64,000 nt of DNA from Paenibacillus rhizovicinus (GTDB lineage Bacteria > Bacillota > Bacilli > Paenibacillales > Paenibacillaceae): the NCBI RefSeq assembly GCF_010365285.1, contig NZ_CP048286.1:6126001-6190000 (forward strand). The letters run 5' to 3'. Position 1 is the first letter of the stretch. Every line of letters begins with the position of its first letter. Below, one piece after another: positions 1 through 64,000 of this stretch. Position numbers and translations under genes: made by a program. The notes beneath the pieces are model-generated. The model worked only from the letters and a program-made list of their open reading frames with translations. It searched no databases and was not told the DNA's origin.

Positions 1-1
1 C

Positions 2-373
2 GAAACTTCGTTCATGCTGCGCGATTTCGAGAACCGTCTGAAAATGCAAGGCATGAACCTTGAACTGTACTTCCAATTCTCCGGCCAAGACGAAGCGGCG
101 CTTCGCGGTCAAATGCGCGGGGATGCCGAGAAGCGCGTTCGCAACAACCTTGTTCTTGAGCAAATCGCGAAGAACGAAGGCATTGTCGTGAACGACGAGG
201 ATCTGAACGAAGAGCTCGAGAACCTGTCCAAACAATACAGCCGTTCCGCTGAAGAGCTTCGCACGATTTTCGAAAGCAACGGCAACCTTGACAACATCAA
301 GGAAGACCTCGTGCTTCGTAAAACAATCAAGTTCCTTCTTGACAACAGCAAAGAAGTTTCCGTTGTTGCTTAA
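2..373 (+). CDS. tig: Trigger factor, C-terminal part (5' truncated by window edge)
   Basis: This is the last 123 codons of trigger factor, the ribosome-associated chaperone and prolyl isomerase. The open frame runs to the first base of the window, so the methionine at 14 is internal. The visible part corresponds to the helical substrate-cradling arms: a charged, coiled-coil-rich sequence with 'RVRNNLVLEQIAKNEG' and a conserved 'VLRKTIKFLLDNS' end. It is followed by a strong hairpin terminator and then clpP and clpX, the usual Firmicute tig-clpX neighbourhood. The N-terminal ribosome-binding and PPIase domains lie outside the window. Confidence 0.9.
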   Translation, partial: ETSFMLRDFENRLKMQGMNLELYFQFSGQDEAALRGQMRGDAEKRVRNNLVLEQIAKNEGIVVNDEDLNEELENLSKQYSRSAEELRTIFESNGNLDNIKEDLVLRKTIKFLLDNSKEVSVVA

Positions 374-403
374 TCGTTAAACTTAATTAAAATGAATCTA
401 TGG

Positions 404-433
404 ATAAGGCACGTGAATCACGTGCCTTATTTT
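404..433 (+). terminator. Rho-independent terminator after tig
   Basis: A perfect 12-bp stem (404-415 with 419-430) with a 3-nt loop runs into a short T-rich tail. It lies 31 bases after the tig stop and separates tig from clpP. Confidence 0.85.
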
Positions 434-583
434 ATCCTCATCGTGTTTATTCGGGGTCTGGGGAGTTGGGGCATACGTCCTGCGTCGTTGCGAAAACGGC
501 GGTTTCCAGTTTTTCTTGCACGATGAAGAAGCAAACGCGTACATATGTCAATACCCGTATCGTATAATGTAGTATTCAGAAAA

Positions 584-612
584 ATGACATTGCATTCGGA
601 ACATGTTAGAAT
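584..612 (+). promoter_or_regulatory. Probable sigmaA promoter of clpP
   Basis: ATGACA at 584-589, a 17-bp spacer and TAGAAT at 607-612 lie 42 bases before the clpP start. No CtsR-type direct heptad repeat was seen between this site and the start codon. The rest of the 374-654 intergenic region holds the tig terminator and nothing else I can name. Confidence 0.55.
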
Positions 613-654
613 AAGTTGTGATTTACAAGTCGATAACGAAAGAAGGTTGGTCGC

Positions 655-1236
655 ATGAATCTGGTACCTATGGTCGTTGAGCAAACGAATCGGGGAGAGC
701 GTTCTTACGATATCTACTCCCGTCTTTTGAAGGATCGGATAATTTTTCTAGGAAGTGCGATCGACGACGATGTTGCTAATGCCGTCATCGCTCAGCTGCT
801 TTTCCTAGCCGCCGATGATCCGGAGAAAGACATTCATCTGTACATTAACTCACCGGGCGGTTCCGTAACTGCAGGAATGGGTATTTTTGATACGATGCAG
901 TTCATTAAGCCGGACGTTTCCACGATTTGCGTCGGTTTGGCTGCAAGCATGGGTTCCCTGCTGCTTACGGCAGGTGCCAAAGGCAAGCGTTTCGCGCTGC
1001 CGAACAGCGAAGTCATGATCCATCAGCCGCTTGGCGGCGTACGCGGGCAAGCTTCCGATATCGCGATCCATGCAGACTGGATCTTGAAGACGAAGAAGAA
1101 GCTGAATCAAATTTTGTCCGACCGTACGGGTCAGCCTTATGAACGTATCGACCGCGATACGGACCGCGACAATTTCATGAGTGCCGAAGAAGCATTGAAC
1201 TACGGCCTGATTGATAAAGTCGTTACGTCTCTCTAG
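655..1236 (+). CDS. clpP: ATP-dependent Clp protease proteolytic subunit
   Basis: ClpP is the serine peptidase that forms the double heptameric chamber used by ClpX and ClpC-type unfoldases. The 193-aa protein has the normal family length. The catalytic triad is visible as Ser98 (in 'AASMGS'), His123 ('VMIHQP') and Asp172 ('DTDRDNF'). The N-terminus '[16 protein letters not shown]' matches the axial-loop region of Firmicute ClpP, which supports the start at 655. clpX follows 43 bases downstream, so both halves of the ClpXP machine are adjacent here, unlike in B. subtilis where clpP is elsewhere. Confidence 0.97.
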
Positions 1237-1279
1237 TCCCTATAAAGACAGGCGAACCAACAAGAAGGGGTGAAAACTC

Positions 1280-2536
1280 ATGTTTAAATTCAACGACGAG
1301 AAGGGCCAATTGAAATGCTCGTTCTGCGGCAAGTCGCAGGATCAAGTGCGCAAACTTGTTGCCGGACCGGGCGTTTATATATGCGATGAATGTATCGAGC
1401 TGTGCACGGAAATCGTCGAAGAGGAGCTCGGGCACGAAGAAGAGCTCGATCTGAAAGACATTCCGAAGCCGCGCGATATCCGCAATATTTTGGATCAGTA
1501 CGTCATTGGCCAAGAACAAGCGAAGAAGTCGCTTTCCGTAGCGGTTTACAACCACTACAAGCGCGTGAATTCGCAGAACAAACTGGAAGACGTCGAGCTC
1601 CAGAAGAGCAATATCTTGCTCGTGGGACCGACGGGCTCCGGTAAAACGCTGCTTGCGCAAACGATGGCTAAGATTCTGAATGTTCCATTCGCAATCGCGG
1701 ATGCTACCTCGCTCACCGAAGCGGGTTACGTCGGCGAAGACGTCGAGAACATTTTGCTGAAGCTGATTCAAGCGGCAGATTACGATGTGGAGAAAGCCGA
1801 ACGCGGCATCATCTACATCGATGAAATCGATAAAGTGGCTCGTAAATCCGAGAACCCGTCGATTACACGCGACGTGTCCGGTGAAGGCGTGCAGCAAGCG
1901 CTCTTGAAGATCCTTGAAGGCACAGTCGCTTCCGTACCTCCGCAAGGCGGACGCAAGCATCCCCATCAAGAATTCATCCAAATCGATACGACGAACATTC
2001 TGTTCATTTGCGGCGGAGCGTTCGACGGTTTGGAGCAGCTTATCAAACGCCGGATCGGCAAGAAGGTTATAGGCTTCAACGCAGCGGGCGATGGCCAGAA
2101 GGACCTGAAAGCAGGCGAATACCTGTCGATGGTGCTGCCTGAAGATTTGCTCAAATTCGGGCTTATCCCTGAATTCGTAGGCCGTCTGCCAGTCATCTCC
2201 ACGCTGGAGCCGCTTGACGAGAGCGCGCTTGTCCGTATCCTGTCCGAGCCGAAGAACGCGCTCGTGAAGCAGTATCAGAAACTGCTGGAGATGGATAACG
2301 TGAAGCTTGAATTCGAAACGGCTGCGCTCGAAGCGATTGCGAAAGAAGCAATCAAGCGGAACACGGGTGCGCGGGGTCTGCGTGCAATCATCGAGGGCTT
2401 GATGCTCGACGTGATGTACGAGGTTCCGTCGCGTGACGATGTGAGCAGCTGCCTCATTACGGAGAAGGTCGTTCAAGACCGGATCATGCCGGATCTTGTT
2501 TCCAAAAAGGGCAAGAAGAAGGAAGAAAGCGCCTGA
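1280..2536 (+). CDS. clpX: ATP-dependent Clp protease ATP-binding subunit ClpX
   Basis: ClpX is the hexameric AAA+ unfoldase that feeds substrates to ClpP. The 418-aa protein begins with the zinc-binding domain (Cys13, Cys16, Cys35, Cys38). Walker A 'GPTGSGKT' is at residues 116-123 and Walker B 'IYIDEIDK' has its Asp near 181. The pore loop 'GYVG' and the C-terminal small AAA domain ('NTGARGLR', sensor 2) are present. A good ribosome-binding site (AGAAGGGG) precedes the ATG. It sits between clpP and ispG and is probably co-transcribed with clpP. Confidence 0.97.
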
Positions 2537-2637
2537 TCCACTAAATAACACCTCAAATGTTTCCACCTCTGCTGCCGCTGCTTCCTATTTTGCGGCTTGC
2601 AGGGGTGGACTTTGACGTTCATGGGAGAGGTTATATC

Positions 2638-3759
2638 ATGTATTTGCGCAAGGATACGGTACCCGTTAAAGTCGGCCCTCTGACGATCGGCGGCAGCGAC
2701 GAGGTTATCATTCAAAGCATGTGCACGACCAAGACGGCAGACGTGGAAGCGACTGTCGCCGAAATATTGCGTCTTGAAGAGGCGGGCTGCCAGATCGTCC
2801 GCGTGACAGTGAACAACAAGGAAGCGGCGGAAGCCATCAAAGAAATCAAGAAACGCATTCATATACCGCTTGTCGCGGACATTCATTTCGATTACCGCCT
2901 TGCTCTTGCGGCCATAGAGAACGGCGTTGATAAAGTCCGGATCAATCCGGGCAATATCGGTCGCCGCGAGAAGGTCGAAGCGGTCGTTAAAGCGTGCAAG
3001 GAGCATAACATTCCAATCCGCATCGGCGTTAACGCCGGATCGCTGGAGAACCATCTGCTCGAGAAGTACGGCTATCCGACGCCCGAAGCGATGGTGGAGA
3101 GTGCGTTGTTCCACATCGGCATTCTGGAGGAGCTGGACTTCCACGATATTATCGTTTCGCTTAAAGCTTCCGACGTTCCGATGGCCATCGAAGCGTACCG
3201 TATGGCTGCGGAAGTTATCCGTTATCCGCTTCACCTTGGCATTACAGAGGCAGGAACGCTGCACACGGGCACGATTAAGAGCTCGGCTGGCATCGGCGCT
3301 TTGCTGGCTATGGGTATCGGAAACACGGTCAGAATCAGCCTGAGCGCCGATCCGGTAGAGGAAGTCAAAGTTGCGCGCGAGCTATTGAAAACATTCGGTC
3401 TCATTACGAACGCAGCGACGCTTGTGTCCTGTCCGACTTGCGGCCGATTGGATATCGATCTCTTCTCGATCGCGAACGAAGTCGAGGACTACATCAGCAA
3501 GATCAAGGTGCCCATCAAAGTTTCGGTACTGGGCTGCGCGGTTAACGGCCCGGGCGAAGCGCGCGAAGCGGATATCGGCATTGCCGGCGCTCGCGGGGAA
3601 GGCATGCTGTTCCGCTACGGGGAAATGATTCGCAAAGTTCCGGAAGCGGAGCTGTTGTCCGAGCTGAAGAAGGAAATCGACGAAATCGTGCGCGTCTTCG
3701 AGGAGACCGGCGAAATTCCAGGGCGCAAGCATCAGCCAGGCGCTCCTGCGACCGCATAG
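2638..3759 (+). CDS. ispG: 4-hydroxy-3-methylbut-2-enyl diphosphate synthase (flavodoxin type)
   Basis: IspG (GcpE) is a [4Fe-4S] enzyme that reductively opens MEcPP to HMBPP in the MEP pathway of isoprenoid synthesis. The 373-aa protein is a TIM barrel followed by an iron-sulfur domain with the three cluster cysteines Cys265, Cys268 ('SCPTCGR') and Cys300 ('[10 protein letters not shown]'); the acidic fourth ligand follows. The open frame extends 27 codons upstream to 2557, but that extension is Pro/Leu-rich, and a GGGAGAGG ribosome-binding site lies directly before the ATG at 2638. Its place between clpX and lonB differs from B. subtilis. Confidence 0.95.
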
Positions 3760-3833
3760 GCAGCTCTTTCAAACTTTAGATAGGGACACTTAACGAAATG
3801 ACGATGTAATTTCATTAAGTTCCTGCATAGCGC

Positions 3834-3863
3834 GATTATTCCATCCGGCCGGGGGCAATACTG
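3834..3863 (+). promoter_or_regulatory. Possible sigmaF promoter of lonB
   Basis: GATTA (3834-3838), a 15-bp spacer and GGCAATACTG (3854-3863) resemble the forespore sigmaF consensus (about GYWTA, 15, GGNRANAMTW): four of five -35 positions and nearly all -10 positions fit. B. subtilis lonB is known to be forespore-expressed under sigmaF. The site overlaps the ispG terminator. The matches are by eye only. Confidence 0.4.
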
Positions 3864-3897
3864 AACAGTATACGCCCTGTATAGGCCGGATTTTTTT
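3844..3897 (+). terminator. Rho-independent terminator after ispG
   Basis: TCCGGCC (3844-3850) pairs with GGCCGGA (3884-3890), followed by seven T residues. A GGGC/GCCC inner pairing may extend the stem. It separates ispG from lonB. Confidence 0.75.
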
Positions 3898-3953
3898 AAG
3901 TTCGGGAAGAGCGGCCGAGGCTGTCTTTTCCGTGACGAGAGGAGTAATCGCAT

Positions 3954-5660
3954 ATGAGTTTGAGTGTGATACTGATGTTTATTCAAGTGTTTTTTGCGAT
4001 CGTGATCGGTCTCTATTTCTGGAATTTGCTGCGCAATCAGAAGACGAACCGGACGGCCGTCGACCGGGAGTCCCGTAAGGAAATGGATAAGCTGCGCAAG
4101 CTGCGCTCCGTCTCTCTTACGAAGCCGTTATCGGAGAAGACGCGCCCGCAGACGATCAACGACATCGTCGGTCAAAGGGATGGCCTCCGCGCGCTTAAGG
4201 CCGCGCTGTGCAGCGCTAATCCGCAGCATGTCATCATATACGGCCCGCCAGGCGTAGGCAAGACGGCTGCCGCCCGCGTCGTGCTGGAAGAAGCGAAGAA
4301 GAACCCGACGTCACCGTTTCTGGTCGATGCGAAGTTTACCGAGATCGATGCGACGACTGCGCGTTTTGACGAGCGCGGCATTGCGGATCCGTTAATCGGC
4401 TCCGTCCATGACCCCATTTATCAAGGCGCCGGCGCGATGGGCGTGGCGGGTATTCCGCAGCCGAAACCGGGCGCGGTGACGAAAGCGCATGGCGGCATGC
4501 TATTTATTGACGAAATTGGTGAATTGCATCCCATCCAGATGAATAAATTGTTAAAGGTGCTGGAAGACCGCAAGGTGTACCTGGAGAGCGCATATTACAA
4601 TTCGGAAGACAACAACATTCCGATGTACATTCACGATATTTTTCAAAATGGGCTTCCTGCGGATTTCAGGCTCGTTGGCGCGACGACGCGTTCGCCGCAA
4701 GAATTGCCGCCGGCACTCCGTTCGCGCTGCATGGAGATCTACTTCCGGCCGCTGCTTCCGGATGAAATATCGCAAATCGCCGTGAACGCGCTGAAAAAAA
4801 TCGGTCTGCCTCCGTCGCAAGAAGCGATCGACGTGATTACGCGTTATGCTACGAACGGCCGCGAAGCGGTCAACGTCATTCAGCTTGCCGCCGGGCTGGC
4901 GCTTTCGGAGAAGCGTGACAGCATTACGGCCGCGGACGTAGAGTGGGTCGTAAACAGCAGTCAAATCCCGCCTCGTCCGGATCGTAAAGTTCCTGTGGCG
5001 CCTCAAGTAGGTTTCGTAAACGGCCTTGCGGTTTATGGTCCTAATATGGGGACGCTGCTTGAAATCGAAGTGAGCGCCATCGGCGCGCGTCCGGGGAAAG
5101 GTGTCTACACCATCACCGGTGTCGTAGACGAGGAGGAACTCGGTGGAGGCAGCAGCCGGACGCTCCGGCGCAAAAGCATGGCGAAGGGTTCGATCGAGAA
5201 CGTGCTGACCGTGCTGCGGAGAATGGGCATGAAACCGGAAAATTACGATTTGCACATTAATTTCCCGGGCGGTACGCCGATTGACGGTCCTTCCGCAGGC
5301 ATTGCCATGGCGACAGCGATCGCTTCTGCGATCAAAGGCGAGCCGATCAGCAACAAGCTGGCTATGACCGGCGAAATGGGCATTCACGGGAATGTCAAAC
5401 CGGTCGGCGGCGTGCTGGCCAAGGTGGAAGCCGCTTTCCAAGCGGGTGCGGATACCGTTATTATCCCGCGCGAGAACTGGCAGGCGATTTTTGCCGATCT
5501 GCAAGGCGTTCAGGTTATTCCGGTTGACCATGTGGAAGAAGTATTCCGTCATGTATTCGGTGCGGAATATATGGATGCGCCTGCCTCGGCACCCGTTCAA
5601 GCGGCGGACGTTTTTATCGCTTCGAGCCTGCCCTATTTGCAGGCGGATTCCGTTGAGTGA
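3954..5660 (+). CDS. lonB: ATP-dependent protease LonB, membrane-associated
   Basis: LonB is a Lon-family AAA+ serine protease. In B. subtilis it associates with the forespore membrane. The 568-aa protein starts with one hydrophobic segment (about residues 4-24) and lacks the large N-terminal Lon domain. The AAA+ module follows (Walker A 'YGPPGVGKT' near 93-101, Walker B 'LFIDEIGEL'). The C-terminal Lon proteolytic domain has the catalytic dyad Ser447 ('DGPSAGIAMA') and Lys490 ('GGVLAKVEAA'). GAGGAG precedes the ATG. lonA follows 87 bases later, the same order as in B. subtilis. Confidence 0.95.
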   Translation: MSLSVILMFIQVFFAIVIGLYFWNLLRNQKTNRTAVDRESRKEMDKLRKLRSVSLTKPLSEKTRPQTINDIVGQRDGLRALKAALCSANPQHVIIYGPPGVGKTAAARVVLEEAKKNPTSPFLVDAKFTEIDATTARFDERGIADPLIGSVHDPIYQGAGAMGVAGIPQPKPGAVTKAHGGMLFIDEIGELHPIQMNKLLKVLEDRKVYLESAYYNSEDNNIPMYIHDIFQNGLPADFRLVGATTRSPQELPPALRSRCMEIYFRPLLPDEISQIAVNALKKIGLPPSQEAIDVITRYATNGREAVNVIQLAAGLALSEKRDSITAADVEWVVNSSQIPPRPDRKVPVAPQVGFVNGLAVYGPNMGTLLEIEVSAIGARPGKGVYTITGVVDEEELGGGSSRTLRRKSMAKGSIENVLTVLRRMGMKPENYDLHINFPGGTPIDGPSAGIAMATAIASAIKGEPISNKLAMTGEMGIHGNVKPVGGVLAKVEAAFQAGADTVIIPRENWQAIFADLQGVQVIPVDHVEEVFRHVFGAEYMDAPASAPVQAADVFIASSLPYLQADSVE

Positions 5661-5747
5661 TAAAATGGAGAAAGGCTTTAAGACTTAAGGCCGGGGTTTT
5701 CGGTCACGATAGGGTGAACAGGAAACTTCAACGACGGAGGTGCTGGA

Positions 5748-8102
5748 ATGGGACCTGCTAAATGGAAAGGTCGTCGATTGCCCCTGCTGCCCTTAAGGGG
5801 GCTTCTTGTATACCCAAGCATGGTGCTGCATTTGGATGTCGGCCGCGATAAATCCGTGCGTGCGCTGGACCGCGCCATGCTGGACGATCATATGATCTTG
5901 CTTTGTTCGCAGTCGGAAGTGAATATCGAAGAACCGTCGCAGGAAGATATTTTCCGTGTCGGAACAGTGGCAAGAGTCAGACAGATGCTGAAACTGCCCA
6001 ACGGTACCATTCGCGTCCTCGTAGAAGGCGTCGTTCGCGCCGAGATTGTGGATTACTTGCCGAACGACGAATTTTACGAAGTCTCGATCAAGGAACTGCC
6101 GGAGTCCGAAACGACGGACCCCGAGATCGATGCGCTCATGCGGACCGTATTGAATCAGTTCGAGCATTACATCAATTTGTCGAAAAAAGTGACTCCGGAG
6201 ACGCTCGCGGCCGTATCCGATATTGACGAGCCCGGGCGGCTCGCGGACGTCATCTCGAGCCATCTGTCGCTCAAAATCAAGGATAAGCAGGATATCCTGG
6301 AAACGATCGATGTTCGGGAACGTCTCGAGCGGCTGCTCGATATCCTGAACAACGAGCGTGAAGTGCTGGAGCTCGAGCGCAAGATCAGCCAGCGCGTCAA
6401 GAAGCAGATGGAGAAGACGCAGAAGGAATATTATTTGCGCGAGCAAATGAAAGCCATTCAAAAAGAGCTCGGAGAGAAAGAAGGACGAGCAGGCGAGGTG
6501 GAGGAGCTTCGCAGCCAAATGGCCGAATCCGGCATTCCGGAGAAGGTCAGGGAGAAGGTCGAGAAAGAAATCGACCGTCTGGAGAAGATGCCCTCCACAT
6601 CTGCTGAAGGCGGCGTCATCCGCAATTATATCGATTGGTTACTTTCCCTTCCTTGGCAAAATCAAACCGAGGACGACTTGGACGTCAATAAGGCCGAAGA
6701 CGTTTTGAACGAGGATCATTACGGTCTCGAGAAGCCCAAGGAACGGGTGCTCGAATATTTGGCCGTCCAACAGCTCGTGAAGAAGCTGAAAGGACCGATC
6801 CTCTGCTTGGTCGGACCTCCGGGCGTCGGTAAAACGTCCATGGCCCGTTCGATTGCCAAGTCGCTCGGCCGCCAGTTCGTTCGCATTTCGCTCGGCGGCG
6901 TGCGCGACGAAGCGGAGATTCGCGGTCACCGCCGGACGTACGTCGGCGCGATGCCGGGCCGAATCATTCAAGGCATGAAGACGGCAGGATCGCTTAATCC
7001 GGTATTCCTGCTGGATGAGATCGACAAGATGGCGATGGATTTCCGCGGCGATCCGGCTTCAGCCTTGTTGGAAGTGCTCGATCCCGAACAGAACAATACG
7101 TTCAGCGATCACTTTATCGAGGTCCCGTTCGACCTGTCGAAGGTCATGTTCATTACGACGGCGAATGCGATCCATAACATTCCGCGTCCGCTGCTGGACC
7201 GGATGGAAGTGCTCTACATTCCCGGCTATACGGAATTAGAGAAGCTTCAAATCGCTTCGCGCTATCTGCTGCCGAAACAGAAGCGGGAACATGGACTTCA
7301 GGATGAGCAAATGCAAATGGCCGAAGGCAGTCTGCTGCAGGTCATTCGGGAATATACCCGCGAATCCGGTGTCCGCAACCTCGAGCAGCAAATCGCAGCG
7401 ATTTGCCGGAAGGCGGCGCGAGCGATCGTCACCATCGAGGGGACGGAATCGATCGAGGTCGATTCGGCCAAGTTGAAAGAATGGCTCGGACCGGCTAAGT
7501 TCCGCTACGGCACGGCCGAAGTCGAGAATCAAGTCGGCGCCGTCACGGGCCTTGCCTGGACGGAAGTTGGCGGCGACACGCTCGTCATCGAAGTAACGGT
7601 ACTGCCGGGCAGCGGCAAGCTGACGTTGACGGGCCAACTGGGCGACGTGATGAAAGAATCCGCACAGGCCGCTTTCAGTTACACGCGTTCGCGGGCGATC
7701 GAGCTCGGCATCGACCCGCAGTTCCATGAGAAGAACGATATTCATATCCATATTCCCGAAGGCGCGATCCCGAAAGACGGACCTTCCGCGGGCATTACGA
7801 TGGCAACGGCGCTCATTTCGGCGCTGACCAACCGGTACGTGAACAAGGAAGTCGCGATGACCGGCGAAATCACGCTGCGCGGCCGGGTACTGCCGATCGG
7901 CGGTCTGAAGGAGAAATCGCTCGCCGCACACCGGGCAGGCATCAAGAAGGTGCTGCTTCCGAAAGACAACGAGCGTGATCTGCGCGACATTCCGGACAGC
8001 GTAAAAGCCGATTTGGAATTCGTGCCGGTCGGTACGATGGACGAAGTGCTCCAGCATGCATTGGCTGGCACTGAAGCGCCGGCGCCGGTAGAGACGCATT
8101 AG
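5748..8102 (+). CDS. lonA: ATP-dependent protease LonA (endopeptidase La)
   Basis: This is the classical soluble Lon protease of 784 aa, a hexameric quality-control and regulatory protease. It has an N-terminal LAN substrate-binding domain (about 10-200), a long coiled-coil connector ('[20 protein letters not shown]'), and an AAA+ domain with Walker A '[10 protein letters not shown]'. The protease domain carries Ser680 ('[11 protein letters not shown]') and Lys723 ('[13 protein letters not shown]'). A near-ideal GGAGGTG ribosome-binding site lies 6 bases before the ATG. ysxC begins 18 bases after the stop, so lonA and ysxC are probably one transcript. Confidence 0.97.
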
Positions 8103-8120
8103 AAAGCAGGTTGCGAAGAC

Positions 8121-8750
8121 GTGAAAATTATGAACGTGGAATTTGTTATTAGCGCCGTAAGGCCAGATCAATATCCGGAAGATGCCTTGCCAGAGTTTGC
8201 TCTGGCAGGGCGTTCTAATGTCGGGAAATCCTCGCTGATCAATAAGATGATCATGCGCAAAGGATTGGCGCGCACCAGTGCGCAGCCGGGCAAGACGCAG
8301 CAGCTCAATTATTATCGCGTCAACGGACGCGTGTATTTAGTCGATTTTCCCGGTTACGGGTATGCGAAAGTGTCCAAGGTGCAGCGTCAGCAATTCGGAA
8401 CGATGATCGAAACTTTCCTCGGCGATCGCAAGCCCCTCCGAATGGTACTGCTTATCGTCGATATCCGGCATGCTCCGTCCAAGGACGACATTCTGATGTA
8501 CGATTGGCTGAAACATTACGAAATTCCTGTTTGCGTCGTTACGACGAAGGCGGACAAGATTCCGAAGAGCCAGTGGCCGAAGCATGTGAAGATGATCAAG
8601 CAGGAGCTTGGCTTCCATCCCGAGGACAGGCATGTGCTGTTCTCGTCCGAAACGGGGCTTGGCCGCGAAGAACTGTGGGACCTCATCAATGAAGTCATCG
8701 AAGAAACAAACGAAGAACAGGAAGAAACCGAAGAAGTTTCAATCGAATAG
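8121..8750 (+). CDS. ysxC: Ribosome biogenesis GTP-binding protein YsxC/EngB
   Basis: EngB-family GTPase of 209 aa required for late assembly of the 50S subunit. G1 'GRSNVGKSS', G3 'DFPGYG' and G4 'TKADK' are all present in order, and the N-terminal '[12 protein letters not shown]' matches B. subtilis YsxC. The start is a GTG at 8121; an in-frame ATG at 8130 is an alternative, but the GTG gives the better N-terminal alignment. A Glu-rich acidic tail of about 20 residues ends the protein. It is likely translated from the lonA transcript. Confidence 0.95.
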
Positions 8751-8857
8751 CGAGGATAATGCAAGAAAGCACGGACTCATTGTGAAATCTCCTTAATTAT
8801 TCAGAAATATGCGAGAATATCGCGGCTGGGCGGCAGGAATAAAAGACCTCGATCGGG

Positions 8858-8863
8858 TATAAT
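8858..8863 (+). promoter_or_regulatory. Possible -10 element before the 196-aa hypothetical gene
   Basis: A perfect TATAAT lies 55 bases upstream of the start at 8918. No convincing -35 element is seen at the right distance, so this is only half of a promoter by eye. Confidence 0.35.
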
Positions 8864-8917
8864 ATACCTAAGCAGTGGATTTACAAACGCGTTACTTAAA
8901 GAATTGAGGAGATTTTT

Positions 8918-9508
8918 ATGGCTCAGCGGATAGCCACAGAGTATGTCAATGCTTCTCTGCAATTAACGGCTGAAGAGATGGCGGGATTTGTCCGGTTCTT
9001 CGAAGACCAGCACATCAAGCATCAAGTGCGGGTATTGGAAAACGGCAATCACGAGATGGTTCTCGAGGACGACGCAGGACGAGAAGAGGTCCGCTTAACT
9101 TTCGAGCGTCAGCAAGATCAGTTTATCAGCTTGCTTTCCTGCCGAATCATGCACCCCAAATTGACGAATGCCATGCGTAAAGCCGTGGCCGCGTTCCGAG
9201 GCGACGCAGTCGTTAATCGCATTTATCCGAACTATACGATGACGTACCACTACGTCCAAGGTAATGTTCGCAAAATTGTAGAAAACAAAAACAATGAAGC
9301 GAAGGTGATCTTCGAGTTCAAGGACACGATCGGCCAGCTTGAAGCGGCTTTTCTTGCCATGAACGTCGAGAATGAAATCAAAGCCGTACAGGGCGCGATT
9401 GATCAGCTGCTTGATCTGCGCAACCAATGCAGCGACCGTACGCATACCGCTATAATCGACGCACGTTTAGCCTCATATACTAGGCAGTTGTTCATGCTGG
9501 AAGCATGA
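8918..9508 (+). CDS. Conserved-looking hypothetical protein, 196 aa
   Basis: I do not recognise a domain. It begins 'MAQRIATEYVNASLQLTAEEM' after a GAGGAG ribosome-binding site and has its own upstream -10 and downstream terminator, so it looks like a separate single-gene transcript. The protein is soluble, has no signal peptide or membrane segment, and is mixed alpha/beta. A Tyr-rich stretch ('YPNYTMTYHYVQG') sits near residues 105-120, and a helical, acidic C-terminal half ('FKDTIGQLEAAFLAMNVENEIKA' region) follows. Codon usage and composition resemble its neighbours, so recent transfer is unlikely. It is probably lineage-specific; no function can be assigned. Confidence 0.75.
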   Translation: MAQRIATEYVNASLQLTAEEMAGFVRFFEDQHIKHQVRVLENGNHEMVLEDDAGREEVRLTFERQQDQFISLLSCRIMHPKLTNAMRKAVAAFRGDAVVNRIYPNYTMTYHYVQGNVRKIVENKNNEAKVIFEFKDTIGQLEAAFLAMNVENEIKAVQGAIDQLLDLRNQCSDRTHTAIIDARLASYTRQLFMLEA

Positions 9509-9535
9509 TCAGAACATTGCCTCAGCCATTATTCG

Positions 9536-9562
9536 AAAGCCGCATTCCATGCGGCTTTTTTA
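9536..9562 (+). terminator. Rho-independent terminator after the 196-aa hypothetical gene
   Basis: A 9-bp stem (9536-9544 with 9550-9558), 5-nt loop and T-tract, 28 bases after the stop codon. Confidence 0.85.
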
Positions 9563-9667
9563 TTTGTTTTCCACGATATGGACGAACACAGAAACGGATC
9601 GAGCTACATACCCTTATAATTGGAGTTTACGGTTCGTTCTCCTAACTTTTCGGGTTAAAAAAAACTA

Positions 9668-9696
9668 TTGCAATTATCCGCAATAGATGGTATTTT
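9668..9696 (+). promoter_or_regulatory. Probable sigmaA promoter of speD
   Basis: TTGCAA (9668-9673), a 17-bp spacer and TATTTT (9691-9696). The 7-bp inverted repeat 9665-9671/9680-9686 overlaps it and could be an operator or chance. Transcription from here would produce a leader of roughly 140 nt that contains the structured region at 9729-9834. Confidence 0.45.
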
Positions 9697-9728
9697 TATT
9701 TTCGTTGCAAAGAATATTAGGAACCAGG

Positions 9729-9834
9729 ATTCACTCAGGACATGGGAATGTTGCGAGAGGAAAGTCCCTCGGGCAGTGAATGACGTAGGTCCTAGCGGAT
9801 GAAATTACTAAACATTTTATTCCTAGGAAGGGGG
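9729..9834 (+). ncRNA. Candidate structured leader RNA / riboswitch of speD
   Basis: The leader can fold compactly. A 7-bp helix joins 9729-9735 and 9775-9781. Inside it a hairpin pairs 9754-9757 with 9768-9771 and 9759-9760 with 9766-9767. Bases 9737-9741 can pair with 9789-9793 to give an H-type pseudoknot. Bases 9790-9795 can instead pair with 9823-9828, which covers the start of the speD ribosome-binding site (9825-9834). The two pairings exclude each other, which is the layout of a translational riboswitch. I do not match it to a known class. The pairings are seen in the sequence; the switching and any ligand are inference. Confidence 0.5.
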
Positions 9835-9843
9835 AACCGAAAG

Positions 9844-10242
9844 ATGGAATACTCAACTTTCGGAAGACACGTAGCTGTTGACACATGGGGTGTGGATTTT
9901 GACCTGCTCAACAATGCGGAATTTTTACAAGCCCAAATGGTAGAGGCGGCTGAAGCTTGCGGCGCTACCGTACTCTCAGTGCAAGCCCAACAATTTGAAC
10001 CACAAGGGGCAACTGTACTCGTACTGCTGTCCGAAAGTCATCTTTCCATTCACACGTATCCTGAGAGAGGCTTCGCTGCTCTTGATTGTTATACTTGTGG
10101 AGAAACAGTGGATCCGCAGCTTGCGATCGACTACATGATGTCTGTTTTGAAACCGAAAATGATGCATGCTAAGAAGCTTGTCCGCGGCATGGGTGAATTA
10201 CAAGTCGTAGAAGCAGATATGAAGCAAGCCGAGCTTGTGTAG
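9844..10242 (+). CDS. speD: S-adenosylmethionine decarboxylase proenzyme
   Basis: SpeD decarboxylates SAM to supply the aminopropyl donor for spermidine synthesis. The 132-aa proenzyme self-cleaves before a serine that becomes the pyruvoyl cofactor; here it is Ser65 in 'LSESHLSIHTYPE'. 'YTCGE' supplies the conserved cysteine. The frame is open from 9799, but the N-terminus 'MEYSTFGRHVAVDTWG' matches the family, and an AGGAAGGGGG ribosome-binding site lies 9 bases before the ATG at 9844. It is a single-gene unit with its own leader and terminator. Confidence 0.93.
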   Translation: MEYSTFGRHVAVDTWGVDFDLLNNAEFLQAQMVEAAEACGATVLSVQAQQFEPQGATVLVLLSESHLSIHTYPERGFAALDCYTCGETVDPQLAIDYMMSVLKPKMMHAKKLVRGMGELQVVEADMKQAELV

Positions 10243-10265
10243 CATTTTTTAATAATGAGTAATGA

Positions 10266-10294
10266 AGGCCGCGGCTCTCGTTCGCGGTCTTTTT
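10266..10294 (+). terminator. Rho-independent terminator after speD
   Basis: An 8-bp GC-rich stem (10266-10273 with 10283-10290, one G-U pair) followed by a T-run, 23 bases after the stop. Confidence 0.8.
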
Positions 10295-10375
10295 GTATGC
10301 AAATTCAATGCTTGAAAACGGATGACGCGATTTCAAACAATTTTCATAATTGCAGGGGTACAGGTTATTGAAACG

Positions 10376-10384
10376 TGCTATACT
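10376..10384 (+). promoter_or_regulatory. Probable extended -10 promoter of the hem operon
   Basis: TGCTATACT (TGn plus TATACT at 10379-10384) lies 38 bases before hemA. No good -35 is seen at 17 bp, which is common for extended -10 promoters. No clear PerR or Fur box was recognised nearby. Confidence 0.5.
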
Positions 10385-10422
10385 AAGTGATGGAAATCAA
10401 GATGAAGGGCAGGTGAACGCAC

Positions 10423-11808
10423 ATGCACATTATCGTTGTCGGACTGAATTATCGGACGGCCCCGGTTGAGGTTAGGGAACGCTTTACATTCGCAGATCGG
10501 GATTTGCCCGAAGCGCTGAAGCAGCTTAAACAAACCAAGAGCATTATGGAATGTGTCATTGTAGCGACCTGTAACCGTACGGAACTCTATGCTGTCGTAG
10601 ATCGTCCGACACTGTGCGGCCACTACATTCGCAGCTTCATGGAGAAATGGTTCGGAACGCCGAGACAGCAATTTACCTCGGATCTATATATGTACGAAGA
10701 CGAGCGGGCGATTGAGCATCTGTTCCGCGTTACTTGCGGATTGGATTCCATGGTCATCGGAGAAACGCAGATTCTCGGTCAAGTGAAGAACGCGTTCCTG
10801 ATGGCGCAGGAGAACAAAACGACGGGAACGCTGTTCAATTCCATCTTCAAGCAGGCAGTGACGCTTGCGAAGAAAGCCCACTCCGATACGGCAGTCGGCG
10901 AAGCGGCAGTTTCGGTCAGCTATGCGGCCGTTGAGCTTGGCAAACGGATATTCGGACAGTTCGGCGGCAAGACGGTCATGATCGTCGGAGCCGGCAAGAT
11001 GAGCGAACTGACGGCGAAACACTTGTACGCCAGCGGCGTGGAACGCGTATTCGTCGTGAATCGGACCTACGATCGTGCGGTACAGCTCGCAGATAAATTT
11101 AACGGAACGCCGCTTAACATGACAGAAGCCATCGCGCGTCTTCATGAGACGGATATTGTGATCAGTTCGACAGGCTCGGACGGTTACGTGCTGATGCGCG
11201 AACAGGTGGATGCGGCGATGCGCAAACGCAAATCCCGTCCGTTATTCATGATCGACATCGCGGTTCCGCGGGACTTGGATCCTGGCATCGCGGCTGTAGA
11301 GAACGTGTTTCTGTACGATATCGATGATCTCGAGGGCATCGTCGAAAGCAACATGGAGCAGCGTCGCCAGGAAGCGGCGAAGATCGAGACGTTCATCGAA
11401 GCCGAACTGGAAGCCTATCGCCAATGGTACAAGACGCTTGGCGTAGCGCCGCTTATTCAAGCGCTGCAAACGAAAGCTTCCTCGATCCATGCGGAAACGA
11501 TGGGCAGTCTGGCTAACAAGCTGCCTGATTTGAGCGATCGCGAGCTCAAGATCATCCATAAACTGACGAAGAGCATCGTAAACCAAATGATGCATGATCC
11601 GATTTTGCGGATTAAGGAAATGTCCGGCGAGAAGCACGCGGATCAAGCGATGGACATGTTTGTGAAATTATTCGCACTAGAGGAAGAAGTCGAGCAGGCG
11701 GAGCAGAAGGCAGTAACCGCGAAGCCTTCCGTGCGCACGGAATCGTCTTCGGCAGCGGAATCCAAGCCGAAGCTTGGGAAAGGCGCGTTCCCGGCCCTTT
11801 TGACCTAA
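10423..11808 (+). CDS. hemA: Glutamyl-tRNA reductase
   Basis: HemA reduces the glutamate on tRNA-Glu to glutamate-1-semialdehyde with NADPH, the first committed step of C5-pathway tetrapyrrole synthesis. The catalytic cysteine is Cys50 in 'VATCNRTELY'. The tRNA-contacting segment 'GLDSMVIGETQILGQVK' and the NADPH-binding motif 'VIVGAGKMSE' follow, then the C-terminal dimerisation helix. The length of 461 aa is normal, with a Ser/Lys-rich tail of about 30 residues. It is the first gene of a long operon running to hemL. Confidence 0.97.
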   Translation: MHIIVVGLNYRTAPVEVRERFTFADRDLPEALKQLKQTKSIMECVIVATCNRTELYAVVDRPTLCGHYIRSFMEKWFGTPRQQFTSDLYMYEDERAIEHLFRVTCGLDSMVIGETQILGQVKNAFLMAQENKTTGTLFNSIFKQAVTLAKKAHSDTAVGEAAVSVSYAAVELGKRIFGQFGGKTVMIVGAGKMSELTAKHLYASGVERVFVVNRTYDRAVQLADKFNGTPLNMTEAIARLHETDIVISSTGSDGYVLMREQVDAAMRKRKSRPLFMIDIAVPRDLDPGIAAVENVFLYDIDDLEGIVESNMEQRRQEAAKIETFIEAELEAYRQWYKTLGVAPLIQALQTKASSIHAETMGSLANKLPDLSDRELKIIHKLTKSIVNQMMHDPILRIKEMSGEKHADQAMDMFVKLFALEEEVEQAEQKAVTAKPSVRTESSSAAESKPKLGKGAFPALLT

Positions 11809-11901
11809 ATCAGCCTAGGTGGCATAGGCGAGCAGTACCACTCAATACGAAGGGGAAACTCGTATAAGGTACGACCAGCCTGGCAGTTTGCGGAGGCGGC
11901 T

Positions 11902-12720
11902 ATGGTTACTCACAATTGGTTCTATGATGGAATACTGTATGTTTACGCCCTGAGCCTCCTGTTTTACTTCTCGGATTTCGTTGATCGAAACCGGCAAGCG
12001 AAACAAGTGGGAACAGGGCTGCTTATTTTCGTCTGGGTGCTGCAAACGGGTTTTCTTGTACATCGCATTATTTCCCATTTGGACATGACGCTCATGACGT
12101 TATTTGAATACCTGCTCATATTCTCTTGGCTGCTTATCACGATTTCATTAGCGATGAGCCGTTTTTTTCGAATGGAATTCATCGTATTCTTCGTCAATGT
12201 GATTGGGTTTGCGGTCTTAACGGTCAATTTGTTCCGCATCGGGTCAGGCGCGTCGCTTGCCAGATGGGAACTTGCGCACGATATGCTGATCGTTCATATC
12301 GCCCTTATGATTCTGGCTTATACGGCTTTCACGATCAGTGCGATCTTCTCCGGCATGTATCTGTTTCTGTTCGCGCGGCTGAAAGGCAAGCAGTGGACGA
12401 AACGGATGCAGCGACTTCCGAGTCTCGATGCGGCGGACCGGTTTATGTTTCGCGTCTCCTTGATCGGTACGCCGCTGCTTATGCTGTCTCTGGCGATTGC
12501 CGTAACGTCCATTCTCGTCGAAGGGCGCTATAGCTTGCTGCTCGATTGGAAAGTCGTGGTTTCTTTCGTCGCGCTCGGCTTATATATTTGGAACGTCATG
12601 AAGCATCAATGGTTTGATGGAACCGGCTTGAAGTTCGCGAGGGTCAACTTGCTCTGCTATGCTGTTCTGCTATTGAATGTTTTTACGAACCAAGCCTCTA
12701 ATTTTCACGGCTGGTCGTAA
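11902..12720 (+). CDS. hemX: HemX / CcsA-like integral membrane protein
   Basis: A 272-aa polytopic membrane protein with about eight hydrophobic segments, related to the CcsA/CcmC cytochrome c assembly family. In B. subtilis the hemX product lowers HemA abundance, and the gene has the same place directly after hemA. Here it follows hemA by 93 bases, and GGAGGCGG precedes the ATG. A role in modulating HemA or in heme handling is inferred from position and family, not from a catalytic motif. Confidence 0.88.
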   Translation: MVTHNWFYDGILYVYALSLLFYFSDFVDRNRQAKQVGTGLLIFVWVLQTGFLVHRIISHLDMTLMTLFEYLLIFSWLLITISLAMSRFFRMEFIVFFVNVIGFAVLTVNLFRIGSGASLARWELAHDMLIVHIALMILAYTAFTISAIFSGMYLFLFARLKGKQWTKRMQRLPSLDAADRFMFRVSLIGTPLLMLSLAIAVTSILVEGRYSLLLDWKVVVSFVALGLYIWNVMKHQWFDGTGLKFARVNLLCYAVLLLNVFTNQASNFHGWS

Positions 12721-12753
12721 CGCGGAGATCGACTTTGCGGGGGAGGGACGGCT

Positions 12754-13440
12754 GTGGCGGCTTATTATCCGATCATGGTGAGGCTGTCCGGCAAACGCTG
12801 CGTCGTCGTTGGCGGCGGTACGGTGGCCGAACGGAAAGTCGCGGCGCTTCTTGAAGGGGGCGCCGATGAAGTGATTGTCGTTTCGCCCCATGCGACGGCC
12901 AACTTGGAAGAGCTGGCCGCAATAGGTTGTATTGCGCTTTGGCGCAGGGAATACCAAGAACAAGATAGCGAAGGAGCCTTCCTGCTGATCGCAGCCACGA
13001 ACGACCGGCAGCTGAACAGCGGGATTGCCGCATATGCGGACTCAAGAGGCCTGCTCGTCAATACGGCCGATCTTGGCGAAACGGGGAGTTTTATCACCCC
13101 CTCTGTCGTGAGGCGGGGCGAGCTTGTCATCGCTTTGACGACAGGCGGCGCTAGTCCAGCCTTAACGGCGCTCCTCAAACGGCGGCTCGCGGAACAATAT
13201 GGACCGGCATACGGGGCGTTCATCGATCGGCTGCATGCACTGCGCAAGCGGGTATTGGCCGAGGTCGGGGATTCGGAGCTGCGCGCCGCCGTTCTTCGGC
13301 TTGCCGCCGAGGAACTGCCAACGGAGCCGGGGCAAGAAACGATCGAAGGCGGCGGAGGGAAGGTTGCCGATGCAGCTTCCGATTTCGAAATCGAACAATG
13401 GATGATCAGGCTGCTGCAGGCGGCTGAGAGGGGACGTTGA
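12754..13440 (+). CDS. Precorrin-2 dehydrogenase / sirohydrochlorin ferrochelatase family protein
   Basis: A 228-aa Met8p/CysG N-terminal-type enzyme that oxidises precorrin-2 to sirohydrochlorin with NAD+ and may insert iron for siroheme. The N-terminus 'YYPIMVRLSGKRCVVVGGGTVAERK' region holds the Rossmann 'GGGTVAERK' loop, and 'TNDRQLN' and 'GASPALTALLKRRL' are typical of the family. The start is a GTG after GGGGGAGGG. It lies 3 bases before hemC. With the CobA half of the downstream fusion it supplies the siroheme branch from the same operon. Confidence 0.88.
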   Translation: MAAYYPIMVRLSGKRCVVVGGGTVAERKVAALLEGGADEVIVVSPHATANLEELAAIGCIALWRREYQEQDSEGAFLLIAATNDRQLNSGIAAYADSRGLLVNTADLGETGSFITPSVVRRGELVIALTTGGASPALTALLKRRLAEQYGPAYGAFIDRLHALRKRVLAEVGDSELRAAVLRLAAEELPTEPGQETIEGGGGKVADAASDFEIEQWMIRLLQAAERGR

Positions 13441-13443
13441 ATC

Positions 13444-14415
13444 ATGTCGTATATCGTAAACGGACGGAGAGTTATCGTCGTTGGAACAAGGCAAAGCGCG
13501 CTCGCGCTGACGCAAACCGGACAAGTCATCGATCAATTGAAGGCGCTGAGCGAGACTCACGGACTGCCGTATGATTTTGAAATTCGCAAAATTGTTACCA
13601 AAGGCGACCGGATTCTGGACGTGACGCTGTCGAAGGTCGGAGGCAAAGGATTGTTCGTCAAAGAAATCGAACAGGCCTTGTTCGACGGCGAGATCGATCT
13701 GGCCGTCCACAGCATGAAGGATATGCCCTACGAGCTGCCGGAAGGTTTGATGAACGGCGCAGTGCCGAAGCGCGTCGATCCGAGGGATTGCCTGATTACG
13801 GCCGGCGGCATCGCATTCGCGGACTTGCCGCAAGGCGCGAAAGTCGGTACGAGCAGCCTTCGCCGCTCCAGCCAGCTTATGCATGCGCGGCCTGACCTGC
13901 AAATCGAGTCGATTCGCGGCAATATCGATTCCCGCATCAAGAAGCTGGAGACGGAAGGCTTCGATGCGATCGTGCTGGCGGCTGCCGGATTGCACCGAAT
14001 GGGGTGGGACGAGAAAGTTTCATCCTTCCTGTCCGAGGAGCTCTGCGTACCGGCAGTGGGACAAGGGGCGCTCGGTATCGAGTGCCGCGAGGACGATGCC
14101 GACGTTCGTCACCTGCTATCGCTGCTCAACGATGATGCGACCGCGCTGACTGTTGCGGCCGAACGCAGTTTCCTCGGCGCGCTGAACGGCGGCTGCCAAA
14201 TTCCGATCGGCGCACATGCGAAGCTTGTCGATGAGGGCGGTCAAGCGAACGGCGAGGCACTGATCGAGCTTACGGGCATCGTCGGTTCGCCGGACGGAAC
14301 CGTGCTTCTGAAAGAAACGGTTCGCGGACTTAATCCCGAATCACTTGGCGTAGAAGTCGCGAATTTGTTGAAAGCCAAAGGAGCGGACCGCATTCTGGCG
14401 GAAGTGAGAGGATGA
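13444..14415 (+). CDS. hemC: Porphobilinogen deaminase (hydroxymethylbilane synthase)
   Basis: HemC polymerises four porphobilinogens into hydroxymethylbilane on a covalently bound dipyrromethane cofactor. The cofactor cysteine is Cys251 in '[11 protein letters not shown]'. '[10 protein letters not shown]', '[14 protein letters not shown]', 'HSMKDMP' and '[11 protein letters not shown]' are the expected substrate- and cofactor-binding motifs in order. At 323 aa it has a slightly long N-terminus beginning '[14 protein letters not shown]'. It overlaps the next gene by 4 bases (ATGA), so translation is probably coupled. Confidence 0.97.
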
Positions 14416-15995
14416 TCGATTTGCATACGGGGAAAAGCAAAGGGAAGGTCTACTTGGTCGGAGCGGGGCCGGGCGATCCGAAGCTGATTACGCTTCGCGG
14501 CATGGAATGCATCGCCGCTTGCGACGTCATCGTATATGACAGGCTGGCAAGTCCGCGCCTGTTGCGGTATTTGAAGCCGGGAACAGAGAAGATTTACGTC
14601 GGCAAGCTGCCTGACCGTCACACGATGAAGCAGGAAGACATTAATCAACTGCTTGTCGATTTGGCGCTGCAAGGGAAAATCGTCACGCGTCTCAAAGGCG
14701 GCGATCCGACGATATTCGGCCGCGTCGGCGAAGAAGCCGAACTGCTGCATCAGCATGACATCGAATTCGACATCGTGCCGGGGATTACGTCCGCCATCGC
14801 CGTTCCGGCCTATGCAGGCATTCCGGTCACGCATAGAGACTTGGCTTCTTCCTTATCCATCATAACCGGACATGAAAGTCCGGATAAGCTCGACTATTCG
14901 ATCCATTGGGATAAAGTGACGCTGGCTACCGGCACGCTTGTATTCCTGATGGGCGTAGCTAAAATCGGCTATATCGCCGAACAGCTCATGAACAACGGCA
15001 AGCCGGCGAATACGCCCGTCGCACTGATTCGCTGGGGCACGCGCGTTGAACAGCGTACGGTGACGGGAACGCTCGAAACGATCGAGGCGATCGTGAAAGC
15101 AGCGGATTTCAAGCCGCCGGCTGTTATCGTCGTCGGGGACGTCGTGCTGCAGCGCGAGAAGCTGAACTGGTATGAGCGCAAACCGCTATTCGGTACGCGC
15201 GTGCTCGTGACGCGGGCTCGTGCGCAAAGCAGCGACCTGAGCGAGCGGATCGAAGCGCTTGGCGGCGAGCCTTGCGAATTCCCGGTTATCGAAACGCGGC
15301 CTGCTTCGCAGCCGGATGCGGTTGCGGAGCTTGAGGCGGCGCTTGCGGACGCCGAACGGTATGATTGGTTAATGTTCACGAGCGTGAACGGCGTCGATTA
15401 TTTCTTCGAATCGATCAAGAAGCTGCGCATCGATATCCGCAAGTTTCATCGCGCGCGCATCGCGGCAGTCGGACCGAAGACGGCGGAAGCGCTGGAGAAA
15501 CGCGGCTTGGCCGTTGATGTGCTGCCGGTGAAGTTTCAAGCGGAAGATCTGCTCGTCAGCTTGTACGACCAGTTGGAGCCAGGTCAGCGCGTGCTGCTGC
15601 CTAGAGGCGACTTGGCGCGCGAAGTTCTGCCGCGCGAGTTGAAGGCTCGCGGCTTGGAGCCTGTTGAAATCGACGTGTACGAGACCGTCATCGCGCAGGA
15701 TCAAGACGAAGAAGTGCTGGAGCATCTGCGAAGCGGCGGCATTCACGTGATTACGTTCGCCAGCTCGTCCACGGTGACGAATCTGCTGGAAGTTCTGCGC
15801 CGTATGGGTGTCGAACAGCCGTTAGAGCTTCTGAAAGGCATCGATATTGCTTGCATAGGTCCTGTCACTGCCAAAACAGCTGTCGAGGCAGGCTTGACCG
15901 TTACGATACAACCCGAGGATGCAACGATCGACGGGCTCATAGACGCTATTGCCGAGTCCCGTTTGGCGCATCGAAATGAAATAGGAGGCGTTTAA
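14412..15995 (+). CDS. cobA-hemD: Fusion: uroporphyrinogen-III C-methyltransferase (CobA) + uroporphyrinogen-III synthase (HemD)
   Basis: A 527-aa bifunctional protein. Residues about 10-250 form a SAM-dependent uroporphyrinogen-III methyltransferase ('[15 protein letters not shown]', '[11 protein letters not shown]', '[19 protein letters not shown]'). Residues about 255-520 are uroporphyrinogen-III synthase ('[23 protein letters not shown]', '[11 protein letters not shown]', 'ITFASSSTV'). The HemD half closes the linear tetrapyrrole made by HemC, and the CobA half diverts part of the product to precorrin-2. The start ATG overlaps the hemC stop, and hemB follows 3 bases after the stop. Confidence 0.95.
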
Positions 15996-15998
15996 ACC

Positions 15999-16994
15999 AT
16001 GGCTTTTCCAATCACAAGACACCGCCGGCTGCGGAGAACGGCCGCAATGCGCAGTCTCGTTCGCGAAACGCAGCTGAGCGTAGATGATTTGATTTATCCG
16101 CTCTTCATTACGCATGGCACGAACACGAAAACCGAAATTGCTTCGATGCCCGGCGTGTACCAGCTGTCAATCGATATGCTGAAGGCTGAAATCGACGCGA
16201 TCGTGGCGTCCGGCTTGAAAGCAGTGCTGCTGTTCGGCCTGCCGGCCACCAAGGATGCGATCGGAACGTCGGCGTTCGAAGACGACGGCATCGTACAGCA
16301 AGCGACGCGCGCGATCAAGGAATGGGCGCCGAATCTGCTGGTTGTCGCAGATACATGCTTGTGCGAATTTACGGATCACGGCCACTGCGGCATGATCCAT
16401 CATGACCCGCGTACGGGCAACGCCGAAATCGACAATGATTCGTCGCTTGAGATCCTCGTCAGGACGGCGGTATCGCAGGCGCGCGCAGGGGCTGATATTA
16501 TCGCCCCGTCGAACATGATGGACGGCTTCGTCGGCGCGATCCGCGAAGGACTGGATGCGGCGGGCTTCGAGATGGTGCCGATCATGTCTTATTCCGTGAA
16601 GTACGCTTCCGCCTACTACGGCCCCTTCCGGGAAGCCGCGGATTCCGCACCGCAATTCGGCGACCGCAAATCATACCAGATGGACCCGGCCAACGCCCGC
16701 GAAGCGCTTCGCGAAGCGGAGTCGGACGTCCTCGAAGGCGCGGATATGCTGATGGTCAAGCCTGCGCTTGCTTACATGGACCTCATTCGCACACTGAAGG
16801 ATCAATACGATCTGCCTCTTGTAGCGTACAACGTCAGCGCGGAATACTCGATGGTGAAGGCAGCCGCCGCGAACGGCTGGATCGACGAGCGCTCCATCGT
16901 ATTGGAAACCTTGACGGGCATGAAGCGCGCAGGCGCGGATATTATCATTACTTATCATGCGCTCGATGCAGCACGCTGGCTGCGCGGCGAATAA
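15999..16994 (+). CDS. hemB: Delta-aminolevulinic acid dehydratase (porphobilinogen synthase)
   Basis: HemB condenses two 5-aminolevulinates into porphobilinogen. The 331-aa protein has the zinc-type cysteine cluster '[14 protein letters not shown]', the first active-site lysine region '[18 protein letters not shown]', and the Schiff-base lysine in '[12 protein letters not shown]'. A strong AGGAGG ribosome-binding site overlaps the end of the cobA-hemD gene. Length and motif order are normal for the zinc-dependent family. Confidence 0.97.
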
Positions 16995-17060
16995 TTCGCC
17001 GGCTAATCGGAAATAACGCAAGCAGGCCCACAATTACAGACAGGCAGGTGTCCATCAATC

Positions 17061-18362
17061 ATGATCGATAACAATCGCAAACGGTCGGACGAGCGGTCCA
17101 AAGCCGCCTTCGCGAAAGCGAAAACGGTGATTCCAGGCGGTGTCAATTCGCCGGTCCGCGCGTTCAAATCCGTCGGCCTCACCCCTGTATACATGGAACG
17201 CGGCGAAGGATACCGCGTCTTCGATATCGACGGCAACAGCTATATCGACTATGTCGCCTCCTGGGGACCGCTTATTATGGGCCATGCCCATCCGGAAGTC
17301 ATTGAAGCGATCAAGAAAACCGCGGAGAAAGGCACGAGCTTCGGCGCGCCGACCGAATTGGAAACGCTGATGGCGGAGCTTGTCTGCTCGCGCGTGCCGT
17401 CGGTCGAAGTCGTGCGCATGGTCAATTCCGGCACGGAAGCGACGATGAGCGCGCTTCGCCTTGCGCGCGGCTACACGAAGCGCAGCAAGATTTTGAAATT
17501 CGAAGGTTCGTATCACGGCCATGCCGACAGTCTGCTGATCAAAGCCGGCTCCGGCGTCGCAACGCTGGGCCTGCCCGACAGCCCAGGAGTACCGGAAAGC
17601 ATAGCTTCGCATACGATCACGGTTCCTTATAACGATCTGGAGTCGGTGAAATTTGCCTTCGAACGCTTCGGCGAAGAGATTGCTTGCATTATCGTCGAGC
17701 CGGTAGCCGGCAACATGGGTGTCGTTCCGCCGCTGCCCGGCTTCCTGCAAGGCTTGCGGGACGTGACGACGCAATACGGCAGCCTGCTTATCTTCGATGA
17801 GGTTATGACCGGCTTCCGCGTCAACTATCATTGCGCGCAAGGACTTTACGGCATTACCCCTGACCTGACCTGCCTCGGCAAAGTCATTGGCGGAGGCCTG
17901 CCGGTGGGCGCTTACGGCGGCAAACGCGAATTCATGGAAATGATGGCGCCGAGCGGACCGATCTATCAAGCGGGCACATTGTCCGGCAATCCGCTGGCTA
18001 TGGCGGCCGGCTATACGACGCTCAGCCTGCTGACGCCGGAAACGTACGAACAGATGGAGCGGATGTCCGTTCGCCTGCAGCTCGGTTTCGAAGCGAATGC
18101 GACGAAGCACGGCATCGCCAGCACGATTAACCGCGTTGGCTCCATGGTGTGCCCGTTCTTTACGGACACGCATGTCATCAATTACGAAACGGCCAAGACA
18201 GCCGATCTGGAGCGGTTCAAAGCGTATTTCGGCTCCATGCTCGACCTTGGCATCAGCGTAGCTCCATCGCAGTTCGAAGGCATGTTCGTATCGGGCATCC
18301 ACGACGAAGCGGCGATCGACGCGACAATCGAGGCGCACGACGAGGCGCTGCGGCGTCTATAG
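17061..18362 (+). CDS. hemL: Glutamate-1-semialdehyde 2,1-aminomutase
   Basis: A PLP-dependent class III aminotransferase-fold enzyme that converts glutamate-1-semialdehyde to 5-aminolevulinate, the second step after HemA. The PLP lysine is Lys274 in '[17 protein letters not shown]'. '[18 protein letters not shown]' and 'EGSYHGHAD' bind the cofactor phosphate and substrate. The 433-aa length is typical. It is the last clear hem gene of the operon; the pseudouridine synthase follows after 46 bases. Confidence 0.97.
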
Positions 18363-18408
18363 AACATATAGACCAGAACGTTATAGCAAGTACGGGAGAT
18401 GACTGAGC

Positions 18409-19491
18409 ATGATCCATGATCATCAAGCGCTGCCCTATGAGCGGGACGGAGAGTGGCTGTCGCTATCCAGCGAAGAACTGCTTCGTTTCGCCCATGCCGC
18501 AGGCATAGCTGCTTCTCCGATCGAGGCCGGGAGCCATCCGCATCATGTGCGGATTTGGCTGCTGGCCCTTGGTTTATTTCCGGAGAAATGGCTGAACCGG
18601 CTGTTTTCGGTCGGAGGCATTCAGTTCGAAGAAGGCGTCATCCGGTTGAAGACGTTTCTGCCCGGGGACCCTGGGAAGGACGCTGCATACCGCATGGCGC
18701 AAATGGCACTGGCGGACGGGCAAGCCAGCCTGGCCAATCCAGCAGCGACCCAAGGTAAACCAGCAACGCCCCAGGCCAAACCAGCAGCAACCCAAGCAGC
18801 TCAACCATCTCAGCCTACCTATACAGAACAAGCAGAGGCTCTCTTTCGGGACGATTGGTGCCTGGTGATGAACAAGCCGGCCGGGATGCCTGTCCATCCT
18901 TCGGCGCCTGGACAACGAGGAACGCTGGACGAAGCGGCCGTTCGAGACGGGATCCTTCATGGAGATCTGCAGCCGGCCAAACATATTCATCGGCTGGATG
19001 ACGATACGGCAGGGCCTGTCTTGTATGCGCGCAACGAGCTGGCGCAGCTGCGGCTGGACGAAGCGATGCGCGAGAAAACGATCGGCAGGCAGTATGCCGC
19101 CATTATCCATGGCGTACTGAAACAGCGGACAGGCACCGTGAACGCGCCGATCGGAAAAGACCGCCATCACCGTTCCAGACGCAGAGTGACCCCGGACGGC
19201 GATCACGCGGTGACGCATTACGAGACCGTCGAGGTCTACAAGGATGCTTCGCTTGTGCGCGTATGGCTGGAAACGGGCAGAACGCATCAAATTCGCGTCC
19301 ATATGAGCAATCTCGGTCATCCGCTCATCGGAGACACGCTCTACGGCGGCCGCGACGCGATACTGCGCCACCAGGCGCTGCGCGGCGAGCAGCTTTCCTT
19401 CCGGCACCCGTGGAGAAGCCGCGAAATGACGTTAACGGCACCCGAGCCTGCTTGGTTCAGTGAAGTCCGGCGCCGCCTCGCTTCCCTGTGA
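18409..19491 (+). CDS. RluA-family RNA pseudouridine synthase
   Basis: A 360-aa enzyme expected to isomerise uridine to pseudouridine in rRNA or tRNA. The catalytic motif 'IHRLDDDTAGPVLYA' contains the invariant aspartate of the RluA family ('HRLDxxTxG'). 'VMNKPAGMPVHPS' and 'ETGRTHQIRVHMSNLGHPLIGDTLYGG' are also family signatures. Residues about 105-140 form an Ala/Pro/Gln/Thr-rich linker with short repeats (about 'ATQGKPATPQAKPAATQ') between a divergent N-terminal part and the catalytic domain. The RNA target cannot be told from the sequence. Confidence 0.88.
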   Translation: MIHDHQALPYERDGEWLSLSSEELLRFAHAAGIAASPIEAGSHPHHVRIWLLALGLFPEKWLNRLFSVGGIQFEEGVIRLKTFLPGDPGKDAAYRMAQMALADGQASLANPAATQGKPATPQAKPAATQAAQPSQPTYTEQAEALFRDDWCLVMNKPAGMPVHPSAPGQRGTLDEAAVRDGILHGDLQPAKHIHRLDDDTAGPVLYARNELAQLRLDEAMREKTIGRQYAAIIHGVLKQRTGTVNAPIGKDRHHRSRRRVTPDGDHAVTHYETVEVYKDASLVRVWLETGRTHQIRVHMSNLGHPLIGDTLYGGRDAILRHQALRGEQLSFRHPWRSREMTLTAPEPAWFSEVRRRLASL

Positions 19492-19515
19492 AAATCGTAG
19501 TCATGCCTGCCCACC

Positions 19516-19587
19516 CCTTGCCATATAGATAAATAGGCAAGATGAAACGGCTGGCGCCTATTAGGCTGGCGTCTGCAAGTTTCATCC
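19516..19587 (+). repeat. Paired inverted repeats in the rluA-like/spoVID gap
   Basis: CTTGCC (19517-19522) pairs with GGCAAG (19536-19541). Directly after, GATGAAAC (19541-19548) pairs with GTTTCATC (19579-19586) around an inner GCCTA/TAGGC stem. There is no T-run, so these are not typical terminators. The rest of the 19492-19684 gap shows no clear promoter. Confidence 0.4.
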
Positions 19588-19684
19588 CATAGAAATATAA
19601 GCAAAGTATGAGTGAACTTATACTTTCTTGTATTTGAAGAAGCTGGATTCAAGCTTTTTATGAGGGGAAAGGAGGACGACTAAC

Positions 19685-21115
19685 GTGCCAAGCCAGTCAA
19701 ACGGTTTGCGATTTGATATTTACGAGCGGGTTCATTTGCCAGATGAAGTGGCGGCGATCGACGAGCTGGATGAAATCGAGCTCGTTCCCCGCATTGGCAT
19801 CGTACAACAAGACGAGCAGGTTCTGCTGAAGGGGCATCTTTTGCTGACGGGGGTATACCGGTCGGAAGAGCAGCCGCTGTCGGAGCAGGCTCTGGAGCAT
19901 TGGATTCCAGTCGAAATCACGCTGCCGCTCAATCGGATTCACCGGTTGGACGACATTTCCGTGGAGATCGACAACTTCGACGTGGATGTATTGTCGACGA
20001 GGACGCTCAACATTACGGGCGTATTGTCGCTGTTCGGCATTGAAATCGAGCAGCCCAGTTCGCAGGCGGATTGGCAGCGGGAAGAGCCTTATACGGTCGT
20101 TCACAGCAGGGGAGACGAAGAATATCAATCCGAAGCGCCGCCGTTCTTCGCGGGTCAGCCGGAGGCGCAGCCGTTCTTTGCCCAGCCGCCGCAGGAACAG
20201 CCGCCATTCTTTACGCCGCCGCAAGAGCAGCCGTCGTTCTGGCAGGAAGAGCAGCAGCGCGAAGCGGCGGAACGGGAGGCGCAGCGCGCTTTAGCCGCCC
20301 AGGTAGAGGCTGAGGAAGCGCGCGAAGCGTTAGCCCGCGCCGCGAGATCAAGAGAGCAGGAACTGCTTGCGATTGCCCAGCAGGAGGTTGCCCGTCAAGA
20401 GGCGGCGAGACAGGAAGCGGTTCGTCAAGAAGCCGCTCTCCTGGAAGCGGCAAGGCAAGAAGCGGCCTTCGAGCAAGCGACGCGTCAGGAAGCCGCTCAA
20501 GGCGCGGAACGCGAAGCCTTCCAGGGCGTCGAGCAGCAGGACTTCGCCCAGCCGGAGGCGCAAGCGCTCCAATCGGAAGCGGCGCCGCCTGCTGCCGAAG
20601 AGGCGGCGTCGGAATCCGCTTCCTTCGCCCAGTCCGAGCTCGAGCCGTCAATCCGGCAGCAAGCGGTGCCTCCGTCGGTTAACGCTTCGGAATCCGTGCA
20701 GACCTTCGGCGAAGTATCCGTGCAGGATGCCGAAGAACGCAAGGAAATCCGCGTCGCATTGGCCGGCAAGCCTGCCGAGGACGACGCCGCGCAGCAAGGC
20801 GCCGGCAACGTCAGCTTCAGGTCCCTGCTGCAGTCGAGCCGGCGCGAGCAGGAAGCCAAAGCGGCAGCCGAGCTGCATGCGGAGCGCGAAGCTGCGCAGA
20901 GCCGCCGTACTTCGGGCGACGAAATCGAGTGGAAGAACCTGCTGCGGCCGAGCGAAGATAACGCCTTCCGCAAAATGCGCATCTGCATCGTGCAGCGCGA
21001 GGAAACGCTTGACCTCATCGCAGGCCGGTATCAGCTGCAGGCGCGGGAGATCGCGCTTTACAACCGGCTTAACGATCAAAGCGTCAGCGAAGGCCAAGTG
21101 TTGTACATCCCTTGA
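19685..21115 (+). CDS. spoVID: Stage VI sporulation protein D, coat morphogenesis
   Basis: SpoVID is needed for encasement of the spore by coat layers and binds SafA and SpoIVA in B. subtilis. The N-terminal 115 residues, starting 'LRFDIYERVHLPDEVAAIDEL', carry the conserved SpoVID module ('EIELVPRIGIVQQDEQVLLKG'). The middle (about 145-340) is a low-complexity Ala/Glu/Gln/Arg-rich spacer with 'ARQEAV'-like repeats. The C-terminus (about 425-472) is a LysM-like domain ('REETLDLIAGRYQL'). The start is GTG after AAGGAGG. Its place two genes after hemL matches B. subtilis hemL-spoVID. At 476 aa it is shorter than the B. subtilis protein. Confidence 0.87.
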   Translation: MPSQSNGLRFDIYERVHLPDEVAAIDELDEIELVPRIGIVQQDEQVLLKGHLLLTGVYRSEEQPLSEQALEHWIPVEITLPLNRIHRLDDISVEIDNFDVDVLSTRTLNITGVLSLFGIEIEQPSSQADWQREEPYTVVHSRGDEEYQSEAPPFFAGQPEAQPFFAQPPQEQPPFFTPPQEQPSFWQEEQQREAAEREAQRALAAQVEAEEAREALARAARSREQELLAIAQQEVARQEAARQEAVRQEAALLEAARQEAAFEQATRQEAAQGAEREAFQGVEQQDFAQPEAQALQSEAAPPAAEEAASESASFAQSELEPSIRQQAVPPSVNASESVQTFGEVSVQDAEERKEIRVALAGKPAEDDAAQQGAGNVSFRSLLQSSRREQEAKAAAELHAEREAAQSRRTSGDEIEWKNLLRPSEDNAFRKMRICIVQREETLDLIAGRYQLQAREIALYNRLNDQSVSEGQVLYIP

Positions 21116-21150
21116 CGCGGGACAGGACGGGCGCAAACAAAGCCCGGATA

Positions 21151-21192
21151 AGCTTGCCGGAGCCTCTGAGAGGCTATCCGGCAGGCTTTTTT
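21151..21192 (+). terminator. Rho-independent terminator after spoVID
   Basis: An 11-bp stem (21151-21161 with 21177-21187) with a small inner GCCTCT/AGAGGC helix, followed by six T residues. Confidence 0.85.
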
Positions 21193-21265
21193 AACGTTCA
21201 TGGAAGGCTTTATATCGAATTCATTTCCATAATTGCGTAAAACGCCAGGGAGAAGCCCATTGGGA

Positions 21266-21295
21266 TTGACGATTATAAATCAAAACGTGTATGAT
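21266..21295 (+). promoter_or_regulatory. sigmaA promoter of valS
   Basis: TTGACG (21266-21271), an 18-bp spacer and TATGAT (21290-21295), just before the T-box leader. Confidence 0.7.
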
Positions 21296-21302
21296 AGAAA
21301 AA

Positions 21303-21590
21303 ATAAGGCAATAATTATTTTAAATGACGTTGATGGGGAAGAGTGGCAGGAATACCTTCAGAGAGCGGAACCGATTGCGCTGTGAGGTTCTGCAGGAATA
21401 TACTGTGACTGGTCGCCCCTGAGTCGCTGGAATGAAGCGAATTCCTTCGCGTAGTTCGGCCGGCAGCAGCCGTTATCTGTTAATAAGTTGTCGAATCGGC
21501 GCAGACCGTCGTTTCGGAACAAAGGTGGTACCGCGGAAGCCAGAACCTTTCGTCCTTTGCTATAAGGGCGAGAGGTTTATTTTTTTTTCG
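21303..21590 (+). promoter_or_regulatory. T-box leader of valS (Val specifier)
   Basis: The T-box sequence AGGTGGTACCGCGG is at 21523-21536 and is followed by a GC-rich hairpin (about 21544-21578) and a run of nine T residues, the transcription terminator. The stem I features GGGGAAGAGT and AGAGAGCGG are at about 21334-21368. A GTC codon at 21412-21414, just before CCCCTGAGT, is the likely valine specifier. Uncharged tRNA-Val should stabilise the antiterminator and let valS be transcribed. Confidence 0.93.
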
Positions 21591-21691
21591 ATTTACGAGG
21601 GGAAACGGTTTTCGATTAGCGATCAACGACCGGTCATGCGCGATTCGCGTCAGGAACCGGATGAGGACATATTATGGAGGTAGGAACTGAC

Positions 21692-24352
21692 ATGTCGCAG
21701 AAACAAACGATGACTGAAATGCCGACGACCTATGACCCTAAGGCCGCGGAATCCAAATGGTATCCTTACTGGATGGAGGGCAAGTTTTTCGAAGCGGGCA
21801 AGCGCCCGGATGCCGAGACGTACACGATCGTTATACCGCCGCCGAACGTCACGGGGATGCTGCACATCGGGCATGCGCTCGATTTTACGCTGCAGGATAT
21901 TTTGATTCGGGCGAAACGGATGCAAGGCTTTGACACGTTGTGGCTTCCGGGTACGGACCACGCCGGCATCGCGACGCAGACGAAGGTTGAACAGAAGCTG
22001 CGCGAAGAAGGATTGTCCCGGTACGATCTGGGCCGCGAGAAGTTTCTGGAGAAGGTGTGGGAGTGGAAGGACAGCTACGCTGCGACCATTCATGAGCAAT
22101 GGGCCAAAATGGGCTTCTCGCTCGATTACTCGCGCGAACGCTTCACGCTGGACGAAGGTCTCTCCCGCGCCGTTCGCGAAGTTTTCGTACGTCTCTACGA
22201 GAAGGGCTTAATCTACCGCGGCAAGAAGATTATCAACTGGGATCCGGCGGCTCGCACGGCGCTCTCGGATATCGAGGTTGAACATAAAGAAGTCAACGGA
22301 CATCTGTACCATCTGCAATATCCGCTGAAGAACGGTTCCGGTTTCATTACGGTCGCTACGACCCGTCCGGAAACGATGCTCGGCGATACGGCGGTTGCGG
22401 TACATCCGGAAGACGAGCGCTACAAGCACCTGATCGGCGAAATGATCGTACTGCCGATTATCGGCCGGGAAATCCCGATTATCGGCGACGAATACGTCGA
22501 GAAGGAATTCGGCTCCGGCGCCGTCAAAATTACGCCTGCGCACGATCCGAACGACTTCGAGGTCGGCCTTCGCCATCAGCTGCCGCAAATCGTCGTCATG
22601 GACGAAAGCGGCACGATGAACGCGGAAGCCGGACCCTATAACGGCATGGACCGCGCGGATTGCCGCAAGCGCATCGTAGCGGATATGCAAGCCAGCGGGG
22701 TTTGCATCAAAATCGAAGACCATGTCCATCAAGTCGGACACAGCGAGCGCAGCGGCGCGGTCGTCGAGCCTTACTTGTCGACGCAATGGTTCGTCGACAT
22801 GAAACCGCTGGCTGATGCGGCGATCGAGGCGCAGAAGAGCGGCAAAGGCGTTAATTTCGTACCGGATCGGTTCGATAAAACGTATCTGCAATGGATCGAA
22901 AACGTACGCGACTGGTGTATTTCCCGCCAGCTCTGGTGGGGTCACCGCATTCCGGCTTGGTATTGCGACGCTTGCGGCGCGATGCATGTCGAGCGCGAGG
23001 ACCAAACGGCGTGTTCGGCTTGCGGAAGCGAATCGCTCCGTCAAGACGAAGACGTGCTCGACACCTGGTTCAGCTCAGGTCTATGGCCGTTCTCCACGCT
23101 TGGCTGGCCGGAACAAACGGAAGATCTGAAACGCTTCTACCCGACCGATGTCCTGGTTACGGGTTACGATATTATTTACTTCTGGGTTGCCCGGATGATC
23201 TTCACCGCCATCGAATTCACGGATGAAATTCCGTTCAAAGACGTTCTGATGCATGGTCTCGTTCGCGACGAGAACGGCAAGAAAATGTCCAAATCGCTCG
23301 GAAACGGCGTCGATCCGCTGGAAGTGATCGAGAAATACGGCGCGGATGCCATGCGTTATATGATTTCCACGAGCAGCACGCCGGGCCAGGATTTGCGTTT
23401 CCGCTGGGAGCGGGTCGAGCAAGCGCGCAACTTCGCCAACAAGATCTGGAACGCGTCGCGCTTTGCGCTGATGAACTTGGAAGGCGTGACAGCAGCCGAC
23501 ATCGACATCAACGTGAAGCTTGGCACTGCCGACCGCTGGATCCTGCATCGCCTGAATGCGGCGGTTGCGGACACGACGCGGCTGATCGACAGCTACGATT
23601 TCGGCGAAACGGGCCGCGTCCTGTACAATTTCATCTGGGATGACTTGTGCGACTGGTACATCGAGTTCGCGAAGCTGAACCTGAACGGCACGGATGCCGA
23701 GGCGAAACGCGCGACGCAATCGGTCCTCGCTTATGTCCTGGACCGCACGCAGCGCCTGATCCACCCGTTCATGCCGTTTATCAGCGAAGAGATTTGGCAG
23801 CATCTGCCGCATGAAGGCGAAACGATCACGCTCGCGCCATGGCCGGCATACGATGCGGCGTTCGAAGCGCCGGATGCCGTTGCCGAGATGGAACTGCTGA
23901 TGGAAATGATCCGTTCCGTTCGGAATATTCGCGCCGAAGTGAACGTGCCGATGAGCAAGAAGATCGAATTGCAAATCAAACCGTCCGGCGCGAACGAAGC
24001 GGCCATTCTTGCCCGCAACGAAGAGTTCATCGTTCGTTTCTGCGGCACGTCGAAGCTGGACATCAGCCTCGATCTGACGGCTCCCGACAAAGCGATGACA
24101 GCGATCGTAACAGGTGCCGAGATGTACCTGCCGCTAGCAGGCCTGATCGACATTGCGCAGGAGATCGCCCGCCTGGAGAAAGAAATCCAGCATCTGGACA
24201 ACGAGGTCCAGCGCGTGGAGAAGAAGCTCGCCAACGAGGGCTTCGTTGCCAAAGCGCCAGCGAAGGTCATCGAAGAAGAAAAAGCGAAAATGGCCGACTA
24301 TGCCGATAAGCGCGATAAAGTTAATGCGCGGATCGCGGAATTGAGAGGCTAA
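21692..24352 (+). CDS. valS: Valyl-tRNA synthetase
   Basis: Class I aminoacyl-tRNA synthetase that charges tRNA-Val. The 886-aa protein has '[16 protein letters not shown]' (HIGH), the editing domain with '[19 protein letters not shown]', '[13 protein letters not shown]' (KMSKS), an anticodon-binding domain and a C-terminal coiled coil ('[21 protein letters not shown]'). The frame is open from an ATG at 21674, but GGAGG at 21676-21680 is the ribosome-binding site for the ATG at 21692. It is controlled by the T-box upstream, and folC starts 4 bases after its stop. Confidence 0.98.
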
Positions 24353-24356
24353 CCTA

Positions 24357-25733
24357 ATGAGCGAACAACAACAGAATCAAGAAGTGAAGCCGTTCTCGAC
24401 GTACGAAGAAGCGCGGCTGTGGATCGAGGGGCTGATTCCGTTCGGAATTCGCCCCGGCATGGAACGGATCGAGAAGCTGATGGAGATGACGGGACACCCG
24501 GAACGCCGGCTTAAATTCATTCACGTGGCCGGCACGAACGGCAAAGGCTCCGTATGCGCCTACTTGACCAGCGTATTGATCCGCTGCGGTTATGACGTGG
24601 GGACGTTTACGTCCCCATACATCACGAAATTCACGAACCGGTTCCAATATAACGGCATGGATATTCCCGAAGAGACGCTGATGGCGCTTGCGAACCGGCT
24701 GAAGCCGCTTTGCGATGAGATTGCGGCCACGGACCTCGGCTCGCCTTCCATGTTCGAAGTGTCGACGGCACTGGCGATCCTGTATTACGGCACCGTGTCC
24801 TATCCGGATTTCGTCGTGTGGGAAACCGGTCTTGGCGGCCGCTTGGACGTGACGAACATCGTCACGCCGCTCGTTTCGGTCATTACGAACGTCGGTCACG
24901 ATCATATGGATATTTTGGGCGACTCCCTCGAAGAAATCGCAGCCGAGAAAGCCGGCATCATTAAGCCGGGCATGCCTGTCGTCACTGCGGTCAGCCAGCC
25001 GGAGGTAGCGGCCATTATCCGCGAAACCGCGCAAGCGAAGAAAAGCTCGCTTTATATGCTCGGCGATCAGTTTCATGAAGTCACGACGCATGTCCAGGAG
25101 AATGAGCAGACCTTCCGTTTCGACGGCATCTTCCGTTCCATCGACGAGCTGACCATTACGCTGAACGGCGCGCACCAGCGGACCAACGCGGCTGTAGCCG
25201 TCATGACGCTTGAAGTGATGCGGCAGTATTACGCGCTGATACTGGAAGACGAGGATTTGCGCGAAGGGCTGCGCAGCGCCGCATGGCCCGGCCGTCTGGA
25301 AATGATCGGGGATTCCCCGCGCATTCTGGTCGATGGCGCCCATAATCCCGAAGGCGCGGAGATGCTCGCTGCGGCGTTAAAAGAGACGTATTCGTACGAG
25401 CGTCTTCACCTTATGATCGGGATGCTGGCGAATAAGAATCATCGCGATGCCTTGCGGCATATACTACCTCTAGTGAATACGCTTGTCGTGACGGAAGCGG
25501 ATTTCCGCAAGGCTTTGCCTGCCGCCGATTTGGCTTCCCTCGTTCAAGAGCTTCGCGAGGAAGCTGGGTATTCTTTCGAGCTCATCGTGGAACCGGATTG
25601 GAAGAAGGCGCTGGAACGTCTGCAGATGTCGACCAGCAAGGCGGATTTGGCGGTCGTCACCGGCACCCTCTATTTGATTGCCGACGTCCGCTCCCAATTG
25701 CTTTACAATAAGGATTCTGAAAAAGGTTGGTGA
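24357..25733 (+). CDS. folC: Folylpolyglutamate synthase / dihydrofolate synthase
   Basis: A Mur-ligase-fold enzyme that adds glutamate to dihydropteroate and to folates. At 458 aa it has the P-loop 'HVAGTNGKGSVCAY', the folate-binding loop 'TFTSPYITKFTNRFQYNG', 'WETGLGGRLDVTNIV' and the C-terminal ligase domain beginning near 'RILVDGAHNPEGAEM'. Its ribosome-binding site (GAGAGG) lies in the end of valS, so the two are translationally linked as in other Firmicutes. No comC gene follows, unlike B. subtilis. Confidence 0.96.
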   Translation: MSEQQQNQEVKPFSTYEEARLWIEGLIPFGIRPGMERIEKLMEMTGHPERRLKFIHVAGTNGKGSVCAYLTSVLIRCGYDVGTFTSPYITKFTNRFQYNGMDIPEETLMALANRLKPLCDEIAATDLGSPSMFEVSTALAILYYGTVSYPDFVVWETGLGGRLDVTNIVTPLVSVITNVGHDHMDILGDSLEEIAAEKAGIIKPGMPVVTAVSQPEVAAIIRETAQAKKSSLYMLGDQFHEVTTHVQENEQTFRFDGIFRSIDELTITLNGAHQRTNAAVAVMTLEVMRQYYALILEDEDLREGLRSAAWPGRLEMIGDSPRILVDGAHNPEGAEMLAAALKETYSYERLHLMIGMLANKNHRDALRHILPLVNTLVVTEADFRKALPAADLASLVQELREEAGYSFELIVEPDWKKALERLQMSTSKADLAVVTGTLYLIADVRSQLLYNKDSEKGW

Positions 25734-25740
25734 ACCGTCT

Positions 25741-27135
25741 TTGAATACAGCAGAACACGTTCATTTCATCGGAATCGGCGGTTACGGCATGAGCGCAATC
25801 GCGCGTGTCATGCTGGAGATGGGGTATAAGGTGACCGGCTCCGACGTTGCCCGGCAGGAATTGACTGAGAAGCTGGCGGCGAAAGGCGCGCGCATCTACA
25901 TCGGCCACGAGCCGGAGCATGTTGCCGGAGCGGATCTCGTCGTTTATTCGACGGCATTGTCCCGGGACAACGTGGAGCGCAAAGCGGCGGAGGACCTGAA
26001 GATTCCGATATTGCACCGTGCTCAGATGCTCGCAAGGCTGATGAATAACGGGAAAGGCGTCGCCGTTGCAGGCGCGCACGGCAAGACGACGACCTCGTCG
26101 ATGATTGCGCTCGTTATGGAAACGTGCAAGCTTGATCCGACGTTCATTATCGGCGGAGAGATCGTGAATGTCGGCACCAACGCAAAAGCAGGCAAGGGCG
26201 AATACGTTGTGGCGGAAGCGGACGAGAGCGACGGTTCCTTCCTGCAGTACCACCCGACGATCGCGATCGTAACGAACATCGAACCGGATCATCTCGAAAA
26301 TTATGACGGTGACTTCAATAAATTGAAAACGGCTTATGTACAGTTCCTAAGCCAGGTAAAGCAAGGCGGAAGCGCGATCGTCTGCGCGGACGACGAGAAC
26401 ATCCAGGAAATGCTGCCCCAATTAGTGTCCGGACCACTAGGCGATAAAGGCGTGCTGTCTTACGGCATCGATCACGAGGCCGTATATCGTGCCAGCAACA
26501 TCGAGCTGGGAGACCGGAAGGTTTCGTTCGATATGACGAAGCAAGGCCGGCTGCTCGGACGAATCGGCCTCTCGGTACCGGGACGCCATAACGTGTACAA
26601 TGCGATGGCGACGGTCATTACATGTCTGGAAGCGGGCATTCCGTTCGCGTCCATCGCTGAAGCGATCGTTGATTTCCGCGGTGCGAAACGGCGGTTTCAA
26701 GTGTTGGGCGAAGTGAACGATATTCTTGTCATCGACGATTACGCCCATCATCCGACGGAAATTCAAGCGACGATCAGCGCAGCCAAGTCTACGGGCAAAC
26801 GGATCATCGCCGTCTTCCAGCCGCAGCGTTACACGCGAACGTTCTTCCTGCTGGAGCAGTTCAGCCGCGCGTTCCCGGAAGCGGACGAAGTGTTGATTAC
26901 GGATATTTATTCGCCGGCGGGCGAGCAGCAGATCGAGGGCGTCAATTCGAAGCGGCTTGTCGAGCTCATTATCAAGAACAGCAACGCAAACACTTCGTAT
27001 TATCCGACGAAGGAAGAAGTGCTTGAGGTGTTGACCGAACGGGTAAAGCCCGGCGATCTCGTCATTACGATGGGGGCGGGCGACATCTGGAAAGTGGCCG
27101 ACGCGCTCGCGAAGACGCTTCGCGCAAAAGCATGA
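25741..27135 (+). CDS. murC: UDP-N-acetylmuramate--L-alanine ligase
   Basis: MurC adds the first residue of the peptidoglycan stem peptide. The protein has 'HFIGIGGYGMSAIARVML' (UDP-binding), P-loop 'AGAHGKTTTSSM', 'NIEPDHLENY' and 'DDYAHHPTEI', all diagnostic of MurC. The frame is open from 25678, overlapping folC, but homology begins at 'NTAEHVHFIGIGG', so the likely start is the TTG at 25741 with GGTGA as ribosome-binding site (464 aa). Position directly after folC suggests co-transcription from valS. A strong terminator follows. Confidence 0.94.
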   Translation: MNTAEHVHFIGIGGYGMSAIARVMLEMGYKVTGSDVARQELTEKLAAKGARIYIGHEPEHVAGADLVVYSTALSRDNVERKAAEDLKIPILHRAQMLARLMNNGKGVAVAGAHGKTTTSSMIALVMETCKLDPTFIIGGEIVNVGTNAKAGKGEYVVAEADESDGSFLQYHPTIAIVTNIEPDHLENYDGDFNKLKTAYVQFLSQVKQGGSAIVCADDENIQEMLPQLVSGPLGDKGVLSYGIDHEAVYRASNIELGDRKVSFDMTKQGRLLGRIGLSVPGRHNVYNAMATVITCLEAGIPFASIAEAIVDFRGAKRRFQVLGEVNDILVIDDYAHHPTEIQATISAAKSTGKRIIAVFQPQRYTRTFFLLEQFSRAFPEADEVLITDIYSPAGEQQIEGVNSKRLVELIIKNSNANTSYYPTKEEVLEVLTERVKPGDLVITMGAGDIWKVADALAKTLRAKA

Positions 27136-27148
27136 TATAATGCTAGGT

Positions 27149-27186
27149 AAAAGGCCGTTGTCCCGGATTCGGGACAACGGCCTTAT
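27149..27186 (+). terminator. Rho-independent terminator after murC
   Basis: A perfect 14-bp stem (27149-27162 with 27169-27182) with a 6-nt loop, 13 bases after the stop. Confidence 0.85.
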
Positions 27187-27222
27187 TTATTTCCGCCTTA
27201 TGCCTGAAAGACGCCGACTGAC

Positions 27223-27261
27223 AAACAAGCCGTAAAATCCCTGGTGGGTATTTTACGGCTT
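27223..27261 (-). terminator. Terminator of the repeat-rich peptidoglycan-binding gene (- strand)
   Basis: A 14-bp perfect stem (27223-27236 with 27248-27261) lies directly after the stop of the - strand gene. Read on the - strand it is followed by a T-rich tail. Confidence 0.75.
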
Positions 27262-27270
27262 GTTGTTCGG

Positions 27271-28182
27271 TTAATCGTCTTGCTTGTCTTTACCGTTTCC
27301 GGATCCTTGGCCTTGGCTGCCGCTGTTCTCTTTGCCGCCGCCTTGCTCTTGTTGGCCGCCTTGTTCTTTGCCGCCGCCTTGCTCTTGTTGGCCGCCTTGC
27401 TCTTGCTTGCCGCCTTGCTCTTGCTTGCCGCCTTGTTCTTGCTTGCCGCCTTGCTCTTGTTGGCCTCCTTGTTCTTGACGACCGCCTTGACCAGCGCCGC
27501 CGCCTTGACCAGCGCCGCCGCCTTGGCCAGCACCGCCGCCTTGACCGGCACCGCCGCCTTGACCGGCACCGCCGCCTTGACCGGCACCGCCGCCTTGGCC
27601 GGCACCGCCGCCTTGACCGGCGCCGCCGCCTTGACCAGCGCCGCCGCCTTGACCAGCGCCGCCGCCTTGACCGGCGCCGCCGCCTTGACCGGCGCCGCCG
27701 CCTTGACCGGCGCTGCCGCCTTGGCCAGCGCCGCCGCCTTGGCCAGCACCGCGACCTTTAGCGCCGCCAGCGCCGCGGCCTTTAGCGTTGCCGATTATTT
27801 TTCCGTGGCCTCTGCTCATGCCTTTGCTTTTTGTCCGCATTTGCATCGCTTTTTTGGTGTGGTACGCATAGACGACCGATTTGAACGTTCGAGGATCAAC
27901 CGAGCCCGTGGCCGGAAGACCGTGTTTCTTCTGATAGTACTTTACGCCGCGTACCGTCAGATCGTTGTAATTACCGTCGATTGGTCCGGAATAGCTCCCA
28001 AGCGACTTCAGCATCCCTTGGATGACGTATACATCCGGTCCGTGCGCCCCTTTGCCGATGGCGGAACTGACGTTTGGCATGCCCAATAGCAGCACGAGTG
28101 CTAGCATCGCAATTCCCAGCAGTTTGCTTGCTTTGCGCAAGCCCCACGATTTTCGTTCAGAAGCTTGATGGATTTCTTTCAT
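27271..28182 (-). CDS. Secreted peptidoglycan-binding protein with Gly/Gln-rich repeat tail
   Basis: A 303-aa protein. Residues 1-41 form a signal peptide (basic start, then 'LLGIAMLALVLLLGMP', cut near 'VSSA'). Residues about 45-105 are one PG_binding_1 domain ('GPDVYVIQGMLKSLGSYSGPIDG', 'KYYQKKHGLPATGSVDPRTF'), a fold that binds cell-wall peptides and is common in spore-cortex hydrolases. A basic linker follows, then about 15 copies of a 6-aa GGGAGQ-type unit and about nine QEQGG(K/Q) units, ending Lys/Asp-rich. No catalytic domain is present, so a structural or matrix role at the wall or spore surface is possible; this is inference. It is transcribed opposite to its neighbours and has its own terminator. 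Confidence 0.85.
   Translation of the reverse strand: MKEIHQASERKSWGLRKASKLLGIAMLALVLLLGMPNVSSAIGKGAHGPDVYVIQGMLKSLGSYSGPIDGNYNDLTVRGVKYYQKKHGLPATGSVDPRTFKSVVYAYHTKKAMQMRTKSKGMSRGHGKIIGNAKGRGAGGAKGRGAGQGGGAGQGGSAGQGGGAGQGGGAGQGGGAGQGGGAGQGGGAGQGGGAGQGGGAGQGGGAGQGGGAGQGGGAGQGGGAGQGGGAGQGGRQEQGGQQEQGGKQEQGGKQEQGGKQEQGGQQEQGGGKEQGGQQEQGGGKENSGSQGQGSGNGKDKQDD
27350..27752 (-). repeat. Two tandem 18-bp repeat arrays (AGQGG and QEQGG units)
   Basis: Reading along the - strand, positions 27752 to about 27483 hold 15 in-frame 18-bp units encoding GAGQGG variants; 27482 to about 27350 hold units encoding QEQGGK/QEQGGQ. Copies differ mostly by single synonymous changes, which points to recent expansion by slippage or unequal crossover. 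Confidence 0.9.
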
Positions 28183-28592
28183 TACAACAAGACACCTGCC
28201 TTAATAAGTATGTGCCGCATTTGCCGCCGACCTTACTATACCCCTCGGGTTTTCCAATATACGAAGTCATACCCTGATATTCACATCCAAAAAAAACCAT
28301 TCATAGGCCTGAATACTAGAACGAGAGGAGATCAATGAATAGCATCTCCTACTGTACATCGCTCCTGCATCGCTCCTACCTCCAATTGCTGCAACTGCGT
28401 CCGGCTTCATATGCGGGAGTCGATACATACGTATTGGTTTGTGTCAATAAGTTTACATCCGGTTAAATTAAGCGGTCTCACCCGTCTATTCGCCTTCAAA
28501 AGCGGTGCCGTTGTTACGATATTAAGAAGTGAGAATACGATTGCTAGCCGGTCAGCGATGCTGCTATCGGCGGAGCGAAGGGCGGAATCGTT
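28183..28592. other. 410-base intergenic region between divergent genes
   Basis: This region must hold the promoters of the - strand peptidoglycan-binding gene and the + strand histidine kinase. The ribosome-binding site GGCAGGTG of the - strand gene is at its left edge. I see no convincing -35/-10 pair for either gene, no RNA motif and no terminator. A 65-codon frame at 28411-28608 lacks a ribosome-binding site and is not called. Confidence 0.5.
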
Positions 28593-31031
28593 ATGTTCAA
28601 AGATCTGATTTTAAATTTTTTCATCATTTTGATGTTTGTATTATATATCGAGCCTTTCTTCATCAAACGGCGTCAAGAATCTCGGGAATCGGAATGGAAA
28701 GATAAACTGCTGGTCGGCGTGGTACATGGCTTGTTGGCCGCTTTGCTGACTGTATTTAGCGTCGTCGTTTCTCTCAGCGTCACGCTGAATTTTCGCGCGA
28801 ATGCCTACTTGCTGGCTTCATTCTTCGGCGGGACGTTTGCTTCGGTGATCGTCTCGTTGTTCTCGCTGACAATCCGTCAATTGATGTACGGCAACTTGGA
28901 TCCCTTTCAAGTGGCGATTTCCCTCGTATCGGCATTCGGAACGGGCGCATTCATGTCCCGTTTCCATGGCTATTGGCAGAAATGGGTGGCCGGCACCTTA
29001 TTTATTCAAGGTTTCTATTACGGCACTTCGTGGCTGTTCGGTTATATCCGATTGAGCGATGTCGCCGCATACTTTGCGTACCAATGGATCGTTGCCTTGT
29101 TCGGCGCGATTTTGCTGCAATATATGCTTCGCGTGAATGCTTACAAGGTGATGGCTAAGGAGATGGAGGCCGAAATGGCCGACATGCTGCAGTTGCATCC
29201 AGGGTTCGTGTTCAAATTCCATAAGCATAGAGGACGATTCGTATACGTGCTGGTTGAAGGGGAACTAGCCAAGCAGCTAGGCAAGCTTTCAGCGGATTTT
29301 AACGGGAAAACCATGGAAGACATTTTCGGAGGAAGACCCGAAACGATGGAAATGCTTACCTCCTATTACGAGCGGGCCTGGAACGGAGAAACCGTCCATC
29401 ACGAGATCGAAATCGCGGACAGGCACGTGCTTGTAACGATGCGTCCCCAATGGAGCAAGGGCATGATTCGAGATGTTATCGGTTGCGGCGTCGATATCAC
29501 CGATTACAAGAAAAGATTAGAGTCGGAGAAGGCCAATCGGGAGAAGAGCGAATTCTTGGCGCGGATGAGCCATGAAATCCGAACGCCGCTCAACGGCATT
29601 ATCGGACTTTCCTCGCTGCTTCAGGAAACCGAGCAGACTGCGGTCCAGCGCGATTATATCGAGAAGATCGATTCGTCTTCGAAAGTTCTGCTGCAAACGA
29701 TCAACAACGTCCTCGATTTTGCCAAGATCGAAGCCGGGAAAATCGGCGTGGAACAAACCGAGTTTCAACTGGAAGAGGTCATGAAACGAATCGCGAACAC
29801 CGTCAGCTCCGCGGTAGGCAATAAGCCGATCGAATTGATTATCAAGACGGACATGAACCTTCCGCTCGTTGTAATCGGAGATCCGCACAAAATCCAGCAG
29901 ATTCTTATGAACCTGATCGCCAATGCGGTCAAGTTTACGGAATCCGGCCATGTCCTTGTTCAGGCGGAGCTGGTCGTCGGCCGTTCGGACTTTGCAGTCG
30001 TCAGATTTGCGGTGGAGGATTCGGGGATCGGCATTTCCGAGGCGCATTCGAACCGCTTATTCACGCCCTTCTTCCAAGGGGATAGCTCGACCAGCCGCAA
30101 GTATGGCGGTTCAGGTCTGGGATTGGTCATCTGCAAGCTGCTTGTCGAGGCGATGGGCGGAAGTCTTGAATTGAAGAGCGAAGCGGGTACGGGAACCCGT
30201 GTCGCGTTTACGATCCCTTTCCGGCTGCCGGAGCAGGAAACGAAGATGGAGTTGCAGACTCCCGTCATCGTTTATCTCTATCTGTCGCATCCGCTCCTGG
30301 AAGAGGCGATCAGCAGCATGTTAACTTCTCTCGGCCATGAGGTCCGGCAGGTCGCCTCGTTCGCTGAACTAAGGAATTTCCTGCTGGACGGGCAAGGCGC
30401 GTACATCATCGTAGACGCGGTCGAAAGCGGACCGTTCCGCTTCGCCGAAGAAGCCGCTTTTCTGAAGAACAGCGATGCCAAGATCATTGCGCTCACGACG
30501 CTGCAGAACAGGGCGATAGCGCCCTTGCTGCAAGAGATGGACCATGTATTGATTAAGCCTGTCAGCCGATTGGGGCTTCGCGAGGCGTTAGAAACGGTTA
30601 GCGGAGCCGTGAGGACGGCCAGGAGATCAGACAGCCTTGCCGCGTTGCGGGAGGCGGAATGGCCATCTCTCAGAATCGCCGTGGCGGAGGACAATGAAAT
30701 CAACCAAATCGTCACGCGCGGTCAGCTCGAGCGAAGAGGGTACGCCGTCGAGATGGCGGAGAACGGGATCGAACTGCTCGCTTTGCTGGAACGAGCCGAA
30801 TTCGATTTGATCTTCATGGACCTGCATATGCCGGAAATGGACGGAATGGCGACTACGGCGGCCATAAGAGCGAATCGCCGCTATGACGATTTGCCGATTA
30901 TCGCTTTGACGGCGGACGCGCAGGTGGAGACCCATGAGCGCTGCCTGGCAGCGGGAATGAACGGAATCCTCACCAAACCGATCGAGGAGGAGCAGCTGGA
31001 CGCGTTGCTTTTGCGGTGGAAGAAAGAATAA
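28593..31031 (+). CDS. Hybrid sensor histidine kinase with two receiver domains
   Basis: An 812-aa membrane hybrid kinase. Residues 1-190 contain five to six hydrophobic segments resembling a 5TM-type sensor. A PAS-like domain (about 195-310) ends with '[13 protein letters not shown]'. The HisKA motif '[16 protein letters not shown]' places the phosphorylated His at 327. The HATPase has '[11 protein letters not shown]', 'VEDSGIGI' and '[11 protein letters not shown]'. A first receiver-like domain (about 555-680) lacks the N-terminal acidic pair. A second receiver (about 690-805) is complete, with 'AEDNEINQ', Asp743 ('[11 protein letters not shown]') and 'LTKPIEEEQ'. It precedes the chemosensory genes and may modulate them. 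Confidence 0.9.
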
Positions 31032-31242
31032 AGGCGCATAAACGGCAGCAATTGCGGGACAATCAAACACTTTCCCAACAAAATAACAGAAATCGAACTT
31101 TTTCATAGGAAATTTCCAAACATTTCTTCGATATGATAAAGCTGCAACTAGAAGAGGAAGGGTGGATGCCATGCATGGACATGCATGCTGCGCAAGTCAA
31201 ATCGCCAATTACCGAAATCGACAAGACGGCCGGAGGGAAATC

Positions 31243-31692
31243 ATGAACCTCCTTGATTACTACAGGGACGCCTTCGTTGAAGCGACAAGCAAATTCGAGC
31301 CGGTCTGGGAACAAGAATTCAAGAGCGGCAGCGAGTACCAATGGGTGAAACGGAACTACCCGTACACGGAACGGTTTCAACTGTTAGAGCAAGTGGACGC
31401 CCACCCCAAGATTTCGTTTTCCATCGAACTTCCGGAGCAATACATGAATACGTCTCTGATCGAGGAAGTAGCCAATAGCTCATCTCGGTTCGACTTATTT
31501 ATTTCATCCGGTTCTTCCGGCTGCAAGAAAATGTTCTTGAGCGCCGTCATTTCAGTGGATCATTTGCAGCATACGGTCATGGGCCATCTTCATCAGGTGC
31601 GCAGCGAGATTCTGAGTCTCCTGGAGATGACGATCGAGATACCGATGAACGCCGGAGGGCCGACGTACGACTGCAAACCCAATACCGATTAG
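31243..31692 (+). CDS. Hypothetical protein, 149 aa, next to the chemosensory operon
   Basis: I do not recognise this protein. The frame is open from 31162, but GGAGGG at about 31231-31236 points to the ATG at 31243 ('MNLLDYYRDAFVEATSKFEP'). It is soluble, without signal peptide or membrane segment, with a helical start, a beta-rich middle ('KISFSIELPEQY', 'FDLFISSGSSGCKKMFLSAV') and a helical end ('HQVRSEILSLLEMT'). It ends 16 bases before the chemoreceptor gene and probably belongs to the same transcript, so a role as ligand-binding or adaptor partner is possible but unproven. Confidence 0.7.
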   Translation: MNLLDYYRDAFVEATSKFEPVWEQEFKSGSEYQWVKRNYPYTERFQLLEQVDAHPKISFSIELPEQYMNTSLIEEVANSSSRFDLFISSGSSGCKKMFLSAVISVDHLQHTVMGHLHQVRSEILSLLEMTIEIPMNAGGPTYDCKPNTD

Positions 31693-31708
31693 GAGCTGAG
31701 AGAGAAAA

Positions 31709-33271
31709 ATGAAGGTTTCCATGCGCATCAAGTTATTGGCTAGCTTTTCGTTGATTCTTATTTTACTGGTTACCGTAGCCTTTATATCAATTGTCAAAAT
31801 GAATGCCTTACAGACGTCCGTCTCTGTCGTACAAGGAAATTGGCTGCCTAGCATTCAAAAAATCAATGAAGTGAAAGATAATTTCTCCGCCATTCAGATC
31901 AGCGCTTACAATGCGGCGCTTCAGCAGGATTCCGCCAAGTTTAACGAAGCGAAACGATTGATAGGCAACAATATCGATGTCTTGAACCAGAATTTGTCCG
32001 AATATGAACAGCTGATCATTTCTCCGACGGAACGTACGATTTACGATGCGGTCGTCCGGAACACCAAGAACTATTCGGATCTAGTCTCGGGCATTTCAGA
32101 GACGCAATCGAACGCGGAGAGATTAACGACGATAGACAATGCGAAAGCGGCAATCAAGCAAGTCTCGGATGGGTTAACGAAATGGATCGATTTTAACAAT
32201 GACGGCTCCGAAGCGGAAGTGGAAAAAGCGCATCAGAGCAACCAAGACGGAAGAACGTTGATCATCGCGTTCGGTATCGTGGCGGTTCTTGCGGGACTAG
32301 CCCTTGCTGTCTTCATTTCGGAAAGCGTCGTTCGGGCGATCCGCAAGATCGTCGACGTCGCGATTAAAGTGTCGCAAGGCGATTTGCGCGAGAAGACAGC
32401 CGTCAAGAGCAGGGACGAAATCGGTGAACTTGCTGCCGCGTTCAATACGATGATCGATAATTTACGCAAGCTGATCGGGCAGACGCTGGATTCCGCGCAA
32501 AGTGCAGCAGCGGCTGCCCAGCAAATCTCCGCGACGACGGAGGAAATCGCAAAAGGCAGTACAGACCAAGCGGAATCGGCGCAAACCATCAATGAGCTCG
32601 TCAGAGAAATGTCGATTGCCTCTTCCAACGTCGCGAATAATGCGACAACCGTGGCGGGGATTTCCGATGAGACGCGCCGCGGCGCGGAGAAAGGCGCGGA
32701 AGCGATCCATTCTTCCATCCAAAGCATGGAGCGCGTCTCTGGCCAAATGCAGCTGCTGGAACAGGATTCGCACAAAATCGGTCAGATCATCGAAGTCATC
32801 AACGAGATTGCCGAGCAAACGAACCTGCTTGCATTGAATGCCGCGATCGAGGCTGCGAGAGCGGGGGACCAGGGCCGCGGATTCGCCGTCGTCGCCGACG
32901 AAGTGCGGAAACTGGCGGAACGCAGCGGCGAGGCGACCAAGCAAATTGCAACCATTATTAAAGGCATGCAGAACAATACGGTTCAAAGCGTGAAAGCGGT
33001 CGAAGAGGCATCGGCGCTGTCGTCGAGCACGGGACGCACGTTCGAGCATATCGTTCGCATGGTTTCGGATACGGCGTCCCGCATCCAGGAAATCGCCGCA
33101 GCAAGCGAAGAGCAGTCGGCTCAGACAGGCGATGTGATGCATGCCGTAGAGACGATCGCTTCGTCCAGTGAAGAAGCAGCCGCAGCTGCCGAAGAGATGG
33201 CAAGTTCATCGCAGGCGCTTGCCCATCTGGCAGACGAGCTTAATCAAAATGTCGCTGTTTTTAAAGTATAA
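31709..33271 (+). CDS. Methyl-accepting chemotaxis protein
   Basis: A 520-aa transmembrane chemoreceptor. TM1 is at about residues 8-30. The extracellular domain (about 31-175) looks like a four-helix-bundle 4HB_MCP sensor with few cysteines. TM2 is at about 180-202, followed by HAMP (about 203-255). The cytoplasmic signalling hairpin contains the conserved tip '[21 protein letters not shown]', where CheA and CheW bind. No C-terminal CheR-tethering pentapeptide is seen. cheW starts 12 bases after the stop, so receptor, CheW and CheA form one operon. Confidence 0.94.
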
Positions 33272-33283
33272 GAGGATGATGCC

Positions 33284-33709
33284 ATGATGAAATATATCGA
33301 GATTGAACTTAATGAGAAGCCGTATGCGCTGCCGTTGTCCGAAACGCAGGAAATTATCCGTTTGCAGCCCATTACCGAAATTCCGAACGCCAGAGCGTAT
33401 GTCTGCGGCGTCATCAACTTGCGCGGGCTGATCGTCCCGGTAGTCGATTTACGGGAACGGTTCCATATGCCGAACCCGAGAACGAGCAACGATATGCGTA
33501 TCGTGATCGTCAAGACGGAGGCCGAGGTCGTAGGTCTGCTGGTCGATCGCGTCGTTAAAGTTTCCTCGTTCGGAGAAATTCTACCCCCGCCATCGGGCAC
33601 CGACGCCGTTGAACGCGGGCTGCTGGCAGGAGTTGGCCGTTCGAACGAAGATTTGGTTTGCCTGCTTGATTTAAACCGCTTATTAGACTTGGGAGGTGAA
33701 GGGCGATAA
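33284..33709 (+). CDS. cheW: CheW-like chemotaxis coupling protein
   Basis: A 141-aa single CheW domain that couples receptors to CheA. 'KPYALPLSETQEIIRLQPI', 'VCGVINLRGLIVPVVDLRERF' and 'VGLLVDRVVKVSSF' are typical. The stop codon overlaps the cheA start (TAATG), so translation is coupled. It starts at 33284; a second ATG follows directly at 33287. Adaptor function is inferred from the domain and from the operon with receptor and kinase. Confidence 0.93.
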   Translation: MMKYIEIELNEKPYALPLSETQEIIRLQPITEIPNARAYVCGVINLRGLIVPVVDLRERFHMPNPRTSNDMRIVIVKTEAEVVGLLVDRVVKVSSFGEILPPPSGTDAVERGLLAGVGRSNEDLVCLLDLNRLLDLGGEGR

Positions 33710-36270
33710 TGGAATCGTTCATGATGACGTACTTGGGCGTGTACTTGGATGAACTCGAGGAACAGCTGCAAATATTGGACCGGTCCGTTCTGGAGCTGGA
33801 AAGCGAATCCGCGAGCCTTGAAACGATCCAAACCATCTTCCGCGCTGCCCATACGTTAAAAGGATCGTCGGCGGCGATGGGATTTCATTATCTGAAAGAC
33901 GTTACCCACCATCTGGAGAGCGTGTTCGACGCTTTGCGCCAGCACCGGTTGAACGTGACGCCCGGCTTGATTAATCTGCTGTTTCAGTGCATCGACTATT
34001 TGAAAGAACAGCAAGCGCATTTCAGACAAGGCCAGCTGGAAGAAGGGCGCGACGACGAATTAATCAGCCGGCTGCAGCAGTGCCTATCCGGTTCTCCGCC
34101 GGCAGAGCAAGGGAACGCAGAGCGGAAGGAACCTTTCGTGAACGCGGCAGCAACCGCGATCGACGCCAATATCCATCAACCTGAAGCGGGCCGCAAGACG
34201 ATCTGGACGGACGAGGAACGAAGCGTCATTCTCCGGCATCGCAAGGAGGGCACGTCTCTCTATCGGATTGAAGTATCGTTAGCTCCGGATACGGAGATGC
34301 CCCGCGTCCGGGCGACGCTCCTGCATCGCATCATAACCGAATCCGGCGACTTAGCCGGCGTCCAGCCGCCCTTGGCCGATTGGGATACGGATGGCCTGCT
34401 CGTCAAGGAGCCATTAACCTTCGCCCTGGCAACGGGCACGGCGGCAGACGAAATCCGGCAGCGGCTGGAACGAGTTTCGCAAGTGAAATCGGTGTCGATC
34501 GCTCCGCTGGTATTGGCAGATCCTGCAGCGGATGCCCGCAACAGCGCGGAAGAATCGAGTTTCGATCTCGACAATGCTTCCAGGCCAGCGCAGACAAGTC
34601 AATCCAAAGCGCTTGTCCAGCAAACCGTTCGCGTAGACGTCGACCGGCTGGAGCATCTTCTGAACCTCGTCGGCGAGTTGATTATCGGCAACACGCGGCT
34701 TCAAGATTTGAAGAAGCGTTTCAACGACCGGTTCAAGCACGAGCCGGAAGCGGCAGTGTTGAGCGAGGTATCCGATCAATTAGGACGGATCATCTCCGAG
34801 CTTCAGCCGGGTATGATGAAGACCCGGATGCTTCCGATCGAGCACTTATTCAGCCGTTTCCCGCGCCTGGTACGCGACTTGTCGCAGCAAGCCGGCAAGG
34901 AGATCGACTTCATCATCGAAGGCAAAGAAACCGAATTGGACCGAACGCTGATCGAGGAAATCAACGATCCGCTCATACATATTCTCCGCAACGCGGCCGA
35001 TCATGGCTTGGAAGCGCCCGATGAAAGGGAGGCGAAAGGCAAGCCTCGCAAAGGCCGCTTGACCATGCAGGCCAGCCATCGGGAGAACGCGATCATGATT
35101 CGGATTTCGGATGACGGGCGGGGCATCGATCCTGCGCGGATCAAACGCAAAGCGATTCAGAAAGGGTTTATTTCCGAAGAAGCGGCGGCCGATATGACGG
35201 ATAAGGAAGCGATCTCGCTCATCTTCCACTCCGGGATGTCCACGGCAGAGCAGGTGACCGAGCTGTCCGGCCGCGGCGTCGGCATGGATATCGTGCGAGC
35301 CCGCATCGAGAAGCTGAACGGCTTGATCGAGATCGACACCGAACTCGGCAAGGGAACGGTCTTTACGATTAAACTGCCGCTAACGCTGGCGATTTCCAAA
35401 TGCCTGCTCGTTCAACTTGGCCAGCATACGCTTGCCCTGCCGCTGGTCAATGTCATTGAAACGTTCCGTTTATCGGATGCCGACATCCAGCAGGTTCACG
35501 GACAGGAAGTCTGCTGCGTTCGCGGAGAGATCCTGCCTCTGATCAGGCTTCACCGCAAACTGAATGCCGTCCGCGAAGGACAAGGTTATGCGGTTATGAT
35601 CGGGGCGGCGGAGAAGCGCGTCTGCCTGTTCGTCGACCGTCTTATCGCGAACCAGGAAATTGTTATGAAACCGTTAGGCGCGTATCTGGGCCGAATTCCT
35701 TATTTATCCGGCGCCACCTTGCTGGGCGACGGCAGCATCGCGCTCATTCTGGACATCCATGCGGTCATGCGCGAAGCCGGCACGAATGTATGGCGAATGG
35801 CGAAGTCGAACGTCAAGGACCCTTCGAGCATCGTCAAGCTGCTGGTCTTCATGCTGGACGGCGAACGCTACGCGCTCGATATCCGGGAAACGAAAGAGAT
35901 CATTAAAGTGCCCGAACTGCACCGCGTCGCTTCGCCGGCACCGGAAATATGCGGCCTGATCGACCTTCGGGGAGAACTGATGCCGGTCGTCGATATTCGC
36001 ACTTGCTTAGGCATGCCTGACGCTGAACTAAGCGAACTTTCCCGCATCATGATCATGAACGTGAACGGTTCAATGACAGGGATATTGGTGGATCAGGTTA
36101 CGGAAGTCATTCATGTGCCGATGGATGAAGTGGAACCGGCGCCGGAAGGCATCTTCGGCAGCTCCGCTGCTTATGCGCAAGGGATTTGCAAGCAGGACGG
36201 CAACTTGGTGACACTCATGAACATGAACGCGATCGTTCGGTTGAAAGGAGCAACTATGAGTTATGCCTGA
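33709..36270 (+). CDS. cheA: CheA histidine kinase with a second C-terminal CheW domain
   Basis: An 853-aa CheA. The Hpt domain (1-110) has His48 in 'IFRAAHTLKGSSAAMGF'. A P2-like region (about 175-290) follows. The P3 dimerisation helix pair starts 'VDVDRLEHLLNLVGELIIG', and the HATPase carries 'LRNAADHGLEAPDER', 'SDDGRGID' and 'GRGVGMDIV'. A P5 CheW-like domain is at about 560-690. A complete extra CheW domain at about 705-850 ('ERYALDIRETKEIIKVPEL', 'GLIDLRGELMPVVDI') is not part of standard CheA. It overlaps the next gene by 8 bases. Its natural phosphate acceptor is probably the receiver encoded there. Confidence 0.93.
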   Translation: MESFMMTYLGVYLDELEEQLQILDRSVLELESESASLETIQTIFRAAHTLKGSSAAMGFHYLKDVTHHLESVFDALRQHRLNVTPGLINLLFQCIDYLKEQQAHFRQGQLEEGRDDELISRLQQCLSGSPPAEQGNAERKEPFVNAAATAIDANIHQPEAGRKTIWTDEERSVILRHRKEGTSLYRIEVSLAPDTEMPRVRATLLHRIITESGDLAGVQPPLADWDTDGLLVKEPLTFALATGTAADEIRQRLERVSQVKSVSIAPLVLADPAADARNSAEESSFDLDNASRPAQTSQSKALVQQTVRVDVDRLEHLLNLVGELIIGNTRLQDLKKRFNDRFKHEPEAAVLSEVSDQLGRIISELQPGMMKTRMLPIEHLFSRFPRLVRDLSQQAGKEIDFIIEGKETELDRTLIEEINDPLIHILRNAADHGLEAPDEREAKGKPRKGRLTMQASHRENAIMIRISDDGRGIDPARIKRKAIQKGFISEEAAADMTDKEAISLIFHSGMSTAEQVTELSGRGVGMDIVRARIEKLNGLIEIDTELGKGTVFTIKLPLTLAISKCLLVQLGQHTLALPLVNVIETFRLSDADIQQVHGQEVCCVRGEILPLIRLHRKLNAVREGQGYAVMIGAAEKRVCLFVDRLIANQEIVMKPLGAYLGRIPYLSGATLLGDGSIALILDIHAVMREAGTNVWRMAKSNVKDPSSIVKLLVFMLDGERYALDIRETKEIIKVPELHRVASPAPEICGLIDLRGELMPVVDIRTCLGMPDAELSELSRIMIMNVNGSMTGILVDQVTEVIHVPMDEVEPAPEGIFGSSAAYAQGICKQDGNLVTLMNMNAIVRLKGATMSYA

Positions 36271-38452
36271 TCAATCGATCCATGAAATGAAGGGCTCCCG
36301 GAAAAGAGTACTGGTCGTGGACGATTCCGCCGTCATGCGCACGCTTATTCAATCGATCCTGGAGCAGGATCCGCAATTCTTGGTCGTCGGCACCGCGTCG
36401 AATGGACAAGAAGCCATTGAACGCATCGCTGAACTGCTCCCGGACCTGGTTACGATGGACGTGGAGATGCCCGTCATGGACGGCGTATCGGCGCTGCAAT
36501 ACATCATGGCCGAGAATCCGGTTCCCGTTATCGTCCTGAGCACGCATACCGAAGAAGGGACTGCGATTGCTTTCGAAGCGCTTGCCCTCGGCGCTGCCGA
36601 TTTCTTCCATAAAGATAAGCTCTTCGGCGAATCCGCCGAACGGCAGTCGGTCGAAGAGTTTCTGATGCGGTGCAAGGCGGCGCTCGGAACGAGGCTATTC
36701 TGGCGGCTTCGGGAGCGCTGGGACGGCATAGGACGAACGCTGCGGCAGATGATCGGCTTCATGGTGGATTGCTATAACAAAGAAGCATCGGTGACCGCGT
36801 CGCTGAACCGGGCCATCGACAAACTGAGCGGATTGGCGATTACTCTCAAGAGAGACGAAGCTGGAAACTATTATTATGCCGCTTGCTCCGGCAGCTTCAC
36901 CAATCGATTCGGTTTTCTTGATTCTTATCTTGTCGGCAAACGGACGGATGACCTCTTCACGGGCGACTTTCTCGAACGGTTGCTGGAGCTTTACCGCAGA
37001 GCCTGGAGCGGAGAAGAATATGTTAGCTATGAATTGGAATGGCGCGGCATCGCCGTGCAAGGCATCCTGCAGCCGGTCAAACAAGACGGCCGCGTCGTGG
37101 AAGTATACGGTATCCTCATCGACTTGACCGAACAGAAGCGGCTGAAGGATCAAGTCGAATATATTTCGAACCATGATTCGTTGACAGGACTTCCTGATCG
37201 GCGGCAAATGCCAGGCGCAATGGAAGAATTGGCCGCCTTGGGCAGCCCTTTTGCGGTGCTATGCATTAATTTGGATCAATTCAAACTCGTGACGGATACG
37301 TTTGGGCACGAGGTCGGCGATCGGCTGCTCATCTTGGTCGCTCGGCGACTGAAGAGCTTCGCCCGCGAACAATCGGTGCTGTTTCGCGCCGGTAACGATG
37401 AATTCATCCTGCTCACCCTGGACACCACGATCGAGGCTGCCGAACATTTGGGCACGCAAATCTTGCGGTCGCTCCGGCATCCGGTCCGAATCGACGGGCA
37501 CGAGATTCATATGTCGTCGAGCATCGGGATTTGTTTATGTCCGGACGATCTTCAGCAGCATGAGAATTTGCTGCGGTATGCGCACATCGCCATGACGAAA
37601 GCCAAAGAAGGCGGAGGCAATCGCTGTCAGTCGTTCGAACCTTCATTCCATGAACAAATCCAGCGGCGCATAACGATCGAGCATAATCTGCGCAAAGCGA
37701 TCGAACGGAAGGAATTCGTGCTTCACTACCAGCCGCAAATCGATACGCGAACGAATCGGGTGATCGGCCTGGAAAGCCTGATTCGCTGGGAAAGTCCGGA
37801 ATTCGGCCGTATTTCGCCAGCTGAATTCATTCCCGTCGCGGAAGAGTCGGAGCTGATTTACTTGATCGGAGAATGGGCACTGCGCGAAGCCTGCCATCAA
37901 AATGCGCGCTGGCAGGAAGAGGGACGCTTTCATGTGCCGATCGCGGTGAATCTATCTTCCCGGCAATTTTACGATCAGAAGCTGAAAGAAGGCATCGAAG
38001 CGATATTGACGGAAACCGGAATGGACCCGCAATATTTGGTGCTGGAAATCACGGAAAGCATGACGATGCACGTGCAGAAGGCGCTGAGCGCTTTGCGCAG
38101 CCTTAAATCGTTGGGCGTACATGTCGCCATGGACGATTTCGGCACCGGCTATAGCTCGCTAGCCTACTTGAAAGAGTTCCCGATCGATAAACTGAAGATC
38201 GATCAATCGTTCGTCAAAGGCATTCGCCATCATCCGGCCAACGCTTCCATCGTTAGCGCGATCATTTCCATGGCCGCCAGTTTGAATTTGGAGATCATTG
38301 CCGAAGGCGTGGAGACGATGGAACAGCTGGTCTTCCTGGGCGGGCAAGGGTGCGGCGTCATGCAAGGCTATTGGTTCAGTCATCCGCTTGAAGCGAACCG
38401 CGTGCCCGACTTTATTGCCAAATTCAACGCAGGCGGCAATGAATGGCTCTGA
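36263..38452 (+). CDS. CheB-like receiver fused to PAS-GGDEF-EAL, probable c-di-GMP phosphodiesterase
   Basis: A 729-aa response regulator. The receiver (about 12-135) has Asp20-Asp21, the phosphoacceptor Asp66 in 'VTMDVEMPVMDG' and a CheB-like character rather than CheY-like. A PAS-like region (about 165-285) ends 'YGILIDLTEQKRLKDQ'. The GGDEF domain (about 290-465) has the signature changed to 'AGNDEF' (Gly377), so diguanylate cyclase activity is doubtful. The EAL domain (about 475-720) keeps Glu504 in 'GLESLIRW', 'EITESM', 'MDDFGTGYSSL' and 'KIDQSFVKG', consistent with an active phosphodiesterase. It overlaps cheA, has its own AAAGGAG ribosome-binding site, and is the likely output of the pathway. 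Confidence 0.92.
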   Translation: MPDQSIHEMKGSRKRVLVVDDSAVMRTLIQSILEQDPQFLVVGTASNGQEAIERIAELLPDLVTMDVEMPVMDGVSALQYIMAENPVPVIVLSTHTEEGTAIAFEALALGAADFFHKDKLFGESAERQSVEEFLMRCKAALGTRLFWRLRERWDGIGRTLRQMIGFMVDCYNKEASVTASLNRAIDKLSGLAITLKRDEAGNYYYAACSGSFTNRFGFLDSYLVGKRTDDLFTGDFLERLLELYRRAWSGEEYVSYELEWRGIAVQGILQPVKQDGRVVEVYGILIDLTEQKRLKDQVEYISNHDSLTGLPDRRQMPGAMEELAALGSPFAVLCINLDQFKLVTDTFGHEVGDRLLILVARRLKSFAREQSVLFRAGNDEFILLTLDTTIEAAEHLGTQILRSLRHPVRIDGHEIHMSSSIGICLCPDDLQQHENLLRYAHIAMTKAKEGGGNRCQSFEPSFHEQIQRRITIEHNLRKAIERKEFVLHYQPQIDTRTNRVIGLESLIRWESPEFGRISPAEFIPVAEESELIYLIGEWALREACHQNARWQEEGRFHVPIAVNLSSRQFYDQKLKEGIEAILTETGMDPQYLVLEITESMTMHVQKALSALRSLKSLGVHVAMDDFGTGYSSLAYLKEFPIDKLKIDQSFVKGIRHHPANASIVSAIISMAASLNLEIIAEGVETMEQLVFLGGQGCGVMQGYWFSHPLEANRVPDFIAKFNAGGNEWL

Positions 38453-38474
38453 ACGAGCGAAAGATCGGCATAAA

Positions 38475-38547
38475 AAAGCAGCCATCGAGCCCTGGAACGG
38501 TGCCCCTCATAAGGGCTGCGTTCCAGGAGAAGATGGCTGCTTTTCGT
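38475..38547 (+). terminator. Long bidirectional terminator between convergent genes
   Basis: A 13-bp outer stem (38475-38487 with 38533-38545) and an inner stem (38492-38499 with 38521-38528). Its T-rich ends on both strands fit termination of both the PDE gene (+) and the SRPBCC/ArsR pair (-). Confidence 0.8.
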
Positions 38548-38600
38548 TTGCCCGTCTTCACAACGGGCGTATGGGGGGAGGCTTCAAGCTTACGAACGTA

Positions 38601-39104
38601 TTAAACGAGCGTAGCCAGGTACTCGTCAAGCTGAGCGAACGTGCCTGCGAAACCTTGCTGTACGTTGGAACGGTTGGCATCGAAAGTTTGGCGTTCTTCC
38701 TCGGATGCGGCATATGGAATGCCTCGCATCGTCAGTTTTGTTTTGCCGTTGTCGTCCTCGAAGAGAAGCGTATTTAGAATTTCCAGCGGCCATGACGGGC
38801 TTGCCGGATGGCGCAGCGTGTTGCCTTCCGCGTCGGAGAACGCATTGGTAAACACGAGGAGCTCCGGCTCTACGATTTCACGGAAGACGAATTTCCCCCA
38901 CATTTCTTGGCCGTCCGGCAATTTCATGCTGTAGTGGAACAAGCCGCCTGGGCGAAGGTCGACAGTTGCGACGTTCATTGTCAGTCCCTTCGGGCCCCAC
39001 CATTTCACCAGATGCTCGGCTTGGGTGAAAACCTTGAACACAAGTTCGCGGGGAGCGTTCAACGTGCGGACTAATACGAGTTCTTCCACGTTTTGCTGTG
39101 ACAT
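38601..39104 (-). CDS. SRPBCC / AHSA1 family protein
   Basis: A 167-aa START-like ligand-binding fold of the AHSA1 (activator of Hsp90 ATPase homologue 1-like) family: 'VRTLNAPRELVFKVFTQAEHLVKWWGPKG', 'VDLRPGGLFHYSMKLPDGQEMWGKF' and the C-terminal helix 'QQGFAGTFAQLDEYLA'. An upstream ATG at 39134 is in frame, but GGAGGT on the - strand directs the start at 39104. It forms an operon with the ArsR-type gene. Such ArsR-AHSA1 pairs are common in Firmicutes; the ligand is generally unknown. Confidence 0.88.
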   Translation of the reverse strand: MSQQNVEELVLVRTLNAPRELVFKVFTQAEHLVKWWGPKGLTMNVATVDLRPGGLFHYSMKLPDGQEMWGKFVFREIVEPELLVFTNAFSDAEGNTLRHPASPSWPLEILNTLLFEDDNGKTKLTMRGIPYAASEEERQTFDANRSNVQQGFAGTFAQLDEYLATLV

Positions 39105-39158
39105 TCGATAGTAACCTCCAGAAGTTAAGTGCATGATGTAAGCCGCTGGCCGGCCCTC

Positions 39159-39491
39159 CTAATCGCCGTTGGGCTCCTTGGTCTTGCTTTGAAGCTCGTG
39201 TAAATAATCGTCCAACTGATCGAGGCGTTCTTCCCACACGCGCCGGAAGGATCCCAGCCAGCTGTCCAGCTCTTGGAGCGGACGCGTTTCCAGCTTGTAG
39301 ATCCGTTTGTTGGCCGCAGGCTGCACCTCGACCAATCCGGCATCGTGAAGCACGCGAAGATGCTTGGACACCTGCGGCTGCTGGAGGTGGAGCCGATCGG
39401 CGATGTCGCCGACTGGCAGCGGACCGTCCCGCAACAGCTCGACGATGTGAAACCGGTTTGGCTCTGCAAGAGCGCTTAACGTTGCATTCAT
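39159..39491 (-). CDS. ArsR-family transcriptional regulator
   Basis: A 110-aa winged-helix repressor-type protein ('LAEPNRFHIVELLRDGPLPVGDIADRL', recognition helix 'QQPQVSKHLRVLHDAGLV', wing 'KRIYKLE'). The metal-binding 'ELCVCDL' box of metal-sensing ArsR proteins is absent, so it is probably not a metal sensor. The frame is open to 39542, but the family N-terminus fits 'MNATLSALAEPNR' at 39491. It lies 54 bases upstream of the SRPBCC gene and presumably regulates that operon. Confidence 0.88.
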   Translation of the reverse strand: MNATLSALAEPNRFHIVELLRDGPLPVGDIADRLHLQQPQVSKHLRVLHDAGLVEVQPAANKRIYKLETRPLQELDSWLGSFRRVWEERLDQLDDYLHELQSKTKEPNGD

Positions 39492-39639
39492 GGCATTAAC
39501 ATACCCTAAACGGAATATTCGTGTAAAGGAATGATTTGGCATCCAATCGCGCGCGGCGTCCGTGATCTGTTAAGCGGTCATAATTCTCTCAACTCTCTCA
39601 TAGACTTGTACTAGAGTACGCGGACAAGGAGAGAGTGCG

Positions 39640-41085
39640 ATGAGTACGAAAGGACGCATTACCTATCGATTCGATAAACAGAGCGGGGCCCGCGTGGAGT
39701 CGCCGCGGCAGGAGACGCAGCGCGCATCGGGCGCCGACGGCGTGCCCTACTTTCAAGAGGAAATGAAATTCACATCCGATATCGGTTCCTGGAACAGCCC
39801 CTTTCAGAACGACGCGGGGGCGCTGGAACAGCTGATCCGCGAAGCCGACGGCCAGCTTCCGAAACGCCAGCCGAAGCCGGGCATGAGAGAGCAGGCTGAA
39901 GCAAAACGCCTGCCGATCGATACATCGGATGAAGAATTGATGCCGTTGGAGACACATGATACGATTCTGCTCGGAGACGAGGATGCTCCATATGGAACAG
40001 GTGCCGAAGCCGAATTCGACGCTCCGCGCCAGCCCTATTCCAAACGAGCGGCTGCTCCGCAGGTCATCGATATGTATCCGCAAATCGAGTTGGACGATGA
40101 GTTAGAACGATACAATCATCCCGGCGGGCGGGGAGGAAATGCTTCCTTCGGTTCTTCGCGATCCGGCGCAGGCAAACGTCCGGCGCAAGGCCCGTCCTGG
40201 TTTAAAGTATTTGCTTCGGTAGCGGGCGCGATCGCAACCGGCGCCTTGTTCGGCTATTTCGTATTGACATTGTTTACGGGCGGAGGGGCATCGGACGAGA
40301 CGGACTCCACCGGATCCGTACCTGCTGTCAGCAGCGGCGTGACCGGTACCGGGAAGACGGATACCGGAGTCGCGGAAGGCAGCGGCGGCAAAATATCATC
40401 GAATGCTGCCGGCGCGAAAGGCGATCAGAAAGGAACGGGGGGCTCGACGGGCGAGACTGCTTCCGGCTCCGTGAAGATCGACGTGCCGGCTGCGTCGTAT
40501 TACATGCTGCAATACGGCGTGTTCAGCAGCAAAGACGGATTGACGACTGCGGCTGCGGAACTGCATAACAAAGGACTCGCAGCCGCATCTCTGACGTCCG
40601 GCAATGACTTTCGGATCTACGTGGGCATGACCACAGACCGAAATGCGGCCGATCTTCTGGGACAGACGCTGACAGGGATGGATGTTTATGTCAAGCAGGT
40701 CGACCTGCCTGCGCTGAATTCCATGGTATATAGTGGCAAGCCTGCCGACGTTCAAACATTCTTCGAAGATACGTCCGGTCTGCTAGCCAAGCTGGATGAT
40801 ATGACGGTCGCCCGCTTAAGCGGTCAAACGGGGACGCTCGATAAAGACTGGCAAGCCCTGCATGAGCAGTGGACAGAATCCGCATCCCGCCTGGAATCGG
40901 GCATGACGGACGGGACGAACAAAGCGCCGCTGCTGAAGCTGATCCAAGCCGTGAACTCAGCCACCGTCGCCGCGGGCGAATACGCCAAGAAGCCTTCCGA
41001 GACCTACCTATGGTCCATGCAGACCGCTCTCATGAACGCTGTCTTCATTCAGAAAGACTGGTTTGCATCTATCGAATCATTGTAA
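39640..41085 (+). CDS. spoIIB: SpoIIB-like SPOR-domain membrane protein
   Basis: A 481-aa bitopic protein. A long charged cytoplasmic region (1-187) starts 'MSTKGRITYRFDKQSGARVES', one membrane helix is at about 192-214, then a Gly/Ser/Thr-rich linker and a SPOR domain (about 285-355; 'ASYYMLQYGVFSSKDGLTTAAAELHNKG'). SPOR domains bind denuded septal glycan. B. subtilis SpoIIB, which helps septal wall thinning at engulfment, has the same layout and the same place upstream of maf-radC-mreB. AAGGAGAGAG precedes the ATG. Sequence identity is modest; the name rests on architecture and position. Confidence 0.8.
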   Translation: MSTKGRITYRFDKQSGARVESPRQETQRASGADGVPYFQEEMKFTSDIGSWNSPFQNDAGALEQLIREADGQLPKRQPKPGMREQAEAKRLPIDTSDEELMPLETHDTILLGDEDAPYGTGAEAEFDAPRQPYSKRAAAPQVIDMYPQIELDDELERYNHPGGRGGNASFGSSRSGAGKRPAQGPSWFKVFASVAGAIATGALFGYFVLTLFTGGGASDETDSTGSVPAVSSGVTGTGKTDTGVAEGSGGKISSNAAGAKGDQKGTGGSTGETASGSVKIDVPAASYYMLQYGVFSSKDGLTTAAAELHNKGLAAASLTSGNDFRIYVGMTTDRNAADLLGQTLTGMDVYVKQVDLPALNSMVYSGKPADVQTFFEDTSGLLAKLDDMTVARLSGQTGTLDKDWQALHEQWTESASRLESGMTDGTNKAPLLKLIQAVNSATVAAGEYAKKPSETYLWSMQTALMNAVFIQKDWFASIESL

Positions 41086-41108
41086 ACCGTTTCCCGTCCG
41101 CGTATAAT
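41080..41108 (+). promoter_or_regulatory. sigmaA promoter of the small membrane protein gene / maf
   Basis: TTGTAA (41080-41085, overlapping the spoIIB stop), a 17-bp spacer and a perfect TATAAT (41103-41108), 40 bases before the start at 41148. Confidence 0.7.
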
Positions 41109-41147
41109 AAAATGTACGTGTCAAAAAATGGCGAGGGACGTTGGAAG

Positions 41148-41390
41148 ATGAAGAAAAATATCTGGGTATTGCTGCTGTTCATGCTGATCGGCCTGCTGGC
41201 CGGCGCGCTTATCGCTCGTTCGCTGACGACGTTCCCAGGACTTTCGTTTCTAACGAATACGACCACGATTCTCTGGTCGCCCTCCGCGGACTTGCTCGTG
41301 CTGAGCTATGCATTCACGCTGCGGCTTCATCTCAGTCTGCTCAGTATCGCCGGCGTTGCGTTCGCAATCTGGCTGTACCGCAAACTGTAA
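41148..41390 (+). CDS. Small membrane protein, DUF4321-like, 80 aa
   Basis: An 80-aa protein with two hydrophobic segments: 'KNIWVLLLFMLIGLLAGALIA' near the N-terminus and a second at the C-terminus ending 'AIWLYRKL'. The start 'MKKNIWVLLL' at 41148 follows a weak GGAAG ribosome-binding site; a larger open frame from 40869 overlaps spoIIB and is rejected because the promoter at 41080-41108 lies inside it. Small proteins of this type sit before maf in related spore-formers. The family name is from memory; the function is unknown. Confidence 0.7.
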   Translation: MKKNIWVLLLFMLIGLLAGALIARSLTTFPGLSFLTNTTTILWSPSADLLVLSYAFTLRLHLSLLSIAGVAFAIWLYRKL

Positions 41391-41427
41391 GAAACCGGCT
41401 GGAAGCACAAAGGAGCTTTGCTTACGA

Positions 41428-42057
41428 ATGGAACAAACTTGCAATTATCAAACCGAACATTTGCGCCAGCTCGTGCTGGCTTCATCTTCTCCCCGCCGGC
41501 GGGAATTGGTCGCTTCACTCGGCCTTTCCTTGCCGGTTCTCATTTTGTCAAGCGATACGGACGAATGGACGCCGCCGGAATGGACGCCGTCCCAAATCGT
41601 CGAACAGCTCGGATTGCGCAAAGCAAAGGCGACCGCCCAGCTTCTCTCGGCAGAAGACAAGGCGGGTTCGCTGATCGTCGGCGCGGATACGATCGTCGTC
41701 CTAGACGGCGAAGTTCTGGGCAAGCCGCACGACCGCGCGGATGCCATTGCCGCACTGACCCGGCTGCAAGGCCGACGCCATCAAGTATTCACCGGCATCG
41801 CATGCGTCGATCCGCATGGCGGCCGGGAGCTGGTGGCCCATCGGATGACGGAAGTCGTCATGAAACGTCTGGATCCCGCGCTGATCGAGCGCTACGTGGA
41901 TTCCGGCGAACCGATGGATAAGGCAGGCAGTTACGGCATTCAGGGACGGGGCGCCATTCTGGTTGACCGGATCGAAGGCTGTTATTTTAATGTCGTCGGT
42001 CTGCCGCTCTCCCTGCTTTCGGATATGCTCGCACAATTTCGAATCACGGTTATTTAA
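41428..42057 (+). CDS. maf: Maf-like nucleoside triphosphate pyrophosphatase
   Basis: A 209-aa Maf/Ham1-fold house-cleaning pyrophosphatase expected to act on dTTP, UTP or modified nucleotides. 'LVLASSSPRRRELVASLG', 'DTIVVLDGEVLGKPHDRADA' and 'GEPMDKAGSYGIQGRGA' are the family motifs. The frame is open to 41308, overlapping the preceding gene, but AAAGGAG at 41409-41415 and the motif position support the ATG at 41428. Order maf-radC-mreB is as in B. subtilis. Confidence 0.93.
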   Translation: MEQTCNYQTEHLRQLVLASSSPRRRELVASLGLSLPVLILSSDTDEWTPPEWTPSQIVEQLGLRKAKATAQLLSAEDKAGSLIVGADTIVVLDGEVLGKPHDRADAIAALTRLQGRRHQVFTGIACVDPHGGRELVAHRMTEVVMKRLDPALIERYVDSGEPMDKAGSYGIQGRGAILVDRIEGCYFNVVGLPLSLLSDMLAQFRITVI

Positions 42058-42220
42058 TAGCCGCGCAGCATCGATTTATCCGTCTTTGCCAGACTTGGAG
42101 TTTTCCAAATTGAATCGCACTGCATCGCCAACGAGGACGGCGACAGTCGGTTCGCCATGAGCGCCGGGGCGATCCCGGATTCACGTAACGATCAAACCTA
42201 GCAGAAAGCAGGGAACGTTC

Positions 42221-42913
42221 ATGGAGGCAGACCAATCTTATGTCCTTAAACATGTCCCAAACGAAGACCGTCCTAGAGAGCGCTTGATGAACGTTGGGGC
42301 CGATGCACTTAGCCATGCGGAATTGCTTGCGATATTGCTGCGAACCGGAACGAGGAGCGAATCCGCCGTAATTCTGGCGTCCCGCATTCTTAAGCAGTGC
42401 GGCAGCCTGCGCGGGCTAGTCGATATGAGCATTGCGGAGTTAACCGGAATTCGCGGAATCGGACCTGCCAAAGCCATTCAAATCCGTGCCGGCATCGAGC
42501 TTGGCCGCCGGTTGGCTCGCAGCCAGCAGGGCGAACTGCCAACGATCCGCCGGCCTGCGGATGCCGCTCACTTAATGATGGAAGAGCTCCGCTATTTGAA
42601 GCAGGAGCACTTTGTATGCTTATTCTTGAATACGAAAAATCAGGTCATGATGACCGAAACGTTATCCGTCGGCACATTGAACGCGACGCTCGTTCACCCT
42701 CGCGAGGTGTTTCGCGCGGCCATGAAATGCAGCAGCTCCTCGCTTATATGCATGCACAACCACCCCAGCGGCGATCCGACGCCAAGCCCCGATGATATCG
42801 CGCTTACGAGACGGCTCGTCGAAGCGGGCGAGCTTGTCGGCATTGAAGTCCTGGACCATTTGGTAATAGGTGACAATCGCTTTATAAGTTTGAAGGAGCA
42901 AGGCCACATGTAA
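42221..42913 (+). CDS. radC: RadC family JAB-domain protein
   Basis: A 230-aa protein with an N-terminal helix-hairpin-helix region ('ELTGIRGIGPAKAIQIRAGIELGRRL') and a C-terminal JAB/MPN metal-binding fold with the motif 'CMHNHPSGDPTPSPDD'. Once annotated as a DNA repair protein, it has no settled function; MPN-type isopeptidase or nuclease roles have been proposed. It precedes mreB, whose promoter lies in its 3' end. The 42058-42220 gap before it shows only its ribosome-binding site. Confidence 0.93.
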   Translation: MEADQSYVLKHVPNEDRPRERLMNVGADALSHAELLAILLRTGTRSESAVILASRILKQCGSLRGLVDMSIAELTGIRGIGPAKAIQIRAGIELGRRLARSQQGELPTIRRPADAAHLMMEELRYLKQEHFVCLFLNTKNQVMMTETLSVGTLNATLVHPREVFRAAMKCSSSSLICMHNHPSGDPTPSPDDIALTRRLVEAGELVGIEVLDHLVIGDNRFISLKEQGHM

Positions 42914-42919
42914 TATAAT
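42890..42919 (+). promoter_or_regulatory. Probable sigmaA promoter of mreB
   Basis: TTGAAG (42890-42895), an 18-bp spacer and TATAAT (42914-42919), overlapping the end of radC and 39 bases before mreB. Confidence 0.6.
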
Positions 42920-42957
42920 AAGAGGGATTGTCTTACGAAAGAAAGGAAGATACGCAC

Positions 42958-43989
42958 ATGTTTGGTGGTTCGAAAGATTTAGGAATTGATTTGGGTACGG
43001 CTAACACACTCGTTTATGTCAAAGGAAAAGGAATTGCCGTAAGAGAACCTTCCGTGGTTGCTCTTCGTACCGATACAAAGAAAATCGAAGCCGTCGGTGA
43101 GCACGCTAAGAAGATGATCGGACGTACGCCCGGCAACATTCGCGCCATTCGTCCGATGAAAGACGGCGTTATCGCGGATTTCGACACGACTTCGACGATG
43201 ATCAAATATTTCATTCGTCAGGCTCAGAAGAGCCGTTCTTTGTTCCCGCGTCATCCGAACGTCATGGTTTGCGTGCCGTCGGGCATAACGGCCGTTGAAC
43301 AGCGCGCCGTCAAGGACGCGACCGTGCAGGCAGGCGCGCGCGAAGCGTTTACGATCGAAGAGCCGTTCGCGGCAGCAATCGGCGCAAACCTGCCGGTTTG
43401 GGAACCGACGGGCAGCATGGTCGTCGACATCGGCGGCGGAACGACGGAAGTCGCTGTTATTTCGCTCGGCGGCATCGTAACGAGCCGTTCCATCCGCATC
43501 GCCGGCGATGAAATGGACGAAGCGATCATGCAGTATATCAAACGCATGTACAATCTGATGATCGGGGAACGGACATCGGAGCAATTGAAGATGGAAATCG
43601 GTTCGGCGCTGGCTTTGGAGCAGCAGGAAACGATTGAAATCCGCGGCCGCGACCTTGTTTCCGGATTGCCGAAGACGCTCCCGATTTCATCCGACGAAAT
43701 TTGCGACGCCTTGACGGATACGGTCAACGCTATCGTCGACGCCGTCAAAGTCACGCTCGAGAAATGTCCGCCGGAGTTGTCTGCGGATATTATGGACCGC
43801 GGCATTGTCCTGACCGGCGGCGGCGCGCTGCTTAAGAACCTGGACAAGCTGCTTGCCCGCGAAACGGGTATGCCAGTCATCGTGGCGGAGAACCCGCTGG
43901 ATTGCGTTGCCATCGGAACAGGCAGAGCGCTCGATAACATCGACCTGTTCAAAACACGCGGAGGCCCGGTATCCCGTTCCAAGAAGTAA
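42958..43989 (+). CDS. mreB: Rod shape-determining protein MreB
   Basis: A 343-aa actin-fold protein that forms membrane-bound filaments guiding lateral wall synthesis. The phosphate-1 motif '[15 protein letters not shown]', '[18 protein letters not shown]' and '[13 protein letters not shown]' are clear. The frame is open from 42928, but GAAAGGAAG directs the start at 42958 ('[13 protein letters not shown]'). mreC starts 104 bases later, and mreBCD-minCD-rodA reads as one shape and division cluster. Confidence 0.97.
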
Positions 43990-44093
43990 TCCGGGCTGGA
44001 TGCGTGGGGAAAACGGATGAGCGACGCTGATCGGTTTGGACGAGCCCGAGGGCCGTTCGAACCCATCGGCACGGAATGGGCGGGTGAAGCGAA

Positions 44094-44978
44094 GTGTTTA
44101 ATTGGATGCGCAACAGACGGATGTTTGTGCTCATGATCGTATTTATTCTCTTCGTCGCCGTTATGGGTTTCACCATCGGCGACCGGAAGAAGCTGACATG
44201 GCCGGAAAATTTCGCGCTCGATACGTCGGGCTTTTTCCAGCAATGGCTATATAGGCCGGCCGGATATGTATCGGGCCTCGTTCACGATCTCTCCCACATG
44301 CGGGAGGTATACAAGGAAAACGAGCAGCTGCGCATCGCGGCCGCCGCCTATGCGCGCGACAGCATCAAGTACAATTCGATGGAAACGAAATTGAAGACGC
44401 TTGAGGAAGAATTGAAGTTTACGGAACGCCAGAAATCGCTGGATAACTATAATTATCTCATCGCGCAGGTCGTCGCTGTCAGCACGGATCCGTACGATGA
44501 GACGATTCGCATTAATTTAGGCTCCAAAGACGGCATTAAGCTCAACATGGTCGTCGTGACGAACAAAGGGCTTGTCGGCTTGGTCACCAGAGTGGATCCG
44601 TTCTTCTCGTCCGTCATGCCGATCACCAAGTTAAACGTAAATTCGATAGATACCAAACTGATTGCTGCAACCGTGTTCGGCAAGGAGAGCGAATCATTCG
44701 GTATTGTCGATAATTACGATGCCGAGACGGGCAAGCTGTCCATGTCGAAGATTTCCGAGCATGATCCGATCAAGAAAGGCGACACGATCATCACTTCCGG
44801 CAAAGGAAACGTATTCCCGCGCGGGATCGTCATCGGTACGGTCGACAGCACGCAAGTCGGCGACTTCGGTCTCACGTATACGGCAACGATTACCCCTGCG
44901 GCGGATTTCAACCATCTGACCGAAGTGTTCGTCGTTCAAACGCCTGATCTCGGGGATACGGGAGATATCTCGCCATGA
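44094..44978 (+). CDS. mreC: Rod shape-determining protein MreC
   Basis: A 294-aa bitopic protein that scaffolds the elongasome outside the membrane. There is a short basic N-terminus, one membrane helix (about 8-27, 'FVLMIVFILFVAVMGFTIG'), a coiled coil (about 65-115) and a beta-rich periplasmic-type domain with 'GSKDGIKLNMVVVTNKGLVG'. The start is GTG with GGGTGAA before it. The stop overlaps the mreD start by 4 bases. Confidence 0.95.
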   Translation: MFNWMRNRRMFVLMIVFILFVAVMGFTIGDRKKLTWPENFALDTSGFFQQWLYRPAGYVSGLVHDLSHMREVYKENEQLRIAAAAYARDSIKYNSMETKLKTLEEELKFTERQKSLDNYNYLIAQVVAVSTDPYDETIRINLGSKDGIKLNMVVVTNKGLVGLVTRVDPFFSSVMPITKLNVNSIDTKLIAATVFGKESESFGIVDNYDAETGKLSMSKISEHDPIKKGDTIITSGKGNVFPRGIVIGTVDSTQVGDFGLTYTATITPAADFNHLTEVFVVQTPDLGDTGDISP

Positions 44979-45499
44979 GACTGCAGCGCATAATCGGCGT
45001 CATGCTGCTCTTCTTCCTTTCGGAAGGAACGATATTCTATTGGCTGCTGCCGGATAGCCTGGTTGGCCGCATCGTTCCTCATTTTACGCTGGCCTTCGTG
45101 CTGTTCGCCGCTCTCTACAGGGGACGCCATGCGGCGCTCCTGCTCGGCTTGTCGTTTGGATTGCTGCAGGATCTGGCCTTCTATGGCCGGATCATCGGCG
45201 TCCATTCTTTCTCTATGGGCCTTGTCGGCTATATGACGGGACTTATGCTCGAGCGCAAGCGCAGCACGCTGATGATGGCGCTCTCCATGATCGGGCTGTC
45301 CACTCTCGTCTACGATACGGTCGTCTATTTCATTTACCGGGTGTTCCGGCTTACGGGCCAGCCTTATGAATGGGCGCTTTCGCACCATATTATCCCGAGC
45401 CTCATTCTTCAGCTATTATTCGCTTTGGCGATGTACGTACCCGCAAGACGTTGGTTCGAGGGAAGCAAGACGCCTAAGACCGAAGACGAAGAAGATTAA
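44975..45499 (+). CDS. mreD: Rod shape-determining protein MreD
   Basis: A 174-aa polytopic membrane protein with about five hydrophobic segments, the small elongasome partner of MreC. 'LPDSLVGRIVPHFTLAFVLFAALYRG' and 'LLGLSFGLLQDLAFYGRIIGVHSFSMGLVGYMTG' match the family pattern ('GLxxDxxxxxxxG'). It overlaps mreC by 4 bases, and a charged C-terminal tail ends it. Confidence 0.92.
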   Translation: MRLQRIIGVMLLFFLSEGTIFYWLLPDSLVGRIVPHFTLAFVLFAALYRGRHAALLLGLSFGLLQDLAFYGRIIGVHSFSMGLVGYMTGLMLERKRSTLMMALSMIGLSTLVYDTVVYFIYRVFRLTGQPYEWALSHHIIPSLILQLLFALAMYVPARRWFEGSKTPKTEDEED

Positions 45500-45563
45500 C
45501 CCGGTTCCGTTGCAGGAATACGCGCGTGAATGAAAGAATCGTATTAAGAGGGGTGGTGCGAGC

Positions 45564-46223
45564 GTGACCGAGAAGCAGCATATTACGATAAAAGGCGTCA
45601 AGGATGGATTGATCTTCCTTCTTGACGACAATTGCGAGTTTTCCACGTTGTTGGACGAGCTGAAGTACAAATTGGAAAAGTCGCATCAACAGCTGCTGAC
45701 AGGTCCCATTGTTCACGTGCAAGTGAAGCTCGGCACCCGTCAAGTGGACGAGGATGACAAGGAACGGATCAAGGCAGCGATCAGGCAGCAGGGCAATTTG
45801 CTCGTGCAGTCTGTCGAGAGCGAAGTGAAAGCGGAAGCGAAGCTTGAAGACGGCAATAATTTAAAAGTAGTGACAGGGATCGTCCGCTCGGGCCAAACGT
45901 TGGAACATGATGGGAATCTGCTGCTGCTGGGCGACGTTAATCCCGGAGGCACCGTGTACTGCACGGGCGATATTTACGTGCTCGGCGCGCTCCGCGGATT
46001 AGCCCATGCGGGATTCAAAGGGCAGAGAGAAGCCATCATCGCCGCTTCTTTGCTGAGACCGACGCAGCTTCGCATCGATGAGGTCATCAGCCGTCCGCCG
46101 GATGAATGGATGACGGGGGACGCGCTGATGGAGTATGCGTTTTTGAGCGACGGCGTAATGAAAATCGATAAAATGACGCAGCTGCAGCGTCTGCGGAAGC
46201 TGCCTGTCGTGTTTAGAGCTTGA
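45564..46223 (+). CDS. minC: Septum site-determining protein MinC
   Basis: A 219-aa FtsZ-assembly inhibitor that works with MinD. The N-terminal domain (1-100) is FtsZ-interacting; the C-terminal beta-helix ('GNLLLLGDVNPGGTVYCTGDIYVLGALRGLAHAG') binds MinD and dimerises. The start is a GTG after GGGGTGG. minD begins 17 bases after the stop. Confidence 0.94.
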   Translation: MTEKQHITIKGVKDGLIFLLDDNCEFSTLLDELKYKLEKSHQQLLTGPIVHVQVKLGTRQVDEDDKERIKAAIRQQGNLLVQSVESEVKAEAKLEDGNNLKVVTGIVRSGQTLEHDGNLLLLGDVNPGGTVYCTGDIYVLGALRGLAHAGFKGQREAIIAASLLRPTQLRIDEVISRPPDEWMTGDALMEYAFLSDGVMKIDKMTQLQRLRKLPVVFRA

Positions 46224-46240
46224 GCGGGGAGTGTGAGGTC

Positions 46241-47032
46241 ATGGGAGAAGCGATTGTAGTTACATCAGGTAAAGGCGGAGTCGGCAAAACGACGACTTCA
46301 GCCAATATCGGCACTGCGCTTGCTTTGCTTGGCAAGAAGGTTTGCATGGTAGATACGGATATCGGATTGCGCAATCTGGACGTGGTCATGGGTTTGGAGA
46401 ACCGCATCATTTATGATTTGATCGATGTCGCGGAAGGACGCTGCAGACTGAACCAGGCGCTGGTAAAGGATAAGCGGTTCGAAGAACTGTACATGCTGCC
46501 GGCTGCCCAAACGAAGGACAAGAGCGCGATCACGCCCGAGCAGGTCAAGGAAATGATACTGGAGCTTAAGAAAGAGTTCGATTATGTCATTATCGACTGT
46601 CCTGCGGGCATCGAGCAGGGGTTCCGGAACGCCATTGCGGGGGCCGATCGCGCGATCGTCGTGACGACGCCGGAGAATGCGGCCGTACGCGATGCCGACC
46701 GGGTAATCGGTCTGCTCGAGCAGTCTCAGGTTCCTGCGCGTCTCGTCATCAACCGTATCCGCGCGAATATGGTGCGTTCGGGTGAAATGCTCGATATCGA
46801 CGAGATTTGCCAAGTGCTTGCGATTGATTTGCTTGGTATCGTGCCTGATGACGAGAAGGTCATTCGTTCCGCGAACGCCGGAGAGCCGACCGTCATGGAT
46901 CCGTCCTCCCGCGCCGCGATCGCTTACCGCAATATCTCCAGAAGGATGCTGGGCGATATGGTTCCCCTTATGCCGCTGGAAGAGAAAGCGGGCGTCATGA
47001 AACGCTTCCGCAAGTTTCTTGGAATAGGATGA
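46241..47032 (+). CDS. minD: Septum site-determining protein MinD
   Basis: A 263-aa membrane-associated ParA-family ATPase that recruits MinC. The deviant Walker A 'SGKGGVGKTT' is at residues 9-18, followed by 'DTDIGLRNLDVVMGLENRIIYDL', and the C-terminal amphipathic membrane-targeting helix is 'GVMKRFRKFLGIG'. The frame is open to 46220, but 'MGEAIVVTSGKGG' is the conserved family N-terminus, with GTGAGG before the ATG at 46241. No minE is present, as expected for Firmicutes. Confidence 0.97.
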   Translation: MGEAIVVTSGKGGVGKTTTSANIGTALALLGKKVCMVDTDIGLRNLDVVMGLENRIIYDLIDVAEGRCRLNQALVKDKRFEELYMLPAAQTKDKSAITPEQVKEMILELKKEFDYVIIDCPAGIEQGFRNAIAGADRAIVVTTPENAAVRDADRVIGLLEQSQVPARLVINRIRANMVRSGEMLDIDEICQVLAIDLLGIVPDDEKVIRSANAGEPTVMDPSSRAAIAYRNISRRMLGDMVPLMPLEEKAGVMKRFRKFLGIG

Positions 47033-47038
47033 TTGTGA

Positions 47039-48187
47039 GTGTTGAATAAACTGAAAAAAATCGACGTCGGCATCATTATCATTTTGCTGGCCTTCACGGT
47101 TGTCAGTGCGATGCTTGTGCGCAGCGCGACGTACGGCAACCCGGAGTATGCCAATTATGACGTCAAAACGGTTATTTTCTTCGGTCTGGGTTTCTTCGTT
47201 GCATTGGTCGCGGCCATGATCGATTATCGTGTCTATTTGAAGGCTTGGTACGTGTTGTACGGTATCGGGCTCGTGCTGCTCGTTGTTGTATATTTGACAG
47301 CGCCGGAGATCAATGGAGCGAAGAGCTGGTTTCCGCTTCCCGGGGGACTTCAATTTCAACCGGCGGAGATGGTCAAGATCATTCTGATCATCACGGTCGC
47401 ATACTTGATGGGCCGCAGACAGGGCGATCCGCTCCGGGTCAGACAGGACTTGTTCGTCGTCGCCTTCTTCTCGTTCGTGCCGTTTGCGCTTGTCATGATT
47501 CAGCCGGATTTGGGCAATGCCATCATTTATCTCGTGATCGTGCTGGGCATGCTCTGGATTGGCAACGTTCGCTACACGCATGTGCTTCTCGGCCTTACGA
47601 TCGTGGTGGGCGGTATCATCCTGTTCATGTTCTTGTTCAATACCTACAATAAACAGATTCACGATTACATGGAGGATCATAGTAAACTCCACTGGTATGA
47701 ACGGATCAACGGCTTCATTAATCCGGAAACGGCTTCCGAGAAAGAAGTATACCAAGCGAACAAAGCCAAAATCGCCATCGGTTCCGGCGGCCTTACGGGC
47801 GACGGTTACATGAAGGGCGAGTCCAAGAACCGCAAATTCATTCCCTATCCGTATTCGGATGCGATTTTCGTCGTCGTGGGTGAAGAGTTCGGGTTCCAAG
47901 GCGCGGCAATCTTGTTGATGCTATACTTCCTGCTGATTTACCGGATGATTATTATTGCCTTCCAGTGTTATGACTTGCGAGGATCATTCATCGTGATCGG
48001 AATCGTATCGATGTACGTCTTCCAAGTCTTCCAGAACATCGGCATGATGATCGGTCTGATGCCGATTACGGGCATCACGCTTCCGTTCATCAGCTACGGC
48101 GGGACGTCGCTGCTGCTGAATATGCTTTGCATCGGCATCGTGTTCAGCGTGAAAGTCCACCAGGAAAAATACGAATTGGCTACCTAA
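47039..48187 (+). CDS. rodA: RodA/FtsW/SpoVE-family peptidoglycan glycosyltransferase
   Basis: A 382-aa SEDS-family polytopic membrane protein (about ten helices) that polymerises lipid II with a partner class B PBP. 'GAKSWFPLPGGLQFQPAEMVKI' and 'QNIGMMIGLMPITGITLPFISYGGTSLL' are the SEDS signatures. The start is a GTG at 47039, six bases after minD; a TTG at 47042 is an alternative. Position in the mre-min cluster argues for the elongation enzyme RodA rather than FtsW or SpoVE. Confidence 0.9.
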   Translation: MLNKLKKIDVGIIIILLAFTVVSAMLVRSATYGNPEYANYDVKTVIFFGLGFFVALVAAMIDYRVYLKAWYVLYGIGLVLLVVVYLTAPEINGAKSWFPLPGGLQFQPAEMVKIILIITVAYLMGRRQGDPLRVRQDLFVVAFFSFVPFALVMIQPDLGNAIIYLVIVLGMLWIGNVRYTHVLLGLTIVVGGIILFMFLFNTYNKQIHDYMEDHSKLHWYERINGFINPETASEKEVYQANKAKIAIGSGGLTGDGYMKGESKNRKFIPYPYSDAIFVVVGEEFGFQGAAILLMLYFLLIYRMIIIAFQCYDLRGSFIVIGIVSMYVFQVFQNIGMMIGLMPITGITLPFISYGGTSLLLNMLCIGIVFSVKVHQEKYELAT

Positions 48188-48214
48188 CCGTCCGGCTCTG
48201 CCGGACGGTTTTCT
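48186..48214 (+). terminator. Rho-independent terminator after rodA
   Basis: A perfect 11-bp stem (48186-48196 with 48200-48210), 3-nt loop and T-rich tail, overlapping the rodA stop codon. Confidence 0.85.
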
Positions 48215-48261
48215 CTTCGTTCAGAGCCGTTTGAAAGGATGAAGAAGAAAGAAGAAAGTAG

Positions 48262-48331
48262 AAAAAAGTAAGAAGAAAAAAGTAAGAAGAAAAAAGTAAG
48301 AAGAAAAAAGTAAGAAGAAAAAAGTAAGAAG
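48262..48331 (+). repeat. Five tandem copies of a 14-bp purine-rich repeat
   Basis: The unit AAAAAAGTAAGAAG is repeated exactly five times without a mismatch. With its flanks, 48237-48340 is almost pure A/G on the + strand. It fills the gap between the rodA terminator and the ribosome-binding site (AAGGAG) of the next gene. Confidence 0.95.
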
Positions 48332-48346
48332 AAGAAGGAGAAACCT

Positions 48347-49135
48347 ATGTTCTCGCATTATATCGGCATTGATTATTCCGGCAAGGGGCTGCCCAGCCAG
48401 CGGCATACAGCGATCCAAGTCTTCGAGGCGTCCGCTGGCCCAATGCCCGTTCGGGCGCAGGACAAGAGCAGCTGGTCACGCCAAGGGGTCTATCGTTATT
48501 TAGCGGAACGGTTGGAAGCGCAGCGGGCCGGAAGCCTGGAGCCGATGATCGTCGGCATGGACCATGGGCTGTCGTTTCCGCTCTCGTATTTCCGGGAAGC
48601 ATCGCCGTCCAAGCCGGAATTCCATTCCTGGATTTCGTTCCTGGCCCATTTCCACGACATGTGGCAGGGCGTCAAGACGGAATCCGTGTCATCCGTTCAG
48701 GCACCGACGCTGCCCTATGCCAATCCGACGGAGCTGCGGCTGACGGAGAAGTTCACGCCTGCGGCCAAGAGCGTCCTGAACTTGAATCCCACCTTGATAT
48801 CGGTCGCCTTCTCGACGCATGCCGGCCTCCCATGGATCTACGAACTTCGCAACGAATATGCGGATGTGCTCCATGTATGGCCCTATGACGGACTCGTTCC
48901 TGAAGCGGGGATGAGCGTTATTGCCGAGGTGTATCCTTCGATGCTGCATCATCGATTCGACTATCCGCCCGAACTGACGAAACGGGACGAGAAGGATGCT
49001 TATGCGATCGCCAAGTGGCTGCAGGAGCAGGATAACGGCGGAACGCTTCGCCATTATATGAGCCTGGTGACGCTCGACCGCGGCCGATTGGCCGCGGTCG
49101 TACCGCTCGAAGGGTGGATTCTCGGCGTGCTTTAA
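48347..49135 (+). CDS. DUF429-like predicted RNase H-fold protein, 262 aa
   Basis: A 262-aa soluble protein. Four regions look like an RNase H-like acidic active site: 'YIGIDYSGKG' at the N-terminus, 'VGMDHGLSFP', 'VIAEVYPSM' and 'RDEKDAYAIAKWL'. The order D-D-E-D and the 'EVYPS' motif recall DUF429 predicted nucleases; this is a tentative assignment. AAGGAG precedes the ATG. It has no counterpart at this place in the B. subtilis cluster, and it lies after a terminator and a homopurine repeat, so it is probably a later insertion with separate control. Confidence 0.7.
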   Translation: MFSHYIGIDYSGKGLPSQRHTAIQVFEASAGPMPVRAQDKSSWSRQGVYRYLAERLEAQRAGSLEPMIVGMDHGLSFPLSYFREASPSKPEFHSWISFLAHFHDMWQGVKTESVSSVQAPTLPYANPTELRLTEKFTPAAKSVLNLNPTLISVAFSTHAGLPWIYELRNEYADVLHVWPYDGLVPEAGMSVIAEVYPSMLHHRFDYPPELTKRDEKDAYAIAKWLQEQDNGGTLRHYMSLVTLDRGRLAAVVPLEGWILGVL

Positions 49136-49151
49136 TCGTTTCGGCCAACTC

Positions 49152-49180
49152 TCATAACCCGTCCAACGCCTTCATATACT
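49152..49180 (+). promoter_or_regulatory. Probable sigmaE promoter of spoIVFA-spoIVFB
   Basis: TCATAAC (49152-49158), a 14-bp spacer and CATATACT (49173-49180) compare well with the sigmaE consensus (KMATATT, N14, CATACAHT): five of seven and seven of eight positions. The B. subtilis spoIVF operon is sigmaE-dependent, which supports the call. Confidence 0.55.
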
Positions 49181-49217
49181 GGAGTGAACAAGCTGTATAA
49201 AGGCGGAGGGATTGGCG

Positions 49218-50270
49218 ATGGATACCCGAAACAGCATCCGTGAACGCAGGCAGGAACGCATTCGCCGGATTATTGAGCATAATGCGAAACAGACGGCGCA
49301 TGCCGAGCAACGTGCACAGCAGTACGAGCAGCACCAACAGCACCAACAGCAACCTAGGTTGTCCATGCAGCAACAGGCGCCGCAACATCATCAGCAGCAA
49401 CAGCCCCATCAGCCGGAACAGCAGGGGCTGCTGCTTCCTGCTTCGGCGCGCGATCCTCGTGAAAGCAAACAGGGGCAATTCGTTCAGCCGGCCGTGCAGC
49501 GCGAGGAAGATCCGGAACGGTTGTGGAAAGCGAATCCCAATCCTTGGCAGACCGCAGGCTGGAATATCGCGCCGCTTCCGAGCAAGGACGTCCGGGCCAG
49601 CAAGCAGGGAGGTCCTCCTCCAGATCCGCCGAAGAACGACGCCCGGTTTATCGTACGGGGGTTGTTTATCCAATCGGTCATTGCGGCTGCGGTATTCGCT
49701 ATCGTCTATTTGATGTTCAACGTGCAGCAGCCCGCCGCCAAGAAAGGCCAAGAAGCGGTAACGGCGGCCTTGACCGAGAATATGGACTTTCATGCGGCGT
49801 CGTCGCTATATCAAAAATGGTTCGCCGGCGCTCCGTCCTTCATCCCGTTCTTCGGCGCAAAAGGGGACGAGGAGTCCCGGTTTGCCGAGGGATCGGTCAC
49901 GCTGCCGATCGTGTCGCCGCTGCCGGAAGGTTCGGTCGTACAGACATTCGCGGAGACGCTGAGCGGTGTCGAAATTGCCGGCACGCCGGACCAGACGGTG
50001 CTGGCCGCGGAGACGGGGCGGGTCACGCTCGTTACGGAAGACAGCGAGGATGGAGCAACGGTCGTCGTTCAGCATGCCAACGAGCGCGTGACCATTTACA
50101 GCCACTTGTTCAACGTTATCGTCGCGGCGAACGATTGGGTAGAAGCGGGCAAGACGCTAGGGAAGCTGGCTTCGGCGAAGGCGGACGAGAATGGACAGAG
50201 TTTGTTGTTCTTTGCAGTGAAGGAGAAAGGCCGATACGTCGACCCTGCGGACGTCGTTCCGATTGATTAA
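49218..50270 (+). CDS. spoIVFA: SpoIVFA-like M23/LytM-domain membrane protein
   Basis: SpoIVFA anchors and inhibits the SpoIVFB protease in the outer forespore membrane. The 350-aa protein has a long Gln/His-rich cytoplasmic region (about 30-80, 'QQYEQHQQHQQQ'), one membrane helix (about 150-170, 'FIQSVIAAAVFAIVYLMF') and a degenerate LytM domain (about 240-345; 'AAETGRVTLVTED', 'HANERVTIYSHLF'). A TTG at 49212 is in frame, but GGCGGAGGG fits the ATG at 49218. It overlaps spoIVFB by 8 bases. Confidence 0.87.
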   Translation: MDTRNSIRERRQERIRRIIEHNAKQTAHAEQRAQQYEQHQQHQQQPRLSMQQQAPQHHQQQQPHQPEQQGLLLPASARDPRESKQGQFVQPAVQREEDPERLWKANPNPWQTAGWNIAPLPSKDVRASKQGGPPPDPPKNDARFIVRGLFIQSVIAAAVFAIVYLMFNVQQPAAKKGQEAVTAALTENMDFHAASSLYQKWFAGAPSFIPFFGAKGDEESRFAEGSVTLPIVSPLPEGSVVQTFAETLSGVEIAGTPDQTVLAAETGRVTLVTEDSEDGATVVVQHANERVTIYSHLFNVIVAANDWVEAGKTLGKLASAKADENGQSLLFFAVKEKGRYVDPADVVPID

Positions 50271-51150
50271 GATTGGCGGCATCCGGTGGTCCGTTCATCC
50301 GCTCTTCGTGCTCATTATGCTCGCATCCGTCTTTACGGGGTCCTTCGTGGAGCTGTTGACGCTGTTTGCGATCGTACTCGTTCACGAACTTGGTCATGTC
50401 ATCGCCGCAAGGGGCTTTGGCTGGACGGTTCGGGAGGTGAAGCTGCTGCCTTTCGGCGGGGTGGCGGAAGTCGAAGACGGGAGCGGGCTGCCGGCAAGCG
50501 AAGAAGCGATCGTCGCGATTGCAGGTCCGCTGCAGAACGTTTGGATGGCAGGCTTGGCGTGGTTGCTCGGACAGCTGGGCTTGTGGCAGCCGGAATGGGC
50601 TGACTACGTCTGTCAGGCCAATATCATGATCGGCCTGTTCAATCTGCTGCCGATTCTCCCGCTTGATGGCGGAAAACTGATGCAGGCAGGGCTTAGCCGG
50701 ACGCTGACGTTCCACGGCATGCTGATTTGGGGGGCCAGGATCAGTCTTTTCTTCAGCGCGCTAATGGTCGTGTTTGCCATCGTGCCAGCCGTGCTGAGCA
50801 AGAATGCCGTCCACTTGAACTTGAATCTGATCGCCGTCGGCCTGTTTCTGCTGCTGACCAATTGGACAGCCTATCGCAATATTCCCTTTCTGTTTCTCCG
50901 TTTTCTGACGAATCGTGCCATGTCGGCTTCCAAATCGGTAGCGCGGGGGACGTGGGCGTTTCCGATTATCGTGCCGAAGGGGTATACGGTGCTTGCCGCG
51001 CTGCGCCTCTTTAAGCGGGACAGCTATCATTTGATCGTCGTGATGGAGGAAAAAGGGGATGTGCTGGCCGTACTGCCGGAACAGCGCCTTGTCAGCGGTT
51101 TTCTATCGGATGGAAAAGCAGACCGTGCAGTCTTGGAGCTATTCATGTGA
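50263..51150 (+). CDS. spoIVFB: SpoIVFB, site-2-type metalloprotease for pro-sigmaK
   Basis: A 295-aa M50 intramembrane zinc protease. The zinc motif 'HELGH' has His41, Glu42 and His45 inside a membrane helix, and the third ligand lies in 'NLLPILPLDGGKL'. Several further hydrophobic segments and a C-terminal CBS-like domain (about 220-290) follow. In B. subtilis it cleaves pro-sigmaK after release from SpoIVFA and BofA. The start is a TTG overlapping spoIVFA, so translation is coupled. Confidence 0.93.
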   Translation: MIKIGGIRWSVHPLFVLIMLASVFTGSFVELLTLFAIVLVHELGHVIAARGFGWTVREVKLLPFGGVAEVEDGSGLPASEEAIVAIAGPLQNVWMAGLAWLLGQLGLWQPEWADYVCQANIMIGLFNLLPILPLDGGKLMQAGLSRTLTFHGMLIWGARISLFFSALMVVFAIVPAVLSKNAVHLNLNLIAVGLFLLLTNWTAYRNIPFLFLRFLTNRAMSASKSVARGTWAFPIIVPKGYTVLAALRLFKRDSYHLIVVMEEKGDVLAVLPEQRLVSGFLSDGKADRAVLELFM

Positions 51151-51154
51151 AAAC

Positions 51155-51210
51155 ACCTCTGCTTTCGGCCATTCGAGAATGGGCGATCTCGTGCAGAGGT
51201 TTGTTTTTTT
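51155..51210 (+). terminator. Rho-independent terminator after spoIVFB
   Basis: An 8-bp outer stem (51155-51162 with 51193-51200), an inner CCATTC/GAATGG stem and a run of seven T residues. Confidence 0.85.
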
Positions 51211-51239
51211 GCCAATATGAATTCGTTTTTCCAATAAAC

Positions 51240-51270
51240 TTGGAAACTTTAAATTCTTATGTGGTAAAAT
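51240..51270 (+). promoter_or_regulatory. Possible promoter of the RNase G-like gene
   Basis: TTGGAA (51240-51245), a 19-bp spacer and TAAAAT (51265-51270) with an upstream TGG, that is, an extended -10. Confidence 0.5.
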
Positions 51271-51310
51271 AAATATCCGTGGAGACCGTCTGAGGCAGGA
51301 GGGCAAAAGA

Positions 51311-52534
51311 ATGAAAAAAATGCTGGTTCACGGTCAGAAGGACATGCTTCAAATTGCTATCGTGAGTGACAATTCGCTGTATGAGTATTACATGGAAAAA
51401 ACGGAAAACGCGGGTCAGCTGGTCGGAAGCATCTTCAAAGCGCGCGTCGCGAATGTCCTGCCTGGCATGCAGGCGGCATTCGTCGATATCGGATTGCCGA
51501 AGAATGCGTTCCTTTATATTGATGATGTACTTCACCCGCATTTAGAACGTCAACCGAAGGAAAAACCGCAGATCAACTCCCTGCTTCAGCCTGGTCAGGA
51601 GCTTCTCGTGCAAGTCATGAAAGAACCGCTCGGAGGCAAAGGCGCGCGTGTCACGACCCATTTCTCGCTGCCCGGCCGGTTTCTTGTTTATATGCCCATT
51701 GCGGATTACATAGGCGTCTCCAAGAAAGTCAGCACCGAAGCGGAACGGTCGCGCATGCGCGCCGTAGGCGAGAAAATCCGGCTTCCTGGAGAAGGCGTAA
51801 TCATGCGCACGGCCGCCGAAGGCGAGAGCTTGGCGTCGCTTCAGCAGGATGTGCAGTTTCTGCGGGAGCATTGGCAGGAAATCCATCATCGGGGAGAAAC
51901 GGCCTCGGCCCCGACGCTGCTTCATCGGGACGCGGATCTCGTGCATCGGCTCGTCAGGGACCTGCTGACGACGGAGATCGACCAGATATGGATCGACGAC
52001 GGTTCAGTCTTCCGGAAGACGAAGGCGATGATGAAACGCCTCGCCCCGGCCATGCTTCCGCGCCTGCAGTTATTCGAACCGCTAATCGGCGGCGCTTCGC
52101 TCTTCCAGCAGGATCATATTCACGAGCAGCTCCAAGAAGCTTTCCAGCGGCGGTACCGGTTGAAATCCGGCGGCGATCTCGTCTGGGACCAGACGGAAGC
52201 GCTCACGGTCATCGACGTGAATACGGGCCGGTTCGTCGGCACCTCCGATCTGGAGGACACCGTGTTCCGCACGAATTTAGAGGCGGCAGAACAGATTGCC
52301 CGGCTGCTGCGGCTCCGGGATATCGGCGGCATCATTATTGTGGATTTCATCGACATGGACGAAGAACAGCATCGCGAGCAAGTCATGCAGCTGCTGGAAC
52401 GTTTGGTCCGGACCGACCGGACGAAATGCCAGGTTGTCGGCTGGACAAGGCTCGGATTGCTTGAAATGACCCGTAAAAAAGTACGCGAACAGAAGATTCT
52501 GCCTTCGAGAGAGACATCTGGCAATCGGGATTAG
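51311..52534 (+). CDS. rng: Ribonuclease E/G family protein
   Basis: A 407-aa endoribonuclease of the RNase E/G family. An S1-like domain (about 35-125; 'VGSIFKARVANVLPGMQAAFVDIGLPKNAFLYI') is followed by the catalytic core with metal-binding [12 protein letters not shown] 'LTVIDVNTGRFVG' and 'IIVDFIDMD'. The C-terminal 'GLLEMTRKKVREQ' is typical of RNase G. The zinc-link 'CxxC' of RNase E is absent. B. subtilis lacks this family, but other Firmicutes carry it in front of rplU as here. It probably contributes to rRNA or mRNA processing. Confidence 0.92.
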   Translation: MKKMLVHGQKDMLQIAIVSDNSLYEYYMEKTENAGQLVGSIFKARVANVLPGMQAAFVDIGLPKNAFLYIDDVLHPHLERQPKEKPQINSLLQPGQELLVQVMKEPLGGKGARVTTHFSLPGRFLVYMPIADYIGVSKKVSTEAERSRMRAVGEKIRLPGEGVIMRTAAEGESLASLQQDVQFLREHWQEIHHRGETASAPTLLHRDADLVHRLVRDLLTTEIDQIWIDDGSVFRKTKAMMKRLAPAMLPRLQLFEPLIGGASLFQQDHIHEQLQEAFQRRYRLKSGGDLVWDQTEALTVIDVNTGRFVGTSDLEDTVFRTNLEAAEQIARLLRLRDIGGIIIVDFIDMDEEQHREQVMQLLERLVRTDRTKCQVVGWTRLGLLEMTRKKVREQKILPSRETSGNRD

Positions 52535-52588
52535 AGAGTTGCCGGAAGCTGCGCGACTAAGAATGATGTCAAATGCCTAAATTATTAA

Positions 52589-52617
52589 TTGCTATCCATA
52601 CGTATGTATGCTAAGAT
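52589..52617 (+). promoter_or_regulatory. sigmaA promoter of rplU-prp-rpmA
   Basis: TTGCTA (52589-52594), a 17-bp spacer and TAAGAT (52612-52617) preceded by TGC, so it also has an extended -10. Confidence 0.7.
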
Positions 52618-52621
52618 GTTA

Positions 52622-52751
52622 TGGTGTCTGCGATTGAGAGAGATAATTGCAGTCCGAATTACCGCGCAGAACAGGTACATAAGTCCGGGTCAGCTTGGCT
52701 TACGCGGCACCTGAATCAGGCGAGTCTTCGATATAAGGAGGTGCAACACAC
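52622..52751 (+). promoter_or_regulatory. Ribosomal protein L21 leader (autoregulatory RNA)
   Basis: The roughly 130-nt 5' UTR of rplU has the position and length of the Firmicute L21 leader and the motifs GAACAGGTACATAAGTCCGG and GGTCAGCTTGGC. It ends at the AAGGAGGTG ribosome-binding site. I recognise it mainly by context; a covariance-model search would settle it. Confidence 0.55.
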
Positions 52752-53063
52752 ATGTTCGCGATCATTGAAACTGGCGGAAAGCAATACAAAGTGCAAGAAG
52801 GCGACGTTCTTTACATCGAGAAACTGGATGCTGCTGAAGGCGAGAACGTAACATTCGACCGCGTATTGGCTGTTTCCAAAGGCGCAGAGCTCGTTACAGG
52901 TACACCGGTTGTTTCCGGCGCTACAGTAACGGCGACTGTTGAAAAACACGGCAGAGGTCAAAAAATCATCGTTTATAAATATAAAGCGAAGAAAAACTAC
53001 CGCCGTAAGCAAGGTCACCGTCAACCGTACTCCAAAGTTACGATTGGCAAGATTCAAGCTTAA
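52752..53063 (+). CDS. rplU: 50S ribosomal protein L21
   Basis: A 103-aa large-subunit protein that binds 23S rRNA. '[18 protein letters not shown]' and '[21 protein letters not shown]' are diagnostic. AAGGAGGTG precedes the start. It forms the conserved operon rplU-prp-rpmA with 11- and 14-base gaps, ending at a strong palindromic terminator. Confidence 0.98.
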
Positions 53064-53074
53064 GAGGATAACCT

Positions 53075-53419
53075 ATGATTACGGTGAGCATAACGCGGCA
53101 GTCCGCTGCTGATTCCCGAATCGTATCGTTTGCAATTGAGGGACATGCCAAGTTCGCCAATCCCGGCAAAGACATCGTCTGCGCCGGTGTGTCGGCCGTA
53201 TCGGTCGGCACGGTGAATGCAATCGAAGCATTGGCGGGCGTCGAGCTCCCGGCTTCGATGAAGAGCGGCTGGCTGCGATCAGAAATCCCCGCTGGAGAAC
53301 ATACTGCAGATTCGGATGCGAAAACGCAGCTTCTCCTGGAAAGTATGATCGTCATGCTGGATTCGATTGCAGCCTCGTACGGTAAGTATGTCGTCATTCG
53401 TCAACTATTTCGTGAATAA
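53075..53419 (+). CDS. prp: Ribosomal-processing cysteine protease Prp
   Basis: A 114-aa protease (YsxB family) that removes the N-terminal extension of L27 before ribosome assembly. The catalytic His24 ('[10 protein letters not shown]') and Cys36 ('[10 protein letters not shown]') are both present at the family spacing. The gene lies between rplU and rpmA, as in other Firmicutes, and its substrate is encoded 14 bases downstream. Confidence 0.93.
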
Positions 53420-53433
53420 AGGAGGGAACATCC

Positions 53434-53739
53434 ATGTTGAAACTGAATCTCCAGCTCTTCGCTTCGAAGAAAGGTGTAGGTTCCACAAAGAACGGACGCG
53501 ATAGCCAATCGAAACGTCTCGGCGCTAAACGTGCTGACGGCCAAACGGTAACGGCAGGAAGCATCCTGGTTCGTCAACGCGGAACGAAAGTTCATCCGGG
53601 CAACAACGTTGGTATCGGTAAAGACGATACGCTCTTCGCGAAAGTGGAAGGCGTCGTGAAATACGAGCGTTGGGGACGCGACCGTAAGAAAGTCAGCGTT
53701 TACCCGGTTGCAGTTGCTGCTGTAGCTGCAGCAGAATAA
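53434..53739 (+). CDS. rpmA: 50S ribosomal protein L27
   Basis: A 101-aa protein with '[23 protein letters not shown]' and '[19 protein letters not shown]'. The N-terminal 'MLKLNLQLF' is the extension cut by Prp between Phe9 and Ala10; mature L27 then begins 'ASKKG' and reaches the peptidyl-transferase centre. GGAGGGA precedes the start. The C-terminal 'VAAVAAAE' is Ala/Val-rich. Confidence 0.98.
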
Positions 53740-53747
53740 GCAACAAT

Positions 53748-53784
53748 CCCCGGTCTGCATGCAGACCGGGGTTTTATTTTTTTT
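53748..53784 (+). terminator. Rho-independent terminator after rpmA
   Basis: A 24-base perfect palindrome (53748-53771) followed by a T-rich tract. Confidence 0.9.
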
Positions 53785-53879
53785 AGCGGCTTTTCTCGTC
53801 AACGGCAGGATTAATTTCAAACCTGAATAGATACGGCGTCTCCGTCCGCCTTGACCTTATAGAATGAATGTTCTTCTTA

Positions 53880-53888
53880 TGCTATACT
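53880..53888 (+). promoter_or_regulatory. Extended -10 promoter of spo0B-obg
   Basis: TGCTATACT (TATACT at 53883-53888). Its position means that the upstream in-frame ATG at 53864 would not be in the mRNA, which supports the start at 53927. Confidence 0.55.
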
Positions 53889-53926
53889 GTTTAAGGCTAG
53901 GAAAGAATAGGAAAGTAGGCTCGATC

Positions 53927-54658
53927 ATGAATCGCATCCGATATTATGCGGCTGTTTCTGTCATCTTGCCGGCGGTGGCTGTCCTCATATGGCCGACGCA
54001 GCAGTGGTTGCTGGTTATATTCCTGATATGGACCTTGGCAGCGGCGGTACTGTGGAACCGCTCACTCGCGCGCGAACAGGCTTGGCAGATCGAACAGCTG
54101 GAACTCACGATGCAGCAGACGGCGATTGCAACGCTTAATCATCACCGACATGATTGGATGAATGACCTGCAGATTATTTACGGCTATTCTCGTATGGGGA
54201 AGACGGATAAGACGATTCAGTGCGTGGAACAGATAAAGGAACGGATGATGACGGAGAGCAAGCTCGCGAAGCTTGGCATACCGTCACTCGTGCTGTTTCT
54301 GCAGTCATTCCGGACGCTGACCAATGCGATGGTAATCGACTTGGAGATCGATGGCGAATTGAATTTGGCCGAGCTGTTTCCGGGTTCGAAGGATCAGGTG
54401 GCCAATACGATCATAGAGCTTATTCAGGCGTACCGTTATGCGGCGGTATCGGGCAGCGGCAATGCGGCCAAGCTGCTGATGGACGTATCCGCGGATGAGG
54501 AGAAGCTGCACTTGGCGTTTCATTTAGACGGCGAACTCAGGCCGGGCAGCGAATGGAAGACGAATTGCGATCAAGCGCTTCAGCGCTCGCCGCTTAAAGC
54601 AGCGGGAGTGGACGAGGGCAAAGGAATGCTAATGCTGGAAGCGCAGATTGGGAAGTAA
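53927..54658 (+). CDS. spo0B: Spo0B-like sporulation phosphotransferase with an N-terminal membrane region
   Basis: Spo0B passes phosphate from Spo0F to Spo0A in the sporulation phosphorelay. The phosphorylated histidine is His75 in 'NHHRHDWMNDLQIIYG', matching the 'RHDWMN' motif of B. subtilis Spo0B. Unlike the 192-aa cytosolic B. subtilis protein, this 243-aa form begins with two hydrophobic segments (about 7-22 and 27-43). The C-terminal half resembles a degenerate kinase ATPase domain without ATP-binding boxes. The gene directly precedes obg, as in B. subtilis. The frame is open from 53864; the start at 53927 follows the promoter and a GTAGG site. Confidence 0.87.
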   Translation: MNRIRYYAAVSVILPAVAVLIWPTQQWLLVIFLIWTLAAAVLWNRSLAREQAWQIEQLELTMQQTAIATLNHHRHDWMNDLQIIYGYSRMGKTDKTIQCVEQIKERMMTESKLAKLGIPSLVLFLQSFRTLTNAMVIDLEIDGELNLAELFPGSKDQVANTIIELIQAYRYAAVSGSGNAAKLLMDVSADEEKLHLAFHLDGELRPGSEWKTNCDQALQRSPLKAAGVDEGKGMLMLEAQIGK

Positions 54659-54674
54659 ACGGAGGACATAAAGC

Positions 54675-56003
54675 ATGTTTGTCGATAAGGCGAAAATATT
54701 CGTAAAAGGCGGAGACGGCGGGAACGGCATCGTATCGTACCGTCGGGAGAAATACGTGCCGAATGGCGGTCCGGCAGGCGGAGACGGCGGTAAAGGCGGC
54801 AACGTCATTTTCCGCGTTGACAGCGGTCTGCGGACATTGATGGATTTCCGCTATCAGAAGCATTTCAAAGGCGAACGCGGCGAGCGCGGCAAAGTGAAAA
54901 CGATGCATGGCGCGAACGCGGAAGACACGGTTATCCGTATCCCGCCGGGGACGGTCATTCTCGATGACGATTCCGGGGAAATCATTGCCGACATGACGCA
55001 GAACGGCTCGGAAATCATCGTTGCCAAAGGCGGACGCGGCGGACGAGGCAACTGCCGGTTTGCAACGGCCAGCAATCCGGCTCCGGACTTCGCCGAGAAT
55101 GGCGAAGATGGCGAAGAACGCTGGATCATCCTGGAACTGAAAGTCATGGCGGATGTCGGTTTGGTCGGTTTCCCGAGCGTCGGTAAATCGACGCTGCTGT
55201 CGATCGTATCGGCGGCGCAGCCGAAGATCGGCGCTTATCATTTCACGACGATTTCGCCGAACCTCGGCGTAGTCGACGTCGGCGACGGCCGCAGTTTTGT
55301 CATGGCGGATTTACCGGGACTAATCGAGGGCGCGCATGAAGGCGTTGGCCTCGGACACGATTTCCTGCGACATGTGGAACGTACGCGCATCATCCTGCAC
55401 GTGCTCGACATGTCGGGCTCGGAGGGACGCGATCCTTACGAGGATTGGGTAACGATTAATCAGGAACTGGAACTGTACAATCCGGTGCTGGCTGAGCGTC
55501 CGCAAATTATCGTGGCGAACAAGATGGATATGCCGGAATCCGAGGACAACCTCGCCTTGTTCCGTGAGCAGCTGGAAGCCCGCGGCGATGAGATCGAGCA
55601 TAAGGTCGTAGCCATGTCTTCCTTAACCAAGAAGGGCGTGCAGGAGCTGCTGTACAAAGCGGCAGACCTGCTGGAAACCGTTCCGGAAACGCGTCTGATT
55701 GAAGAAGTGCGCGATGTGGCGGAACGCAAAGTGTACACGCTGGACAAGGAAGAGGACAGATCGTTCAAGGTCGGCAAGGAGAACGAAGGCTTCTACGTCG
55801 AGAGCGCGTATATCGAGAAGTTCATGAAGCGGGTAAACTTGAACAATTCCTACGATGCGATCATGCGGTTCGCAAGAACGCTGCGGATGATGGGTGTCGA
55901 CGCGGAGCTTCGGAAGATCGGGGCGAAAGACGGAGATATCGTTCGAATCGCGGATTTCTCCTTCGAGTTCTTCGAGGGAAGCGACTTCTACTACCACGAA
56001 TAG
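54675..56003 (+). CDS. obgE: GTPase Obg (CgtA)
   Basis: A 442-aa essential GTPase for 50S maturation that also links nucleotide state to stress and sporulation. The Gly-rich Obg fold (1-158; '[17 protein letters not shown]') is followed by the G domain (about 159-330) with '[12 protein letters not shown]', '[12 protein letters not shown]' and 'NKMD', then the C-terminal OCT domain ('[14 protein letters not shown]'). It follows spo0B by 16 bases, the classical spo0B-obg operon. Confidence 0.97.
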
Positions 56004-56013
56004 CGTTACGGAC

Positions 56014-56070
56014 AGCTGCCGGAGCAGTGTTTGCAGGTTGACTGCAGATGCGGCTGACGGCAGCTTTTTT
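56014..56070 (+). terminator. Rho-independent terminator after obg
   Basis: An 8-bp stem AGCTGCCG/CGGCAGCT (56014-56021 with 56058-56065), a loop that can form an inner hairpin, and six T residues. Confidence 0.75.
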
Positions 56071-56104
56071 CATGATGAATGAGACAAGTTCGTGGAAATG
56101 ACTA

Positions 56105-56133
56105 TTGCCGCAGGTCTGTTTTTTAGATATAAT
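56105..56133 (+). promoter_or_regulatory. sigmaA promoter of pheB-hom
   Basis: TTGCCG (56105-56110), a 17-bp spacer and a perfect TATAAT (56128-56133). It rules out the in-frame ATG at 56105 as the pheB start. Confidence 0.75.
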
Positions 56134-56176
56134 GTCCTCTATGAGAGAACATGTGTCTTTGATGGGAGGACGTCCA

Positions 56177-56614
56177 GTGGAGGAACGATATTATGTCGTT
56201 CGCGAGGATATGCTGCCGGAAGCAATCGTGAAGACCATTCAGGTCAAGGAGATGCTCCGCCGCGGCGAAGCGGCTACCGTTCACGAAGCTGCCGAGCGGG
56301 TAGGTCTGAGCCGGAGCGCCTTCTATAAGTACAAAGACGGTGTTTATACGCAGAATCAACTCAAACGGGAAACGATCGTGACGATTTCGATGGATCTGGA
56401 TCATCGGTCAGGCGTGCTTTCCAAAGTGCTCGGGCTCGTAGCCGGTTTAGAAGGCAACGTGCTGACGATCCATCAAACGATACCGCTGCAAGGATTAGCT
56501 AATGTTGTGATTTCCGTTGATACTTCAACTATGGGCGGGGCAATGTCCGAATTCATGGATGCGCTCCGCAGGCAGGACGGCGTCCGAAAGGCGTCCATCA
56601 TCGGACAAGGATAG
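56177..56614 (+). CDS. pheB: ACT domain-containing protein PheB
   Basis: A 145-aa protein matching B. subtilis PheB (147 aa) in length and motifs. The N-terminus is 'YYVVREDMLPEAIVKT', a short HTH-like 'AAERVGLSRSAFYKYKDGV' follows, and the C-terminal ACT domain has 'VLTIHQTIPLQGLANVVIS'. ACT domains bind amino acids, so an amino-acid-responsive regulatory role is likely but not shown. The GTG at 56177 after GGGAGG (7-base spacer) is the best start. In B. subtilis it lies between obg and pheA; here hom and thrB are inserted. Confidence 0.9.
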   Translation: MEERYYVVREDMLPEAIVKTIQVKEMLRRGEAATVHEAAERVGLSRSAFYKYKDGVYTQNQLKRETIVTISMDLDHRSGVLSKVLGLVAGLEGNVLTIHQTIPLQGLANVVISVDTSTMGGAMSEFMDALRRQDGVRKASIIGQG

Positions 56615-56637
56615 AACTATAACTGGAGGTATACGGA

Positions 56638-57924
56638 ATGAAACCGATTAAAGTAGGATTGCTAGGACTTGGCACTGTAGGAACGGGTGTCGTTCGCATC
56701 GTGGAAGGTCATCAGCCGGACCTTCAAAGTCAAGTGGGCTCCCCGATCGTCATCGAGAAGGTGCTCGTGCAAAATAAAAGCAAAGTGCGTTCCGTCAGCA
56801 TCCATCCGGATAAATTGACGGAAGACGCTTGGGATATCATTCATAACCCCGATATCGACGTTATCGTCGAAGTCATGGGCGGTATCGAGACGACGAAGAG
56901 CTATATTCTCGAAGCGCTTGCCCGCGGCAAGCATGTCGTGACGGCGAATAAGGACCTGATGGCGCTGCACGGTCCGGAAATTCTGGCGGCTGCTCAAGAG
57001 AACGGCTGCGACGTTTATTACGAAGCGAGCGTTGCGGGCGGCATCCCGATCATTCGTACGCTGGTTGAAGGCTTCTCCTCGGACCGGATTACGAAAATCA
57101 TGGGTATCGTTAACGGAACGACGAACTATATATTGACGAAGATGAGCCAGGAAGGCGCAGCTTATAGCGACGTGTTGAAAGAAGCACAAGAGCTCGGCTA
57201 CGCGGAATCCGATCCGACATCGGATGTCGAAGGCTTGGATGCGGCGCGCAAAATGACGATTCTCGCAACGCTCGGCTTCCGTGCGAACGTGGCCCTGGAA
57301 GACGTAGACGTCAAAGGGATCTCGTCCATCAGCCGCGAGGAGATTCTCTATGCGAAGCGCCTTGGCTATGAAGTGAAGCTGCTCGGTATCGCAGAGCGTC
57401 AAGACGACTATATCAGCGTCAGCGTGCAGCCGACGATGGTGAAAGCGACGCATCCGATCGCGTCGGTGAACGGCGTGTTCAACGCGGTTTACGTATACGG
57501 CGAAGCTGTAGGCGAGACGATGTTCTACGGCGCCGGCGCAGGCGAACTGCCGACGGCGACTTCGGTCGTCGCGGACTTGGTTGCAGTCGTGAAGAACCTC
57601 AAGCTTGGCGTCAACGGCAAGCAAGAGAAGCTGGCGTATAAAGAAAAGAAGCTCAAAACCGACGAGCAGATCGCATCGAAATACTTCATGCTGCTGCATG
57701 TCGCTGACCGCGCAGGGGTGCTTGCCCGAATCACGCAAGCATTCGCGGAGTATGAAGTCAGCTTGGAATCCGTGCTGCAGCAGCCGAATCCAAGCAATCC
57801 GGAAGCGGAAATCATCATCATTACGCATGACGCAAGCAAAGCTGCAGCGCAGCGTGTCCTGAAATCGCTCGAAGGCATGGAGGTCGTGAAAGCGGTCAAG
57901 AGCGTATACCGCGTAGAAGGATAA
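56638..57924 (+). CDS. hom: Homoserine dehydrogenase
   Basis: A 428-aa NAD(P)-dependent enzyme that reduces aspartate semialdehyde to homoserine for threonine and methionine. The Rossmann 'GLLGLGTVGTGVVRI', 'EVMGGIETTKSYILEALARGKHVVTANKDL' and the catalytic region 'GIVNGTTNYILTKM' are clear. A C-terminal ACT domain (about 350-428) suggests threonine feedback. TGGAGGT precedes the start, 23 bases after pheB. Confidence 0.97.
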   Translation: MKPIKVGLLGLGTVGTGVVRIVEGHQPDLQSQVGSPIVIEKVLVQNKSKVRSVSIHPDKLTEDAWDIIHNPDIDVIVEVMGGIETTKSYILEALARGKHVVTANKDLMALHGPEILAAAQENGCDVYYEASVAGGIPIIRTLVEGFSSDRITKIMGIVNGTTNYILTKMSQEGAAYSDVLKEAQELGYAESDPTSDVEGLDAARKMTILATLGFRANVALEDVDVKGISSISREEILYAKRLGYEVKLLGIAERQDDYISVSVQPTMVKATHPIASVNGVFNAVYVYGEAVGETMFYGAGAGELPTATSVVADLVAVVKNLKLGVNGKQEKLAYKEKKLKTDEQIASKYFMLLHVADRAGVLARITQAFAEYEVSLESVLQQPNPSNPEAEIIIITHDASKAAAQRVLKSLEGMEVVKAVKSVYRVEG

Positions 57925-58070
57925 CTTTTCTTTTCGACCATTGCCTGTAAGTAAAGCCTTGAATGCTAGCTAGTACAATACGCAACGGATGAAGAAACCA
58001 TGACTGGCGATAGCGGTTATGCGTGCAGTACGTGAGGGTACGTCATCCGTCATCCGAAGGGTGCGGTAGT

Positions 58071-59045
58071 ATGTTAAACAGCCAGGTATTGGTGAAAGTT
58101 CCGGCCAGCACGGCGAATCTCGGTCCGGGCTTCGACACGCTTGGCATGGCGTTGTCGCTATACGCGTGGATTCAGATGGAAGCCGTGGACGGCGAGACGG
58201 TCATTGAGCTTTATGGAGACGGATTGAACGGCATTCCGACGAATAAGTCGAATTTGATTTATAAGGTCGCGCAGATGGTGTTCGAGGAAGCCGGGGTTCA
58301 TATTCCGGAAATCCGCATCGCGATGTACAGCGATATTCCGCTTACCCGCGGCCTGGGCAGCAGCGCATCGGCCATCGTCGGAGCGCTCGTTGCCGCAAAC
58401 GCTTTGGCGGGAGGTCCGCTCAGCGAGGACAAGCTGTTCCAGATGGCATCCGCGCTGGAAGGCCATCCGGATAATGTCGGGGCGTCGCTATTCGGCGGCA
58501 TCGTCGTCTCCGCATGGGACGGCATTCGCGCAGAGAAGGTGCGGATCGTGCCGCATGAGAACCTGGAGGTGCTGGTGGCGATCCCTTCGTTCCAGCTTTC
58601 CACGGAGAAGGCGCGCCATGCATTGCCGGCTAAGCTCGACATGAAAGACGCGGTTTATAATGTAGCGAGCAGCTCGCTGCTCGTCGCGGCGTTCGCAAGC
58701 GGTAATTTGGAACTGATACCATTCGCCATGCGGGATAAGCTGCACCAGCCTTACCGGGCGCCGCTCGTGCCGGGCATGTCGGAGATATTGGAGCAGGCGA
58801 CAAACCACGGGGCGCTAGGCGTCGCGCTGAGCGGCGCGGGACCTACGCTGCTAACGCTCGTTGACCGCGGCAGCGACCGCAAAGCGGAGCTCGAATCCTT
58901 CCTGCTGCGAACGCTTGAACAGCATGGCATAGAAGCTCAAACGATGTGGCTTGCACCGGCGCTGAACGGTCCGGAGCTGTCGGTCGTCCACGGGGATCGA
59001 TCGGAATCATTCATGGAACGAATCAAAGGAGAAGTCAAGGCATGA
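58071..59045 (+). CDS. thrB: Homoserine kinase
   Basis: A 324-aa GHMP-family kinase that phosphorylates homoserine for threonine synthesis. 'VKVPASTANLGPGFDTLGMAL' and the ATP-binding 'LTRGLGSSASAIVGALVAANAL' are diagnostic, and 'ALSGAGPTLLTL' is the third GHMP motif. An in-frame ATG at 58023 exists, but GAAGG before 58071 and the family N-terminus favour the later start. thrC is not adjacent. It overlaps pheA by 4 bases. The 146-base gap from hom shows no clear promoter. Confidence 0.95.
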   Translation: MLNSQVLVKVPASTANLGPGFDTLGMALSLYAWIQMEAVDGETVIELYGDGLNGIPTNKSNLIYKVAQMVFEEAGVHIPEIRIAMYSDIPLTRGLGSSASAIVGALVAANALAGGPLSEDKLFQMASALEGHPDNVGASLFGGIVVSAWDGIRAEKVRIVPHENLEVLVAIPSFQLSTEKARHALPAKLDMKDAVYNVASSSLLVAAFASGNLELIPFAMRDKLHQPYRAPLVPGMSEILEQATNHGALGVALSGAGPTLLTLVDRGSDRKAELESFLLRTLEQHGIEAQTMWLAPALNGPELSVVHGDRSESFMERIKGEVKA

Positions 59046-59917
59046 TAAGCGCAGCGTGTTTGACGAAAGGTTCTACATCCGACGAAGCGGCCAGGTATAT
59101 GCTGAACGGCTTCGGCGTCGAGATTCGATACGAGTATCACCGCATGATCGCGGACGTGTTTCTGTCTACGGCGGAAGGAAAGACGGATTATGCCATCATA
59201 CCGATCGAGAATACGATCGACGGCTCCGTCAGCCTGCATACCGACTGGCTCGTCGACGAGGTGAATTTGCCGATCCAGGCGGAGTGGGTTTACCCGTCCA
59301 TTCAGAATCTGATCGGCGCGTCGTCCGAGCTGACCGAAGCGAACGGCAACCTTGCTTACGACCGCATCGTGAAAGTAATGAGCCACCCGGTAGCGATGGC
59401 GCAGTGCACGCAATATTTGAAGCGCCATCTTCCCCACGCTGAACTGGAGCATGTTGGGAGCACATCGGAAGCGGTTCGCATCGTACGCGACAATCCAGGA
59501 CGCGGCTGGTCGGCAATCGGCCAAGTATCCGCGGCGGCAGACAACGGTTTGGACATTCTCGAATCGGCCGTCACCGACCACGACAACAATTACACCCGGT
59601 TCCTTCTCGTGGGGCCTAAGCCATTTACGCTGAAGGAATCGGAGAAGCATAAGACGAGTATACTTATTACGCTGCCGGAGGATTACCCGGGAGCGCTTCA
59701 TCAAGTGCTGTCGGCGTTCTCCTGGCGCCGGATTAACCTGTCCCGTATCGAGTCGCGTCCGACGAAGAAGAAATTGGGCAATTATTATTTCTTGATCGAT
59801 ATCGAGATGTCGATGGAATCCGTGCTGCTCCCGTCCGCGATTGCGGAAATCGAGGCGATCGGCTGTCAAGTGCGCGTGCTCGGCAGCTATCCGAGCTTTA
59901 AATACGAAGCGCGTTAA
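59042..59917 (+). CDS. pheA: Prephenate dehydratase
   Basis: A 291-aa enzyme that converts prephenate to phenylpyruvate for phenylalanine. The N-terminal domain (1-180) has 'DYAIIPIENTIDGSV' and the catalytic 'NYTRFLLVG'. The ACT domain (about 195-285) has the Phe-binding signature 'RRINLSRIESRPTKKKLGNYYF'. The frame runs from 58946, but the ATG at 59042 in ATGA overlap with thrB matches the family N-terminus. The coupling to threonine genes is notable. Confidence 0.95.
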   Translation: MISAACLTKGSTSDEAARYMLNGFGVEIRYEYHRMIADVFLSTAEGKTDYAIIPIENTIDGSVSLHTDWLVDEVNLPIQAEWVYPSIQNLIGASSELTEANGNLAYDRIVKVMSHPVAMAQCTQYLKRHLPHAELEHVGSTSEAVRIVRDNPGRGWSAIGQVSAAADNGLDILESAVTDHDNNYTRFLLVGPKPFTLKESEKHKTSILITLPEDYPGALHQVLSAFSWRRINLSRIESRPTKKKLGNYYFLIDIEMSMESVLLPSAIAEIEAIGCQVRVLGSYPSFKYEAR

Positions 59918-59948
59918 TTTCACCTCATAACGAAGTGTTTTTAAACGA

Positions 59949-59999
59949 TTGAAGCTTTCCTTTGGCGGTGCTGCCAGAGGGAGGTTTCAATTTTTTTTT
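59949..59999 (+). terminator. Rho-independent terminator after pheA
   Basis: A long imperfect stem (about 59949-59966 with 59973-59990) followed by nine T residues. Confidence 0.85.
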
Positions 60000-60012
60000 G
60001 CGAAGAAGGGTG

Positions 60013-60039
60013 ACACCAGCCTACCTGTTGCATAGGATG
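60013..60039 (+). promoter_or_regulatory. Possible sigmaK promoter of safA
   Basis: AC at 60013-60014, exactly 16 bases, then CATAGGATG (60031-60039), close to the sigmaK consensus (AC, N16, CATANNNTA; one mismatch). Coat genes are sigmaE/sigmaK targets in B. subtilis. The short consensus makes chance matches possible. Confidence 0.35.
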
Positions 60040-60107
60040 TAGGGATTGATAACGGGCGTTAGCCGCGTCTGCCTAAGACGTAAAACGTGACAGGAGGTTT
60101 TTGGCGG

Positions 60108-61976
60108 GTGAAAATTCATATTGTAAAAAAAGGCGATTCGCTGTACATGATTGCGCAGAAGTACAACGTGTCGTTGGAAGAGATTTTAAAGCTGAACCCA
60201 TCCATTACGAATCCGGATCAGCTCGACATCGGCATGAAAATCAAAGTTCCCGCATCCCAAGGCGGCGACATGGATATCATGCATCAGCATGTCGTGCAGC
60301 AGGGCGATACGCTCTGGAAGCTGTCCAAAGCTTGGGGCGTTCCGCTCGGCGATATGATCAAAGCGAATCCGCAGCTTAAAAATCCGAACGTGCTGCTGAC
60401 CGGCGAAGTCGTAAACATACCGAAACCGAGCACGCCTAGCACCATGCCTGAGATGAACGGCTCGAATGAAAATCATGGCCATCACAAATCGGGAACAGGC
60501 CATCATCCGCTTCACCCTGCTGCGGTTATGCAGGGCGTTCAAGGGCTGATGGGCAAAATTCCGACGGGTAAAAAACATACGGGTCCGAAAGCGAACACCG
60601 CGCCAGTGACAGAAACGCCTGCGCCGATGCCGATGCCATTGCCTGAACCGGTGCCTACGCCAATGCCGGTGCCGATTGAAATGCCGATCATGGAAAAGAA
60701 ATACCCTGTTCATAAGCCATACGAGCAAAGCGTCGACTTGTTCAAACAGTACGGCATTCCGGCTACGGAGGTCATGTCGCTTCATGATATGCCGAGCGCG
60801 GTTTCGCCTGTTCACAGCAGCTATGGCTACAGCCAGCCGACGGCCGTATCTCCGGCAGCGACTGCGCCCGTTCATAGCGGCTATGGCTACAGCCAGCCGA
60901 CGGCCGTATCTCCGGCAGCGACTGCGCCCGTTCACAGCGGTTACGGTTACAGCCAGCCGACGGCAGTGTCGCCAGCGATGACGGGCGGATACGGTATGCC
61001 GACGGCAGTGTCGCCGGCAATGACAGGCGGGTATGGTATGCCGACGGCGGTGTCGCCGGCAATGACAGGCGGGTATGGTATGCCGACGGCGGTGTCGCCG
61101 GCAATGACAGGCGGATATGGATATGATATGCCAACGGCCGTATCACCAGCGATGACGGGCGGTTACGGATACGGTCAGCCAACTGCGGTCAGCCCTGCTG
61201 AAACGTCTCCTGAAGGAAACGCAGGCTTGCCATGGGGAGCTCCGAATTATGGCTGGGGTTCGCCGATGGTAAGTCCGATCAGCGACGAAGAAATGGGCGG
61301 CTACGGCTACAACCCTTCGATGGTATCGCCGGAGAACATGGGCCCAATGGGCGGCTATGGCTACAACCCTTCGATGGTATCGCCGGAGAACATGGGTCCA
61401 ATGGGCGGCTACGGCTACAACCCTTCGATGGTATCGCCGGAGAACATGGGTCCAATGGGCGGCTACGGCTACAACCCTTCGATGGTATCGCCGGAGAACA
61501 TGGGTCCAATGGGCGGCTACGGCTACAACCCTTCGATGGTATCGCCGGAGAGCATGGGCCCAATGGGCGGCTACGGCTACAACCCTTCGATGGTATCGCC
61601 GGAGAACATGGGCCCAATGGGCGGCTACGGCTACAACCCTTCGATGGTATCGCCGGCAAACATGGGCCCGATGGGCGGCTACGGCTTCAATCCGTCGATG
61701 GTATCGCCGGCAAATACGGGTCCGCAGATGAGCTACGGTTATATGGGGAACGGTCAAGTGTCTCCGATAAGCGGGCAGGGCAAACAACCTTGCAACTGCG
61801 GCTGCCATGACAAGCGCGAAGAGAATGAAGGCGAAGCAGAGGAAGCGTTCGAAGAATTGAATGTCAGCAAGTCGAACGCGGGTTCACGCAAGCCTGCCAA
61901 GAAAGCCGTCGTTCGTCAAACGCGCGTCGCTTTGAAACCGAAACGCCGCAGCAGCTTGCCTTGGATTAACCGTTAA
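60108..61976 (+). CDS. safA: SafA-like spore coat assembly protein with tandem repeats
   Basis: A 622-aa coat-morphogenesis protein. The N-terminus 'VKIHIVKKGDSLYMIAQKYNV' is the SafA LysM domain, and a second LysM ('QHVVQQGDTLWKLSKAWGV') follows at about 55-105. A Pro/Met-rich spacer ('MPMPLPEPVPTPMPVP') leads to 'QPTAVSPA'-type repeats (about 235-363) and eight 18-aa 'GGYGYNPSMVSPENMGPM' repeats (397-540). The end has 'CNCGCHDK' and a basic tail. The GTG at 60108 after AGGAGG gives the SafA-like start; the GTG at 60087 precedes the ribosome-binding site. In B. subtilis SafA works with SpoVID, also encoded in this window. Confidence 0.88.
   Translation: MKIHIVKKGDSLYMIAQKYNVSLEEILKLNPSITNPDQLDIGMKIKVPASQGGDMDIMHQHVVQQGDTLWKLSKAWGVPLGDMIKANPQLKNPNVLLTGEVVNIPKPSTPSTMPEMNGSNENHGHHKSGTGHHPLHPAAVMQGVQGLMGKIPTGKKHTGPKANTAPVTETPAPMPMPLPEPVPTPMPVPIEMPIMEKKYPVHKPYEQSVDLFKQYGIPATEVMSLHDMPSAVSPVHSSYGYSQPTAVSPAATAPVHSGYGYSQPTAVSPAATAPVHSGYGYSQPTAVSPAMTGGYGMPTAVSPAMTGGYGMPTAVSPAMTGGYGMPTAVSPAMTGGYGYDMPTAVSPAMTGGYGYGQPTAVSPAETSPEGNAGLPWGAPNYGWGSPMVSPISDEEMGGYGYNPSMVSPENMGPMGGYGYNPSMVSPENMGPMGGYGYNPSMVSPENMGPMGGYGYNPSMVSPENMGPMGGYGYNPSMVSPESMGPMGGYGYNPSMVSPENMGPMGGYGYNPSMVSPANMGPMGGYGFNPSMVSPANTGPQMSYGYMGNGQVSPISGQGKQPCNCGCHDKREENEGEAEEAFEELNVSKSNAGSRKPAKKAVVRQTRVALKPKRRSSLPWINR
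60815..61195 (+). repeat. QPTAVSPA / MPTAVSPA tandem repeats in safA
   Basis: Three 20-aa units ('SGYGYSQPTAVSPAATAPVH' type) are followed by five shorter 14- to 16-aa units ('GGYGMPTAVSPAMT' type). The DNA copies are nearly identical, which suggests recent amplification. Confidence 0.9.
61296..61727 (+). repeat. Eight 54-bp tandem repeats in safA
   Basis: Each unit encodes GGYGYNPSMVSPENMGPM or a close variant. Units 1-6 differ at very few bases; units 7 and 8 diverge (SPAN, YGFNPS). Confidence 0.95.
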
Positions 61977-62006
61977 ATACCGCAGTTTCCAGCATTTCTT
62001 TCCGCA

Positions 62007-62046
62007 CCCCGCACGCGTCGGCTAACGATGCCGTGCGGGGTTTTGT
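62007..62046 (+). terminator. Rho-independent terminator after safA
   Basis: CCCCGCACG (62007-62015) pairs with CGTGCGGGG (62032-62040), followed by TTTTG. Confidence 0.85.
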
Positions 62047-62064
62047 TATGCGCGGAATAAGCAT

Positions 62065-62094
62065 GCATATTTCTCCATATCGGGTGACAGACTA
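62065..62094 (+). promoter_or_regulatory. Probable sigmaG promoter of bofC
   Basis: GCATA (62065-62069), an 18-bp spacer and CAGACTA (62088-62094) fit the sigmaG consensus (GHATR, N18, CATNHTA) with one mismatch. B. subtilis bofC is a sigmaG-dependent forespore gene. Confidence 0.55.
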
Positions 62095-62122
62095 ACAAAA
62101 AAGGCGAATGGGGGGAACCCAT

Positions 62123-62800
62123 ATGATAATATTCAACCTTTGGCGGAAAGTAAAACAGAAACTCAGACGCAGCAGGCGGCCGATGTGGCAGCTGGCTTCG
62201 GGGCTGCTCGTGCCGGCGGCGATCCTATCCGTGGCCTTCGTCGGAGACGGCGTTGTCTCGGCTGCGGGACGAACCAATCTCGAAGCACTGCCGCAAAGTC
62301 AAGCGCCGGCGCAGGACGACGGCAGCCGCAGCGTCATTGCAACGCTCTCCGACATGCGGGGCAAAGTAACCGTCAAGATTCGGCGCGTCTATATTTGCGG
62401 CTCGGAATCGGAAACGATCGGCCTGCTCAGCTCGGTCGACACGCTCCGCATGATGAAACTGCATCCGGAATGGACGGCCATGCTCGATGAGCAAGGCGCG
62501 GTCGTGATGGAGCAGCGGATCGACGACTTATCGGAGTCCTGCAAACGCAGCGCTTATTTCGGGATGGACAAGCTGGGGCGCTTATCGCTATTCGACGGCG
62601 AGCCGAAGAAGGAGAAAGTGATGCGGACCTTCTTTCAACTGGACGTGAATTATATGGAGAGCAGCCTGCCGAAGGAGCGGATCGACGAGCTGGTCAAAGG
62701 CATCCGCGTGACGGATAAGGATGCGTTCAACAGCGTATTGTCGTCGTTCGGCGATTACGCGGTGGAGCGTACGGAGAAAGTCATGAAGCGCACGTTTTAG
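62123..62800 (+). CDS. bofC: BofC, forespore checkpoint protein
   Basis: BofC acts in the intermembrane space of the forespore and restrains the SpoIVB signal that triggers SpoIVFB and sigmaK. The 225-aa protein has a basic N-terminus, one membrane/signal segment (about 22-46) and the BofC core with 'RVYICGSESETIGLLSS' and 'DLSESCKRSAYFGMD'. Two cysteines could form a disulfide. An ATG at 62108 is in frame, but GGGGGG fits the ATG at 62123. Position upstream of ruvA is as in B. subtilis. SpoIVB itself is not in the window. Confidence 0.88.
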   Translation: MIIFNLWRKVKQKLRRSRRPMWQLASGLLVPAAILSVAFVGDGVVSAAGRTNLEALPQSQAPAQDDGSRSVIATLSDMRGKVTVKIRRVYICGSESETIGLLSSVDTLRMMKLHPEWTAMLDEQGAVVMEQRIDDLSESCKRSAYFGMDKLGRLSLFDGEPKKEKVMRTFFQLDVNYMESSLPKERIDELVKGIRVTDKDAFNSVLSSFGDYAVERTEKVMKRTF

Positions 62801-62851
62801 AAGGCTGCGCATTTACTTGCTGGATATGAAATAAAACTTCGAAGAGCAATG

Positions 62852-62889
62852 AAGGGCGACTGCAGAAGGCAGGCGTCCTTTTATTTTTC
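62852..62889 (+). terminator. Rho-independent terminator after bofC
   Basis: AAGGGCG/CGTCCTT outer stem (62852-62858 with 62874-62880, one G-U), an inner CTGC/GCAG stem and a T-rich tail. Confidence 0.8.
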
Positions 62890-62984
62890 TTAGGGAGCTG
62901 GCAATCTAGCTGCACAAGAGCAGATGACTGCCGTATATTTGCTGCTTGGTTCGACTTCTTCGGAAGGCGAGGAAGAAACGCGTG

Positions 62985-63013
62985 TTCTCATTCGTTCCAT
63001 CATTTGATATAAT
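62985..63013 (+). promoter_or_regulatory. Probable sigmaA promoter of ruvC-ruvA
   Basis: TTCTCA (62985-62990), a 17-bp spacer and a perfect TATAAT (63008-63013). Confidence 0.6.
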
Positions 63014-63086
63014 GGGAGGAAGCCTTTTTTGGTGAACTGGAATGGCAAGGACTAATCTATCGATCGGCGTAAGGAGAGAAGCAGCA

Positions 63087-63590
63087 TTGCGAGTATTAGG
63101 AATTGACCCGGGAATCGCGATCGTAGGCTTCGGATTTATCGACAAAATCGGGAGCAAGCTCGTTCCCGTGCAATACGGATGCATTACGACGGAAGCCCGC
63201 ACGGCGCCGGAAGAGCGCCTGAAGCAGGTGTATGACTCGGCCTGCGCCTTGATGGACCGCTACAAACCGGATACGGTCGCCGTGGAGAAGCTGTTCTTTA
63301 ACCGCAACGTCACGACGGCGTTCTCGGTCGGCCAGGCGCGCGGCGTCGTTATATTGGCTGCGGCGCAGCGCGGTCTCCCCGTCGCGGAGTATACGCCGCT
63401 CCAAGTCAAACAAGCCGTCGTCGGATACGGCAAAGCGGAGAAACGACAGGTGCAGGAGATGGTACGGATGTTCCTGAAGCTGAGCGCCATTCCGAAGCCG
63501 GACGACGTCGCGGACGCGCTTGCGGTGGCCATTTGCCATGCGCATTCGTCGGTTCTTACGAACAAAATAAACGAGGTGAACCGATCTTGA
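63087..63590 (+). CDS. ruvC: Crossover junction endodeoxyribonuclease RuvC
   Basis: RuvC is the dimeric nuclease that resolves Holliday junctions with RuvAB. The protein starts 'RVLGIDPGIAIVGFG' with the first catalytic Asp at residue 7; 'VAVEKLFFNRN' and 'DDVADALAVAICHAH' give the other acidic residues. An ATG at 63042 is in frame, but AAGGAGAG fits the TTG at 63087, giving 167 aa, the usual family size. B. subtilis has no ruvC and uses RecU, so this gene marks a different Bacillales lineage. It overlaps ruvA by 4 bases. Confidence 0.95.
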   Translation: MRVLGIDPGIAIVGFGFIDKIGSKLVPVQYGCITTEARTAPEERLKQVYDSACALMDRYKPDTVAVEKLFFNRNVTTAFSVGQARGVVILAAAQRGLPVAEYTPLQVKQAVVGYGKAEKRQVQEMVRMFLKLSAIPKPDDVADALAVAICHAHSSVLTNKINEVNRS

Positions 63591-64000
63591 TCGATTATGT
63601 AAGAGGCCGGGTCGTACACCTGGATACGGAATTCGTGGTCGTGGACGTCCGCGATATCGGCTACCAAATCTTTACGCCTAACCCATATGCGTTCGCCAAG
63701 AGCGATGACGTAGTTACGATTTATACGCATCATCACGTCCGGGAGGACGCGGCGCTGCTATACGGCTTCGCGAACCGAGACGAGCAGGCGATGTTCCGCA
63801 AGCTGCTGGACGTTTCCGGCATCGGACCGCGCGTTGCGCTCGGCATTCTTGCCGGCGGCAAGCCGGAGACGATTGCCGCGGCCATTCAGCAGGAGAATCT
63901 GACGTTCCTGACGAAACTGCCGGGCATCGGAAGAAAGACTGCACAGCGCATGGTGCTGGATTTGAAAGACAAGCTGGACGCGATTCCGGGCGGCTTCAGC
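63587..64000 (+). CDS. ruvA: Holliday junction branch migration protein RuvA (3' truncated by window edge)
   Basis: The first 138 codons of RuvA, which binds four-way junctions and loads the RuvB motor. The N-terminal OB domain is 'IDYVRGRVVHLDTEFVVVD' followed by 'GYQIFTPNPYAF'. Two helix-hairpin-helix motifs are visible: 'LLDVSGIGPRVALGIL' and 'FLTKLPGIGRKTAQRMV'. The start is a TTG overlapping the ruvC stop, with GAGGTGA before it. The flexible C-terminal RuvB-binding domain lies outside the window. Confidence 0.95.
   Translation, partial: MIDYVRGRVVHLDTEFVVVDVRDIGYQIFTPNPYAFAKSDDVVTIYTHHHVREDAALLYGFANRDEQAMFRKLLDVSGIGPRVALGILAGGKPETIAAAIQQENLTFLTKLPGIGRKTAQRMVLDLKDKLDAIPGGFS

Follow-up and report, generated by a model that had tools for sequence, protein, structure and literature searches.

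Comparison with described leaders and RNA families

The SAM-II, SAM-III and preQ1-II riboswitches act on translation, with a segment of the aptamer capturing the Shine-Dalgarno (SD) sequence when ligand is bound. The mode of action that we propose for the speD leader described here is like theirs, but its helices and core sequences differ and it has no Rfam match. The one polyamine riboswitch in the literature searched, the validated spermidine riboswitch, is a variant SAM-I aptamer reported with 13 examples, which acts by transcription termination and has speD among its genes (PMC10853860, accessible sections). As portrayed there, it resembles the speD leader in being a Gram-positive polyamine-gene leader, speD included, and in switching expression OFF as we propose here; unlike that four-stem, terminating RNA, the speD leader lacks both a SAM-I match and a terminator, and it belongs to speD. 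The odc1 motif is, according to the accessible part of its description, an alphaproteobacterial leader of ornithine decarboxylase with one hairpin and a conserved 11-codon upstream open reading frame, or uORF (PMC8632094). The likeness lies in a polyamine-synthesis gene leader that combines a pseudoknot with sequestration of the ribosome-binding site (RBS), whereas the alphaproteobacterial host, the ornithine decarboxylase, the single hairpin and the uORF of that motif are all absent from the speD leader.

In the available part of a study of Hfq in Bacillus subtilis, a 79-nt Hfq-associated RNA is entered as 'Unknown or speD leader region' (PMC3574147). The RNA concerned is a leader located between speD and gapB, and the entry gives no structure, conservation or function for it; this RNA and the speD leader may be one element. 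Beyond this one-line table entry, a search of the open-access literature (with few subscription journals and no preprints) found no description of a speD leader motif. The main text of PMC11109978 lacks 'spe', 'polyamine', 'spermidine' and 'decarboxylase' as whole words, and in the accessible part of PMC4448311 speD occurs a single time, in an E. coli table.

The original prediction had recognised no known class in this leader, and the comparison with Rfam 15 agrees: none of its families matched at the leader in a scan of the window (the whole stretch of DNA that was analysed, 64,000 nucleotides), and none matched at the motif in 15 representative loci (E ≤ 1). When the leader was searched permissively (E ≤ 10), five matches were returned, all far under the gathering scores. 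The covariance model of SAM-I, with its four-stem fold, found nothing in the window, in the leader (E ≤ 10) or in the 15 loci (E ≤ 1), and the same sequences gave no match to the SAM-II, SAM-III, SAM-V and preQ1 models. The apex of the window leader holds a string, GAGGAAAGTCC, reminiscent of RNase P RNA. An RNase P identity was rejected because the leader does not match the RNase P model and most relatives lack the string; RF00011 matches elsewhere in the source genome (44.7 bits against a cut-off of 97). The only family to reach its gathering score in the window was a T-box leader at 21321-21560 (RF00230, 93 bits), an ordinary case preceding an 892-aa ORF at 21674 that appears by eye to be valyl-tRNA synthetase-like.

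Layout of the speD leader

The gene behind the leader, speD (9844-10242, plus strand), encodes a SAM decarboxylase of 132 aa, as judged from its matches to TIGR03330 (141.8 bits, cut-off 75.65) and PF02675 (E 1.7e-36) and from solved relatives that include 1tlu. The leader, on the same strand, is bounded by a terminator-like stem at 9535-9559 and by the speD ATG at 9844. By eye, a probable promoter lies at 9668-9696 (TTGCAA, 17 nt, extended −10 TGgTATTTT); it was not among the sites called by the promoter scan of the window, and a TG-TATTTT-like string recurs upstream in relatives.

The outermost helix, P0, is formed by UAGGAACC (UAGGaACC, with one A bulged) at 9718-9725 and GGUCCUA at 9788-9794. 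It encloses P1, whose strands ATTCACT and AGTGAAT lie at 9729-9735 and 9775-9781. Two conserved internal loops separate these helices, AGG at 9726-9728 and GACGUA at 9782-9787, and both are candidate sensing sites. Above P1 is a variable apex (9736-9774), where other families carry a AAAGGGUUAGGACC...CCCCC core; in the window it contains the pyrimidine tract UCCCUC (9765-9770), a possible anti-SD for 9830-9835. Downstream, the hairpin P4 (9791-9827) pairs CCUAG at 9791-9795 with CUAGG at 9823-9827 and continues in an inner stem (9797-9805/9814-9822). It is followed by the SD region AAGGGGG at 9828-9834 (GGGGG core 9830-9834), with no T run. A start-codon hairpin, P5, then spans 9837-9863, with CCGAAAG at 9837-9843, CUUUCGG at 9857-9863 and the AUG in its loop. 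The window scan found no intrinsic terminator (a G+C-rich hairpin with a T run) between 9718 and 9844, and an AT-rich stem at 9665-9686 is the sole terminator-like feature that it lists for the leader.

As a single sequence the window leader folds at chance level (z = −0.63; 59 of 200 shuffles fold equally well or better), so folding energy by itself is no proof of structure.

Conservation and spread in Bacilli

In 80 loci fetched via SpeD, nearly all from Paenibacillus, the leader is almost invariant and its blocks follow the order UAGGAACCAGGAUUCACUCA, variable apex, AGUGAAUGACGUAGGUCCUAGCGGAUGAAAU, variable loop, AUUUUAUUCCUAGGAAGGGGGAACCG. Of 20 further loci, drawn from elsewhere in the order (other genera and families), 19 share these blocks with small changes, the exception being L128. 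Since near-invariant leaders hold little covariation, the comparison was extended to distant members. It used two covariance models with structures that we supplied ourselves: R1, for the Paenibacillus form, from the 37 sequences of alignment A1 (which includes the longer leader L079, missing from the near-home alignment), and R2, for the core reached by following speD into other families.

Among 398 Bacilli genomes, R1 matches the leader in 110 and R2 the core in 233. One or other model matches 262 of the 275 genomes with a strong SpeD, defined by a best AdoMet_dc E ≤ 1e-20 (a line drawn post hoc, below which 17 genomes fell), together with one other genome, G351, in which the match starts at base 7 of its contig and the gene side faces the contig end. 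The 13 strong-SpeD genomes that match neither model are G111, G121, G153, G172, G216, G255, G343, G378, G396, G405, G422, G458 and G467; in the three that were read (L202 in G405, L203 in G255 and L216 in G111) the sequence upstream of the gene is unrelated.

The distant R1 loci sit immediately upstream of speD in 54 of 54 cases checked. For R2, 99 of the 233 matches, chosen among the matches listed, were compared with the position of AdoMet_dc: 98 lie 54-85 nt upstream of it, and the 99th (L175 in G254) was separately shown to precede speD. R2 matched 4 of 299 genomes in a phylum sample, all four labelled as the same class, and viral contigs gave 0 matches to two exact leader patterns. The window itself matches R2 weakly (9725-9789, 21.7 bits), and in a genome-wide R2 search at E 0.001 the window leader was unmatched. 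The speD leader is thus a conserved folded RNA in most sampled Bacilli that have speD. As a riboswitch would do, it combines conservation with a covarying structure and precedes a single functional group of genes. The suggestion of a candidate undescribed riboswitch, made originally from the window, stands on firmer ground than was claimed for it, given a conserved structured speD leader that has two mutually exclusive states and no Rfam match; of the outcomes named at the outset as refuting it, neither a lack of conservation and covariation nor a known Rfam family was encountered. There is good support for a conserved and undescribed switch in front of speD, much more widespread than the original prediction could see.

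P1 and the core of the wider family

P1 is the 7-bp helix of the original prediction, present as stated. Across the wider family, six of its seven pairs show compensatory changes (alignment A3, comprising 34 of 42 stretches, with near-duplicates excluded). P1 and P2 together contain 45 two-sided changed cells, of which P1 alone accounts for 36; shuffles give 8.7, with 0 of 500 reaching 45, and a control in which the partner strand was slid gave 5-11. A second alignment, A4, agrees, but it was fitted to the structure and is so biased towards it.

Twenty speD regions were fetched as intended controls, 16 from R1-negative genomes and 4 being second speD copies. Fourteen of them carry a block, UUAAAGGGUUAGGACCUC-NNN-GGACUAACUU(U/G)CCCCCGUGG, flanked by two short complementary strands; the remaining six (L202, L203, L216, L218, L219 and L221) do not have it. 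The same block also forms the apex in 15 of the R1 loci that were read. The SpeD proteins behind core-type leaders are only about 40% identical to the window SpeD. The AAAGGGUUAGGACC core is missing in Paenibacillales, as is P0 in several core-type clades; members with both features (for example L164 and L217) suggest that the ancestor had both.

P0 and P4 as mutually exclusive structures

Pairs were counted in the 66 members of alignment A2 that remain from 68 rows once L128 and a spurious second match in L175 are removed. Each pair of P0 forms in 56 to 66 of the 66. In ten members, from one group of families, P0 takes the form AGGAUC/GAUCCU or a near variant, compensated and shifted and with the bulge gone. 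When the halves of P4 were exchanged among 29 families, 0 of 1000 swaps paired equally well, and the inner stem taken alone gave the same outcome (0 of 1000); L174 is the sole member without a predicted P4. On these comparative grounds P1 and P4 are established as helices, and P0 has good support.

P0 and P4 cannot form together, since both require CCUA. The predicted P0 and P4 states of the window leader lie about 3 kcal/mol apart (−39.0 versus −42.1 kcal/mol), and folding prediction for the growing transcript has P0 form first and be displaced later. Of the 66 members, 63 have a P4 state that is the predicted ground state or no more than 1 kcal/mol from it, and the P0 state is a median 4.0 kcal/mol above P4. 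Two exclusive structures are hence present, as in a riboswitch; their link to the SD is one of position and complementarity, the swap test for the pairing of the pyrimidine tract with the SD being non-significant.

These results recast several elements of the original prediction, whose observation is partly confirmed and whose interpretation is partly supported. The two mutually exclusive states are upheld, as P0 versus P4. A helix between TCCTAG (9790-9795) and CTAGGA (9823-9828), said to cover the RBS, exists in the window and its CCTAG/CTAGG hairpin passes the swap test; the covering of the RBS does not hold, because CTAGGA ends at 9828, beside the GGGGG core, and leaves that core uncovered. 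A hairpin at 9754-9771 is found in the window and in most Paenibacillus-type members, and distant members are without it. A pseudoknot between 9737-9741 and 9789-9793 has its letters in the window (AGGAC/GTCCT), but the pairing is not conserved and was rejected: of the 66 members, 13 can form the pair at 9738, 26 the pair at 9739 and 9 the pair at 9741, and the other two pairs, found in 57 and 61, involve common letters. The apex aligns poorly in these counts, yet AGGAC is plainly missing outside the order, and the Paenibacillus loci L026 and L036 lack it in leaders that are otherwise intact. Of the three pairings originally put forward, comparison therefore supports P1 and CCTAG/CTAGG and does not support the AGGAC/GUCCU pseudoknot.

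The Shine-Dalgarno site, the pyrimidine tract and the start-codon hairpin

The speD SD is GGGGG in 62 of 66 R1-type members, and GGGGG precedes the start in all 40 distinct core-type loci. For other ORFs, GGGGG is the best SD-like string in 1 of the window's 47 and in 3 of 248 at the 80 loci, a background estimated with a basic ORF script and without prediction of true starts. The tract above P1 reads CCCUC in Paenibacillales, CCCCC in most others and CUCCUC in short-apex clades. In the window, six pairs are predicted between UCCCUC and the SD. In two clades with an SD other than GGGGG the tract matches that SD, as in L174 (GAGGAGA/UCUCCUC) and L167 (nine pairs); in L129 and L130 just four tract-SD pairs remain. 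The swap test for this pairing was not significant, swapped partners pairing equally well in 476 of 2000, 272 of 1000 and 337 of 1000 exchanges, and tract and SD both show little variation. We consider the tract a likely anti-SD from its complementarity.

In R1-type members the start codon lies in the loop of a hairpin, CCG(A/G)AAG/CUUUCGG. Its coding half has ACU in 148 and UUC in 150 of the 151 loci that could be parsed out of 154, many of them close relatives, so that P5 fixes two SpeD codons (ACU UUC) across R1-type members. In SpeD genes with other leader types the corresponding threonine codon varies.

Proposed mechanism and alternatives

The leader probably controls the translated amount of SAM decarboxylase. 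Our preferred reading, to which we give somewhat better than even weight, is a cis-acting switch on SAM decarboxylase translation in Bacilli, most likely a metabolite riboswitch outside Rfam that turns translation OFF. With ligand bound, P0 and P1 would fold around the conserved loop and the CCCUC or CCCCC tract above P1 would pair with the GGGGG SD, turning translation off. In the absence of ligand, the more stable P4 would remove CCUA from P0 and so undo the sensor, and in this P4 state the GGGGG would be single-stranded and translation ON. The ligand would be a product of SpeD's own step or pathway. Since speD alone is controlled, decarboxylated SAM (dcSAM) is a first guess and spermidine a second, to be given little weight; the same restriction favours dcSAM, SAM or SpeD itself over a general spermidine signal.

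The two states might also be read in the opposite direction, with a ligand such as the substrate SAM stabilising P0 and P1, leaving P4 incomplete and freeing the RBS. This ON switch, which had been offered originally, is possible but judged less likely than OFF, and we rate it as rather unlikely. The exclusivity of P0 and P4 suits it, P4 being the predicted ground state to within 1 kcal/mol in 63 of 66 members; the 3' strand of P4 adjoins the SD, and short-apex clades place the AGG of an AGGAGG-like stretch inside P4. However, GGGGG itself stays unpaired in P4, and the conserved element able to mask it is the pyrimidine tract above P1, for which reason we prefer OFF. The locus L128 (G042, minus strand) has lost P0 and P1 and still has a P4 hairpin, in which changes compensate one another, along with GGGGG as its SD and P5. 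An ON switch of this kind would be locked off there; such a pattern would be expected if P4, with the SD outside it, were permissive and would be costly if P4 were the shut form, which argues, as a single case, for the OFF direction. A leader bound by protein, in which SpeD or another RNA-binding protein blocks translation and no small ligand is sensed, seems to us likewise rather unlikely. It would accord with speD being the sole gene controlled, with the near-invariance of P1 and P0 on both strands in Paenibacillales, as sequence-specific contacts would require, and with the listing of a B. subtilis speD-leader fragment as Hfq-associated (PMC3574147, the part available). One core nevertheless precedes SpeD proteins merely about 40% identical, the sequence of P1 changes freely in the wider family while its pairing persists, and a two-state design is typical of riboswitches.

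The stable hairpins P4 and P5 that flank the SD could point instead to a constitutive element for translation or mRNA stability that senses no signal, or to a temperature or ion sensor, but conserved exclusive pairings and unpaired loops exceed the needs of stability and make this very unlikely. We give hardly any credence to a leader peptide (e.g. AUG ACG UAG, or GUG AAU GAC GUA ... UGA, in the P1-P0 region) that senses polyamines via the ribosome. Small polyamine-related uORFs are known, the odc1 motif among them (PMC8632094, accessible part); here, AUG and frame are not preserved, with GGCGUA in several clades and GAGCAG in others, and the P1-P0 block is missing from several core-type leaders. 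A conserved uORF was accordingly rejected, start and frame not being kept across clades.

Returning to the translational OFF switch, its most conserved block differs among clades, which is odd for one small-molecule pocket. A fuller version of that reading, which we hold tentatively and a little short of even confidence, is a new riboswitch class, acting as general regulator of speD across Bacilli, that senses dcSAM (or spermidine or SAM) and shuts off translation by capture of an adapted GGGGG SD, with at least two architectures that keep P1 and the anti-SD tract. That the rest of the sensor has been exchanged, the AAAGGGUUAGGACC core in one architecture standing against the P0/P4 form in the other, is part of the same reading and equally tentative. 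If the ligand is dcSAM, the speD leader would be the first dcSAM sensor known to us. Present in 262 of 275 strong-SpeD Bacilli genomes, the leader would be a main control point of spermidine synthesis in the class, and the clade-wise exchange of conserved blocks around a constant P1 and two complementary tracts would offer a natural series for the rebuilding of an RNA switch.

Variant and duplicated leaders

Several members depart from the common layout. Nine apex bases are missing from L026 and L036, GGAC among them. By eye, L079 and L119/L124 contain short, incomplete copies of the 5' strand of P1 or of the bases after it, and L172, L178, L181 and L185 have a GAGC-like string before P0 whose complement, GCUC, occurs in the loop of P4; this group may have an additional contact there. 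Ten genomes of family f21 (G107, G145, G159, G185, G196, G206, G217, G250, G270 and G281) have two leaders each, and each one checked precedes a speD copy. In G185 the two leaders, L158 and L182, differ in type, one having a long CCCCC apex and one a short CUCCUC apex.
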